From: Globomyces pollinis-pini
Lineage: Eukaryota > Chytridiomycota > Chytridiomycetes > Rhizophydiales > Globomycetaceae
Length of the DNA stretch: 14,649 nt
Assembly: GCA_025399215.1 (NCBI GenBank)
Contig: MU621479.1
Coordinates: forward strand, 1 to 14,649
Direction of reading: 5' to 3'
In this document: positions 1 through 14,649 of the stretch, piece by piece
Position numbering within the stretch: the stretch's first letter is position 1
Layout: each line of letters opens with the position of its first letter
Program-made: the position numbers and the translations under genes
The notes under the pieces: model-generated
The model's database searches: none
Seen by the model: only the letters and a program-made list of their open reading frames with translations
Told to the model about the DNA's origin: nothing

Positions 1-401
1 AACATACCAAGTTTTCCATCAATATAGTTATTCATGGCAATGGCCGGGTTATGACCATTGACAATACTCTCTAGAGTGCCATGTTGGGTTAAATCAAGCA
101 ATTTGGAAGCAAATGCTCCTGGCCAAACAACATCAATCATAAAGATATCAACACTCTTATCTTCATCTCGAAGCATATCAGTTACCAAAGCAGCGTATTC
201 GGTAGTCACCATTGTTTCTGCAAATTGATATCGGATATCTATTTCTCCATTTGTTTCGGATTTATATTCAGCGAAAAGTTTCTTCAATGATTCCATTTCT
301 TTCGTTTTGTTTTGAATCATGGGCAATCCTAAAACATTAACGATGACTGCAGAAGCATGTGCGAAAAGCAACGGGACTGCCAGAACAGTCTCAAGTTTCA
401 T
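1..401 (-). CDS. Secreted solute-binding-protein-like (SBP family 1) protein, N-terminal part
   Basis: The gene starts at the ATG complementary to 399-401 and runs off the left edge, so only about 133 residues are visible. They begin with a hydrophobic leader (MKLETVLAVPLLFAHASA) that looks like a signal peptide. The following sequence resembles bacterial extracellular sugar-binding proteins of the MalE type: an early strand VIVNVLGLPM, a helix with KEMESLKKLF, then VDIFMIDVVWPGAFA, which matches the conserved 'D-V-x-W-P-x-x-F-A' region, and NNYIDGKLGM, which fits the 'vDGKlyG' stretch. Bacterial members deliver solutes to ABC importers. In some early-diverging fungi, as I recall, similar domains are joined to class C 7TM or cyclase modules, but the C-terminal part lies outside this window, so the architecture is unknown. 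No intron is needed in the visible part. Family assignment is moderately sure; function is inference. Confidence 0.7.
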   Translation of the reverse strand, partial: MKLETVLAVPLLFAHASAVIVNVLGLPMIQNKTKEMESLKKLFAEYKSETNGEIDIRYQFAETMVTTEYAALVTDMLRDEDKSVDIFMIDVVWPGAFASKLLDLTQHGTLESIVNGHNPAIAMNNYIDGKLGM

Positions 402-647
402 TTTTTGAAAATAAAATCTCGAAAACTAAACGCGTCAATATCACCAAAAACTGTCACGGGGATATGTTGATATTAATCGAAGATACTTCTTTTCATACAT
501 TAGATTCCATTATCAAGAATAATGGGATGATGTGAAGGTGATATATGTATAGTAGCTATTATGCTGAATGTTGAAAGTCGAGAACCGAAGAATAATCAAA
601 GTTCAAAATAAGCAAAAAATATATTACTCTCTTTGATTGATAATAGT

Positions 648-1652
648 TTAAGATTGAGATAAATAATCGTACAATCTTGTCAAATTTCGTTCAAGCATTG
701 CAACTGTGACTTTACCTACGGAGGGTACGTAAATAGAAGATTTATCCTGTGCATCTTGACCAATGTTTTTAAAAGTGGAAAAGTTGACTAAGATAACACC
801 ATCTTTTAATGTTGCAGATGGCAATTGATATTTTGGACTTGGAACTCCTGTAATTACACAGTCTGAGTTGGATAAAGCCTGTTCTAGGGTCAAATCACAT
901 TCAGCAGTCTAACGATTAAGTACAATGAAGAATACTTCATGTTTGGATAGTTTAAGATTCTTTCGGTGAAACTCTAAAATTCCAAATTCATCAACAGAAT
1001 ACACTTTTGCCCCATCGTTGGCTAATAAAGCGGCTAAGGGTCTTCCTACCACTTCACTGCGGTTGATAATTGTTATTGTACGACCATGCAATCTGTCTCC
1101 AAATGGAATAATCATGTTATAAACGCCGATGTATTCCAAGATCTTTACAATGGCCAAAGGAGTACATGGAATTATGCATTTGTTCTTCTCTTCCTTATCC
1201 AAGTAACGGATATTATGATACATATTATATCTGTATTTATGGCATAATCCTTCAACATCTTTGGCAACACTAACAATGTTCTGGATGTATTGATCCTGAG
1301 TACCTCCAAACACAGGGTAATAAACCATGATACCGTGAACGTTAGAATCTATATAAAAATAAACGAAAGACTTAATAAACCTTCATTGGCATTAACGATT
1401 TCTTCCTCCAAAACTGTTCTTTTGACTTCACGTAATTCAAATATGATTCCAGTTTCAGCACAAGTTTTTGCAGTCCATTGGGCATATTTCTTTGCTGCAG
1501 GGTCATCATTTGCCAAGAACCCTACCAAAGTTGGTTTTTTATCTAAGGTCAGGACTTTTGCTTTGATATCATTTCTAGAAACACTGTTAAAACCCCTTCA
1601 ATGATTACATGAATGACGCAGCGACTTCGGAAGCTTGGACTACCTTTGGCAT
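648..1652 (-). CDS. MTD1: NAD-dependent 5,10-methylenetetrahydrofolate dehydrogenase (Mtd1-like), four exons
   Basis: This cytosolic one-carbon enzyme oxidises 5,10-methylene-THF to 5,10-methenyl-THF with NAD+. Exons on the minus strand are 1609-1652, 1381-1583, 936-1348 and 648-908, giving 306 residues (yeast Mtd1 is about 320). Introns are 1584-1608 (25 nt, phase 2), 1349-1380 (32 nt, phase 1) and 909-935 (27 nt, phase 0, ending in an in-frame TAG). Splicing restores an unbroken match to the family: LVGFLANDDPAAKKYAQWT in exon 2; VYYPVFGGTQDQYIQ, PCTPLAIVKILE and the NAD-binding segment INRSEVVGRPLAALLANDGA (about residues 177-196) in exon 3; and DCVITGVPS plus GKVTVAMLERN in exon 4. The start is the first in-frame ATG (MPKVVQASEVAASF), aligned with the yeast N terminus. 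A CCAAT motif on the minus strand (1696-1700) lies about 45 nt upstream. Identity is firm; exact splice sites are inferred from protein continuity. Confidence 0.93.
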
Positions 1653-1914
1653 TATTTTAGAAGGAAACTAATATTTTCGATTTTTTTTTCAATTGATTGG
1701 TGAAATTCTTTAAAAGGAAATTTTTTCTTCACTTCCTAAAAGAGGAACAGAAAAAAACACCAAGTTCCCCTAAAGAGAATGAGATACTACTGGAAGATGT
1801 CTATTTGAATAAAGTGTTATTCAAGATAAAGCATCATGTAGCGCGTTAATATACCATCTGACCACTGAAAAAATAGTATAAAAAAAATAGCATATGCGAA
1901 AAGAATTTCAGGAA

Positions 1915-1920
1915 TTTATT
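1915..1920 (-). terminator. AATAAA polyadenylation signal
   Basis: AATAAA on the minus strand starts 4 nt after the stop codon of the acidic protein gene. It is a canonical hexamer but has no transcript support here. Confidence 0.45.
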
Positions 1921-1924
1921 TCAA

Positions 1925-2845
1925 TTATTGAACAGAACGGTTAAATTCTTTGGTTAAGTCCTTGTGTGCTTGTAATAACGCATCCAAATGCTTCTTCAAC
2001 TTCGAATCAAGTTGGCGTTCAAGTGCTACAATTTGGGCTTGTACTTTGGCGAATTCTTGAATACGGAACAATAATGGTCGGAATAAGCTTCGAACAATCT
2101 CTTTCATGTCATGAGGGAGTTTAGGGAGTCTAGCATACCCTTTTAGTTCTGCTGAAATGCTACGGTAAGAAACTTCCAACTGGTTTAGCAAATCTATTCT
2201 TCTAACATACAGGACACTCAATTTGGAGTTTAATGTTCGATGAGCAGTCACAAGTGGAGTTGTTGTTTCCTTATGAACCTTGCTGAAGGTGTCCAAAGCA
2301 GTAGCTAATCGATTAATGACATCCTTTTGGATTTCGCCTAGACCAGCACCTGCAGGGCCTTTCTTTTGAGGGGCTCCAACGGTTCCTCGTTTGGGCACAT
2401 CCTCACCATCAGTTCTGTTACCACCTTCAAGGCTACCATCTTGTTCAGTGGCTACTGGTACCTTAGTAGTATTGTCCTTAACATCGCCAAACGCTTCATC
2501 GTCTTCATCTTCTTCATAATTGGCAAAGTCTTCATCTTCGTCGTCTTCTTTTTGATAATTTTCATCGTCATCGTCGTCTTCACGATAGTTAGCAAAGTCT
2601 TCATCGTCATCATCGTCTTCACGATAATTGGCAAAGTCTTCATTATCGTCATCTTCACCTTCATAAGCTACAGTGTCGTAATTTTCATTGTCGTTTGCAT
2701 AATCAGATTCATCCAGATCATTCATTCTGTAGTTTACAAAGATGTCACTGGATTCTTTGGCAGCATGGTGGGCGACGGATCTTTGGGATTGATGGTAGTG
2801 TGGAAGAGCAAGTGCACCAGCAGCAAGAACGGCAATTAATTGCAT
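1925..2845 (-). CDS. Secreted acidic Asp/Glu-repeat protein with C-terminal helical domain
   Basis: This is an intronless 306-residue protein whose family I do not recognise. It opens with a signal-peptide-like segment (MQLIAVLAAGALALPHYHQ). Residues about 62-117 are extremely acidic and repetitive, with two exact copies of EDFANYREDDDDD (residues 69-81 and 82-94) and a degenerate third (105-116). A Gly/Lys/Pro-rich linker follows with a possible Kex2-type site at K152-R153, then a long helix-rich C-terminal half (about 169-306). N-glycosylation sequons occur at N125 (NTT), N143 (NRT) and N302 (NRS). An acidic secreted protein could bind Ca2+ or sit in the cell wall, but that is only inference from composition. 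A TATA-like box lies 42 nt upstream and AATAAA lies 4 nt after the TAA stop, so the transcript is probably short and the gene well expressed. Confidence 0.8.
   Translation of the reverse strand: MQLIAVLAAGALALPHYHQSQRSVAHHAAKESSDIFVNYRMNDLDESDYANDNENYDTVAYEGEDDDNEDFANYREDDDDDEDFANYREDDDDDENYQKEDDEDEDFANYEEDEDDEAFGDVKDNTTKVPVATEQDGSLEGGNRTDGEDVPKRGTVGAPQKKGPAGAGLGEIQKDVINRLATALDTFSKVHKETTTPLVTAHRTLNSKLSVLYVRRIDLLNQLEVSYRSISAELKGYARLPKLPHDMKEIVRSLFRPLLFRIQEFAKVQAQIVALERQLDSKLKKHLDALLQAHKDLTKEFNRSVQ
2564..2641 (-). repeat. Two tandem 39-bp coding repeats in the acidic protein
   Basis: Two consecutive 13-codon units encode EDFANYREDDDDD twice at residues 69-94. A third, diverged unit follows about 30 bp further along the coding strand. 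The DNA is a run of GAN-type codons, which also leaves the opposite strand open in a spurious frame. Confidence 0.8.
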
Positions 2846-2880
2846 AATTGAATTGGCGAAGATTTGTAGATTCTTTTTCT

Positions 2881-2887
2881 CTTTATA
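2881..2887 (-). promoter_or_regulatory. TATA-like box of the acidic protein gene
   Basis: TATAAAG on the minus strand lies within the palindrome CTTTATAAAG (2881-2890), 42 nt upstream of the ATG at 2845. A similar box at a similar distance precedes both GH16 genes. Confidence 0.5.
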
Positions 2888-3371
2888 AAGAAAGTGGTTC
2901 CGCCCTCACTCCGCCAACATCTCTGTGACCATTAATGAAGATTCGTATTTACCAATACAATGGTATACTGCAAGTGAATCGGAAGAACCAATCCACAATG
3001 GGATTGTAATATTTTGTCAGATATGAAATTATGTCAAAGTTAGTTCGATTTCTCATCATAAGTCTTCTTTCTTTATTGAATCGTATTGCGATTATAATTG
3101 TAGGAAGATCCTCAATTGTACTGTCATTTTATCATTCCAAATTGAGTAGTTTTATGTATTTACAAGTCACTGTCCCTAAACCACCTTTCAGCAGTGTGTT
3201 CAGAATTATAGTCCTTTATTGAGTCGTATGAAGAATAGTTAACCCTGTAATAATTAGGTTTGCCCTGAAAGTATAATAGTTTTCCAACTTACTCTGTCAA
3301 CAGGAAATCGAAGATCATTAAATTAAAAAATACAATCATCAAAGTTATTTTGGTATATTGGATGTATTTCT
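2888..3371. other. Intergenic, no gene supported
   Basis: Apart from the promoter at its left end I see no gene. A 63-codon ATG frame on the plus strand (3031-3222) is hydrophobic and lacks any recognisable motif, so I do not call it. Confidence 0.5.
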
Positions 3372-4936
3372 TCAAAAGAGTGCGTCAGCATTAGAAACTT
3401 TGAAATTGAATAACTCTAATCCCCGGATAGCATCTACTTTATCTGACTCACCCCTTGATTGAAACATATTTATCATGAGTTCATTGATAAAATCATCAAC
3501 GGGAATGACTGAATATATAGATTCAGCAGCTGTCGCATGAAAATCATTCTTTACTGCTTTTCTTGTATGATAGGTCATAATTGAATAATAAGCTTGTGTG
3601 GTGGGATATAAATGATCCGTTTCAGATACAAATTTACTGGCAGTATCTTGAATACTCTGGTTTTTCTTGGCAGACACTTTCAGCCTTATATAAATAATAA
3701 ATAAATATTACCAGAGTCGGTACATATCAGTAGAACACTTCATTGGTATAGCTATAGAATCTAGGCGACAGTTGTTTGCTGTCTGTAGTGCATACTTCCA
3801 ATCAGCCGTTTTGATAGCGTAAGATATAAACGGAAGGTATGAGTGAATTGTTGGTTTTAAATCATGGTTTTTCACTTCTTGCAGATACCTTATATTAGCT
3901 GATATTTATGGAGTACCTGGAATGTTATTCAAATTCACTAGATACCGTTGGGCAACATGCGGCTGAAGGGTTAGCGTAGAAGTATATTACCAAGTTATGA
4001 TCACAAAACTCAGCTATAAATATGTTATACGCAACGGCTAAAGGTGAAATGTCGAAGGAGGAGTTGTCAGACAAACATTTTTTAAATATCTTATGGGAAT
4101 CAGGATGTGATTTTATCTCTTGTAGTTGTTTTGTGGCTAAATCTATCTTTCCAGCTTTGATGAAACTAGTCAGTCGCGATATCAACATGTGAATATCAAT
4201 CTCTTTTGAGTATTTACACTTGATCAATTTAAAGATTTCTTGAGAATGTTTGTACCTTCCTTTCCGAATAGCGTGATTCATAAGTATAGTTAATGATACT
4301 TTATCAATTCTCTTTAGCTTTGCTATAGAATAAATTTTTGAATCTTTTACCCATAGTTGCTATGAACTGATCAGCTACTTCTGTTTGTTCCTGATTTTTT
4401 AAGAGACTCGAGAGAAAAGTATTGAGTATTCGTTGATCTTTTCTGTTTGGTGTGCTCTTTGAGAGAATTTGATCAATATTAGAACGAATCAGTGTGTCAT
4501 CTTTTAGTGTATGGTGATATTTAGCCAATAGAATTAACAATTGATGATCCGGTTGTACATTTAACGTCAACATTTTAGTTAAATATAAATCAACATCGGA
4601 CATTCTATCCAAGGCAATCAATCTACCCACTATAGAAGTGAAAAGTGACTGAGATGGTGTATAACCTAATTCCAAGTATGAATTTGTCTGACTTAATGCC
4701 GAATCAATATCTACTGTACATATAATTTTTTCCCATAATGAAGGATCATGAGAATATAAGGTAGAATATTTGTTGTATACATTAGTGACTGATGGATTTC
4801 TTTCTACAATTAGTTTTGATATTCTTTGGTATAAAACTGATTTTTCCTGGCTTGAAATCCTTCTTTTAAAGATTTCCTTTACAAGTTTTTTTGATGAATT
4901 CCAATTGAATTTTGAAAGTGTCAATCGTGTGAACAT
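3372..4936 (-). CDS. PPR-like organellar RNA-binding protein, five exons
   Basis: Five minus-strand exons (4351-4936, 3991-4322, 3946-3962, 3712-3888, 3372-3684) join into 474 residues. Introns are 4323-4350 (28 nt), 3963-3990 (28 nt), 3889-3945 (57 nt) and 3685-3711 (27 nt). The protein is a string of helical hairpins of pentatricopeptide type. In the region rebuilt by splicing, the Tyr of AYNIFIAEFC and the Tyr of HSYLPFISYA are exactly 35 residues apart, the PPR period, and KNHDLKPTIHSY ends a typical motif. The N terminus (MFTRLTLSKFNWNSSKKLVK) is rich in K/R/S without acidic residues, as in a mitochondrial presequence. PPR proteins of fungi usually act on mitochondrial RNA; that role is inferred. 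The third exon is only 17 nt. I cannot assign an orthologue. Without the splices the frame breaks after about 210 residues. Confidence 0.75.
3889..3945 (-). other. 57-nt intron made of two abutting GT-AG introns (29 + 28 nt)
   Basis: Read on the minus strand, 3945-3917 begins GTATCTAG and ends ATTCCAG (29 nt), and 3916-3889 begins GTACTCC and ends ATATAAG (28 nt). Each half has branch-point-like sequence (GAATAAC; GCTAAT) near its 3' end. Removing all 57 nt gives an in-frame, correctly spaced PPR motif. Removing either half alone does not. A 7-bp direct repeat, GGTATCT on the minus strand, flanks the whole 57-nt segment (3940-3946 and 3883-3889). Confidence 0.65.
3946..3962 (-). other. 17-nt microexon of the PPR-like gene
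   Basis: The exon between the second and third introns encodes P-H-V-A-Q plus two bases of an Arg codon. It is needed to keep the 35-residue PPR spacing between the flanking exons. Confidence 0.65.
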
Positions 4937-5144
4937 GAAAACTTTTTCAAGTCAAAACTATGCAACTATCTCAATGATACGAAAACGAATCCAATTCTAA
5001 CACCCAATTTCAAGCTTAAACACTAATTGATGTCTAAATAGTCTTTAGAATAGGAATACCATATCCAAGTGAAGAACTTGATTTGAAATTACAATGAATT
5101 GGCACTTAGAAAATTAATACAACAGCACTACTTTCGAAATTCGA

Positions 5145-5150
5145 TTTATT
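5145..5150 (-). terminator. AATAAA polyadenylation signal of GH16 copy 1
   Basis: AATAAA on the minus strand starts 9 nt after the TAG stop of the intronless GH16 gene. Confidence 0.45.
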
Positions 5151-5159
5151 ACAATCAGT

Positions 5160-6275
5160 CTAAACTAAGGCATAAGAAACAAGGAGCGCAGCTCCAACTG
5201 AAAAGGCGGCAAATATGTTTGACCTATAATCTCCCGATTGCTGTTGTTGTTCAGATGTGCCTGATGGAAGTGGTTTTGCAGCGTTATTTGCATTTGAATT
5301 GGCAGTGTTTCCATTAGAATTGCCTGAAGGACTATTTTGCATTGGGATAGTAGCAACAGTTGGTGGAGGAGCAGTTGGTCCTGAACCTTTCTTCTGTTCT
5401 TCTTTTGGTGGATCTGGACCCAAATCTGGATTGTTCTTACTAATTGGCCACTTTGGTACAGGTTGATCTTTGTCATCGTAACATTGGATTTCAACTGATT
5501 GGAAGTTGGCAGTTAATGTGTCTTTTCCACCCCAATTGATCGGACCTCCTGCCCATTTTCTAGTGCCTTCAGCAGATTCTGGAGAACCTCCATCCCATAA
5601 TGCGAATTGAACCATAGATGGTGTTATTGGATACCAGGCTGGTCCAGATGGATCGCTCTTGGATTTTGATTCTGATTTCTTTAATGATCGTACAACTTTT
5701 CCATTTATACCCCATTCAAGAACATTTCGTTTCCAATCGATAACATATGTATGTACCTTTGAAGCATCATCAATTGGATGGACACCACCATGTCCTCCCA
5801 ACTCTTTATCTGCTCTACCTTTGGAATGGTAAAACAAATTCGAATTTGGGGCAATAGGAGCCGGTCCAGTGATTTCCCAGTCTATTTCATCTTCAACATC
5901 AGACATAGTAATGAAAGTGTTTACAACACCTGGAGTACCAACAGAAGCAAATTTGGCTGTTATTTTTCCATAGAGGATGTATCTAGTAGTGGACAGTTTA
6001 ACACCTTCAGCAGCTTTGTTGGCGTCCTTGTTCTTCTTCAGTGACATATCGAAACCATCACCATTCTGTTTTATATTATCACTACCATATTCAACAATCC
6101 AATCCCAAGCACTAACGTCTAAGGAAGGGTCTACGGTATGAACAGCAACACCATTCATGTGTTTAACGCGGTTGGGGTTGTATTTCCAAACACCAGAAAC
6201 ACAATTTCCGGTGACATTCGCTGTTTGTGCATTTGTGGTAGCCAGTAAACACAATAAAGTGGAAGCTAAAATCAT
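5160..6275 (-). CDS. GPI-anchored Crh-type GH16 glycosidase/transglycosylase, intronless copy
   Basis: Crh-family enzymes of fungi cross-link chitin to beta-glucans in the cell wall from the outer face of the plasma membrane. The 371-residue protein starts with a signal peptide (MILASTLLCLLATTNAQ), followed by the GH16 domain (about 20-270) with the catalytic motif DEIDWE, i.e. nucleophile E130, D132 and acid/base E134. Other family landmarks are HTYVIDWK, FALWDGG and WAGGPINWG. A Pro/Asn/Ser-rich linker (about 280-350) and a hydrophobic C terminus (NIFAAFSVGAALLVSYALV) after an SGD-type site indicate GPI anchoring. I chose the ATG at 6275. The frame stays open further upstream, but only through a TTG codon. 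A short upstream ORF with a strong Kozak context ends in TGA overlapping this ATG. AATAAA (minus strand 5145-5150) follows the TAG stop closely. Confidence 0.9.
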   Translation of the reverse strand: MILASTLLCLLATTNAQTANVTGNCVSGVWKYNPNRVKHMNGVAVHTVDPSLDVSAWDWIVEYGSDNIKQNGDGFDMSLKKNKDANKAAEGVKLSTTRYILYGKITAKFASVGTPGVVNTFITMSDVEDEIDWEITGPAPIAPNSNLFYHSKGRADKELGGHGGVHPIDDASKVHTYVIDWKRNVLEWGINGKVVRSLKKSESKSKSDPSGPAWYPITPSMVQFALWDGGSPESAEGTRKWAGGPINWGGKDTLTANFQSVEIQCYDDKDQPVPKWPISKNNPDLGPDPPKEEQKKGSGPTAPPPTVATIPMQNSPSGNSNGNTANSNANNAAKPLPSGTSEQQQQSGDYRSNIFAAFSVGAALLVSYALV

Positions 6276-6289
6276 TTGGTCTCTTCCAT
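6272..6289 (-). promoter_or_regulatory. Upstream ORF MEETK overlapping the GH16 start
   Basis: An ATG in the context GCCATGG opens a five-codon ORF (MEETK) whose TGA stop shares bases with the main ATG (ATGA overlap). If transcription starts upstream of it, it could tune translation by termination-reinitiation. If transcription starts 30 nt or more below the TATA box, it may not be in the mRNA. Confidence 0.35.
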
Positions 6290-6303
6290 GGCTTTCCAAT
6301 TTG

Positions 6304-6311
6304 CTTAAATA
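6304..6311 (-). promoter_or_regulatory. TATA-like box of GH16 copy 1
   Basis: TATTTAAG on the minus strand lies 36 nt upstream of the chosen ATG (6275) and 22 nt upstream of the upstream-ORF ATG (6289). Confidence 0.45.
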
Positions 6312-6752
6312 CCTCCAAGGAACCCAACGTGAGCCTCAAAAGCCCAGTTTTACGCCTCGGAGAAAAGTGGCTCCAAAATGCCATTCTGGATTGTTGAAAA
6401 GAATCTCAGGAGGTATTTTCTTTAGGTTTGATAATTCGAAAATGTCATATTTTGGTGTTTAGCGTGGTCAATAAATGTAGTGTTTTAACTTGTACCAACT
6501 GCTCTTCAGAATACATACCCATCATAGGTATGAGTTAATATGTGACTATGATATTTTATTATAATACTCTTTCAAATCCGACTAAATGTTATTTTTACAA
6601 GTCAGGTGTTTTGTCAACCATGATGAACGTTGTTTCAACAAGTTACTCAATTACGTCACAAACTAGCCAATAACTGTGAATAGTTTGATCTGGACTTCAT
6701 GTACATAAACACACTCAAACTATTCCTTTTTATAATTTACAAAATCACTGAT
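6312..6752. other. Intergenic, no gene supported
   Basis: This is the upstream region of GH16 copy 1 and the downstream region of the ankyrin gene. Frames open here on both strands lack motifs and extend into gene shadows. I see no RNA gene or clear repeat. Confidence 0.5.
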
Positions 6753-6757
6753 TTATT
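6752..6757 (-). terminator. AATAAA overlapping the ankyrin gene stop codon
   Basis: The hexamer AATAAA on the minus strand contains the TAA stop (6753-6755). Confidence 0.4.
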
Positions 6758-7712
6758 CTTGTTTTGCGCGACCATCTTCAATTAGTATCCGCACACATTC
6801 CAACTGTCTGAAATTAGTTGCTCTGAGAATTGCATCATTATTGAGCGAAGGATCTACGCGAGAATTAGAAAGTAGCAGTTGAAGACAACCAATGTGTCCA
6901 CTTTCAGCTGCCTGTGACAATGCAATACAATTTAAATCATTTGGGTCACAACGAGCATCGGCAAGCAACAATTTTAAGCAACCTTCTTGTCCATTGCTGG
7001 CTGCAAATCGTAAAGATACATTCAAGTAGTGTCCATCATCAATTCGACCGTCCTTTAATAAATATTCAACACATTTTTCATGCCCATTAGCAGCAGCAAA
7101 TATCATCGCTTCAAAATCAGCATTTGATATTTGGATTCTTGAATGTGACATTAATAATTTGAGACATTCAAAGTGGCCATTACTAGAAGCATAGCGGACT
7201 GCATAGTTATTATCTATTACTGGGTTGATTCTTTTGTCTTCTAAAAGCATTGAAAGGGAATCCAGATGGCCCAGTTCTGATGCCACTTTGACAACTTCAG
7301 AGTTGAGTGTTTTCATATGCTGCAAAAGATATTCTACAACGTTGGAGAGCCCAAACTTTACAGCTTTCATAAGCATGAGATCATAAATATTCTGATCGTA
7401 TGGAAGCTGTTGGTGTAAAACTATTCGTTCCAATAATTCAGGGGATATTATTTGAACAAACTGACACAACCTGACTTTATCCAGATCACGAAGCAAATGC
7501 AGTTCCGGATTAATCAACTTGGTACAGATAGAGGAATGCAATCTATATGAAATTTCATAGGACTCTAGTGTCAAACGTGCTGGAAATGGCAAAGCTAAAC
7601 GGACAGAGGTGCATTTCAGTATCCAGTATTCAACGATAGTGAGATGCTTGGCTATATCCTCTATTACACAAAATGGTAGGTTATCCAGTTTATTTTCTGT
7701 ATTCTTCACCAT
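6753..7712 (-). CDS. F-box-like/ankyrin-repeat protein
   Basis: This intronless protein has 319 residues from the first in-frame ATG (7712). The frame stays open upstream only via TTG, so the longer start is unlikely. The N terminus (LDNLPFCVIEDIAKHL, about residues 9-24, with further hydrophobics to about 45) resembles an F-box, which would dock to Skp1 in an SCF ubiquitin ligase. From about residue 105 come roughly seven ankyrin-type repeats with the recurring core 'AA-x-NGH-x-x-C-x-x-LL', for example ASSNGHFECLKLL, AAANGHEKCVEYLL and AAESGHIGCLQLLL. The first and last repeats are degenerate. The substrate cannot be guessed. The TAA stop lies inside an AATAAA hexamer. The gene sits between the two tandem GH16 genes. 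Confidence 0.82.
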   Translation of the reverse strand: MVKNTENKLDNLPFCVIEDIAKHLTIVEYWILKCTSVRLALPFPARLTLESYEISYRLHSSICTKLINPELHLLRDLDKVRLCQFVQIISPELLERIVLHQQLPYDQNIYDLMLMKAVKFGLSNVVEYLLQHMKTLNSEVVKVASELGHLDSLSMLLEDKRINPVIDNNYAVRYASSNGHFECLKLLMSHSRIQISNADFEAMIFAAANGHEKCVEYLLKDGRIDDGHYLNVSLRFAASNGQEGCLKLLLADARCDPNDLNCIALSQAAESGHIGCLQLLLSNSRVDPSLNNDAILRATNFRQLECVRILIEDGRAKQE

Positions 7713-7849
7713 TTCATCTTTCAACCTTTTTGGAAAAAAATGAATCTCATTGAAAATACACAACAAAATCAATTTTTAGAAGAGTAGAATGTTGAATGAA
7801 TGAAGTTGTTAAAAAGAATATATTCGACCAACAGTATAAGCAACGGATT

Positions 7850-8888
7850 TTAGCATAGAGAGAATAGGACAGATGCAACAGCCAACCATACAGAGCTATG
7901 TCGTAAAGCGGAACCTTGTGGGGTTGTTTTGGAACCATTACTACCACCTTTATCATTACTCTTTGCAGTTTTCTCCTTTTTATCTGGTGTATTCAATGGC
8001 CATTTTGGCACAATATTATCTTTTTCGTCATAACATTCAATCATAACTGATTCATAATTGGCAACCAATTCTTGCTTAGATCCCCAGTCAATGGCACCTC
8101 CTGCCCAATTGCGTGTTCCTTCAGATGAACCCGGATATCCACCATCCCATAATGCGAACTGCACTAAAGATGGTGTTGTTGGAAACCATTTGGGACCAAG
8201 AGGATTCAATTTTGAAAATGACTTTTCCTTCATCAAGGTACGGACAACTTTTCCATCTATAGACCAAGTGATAGAATCGTGCTTCCAATCAATTACATAT
8301 GTATGCATTTTGGAGGTATCATCAATTGGGTGTTCGCCTCCATGAATTCCAATCTCTTTCTCAATGTCGGTTTTTCCTTTAGAATGATAGAAAACATTGG
8401 ACTGTGGTACGTTTGGTTTACCTAATCATTCATAAATACCGTATTCTTACCAGTTATTTCCCAATCAATTTCATCTTCTACATCCGACATTGTTATAAAA
8501 CTGGTGATGACTCCAGGATTACCTAATATTATGACATAAACCATCAATTACCTGGACAGCTAAACAATGCAGTGATACGACCATATAGGACATATCGAGA
8601 CGATGATAGTTTAACCCCTGAAGCAGACTTTTTATCATCTGGATTCTTTTTCAGTTGTAATGTGAATCCACCATCCTTGAAAGGTTGAATATTCTTAGCA
8701 CCATATTCTACTAAAAAATCGTTTGTGGAAATATCCACATCCTTTGGAACAGTTGTTAATGCCTTTCCACCCATATCCCACATTCGTTTAAAGTCATATT
8801 TTAAGGGACCAGATAGACAACTGCCCGTGACATTTGCTTGACCATTTACTGTTGATAGAAGCAAAATTGATAGCCAAGCGTTTATCAT
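7850..8888 (-). CDS. GPI-anchored Crh-type GH16 glycosidase/transglycosylase, copy with two introns
   Basis: This is a paralogue of the gene at 5160-6275, in the same orientation. Exons are 8552-8888, 8451-8522 and 7850-8421. Introns are 8523-8551 and 8422-8450, each 29 nt and phase 1. The product has 326 residues: signal peptide MINAWLSILLLSTVNGQ, GH16 domain with DEIDWE at E130/D132/E134 (same numbering as the other copy), HTYVIDWK, FALWDGG and WAGGAIDWG. A shorter Ser/Lys-rich linker and a C-terminal hydrophobic tail (SVWLAVASVLFSLC) suit a GPI signal. Splicing joins ITALFSCPG to NPGVITSFIT and DEIDWEITG to KPNVPQSNVF, matching the paralogue throughout. Without splicing the frame ends soon after exon 1. 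The shorter linker may place this enzyme differently in the wall; that is inference. A TATA-like box precedes the gene. Confidence 0.9.
8422..8450 (-). other. 29-nt intron 2 of GH16 copy 2
   Basis: GT-AG intron, phase 1, placed just after the catalytic motif. GGTAA occurs across both junctions on the minus strand (8447-8451 and 8418-8422). The intronless paralogue is continuous here. Confidence 0.8.
8523..8551 (-). other. 29-nt intron 1 of GH16 copy 2
   Basis: GT-AG intron, phase 1. The sequence AGGTAAT occurs across both splice junctions on the minus strand (8547-8553 and 8518-8524), a 7-bp direct repeat 29 bp apart. The intronless paralogue is continuous here. Confidence 0.8.
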
Positions 8889-8919
8889 TAATTCAGGGTT
8901 ACTTCTGCTAACCTTTCAG

Positions 8920-8926
8920 TTTATAT
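8920..8926 (-). promoter_or_regulatory. TATA-like box of GH16 copy 2
   Basis: ATATAAA on the minus strand lies 38 nt upstream of the ATG at 8888, matching the spacing at the other GH16 gene and the acidic protein gene. Confidence 0.45.
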
Positions 8927-9859
8927 TTCAGCCTTTCTCCGACGTTACGGTTTGGAGTACAGCCGCAGCCACTTTTGTTCTTTGACAAAGGAGACCCACC
9001 ATAATCGATACTAAAAGAATAGACCATAAAGAAGCATTCTATTGGAAAGAGGGTTGTTTATTAGAATTATCAGAACACAGTACAGTAACAATTACAATGC
9101 CAATGTTCAACCACGAGGAATGTTCATCCTAAGGTCAGCAAGAGATATATCATGACCAGAGATTATCCATCTATTTACACTAAAGACTGTCAATTTTACT
9201 AATACAAATAGTAACTATTTAAAAAACATATCATCTCAAACCACACTTTGATTTATTCAGACCGAAACTTTACAAGGTATTTCTCTTGAGATTGCCCTTG
9301 GACGTCAGACCTAGCAACTAATGTCGATATCTGGTTAAGATATACAATCGCATAATTTATCGTATCTTGTTACTAACTGCATTTCTGAACATTCAAAATA
9401 ACCACAAGATTGAAGTTAGACAATACTCAGTAAACTGTATAAAATATGTTCATTAAACCAAACCCAAGCACTTCACATGTTGATATGGCGGTATCCATAT
9501 TTCGATTTTCCGTTCTGCGTATTGGGAAATATACTCTTGAAGGTCTTCGCAGGCAAAAGAATGTAATCTTGAAATAAATCATGGATTTCTGCCTATGGTC
9601 ACTTTCTGAATATTCAGAATGGTGGTCGGTAGTTCAGATATTCGACACTAATTCAGTGATGGGGATGTCATGTTTAATCATTACTATGTAATTAGCTTAC
9701 TTTTGATAATCTCATGGAGCTACTTCAGTTATTTGATTTGAAAGTACACATTCAAAGTAACTCATATGTTACATTTAAATCTCAATGATTAGTGAGTGCA
9801 TACGAAAGCACTGATTTGCGACGCTTATTGTGATAAAGTGCCGTTAACCGTATTTGCAG
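8927..9859. other. Intergenic, no gene supported
   Basis: This AT-rich stretch has stops in all frames and no gene I can support. It holds a perfect 16-bp palindrome, TTCTGAATATTCAGAA (9604-9619). A short frame from a GTG at 9796 enters the inverted repeat but is not called. Confidence 0.5.
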
Positions 9860-10276
9860 AGAGATATTTGGATTTCATGGTGGGATTGCATTGTAGTAGT
9901 TGTGGAAAGATTTCAGGAGACGGTAACAAGTGCCCTGGAATTGGACAACAGACAATTGGTTTGATTGATACAATCCATACTGAGGAGAGATTGAAAGTCG
10001 CAGTTTGTGCAACACGAGTTGGTGGAGGAGGTTTGAGTCAAGTAATGATAGTTGGTATAGATATGGCGAGTCAGGAAGTAGGACATCTCAATGATGTTTT
10101 GAAATAGTACTAAATACTTTTGTTGAGGATGATTACTGTTGGTTGATAATTAGTTATAGTATCAAAGGATCATCGTCACGTTTGATCTAATATGATGATG
10201 GGAGTACAGTAAGGTTACACGAAGGTGAGAAATGTAGAGCCAGTATAGGGGGTGTAAAAATGGAAAATTTCGCATA

Positions 10277-10347
10277 GCAATGATGGTGTAGAGGCAACAT
10301 GCACGCCTTCCAAGCGTGCGTCCGGGGTTCGATTCCCCGTCATTGCA
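10277..10347 (+). tRNA. tRNA-Gly(TCC), left copy
   Basis: The 71-nt gene folds as a full cloverleaf. The acceptor stem pairs GCAATGA with TCATTGC, discriminator A. The anticodon stem CACGC/GCGTG encloses loop CTTCCAA with anticodon TCC. The T arm is CGGGG-TTCGATT-CCCCG. No intron. Its internal B box is GGTTCGATTCC. It ends 5 nt before tRNA-Glu with no T-run between, so the two are probably co-transcribed by Pol III. Confidence 0.96.
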
Positions 10348-10352
10348 GTTGA

Positions 10353-10424
10353 TCCGAATTAGTCCAGTGGTTAGGATTCCTCGCTTTCACCGAGGCGGCC
10401 CGGGTTCGATTCCCGGATTCGGAG
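10353..10424 (+). tRNA. tRNA-Glu(TTC), left copy
   Basis: The 72-nt gene has acceptor stem TCCGAAT/ATTCGGA, discriminator G, anticodon stem CCTCG/CGAGG with loop CTTTCAC (anticodon TTC), and T arm CCGGG-TTCGATT-CCCGG. No intron. A TTTTT tract follows 4 nt after the gene. It is identical to the copy at 12672-12743. Confidence 0.96.
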
Positions 10425-10428
10425 ATTC

Positions 10429-10433
10429 TTTTT
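10429..10433 (+). terminator. Pol III T-run after the left tRNA pair
   Basis: TTTTT lies 4 nt after tRNA-Glu. It is the first T-run of this length after tRNA-Gly, which supports a dicistronic transcript. Confidence 0.7.
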
Positions 10434-10445
10434 GTTTTCCTCTTT

Positions 10446-10461
10446 CTTTGACCAGTCAAAG
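10446..10461. repeat. 16-bp hairpin sequence, left arm
   Basis: CTTTGACCAGTCAAAG is a 7-bp perfect inverted repeat around CA. It is kept unchanged in the right arm at 12635-12650. Confidence 0.6.
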
Positions 10462-10657
10462 GGACTAATAGATAGACTGGCTAACCTCATAGTAATATGA
10501 TTCCTTGTTTGTGAATCGCTATCGATTGAAGCATAATCGTGTAATTGATCAAGTAGACTCTCAAATTTAAGACCACCACCTTATATGGCAAGGTTATGAC
10601 ATGATTGTGAGTATCCTAAACACTAACTGTTTGAATTAGTATATTGAAAATAATGCT

Positions 10658-10663
10658 TTTATT
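10658..10663 (-). terminator. AATAAA overlapping the RRM gene stop codon
   Basis: The hexamer AATAAA on the minus strand contains the TAA stop (10659-10661). Confidence 0.4.
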
Positions 10664-11912
10664 TCCTTATGGGTTTACCATACCATGTTGGATCAATATA
10701 CAAATGCCGGTTCTTAAATAATTTCCCATCCATCCTATCCACAGCATCTTTCGCCGAAGAATGGTGATAAAACAATACATATCCAAACTGTGATAAGTTA
10801 TTCTTCTGTGTATATAGTTTACATTCTTTTACTTTTCCAAATTGTGAAAAGAGTTGATGGAGATCGGATTCACTGACCACATTGTTGATATTTCTAACTT
10901 GAATTGAAGTATAATTAAGTCGTTCATTTTCCTCTTTCTCTAACTTTGAAATCTTGAGTTGCACACTGATTTCCGATCCTGCAATTATATCTCCAGTACT
11001 TGATAGGCTTCGTTTAGCTGCTTCATCATTACTGAAACGAATAGAATAATAGTCATCATATTTTGAAATGTTGTTGATGGGACCAAATATTTGGAATTTC
11101 TCGAACACTTGCTCTTCAGATATTTGTTTTGGTATATTATATACCTTAACAGTATTTTGGGGGTACGATGAATCATCAGAATCTATCGAATAATTTTGAT
11201 TTGATTTCGCTATTTCTAGCCATGTTCTAGGGCGATATATTAACCATGGATACTTTCCTAAATTGAGTTTGGCACCCAAACATTCTTTTGCATCTTGATG
11301 ATAATGAAAGGTTACAGAACCAAAGTTTACAGTGCTTGATTTCTTATTCGAAAGAATTTGGTATGATCGAATCATTCCAAATTGCTTTAATTCATCATAA
11401 ACTTGATTTGGTGTTAAGCTTGGATCTAAATTAGTGATCATTAGTTTTCGATATTCAGTTCTGAGTGTTTGCTCTGTTGCTGCACCTCTAACTTTCATTG
11501 ATTCTGTCTTTAAGTTATCATTGACTGCCATTGCAGCAGCATATTTGCTCTGAAACTTGATCACTGCATAATTGCATATGTTTTCTAAATATATGACAGA
11601 TCCAACTACCATCTCTTCAATCGTCCCATAATTGGCAAAGCTGTATTTCAATGATTCCATATTCGTATCAGGAAGATGAAGTATATGAACAATATTGTTG
11701 CCTGTATCGTTCAGAAGTGATTTAACTTTCAGTTCTCGTCTATTGATATGATTCAATTCTAGTTTTCTTTGGTCATGATGATTATAATAATTTGGATTGG
11801 AAGATGTGATGATTGACCTTCTTAGTCTCCTCATACATTCCATTGATTTTGGAACTAAATGAGAAGCATTGGTTGGAAAGGTATTTGATCTGATGAGCGA
11901 ATCCCAGCGCAT
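10659..11912 (-). CDS. Four-RRM RNA-binding protein (poly(A)-binding-like layout)
   Basis: This intronless 417-residue protein starts at the first in-frame ATG (11912). The frame extends upstream only via TTG. Four RNA recognition motifs can be seen. RRM1 is at about 74-136 (IVHILHLP; NYAVIKF), RRM2 about 156-222 (LMITNL; NFGSVTF), RRM3 about 253-321 (VKVYNI; YYSIRF) and RRM4 about 334-408 (IQVRNI; QFGYVLF). RNP1 is weak in RRM1-3 and best in RRM4. The count recalls poly(A)-binding protein and yeast Pes4/Mip6, but there is no C-terminal PABC domain. The N terminus (MRWDSLIRSNTFPTNAS, then MRRLRRS) is basic and could be a mitochondrial presequence; this is inference. The TAA stop sits inside AATAAA. 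The gene occupies the spacer between the inverted-repeat arms. Confidence 0.85.
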   Translation of the reverse strand: MRWDSLIRSNTFPTNASHLVPKSMECMRRLRRSIITSSNPNYYNHHDQRKLELNHINRRELKVKSLLNDTGNNIVHILHLPDTNMESLKYSFANYGTIEEMVVGSVIYLENICNYAVIKFQSKYAAAMAVNDNLKTESMKVRGAATEQTLRTEYRKLMITNLDPSLTPNQVYDELKQFGMIRSYQILSNKKSSTVNFGSVTFHYHQDAKECLGAKLNLGKYPWLIYRPRTWLEIAKSNQNYSIDSDDSSYPQNTVKVYNIPKQISEEQVFEKFQIFGPINNISKYDDYYSIRFSNDEAAKRSLSSTGDIIAGSEISVQLKISKLEKEENERLNYTSIQVRNINNVVSESDLHQLFSQFGKVKECKLYTQKNNLSQFGYVLFYHHSSAKDAVDRMDGKLFKNRHLYIDPTWYGKPIRK

Positions 11913-12539
11913 AACATGAAAGACAGGAAGAATTATTTTCACCAAACTGACCAACTGTGGCTTTTTGAAGGATGGAGAATTCTATTTTAACACCTTTTCA
12001 CACTAATTTGACACCTATCACATTCCGGAAAAAAACATTAATTGAATACATCACTGTCCGAAACTCGATGTGAACATATCAATACTATCTGGCCATTTAT
12101 TGAAAACATGTAAGTGAATTATGTCCCCCTTGATGACAACTTCCACAGATTATACTGTTCAGCTTGAAGTGTAATTCAATGAATGCGGGCAATTGTATAT
12201 TTAAATCCTTAACTATCAATTCACGTCTTGACAATTTACCTCGAAAACGCGTTGTCTATTCAATCCTGGTATTAGTTTTGATCGAACAATTTAGCACCAT
12301 TTGCTCAACCTAATTTTACCTTTCTTTAATTCTGAATCACATTCAGTATTGTAAGTTATTTCATAAATTCTACTAAAGAGCTATTCTGGACAAATTCATA
12401 TGCTTCCATTGGTACTGGGAGTTGCATAATCACTAAAAATTACTATGATTGTTTGAAAAACTCCTGTTAACCATAACAATGATTATATGATAGTTGCAAA
12501 ACATAATTGGTTATCATAACTACGTAGATAATTTACGTT
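11913..12539. other. Intergenic, no gene supported
   Basis: AT-rich sequence upstream of the RRM gene, with frequent stops in all frames. No motif or RNA gene was recognised. Confidence 0.5.
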
Positions 12540-12634
12540 CTACTTGAACAGTTATACTAACATCGATATATCTTAGATATCGATTCACAAACAAGGAATT
12601 ATATACTATGAGGTTAGCCAGTATATATCAGTCC

Positions 12635-12650
12635 CTTTGACTGGTCAAAG
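12635..12650. repeat. 16-bp hairpin sequence, right arm
   Basis: Right-arm copy of the 7-bp inverted repeat around CA seen at 10446-10461, just past the tRNA terminator. Confidence 0.6.
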
Positions 12651-12662
12651 AAAGAGGAAAAC

Positions 12663-12667
12663 AAAAA
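12663..12667 (-). terminator. Pol III T-run after the right tRNA pair
   Basis: TTTTT on the minus strand lies 4 nt past tRNA-Glu, the mirror of the left-arm terminator. Confidence 0.7.
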
Positions 12668-12671
12668 GAAT

Positions 12672-12743
12672 CTCCGAATCCGGGAATCGAACCCGGGCCG
12701 CCTCGGTGAAAGCGAGGAATCCTAACCACTGGACTAATTCGGA
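12672..12743 (-). tRNA. tRNA-Glu(TTC), right copy
   Basis: Identical over all 72 nt to the left-arm tRNA-Glu, with the same stems and anticodon TTC, transcribed on the minus strand. Confidence 0.96.
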
Positions 12744-12748
12744 TCAAC

Positions 12749-12819
12749 TGCAATGACGGGGAATCGAACCCCGGACGCACGCTTGGAAGGCGTGCATGTT
12801 GCCTCTACACCATCATTGC
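12749..12819 (-). tRNA. tRNA-Gly(TCC), right copy
   Basis: Identical over all 71 nt to the left-arm tRNA-Gly. It lies 5 nt upstream of tRNA-Glu in transcription order. The two pairs are convergent: each is transcribed toward the RRM gene. Confidence 0.96.
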
Positions 12820-13311
12820 TGTACAAAATTTTCCATTTTTACACCCCTATACTGGCTTTCCATTTCTCATCGTGTAACCTTACTGTACTCCCATCATCAT
12901 ATTAGATCAAACGTGACGATGATCCTACTAATTATCAACCAACAGTAATCATCCTCGACAAAAGTATTTGTTACTATTTCAAAACATCATTGAGATGTCC
13001 TACTTCCTGACTCGCCATATCTATACCAACTATCATTACTTGACTCAAACCTCCTCCACCAACTCGTGTTGCACAAACTGCGACTTTCAATCACTCCTCA
13101 GCATGCATTGTATCAATCAACCCATTAGTCTGTTACCCAATTTTAGGCCACACGTTATCATCTCCTGAAATCTTTCCACTACTACAATGCAATCCCACCA
13201 TGAATCCAAATATCTCTTTATAGTCTATTTGATATCCTAAAATATTCCTCTTCCTCCGTCCCTGAAGAAGTTCACACTAGTTTCAAATACTCAGCAAACA
13301 AACAATCTTCT

Positions 13312-13592
13312 AAAGATCACGCAAGACAGAAAACATCCGACTAATGTTCCGTGGAGTGGAACATTCAGCAAGGTACTCCATTGAAAATTCAGCAAGGTAC
13401 CAATCGTCTAAATATACACCCAAGACACCAAGACCATGCCGAATATTCAGAATGCTTAGGAGAATAATCCACTATGACGAATGTCAAAATAATTGCGAAT
13501 GTCTAGACTTGGTGTATTGGTGTATATTTAGACGATTGGTACCTTGCTAAATTTTGGCCTTTTGGCGAATAGTCCTGTCTTGTGTGATCTTT
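13312..13592. mobile_element. Nested foldback element, MITE-like candidate
   Basis: Outer inverted repeats of 18 bp (13312-13329 and 13575-13592, one mismatch) enclose near-perfect inner inverted repeats of 48-49 bp (13384-13432 and 13508-13555, both containing CAAGGTACCAATCGTCTAAA or its complement) around a 75-bp centre. The left side also carries a perfect stem, AATGTTCC/GGAACATT (13343-13365), and a second copy of ATTCAGCAAGGTAC. No transposase frame is present and I see no clear target-site duplication, so it is a non-autonomous foldback candidate only. Confidence 0.5.
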
Positions 13593-13685
13593 ATGTTCAT
13601 CAATGCGGTCGCTTTCTAGCTACACTGGTAATATCAGCTGGTGGTAGATCAGTGAAAGTTCGCACGCGTTTGCTGTGGTTGACTG

Positions 13686-14267
13686 TCAAGTTACCAAGCA
13701 GTGATAGTATTGTTTGGGATCATTTCTAAATTCATAATACCCCAGTAGAAAACAGGTCTGATTCAGAATGGCCCTTTGGAATAAAGCGCCAAACAGGTTT
13801 TGGTCGTAGTCGGGCAGATTGATCAAAGGGAGGCTGCAATTGGATATCGATTCAATCTTTCTCTTTGGTAAGAAAAGTTCATAGGGTCTGCTGTTCATTT
13901 GTAAAAACATTTTTTTAAAAGGTAAGATTTTAGGCAATTCCTTACGTGATAAAGTATCTATTATCTACTACATGAACAACTTCTAGCCCAGCAATCAGGC
14001 AGGTTTGAGGTTTAAGTAAATTTCAGTTGGAGTGATCTTTATTTCTTGGAAAATCTTATCGAGATCCAAGTGTTCTATGTGCATAACGGTACTCAGTTTA
14101 TTCGGAAATGCAAATTGACTTCTTTAACATTCAAACTGCACCCCTCTCTCATTGATTTGAAATGGACAGATCCAAATCACAGACTTGGTTCTGTATGATT
14201 CTATATTACCTTGAAGAAAAAGACACTGCCAAAAGGTGTACAGAAAGATAAGTGTAAAGTTTTTGAT
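13686..14267 (-). pseudogene. Possible decayed or unresolved coding region
   Basis: Reading the minus strand gives several protein-like stretches in different frames: GNIESYRTKSVIWICPFQIN, then after one in-frame TAA RSQFAFPNKLSTVMHIEHLD and QEIKITPTEIYLNL, then after a frame change LIAGLEVVHVVDNRYFIT, and finally an 83-codon frame without a good ATG containing NLPDYDQNLFGALFQRAILN. They may be remnants of one gene or transposon, or exons of a gene whose splicing I could not resolve. I recognise no family. Confidence 0.25.
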
Positions 14268-14649
14268 TTATTAGTTATAATCTAGGTTTATAAATGAATA
14301 TGGGTGAGAAAATAGGATCACTGTTTGGGGAATTCTTCAAATCGATCACTTAAAGCGTACATCTATTTCAAATTTACATTTACGATAATATATACTAAAC
14401 TAACCTCATTCATTTCAAATCATTTCTAAGTTTATGCCTTGCAATTTCATTTTCTCATTGGTAGTTAACCCAATCAACGATCCACCTTGAATATTTTCTA
14501 TTTTATACCATCTGTTTTTCGCCTTTATCTAAAATGCCGCGATTTCATTTGTGGTTTTTGGAGTCTCATTTTTAATGGATTTGCGCCTGTTCGTTACTAC
14601 CTAATTTGGGTTGAGACACAACTTGGTTGCACAATATTCGAATATTGAA
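14268..14649. other. Unassigned right edge
   Basis: Short protein-like minus-strand reading occurs here (RWYKIENIQGGSLIGLTTNE) but no gene can be built. A perfect 16-bp palindrome, CAATATTCGAATATTG (14632-14647), lies at the edge. Confidence 0.3.

Follow-up and report, generated by a model that had tools for sequence, protein, structure and literature searches.

Apparent tandem arrays of ultrashort introns in the genome of the chytrid Globomyces pollinis-pini

A 57-nucleotide gap in a PPR-like gene

The window analysed here, a stretch of 14,649 nucleotides of Globomyces pollinis-pini DNA, contains a PPR-like gene on the minus strand (3372–4936, all its features being given on that strand) that is interrupted by a gap of 57 nt. 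The question raised by this gap is whether it is a single intron or two introns with no exon between them. The gap (3889–3945) consists of GTATCTAGTGAATTTGAATAACATTCCAG (29 nt, 3917–3945), directly followed by GTACTCCATAAATATCAGCTAATATAAG (28 nt, 3889–3916). The first unit runs from GTATCT to TTCCAG and the second from GTACTC to CTAATATAAG, ending in ATATAAG; both were assigned from the reading frame, the gene model described below and splice-site percentiles. The two units meet at an AG|GT junction (3915–3918), a putative zero-length exon, in which the acceptor of unit 1 abuts the donor of unit 2, an assignment based on the sequence and on the statistics of the class. This exact 29+28-nt split had been pointed out in an initial annotation and is present as described, as are the GT, the branch-like site and the AG that had been placed in each half. 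The branch-like element of unit 2 is, by sequence, CTAAT, while that of unit 1 is ATAAC, which is not the YTRAY motif as counted genome-wide.

Removal of all introns yields an open frame of 474 amino acids in five exons, with the array counted as one gap; the gene is supported by its reading frame, the gene model, a match to the Pfam family PPR_2 and a homologue. The other introns are 28, 28 and 27 nt long (4323–4350, 3963–3990 and 3685–3711, respectively, from frame and gene model), and an exon of 17 nt (3946–3962, from gene model and sequence) is located between the second of these and the array. Retention of the first half of the gap, the second half or both cuts the protein to 326, 318 or 324 amino acids, respectively. 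Relative to 287 well-flanked single introns of the genome, the donor and acceptor of unit 1 lie at the 56th and 40th percentiles and those of unit 2 at the 47th and 13th. With GT-AG ends, a branch-like element near the 3' end, a length typical of the genome and splice sites within the normal range, both units have the features of U2-type introns.

The only match reported for the spliced protein (E-values up to 0.001, 4221 candidates) is HDV02_001160 (P0001) of Globomyces sp. JEL0801, with 97% identity across 56% of the query. It crosses the array junction uninterrupted (AQRYLQELKNHD), although this protein is itself an annotator's gene model. The gap holds intron-sized GT-AG units that abut at AG|GT and are absent from the coding sequence inferred from the protein. 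Of practical importance for annotation, the start of the relative's public model lies 209 residues too late when set against the window gene, and YRLW, four residues at the last intron, is missing from it; public annotation may therefore handle ultrashort introns wrongly.

The genome assembly comprises 18.5 Mb in 459 contigs, of which the window is contig 388. A gene model was built that took its coding statistics, its splice-site matrices and its length weights from sample DNA of the same genome, totalling 267,154 usable bases including the window; one sequence without any readable base was excluded. A single-strand codon-usage model with flat intron lengths was discarded, as it merged genes. 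At the window gap, the self-trained model chose 29+28 nt with a zero-length exon unprompted, the window DNA being in its training set and its length weights being learned. With these weights, two introns score +0.62, one 57-nt intron −4.79 and an 18-nt intron −4.87, while with flat length weights one 57-nt intron scores −3.18, the 18-nt intron −3.26 and two introns −5.54.

We assign a probability of about 0.8 to the reading of the window gap as a two-unit tandem array, in which complete U2-type introns of about 28 nt, each spliceable by itself, are arranged head to tail around a dual-use AG|GT, and which belongs to a genome-wide class with 2 to 10 units, from which excision would proceed unit by unit. 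A competing reading, which we regard as unlikely, is that of one ordinary 57-nt intron removed in a single step, with its middle AG|GT there by chance, the longer arrays then being long introns with internal repeats. The preference of the flat length weights for a single intron favours it, as does the fact that 456 of 20,000 shuffles of the window 57-mer (2.3%) split the same way, so the window case by itself is only suggestive and the genome-wide counts carry the case.

Much the weakest reading, that only 18 nt (3899–3916) are spliced and the remainder of the gap codes for 13 additional residues, is consistent with the open frame, with an acceptor at the 28th percentile of the single introns and with its flat-weight score above that of two introns, but is made very improbable by its learned-length score below that of two introns, by the rarity of introns no longer than 22 nt (1 of 636 under learned lengths and 9 of 519 under flat ones), by the lack of the insert in the relative's protein and by the PPR_2 match, which falls to 14.9 bits (residues 12–31) from 23.8 bits (residues 12–50) with the full gap removed, both scores being below the Pfam cut-off of 30. 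The set of 287 single introns is restricted to 22–37 nt by construction and is silent on whether shorter ones occur. The initial annotation had held that only the removal of both halves restores the PPR repeat; the PPR_2 match is indeed best with full removal, but the frame is not decisive, since removal of the 18 nt also leaves it open.

Intron lengths and spacing of AG|GT motifs

Of 364 well-flanked introns in the model with learned lengths, 339 are 20–37 nt long, none are 38–54 nt long and 25 are scattered between 55 and 198 nt. The lengths peak at 24–34 nt with flat and learned weights alike, and the two halves of the gap are of the genome's usual intron size, as had been claimed. With flat weights and less DNA, the peak is the same, 9 of 196 introns are 38–54 nt long and the long introns form a scattered tail; the empty range of 38–54 nt is therefore partly a product of the learned length weights, which sharpen the peak. 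The length is divisible by three in 104 of the 287 single introns.

Zero-length exons make up 24 of the 557 internal exons called by the learned-length model, some of them in runs of three, four or five introns. When a flat-length model was used that forbids zero-length exons, 3 of 61 long gaps tile, compared with 0.36 expected from shuffles; many of these long gaps, from those looked at, were judged to reflect exons that had been skipped or genes that had been joined, and the count is not relied on. Ten introns of 38–130 nt were called; two of them, 74 and 75 nt long (L014 index 5042-5116 and L006 index 8131-8206, minus strand, from the gene model), look like real single introns and lie in what we take to be an aconitase-like and an NDUFA9-like gene. 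Because single introns of 74–75 nt seem to exist, the spliceosome would not be strictly limited to 37 nt or less and removal of the 57 nt in one step is possible, a point in favour of the single-intron reading.

In the sample alone, AGGTA pairs peak at a spacing of 24–35 nt (20, compared with 1–11 in the other bins of 12), and AGGTA triples have no peak (3, compared with 3 at 36–48 nt); counts were therefore made over the whole genome, where they are independent of gene models. There, 374 of the 420 TAGGTA pairs at unit lengths of 12–42 nt are at 24–36 nt, corresponding to 28.8 per unit length inside this range and 2.6 outside, while pairs of the reversed motif have no preference (254 of 576 at 24–36 nt). 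About 23 of the 374 pairs may be single introns flanked by an exon that ends in TAG and one that starts with GTA, an estimate based on the 9 and 8 of 287 single introns with such flanks. AGGTA triples number 265 at units of 24–34 nt and 11 at 38–48 nt (71 and 58, respectively, for the reversed motif), although these counts overlap inside long arrays, about 100 listed triples corresponding to some 68 places when counted by hand.

The spans of 49–61 nt between TAGGTA motifs, 129 in all, have about the length of the window gap. Among the 100 spans listed, 81 are divided at intron spacing by an inner AG|GT, which in 22 of them is not part of a TAGGTA; when the spans are shuffled, 3.3 are split in this way on average and 9 at most. 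Nine other anagrams of AGGT give counts of 0–6 in the same 100 spans, and the two contained in TAGGTA itself, GGTA and TAGG, give 68 and 70. If these spans were removed in one step, idle inner sites should decay, yet only 19 of the 100 are without one, and these are less AT-rich (mean AT 0.627, compared with 0.727, with 6 of the 19 reaching 0.68). By our estimate, their number is also below the roughly 26 predicted from the background rate.

The branch-like elements likewise count against one-step removal, since inner units carry them about as often as single introns do. Of the 81 first units, 42 have a YTRAY motif close to the 3' end, as do 50 of the 81 second units, compared with 166 of the 287 single introns and about 23–24% of shuffles. 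In the arrays of the sample, it is present in 8 of 18 units before an inner junction but in only 3 of 11 last units, the latter figure speaking against the array reading. With these genome-wide spacing counts, two abutting ultrashort introns without an exon between them, as initially suggested, are the best-supported reading of the window gap. Three explanations had been offered for the arrangement, of which one exceptional long intron appears the least likely; the other two, a recursive AG|GT site and an intron inserted at the edge of another, amount to the same arrangement described twice.

Arrays in other genes and their possible origin

Sixteen arrays were called by the gene model, of which 5 were set aside as false or doubtful and 11, including that of the window, were kept; a ten-unit array (L030) was added afterwards. 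The longest arrays can be placed against known protein structures. In a CLK-type kinase gene, five units occupy 138 nt (C1:20692-20829), and the protein aligns with the structure of CLK2 without a gap at the junction. The ten units of the PHYHD1-like dioxygenase gene (285 nt, L030:786-1070) likewise lie where the alignment with the PHYHD1 structure is gap-free. Alignments with solved structures are also without a gap at the junctions of the two-unit arrays in the genes for MSH2, Derlin-1 and IST1, and Pfam matches span the junctions in a SEN1-like gene (SEN1_N; four units, 124 nt, C1:42529-42652), a DOP1-like gene (Dopey_N; three units) and a KAP-like gene (KAP; two units). For Cluap1, where the array was also kept, the Pfam match begins downstream of the junction and so does not span it, and a Pfam search with the L003 phosphatase-like gene, another kept array, gave no match. 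The kept arrays further include the second one of L012 (24+36 nt), called by the gene model.

Among the arrays set aside, that of L019 is clearly false, its second unit being coding; we take this unit to be the sequence NGGYGAILA ahead of DEMGLGKT in a RAD54-like helicase. The others are L020 115+33, L016 25+181+27, C1 32+29 and L016 27+31. Extrapolation from the 10 kept arrays outside the window, found in about 252 kb, would give some 700 arrays genome-wide, a very rough figure.

Chance tiling was estimated for three of these gaps by shuffling: it occurs in 0 of 20,000 shuffles of the CLK-type array, in none for the PHYHD1-like array and in 2 for the SEN1-like array. The one-step reading would thus have to accommodate five- and ten-unit gaps that do not tile by chance, and leaves the intactness of every junction unexplained.

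The ten-unit array, with zero-length exons throughout, has units of 29, 28, 28, 28, 28, 27, 29, 29, 28 and 31 nt, in that order. Units 2 and 3 are identical, units 4 and 5 are similar and others are unrelated. In the split spans described above, 24 of the 81 pairs of adjacent units exceed 95% of random pairs in similarity, and 16 exceed 99%; some of the 81 pairs share an array. The upstream exon ends in AG for 9 of 12 arrays and 82 of 287 single introns, and the downstream exon starts with GT for 6 of 12 and 34 of 287, respectively. Such flanks fit duplication mediated by AGGT, although the excess may be partly a selection bias, because the donor weights of the model themselves favour AG.

On these grounds it is probable, if less so than the reading of the window gap itself, that complete ultrashort introns stand in tandem arrays of up to ten units in hundreds of genes, the arrays having grown through exact tandem duplications bounded by AGGT and being serially spliced at dual-use AG|GT sites, a multiplication of introns that would be silent in the mRNA. 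Each unit would be cut out in a separate splicing reaction, with no fixed order; once one unit has left, the end of the exon would meet the next GT and become its donor context. Because there is no base between the units, every order of removal would yield the same mRNA. The arrays would arise mainly by exact tandem duplication of an intron flanked by AG|GT, which would not lengthen the mRNA. Older arrays, perhaps that of the window too, may have diverged while their junctions persisted.

Alternatively, the units may be dispersed, introner-like elements inserted at splice sites instead of local duplicates, which we consider unlikely. Near-identical units adjoin within the same array, and the DNA of the ten-unit array matches only itself in a search of the genome that skips very common words. 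The window pair is more ambiguous. Its two units resemble each other no more than random units do, 51% of random pairs being at least as alike, so that a comparison of the units gives no sign of duplication; this dissimilarity suits insertion as well as old duplication. The array is also flanked by two copies of GGTATCT, a direct repeat of 7 bp, one where unit 1 begins (3940–3946) and one where the next exon begins (3883–3889), an arrangement that resembles a target-site duplication; repeats of at least 6 bp are found at the flanks of only 2 of the 287 single introns. Searched in the genome as part of a gene-long DNA query, the window units gave one match. Given the dissimilar units and the flanking repeat, the window pair may stem either from old duplication or from insertion.

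Relation to known splicing arrangements

The arrays share elements with several known systems. In the recursive splicing of Drosophila, introns are removed stepwise through ratchet points, at which a juxtaposed acceptor and donor, AG|GT, form an apparent zero-nucleotide exon (PMC8605326). The window gap has the same juxtaposed AG|GT. However, according to the accessible parts of that work, ratchet points subdivide long introns and need a cryptic exon at the site (PMC8605326), while the window gap is only 57 nt long, with no long intron; every unit forms an entire intron of some 28 nt, and elsewhere in the genome up to ten follow in a row. In fungal stwintrons, as described in the text available to us, a complex intervening sequence is removed by consecutive U2 reactions, an internal intron interrupting a splice element of the external one (PMC7138796, PMC5639578, PMC8469720); in Lipomyces starkeyi one such sequence can be removed in one reaction or in two (same papers). 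In the window gap, by contrast, no splice element is interrupted, each unit having an intact donor and acceptor of its own with AG|GT at the junction, and, unlike in stwintrons, any order of removal would work for the chytrid arrays.

In human UBC, dual-specific AG|GT sites stand in a tandem array; they can be used as donor or acceptor and are tied to tandem repeats (PMC10809524). As far as the excerpts of that paper go, its repeats are coding monomers, variably included, whereas the chytrid units are non-coding introns with no coding base between them. Genome-wide ultrashort introns of about 25 bp are known from the ciliates Paramecium and Nyctotherus, where those with lengths divisible by three are under-represented in most length ranges (PMC5014332). 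They are similar in size to the chytrid introns, in which there is no such shortage, and abutting arrays go unmentioned in the available portions of that report. Introners also multiply introns within a genome, by inserting copies into many genes (PMC9860276, consulted in part); the copying visible in the chytrid differs in being in place and in tandem. A literature search, judged mostly from listings and with thin coverage of subscription journals, found no recognised description of complete spliceosomal introns arrayed in tandem around zero-length exons.

By what route genomes acquire introns has long been an open question. In this genome, an intron can apparently be duplicated exactly in place with the protein unchanged and, if RNA confirms this, introns can multiply in place by simple tandem duplication. 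The process can be watched, because identical, similar and unrecognisable units coexist in one genome. The arrays also pose a mechanical problem, as the spliceosome would have to remove up to ten 28-nt introns without an exon between them; judging from the size of the spliceosome, neighbouring complexes would be unable to sit side by side on such arrays.

Elsewhere in the window, an inverted duplication is present (9896–10474 and 12622–13185), its arms measuring 259 nt (93%) and 226 nt (98%) and lying about 2–3 kb apart. The arms carry mirrored pairs of tRNA-Gly(TCC) and tRNA-Glu(TTC) genes.
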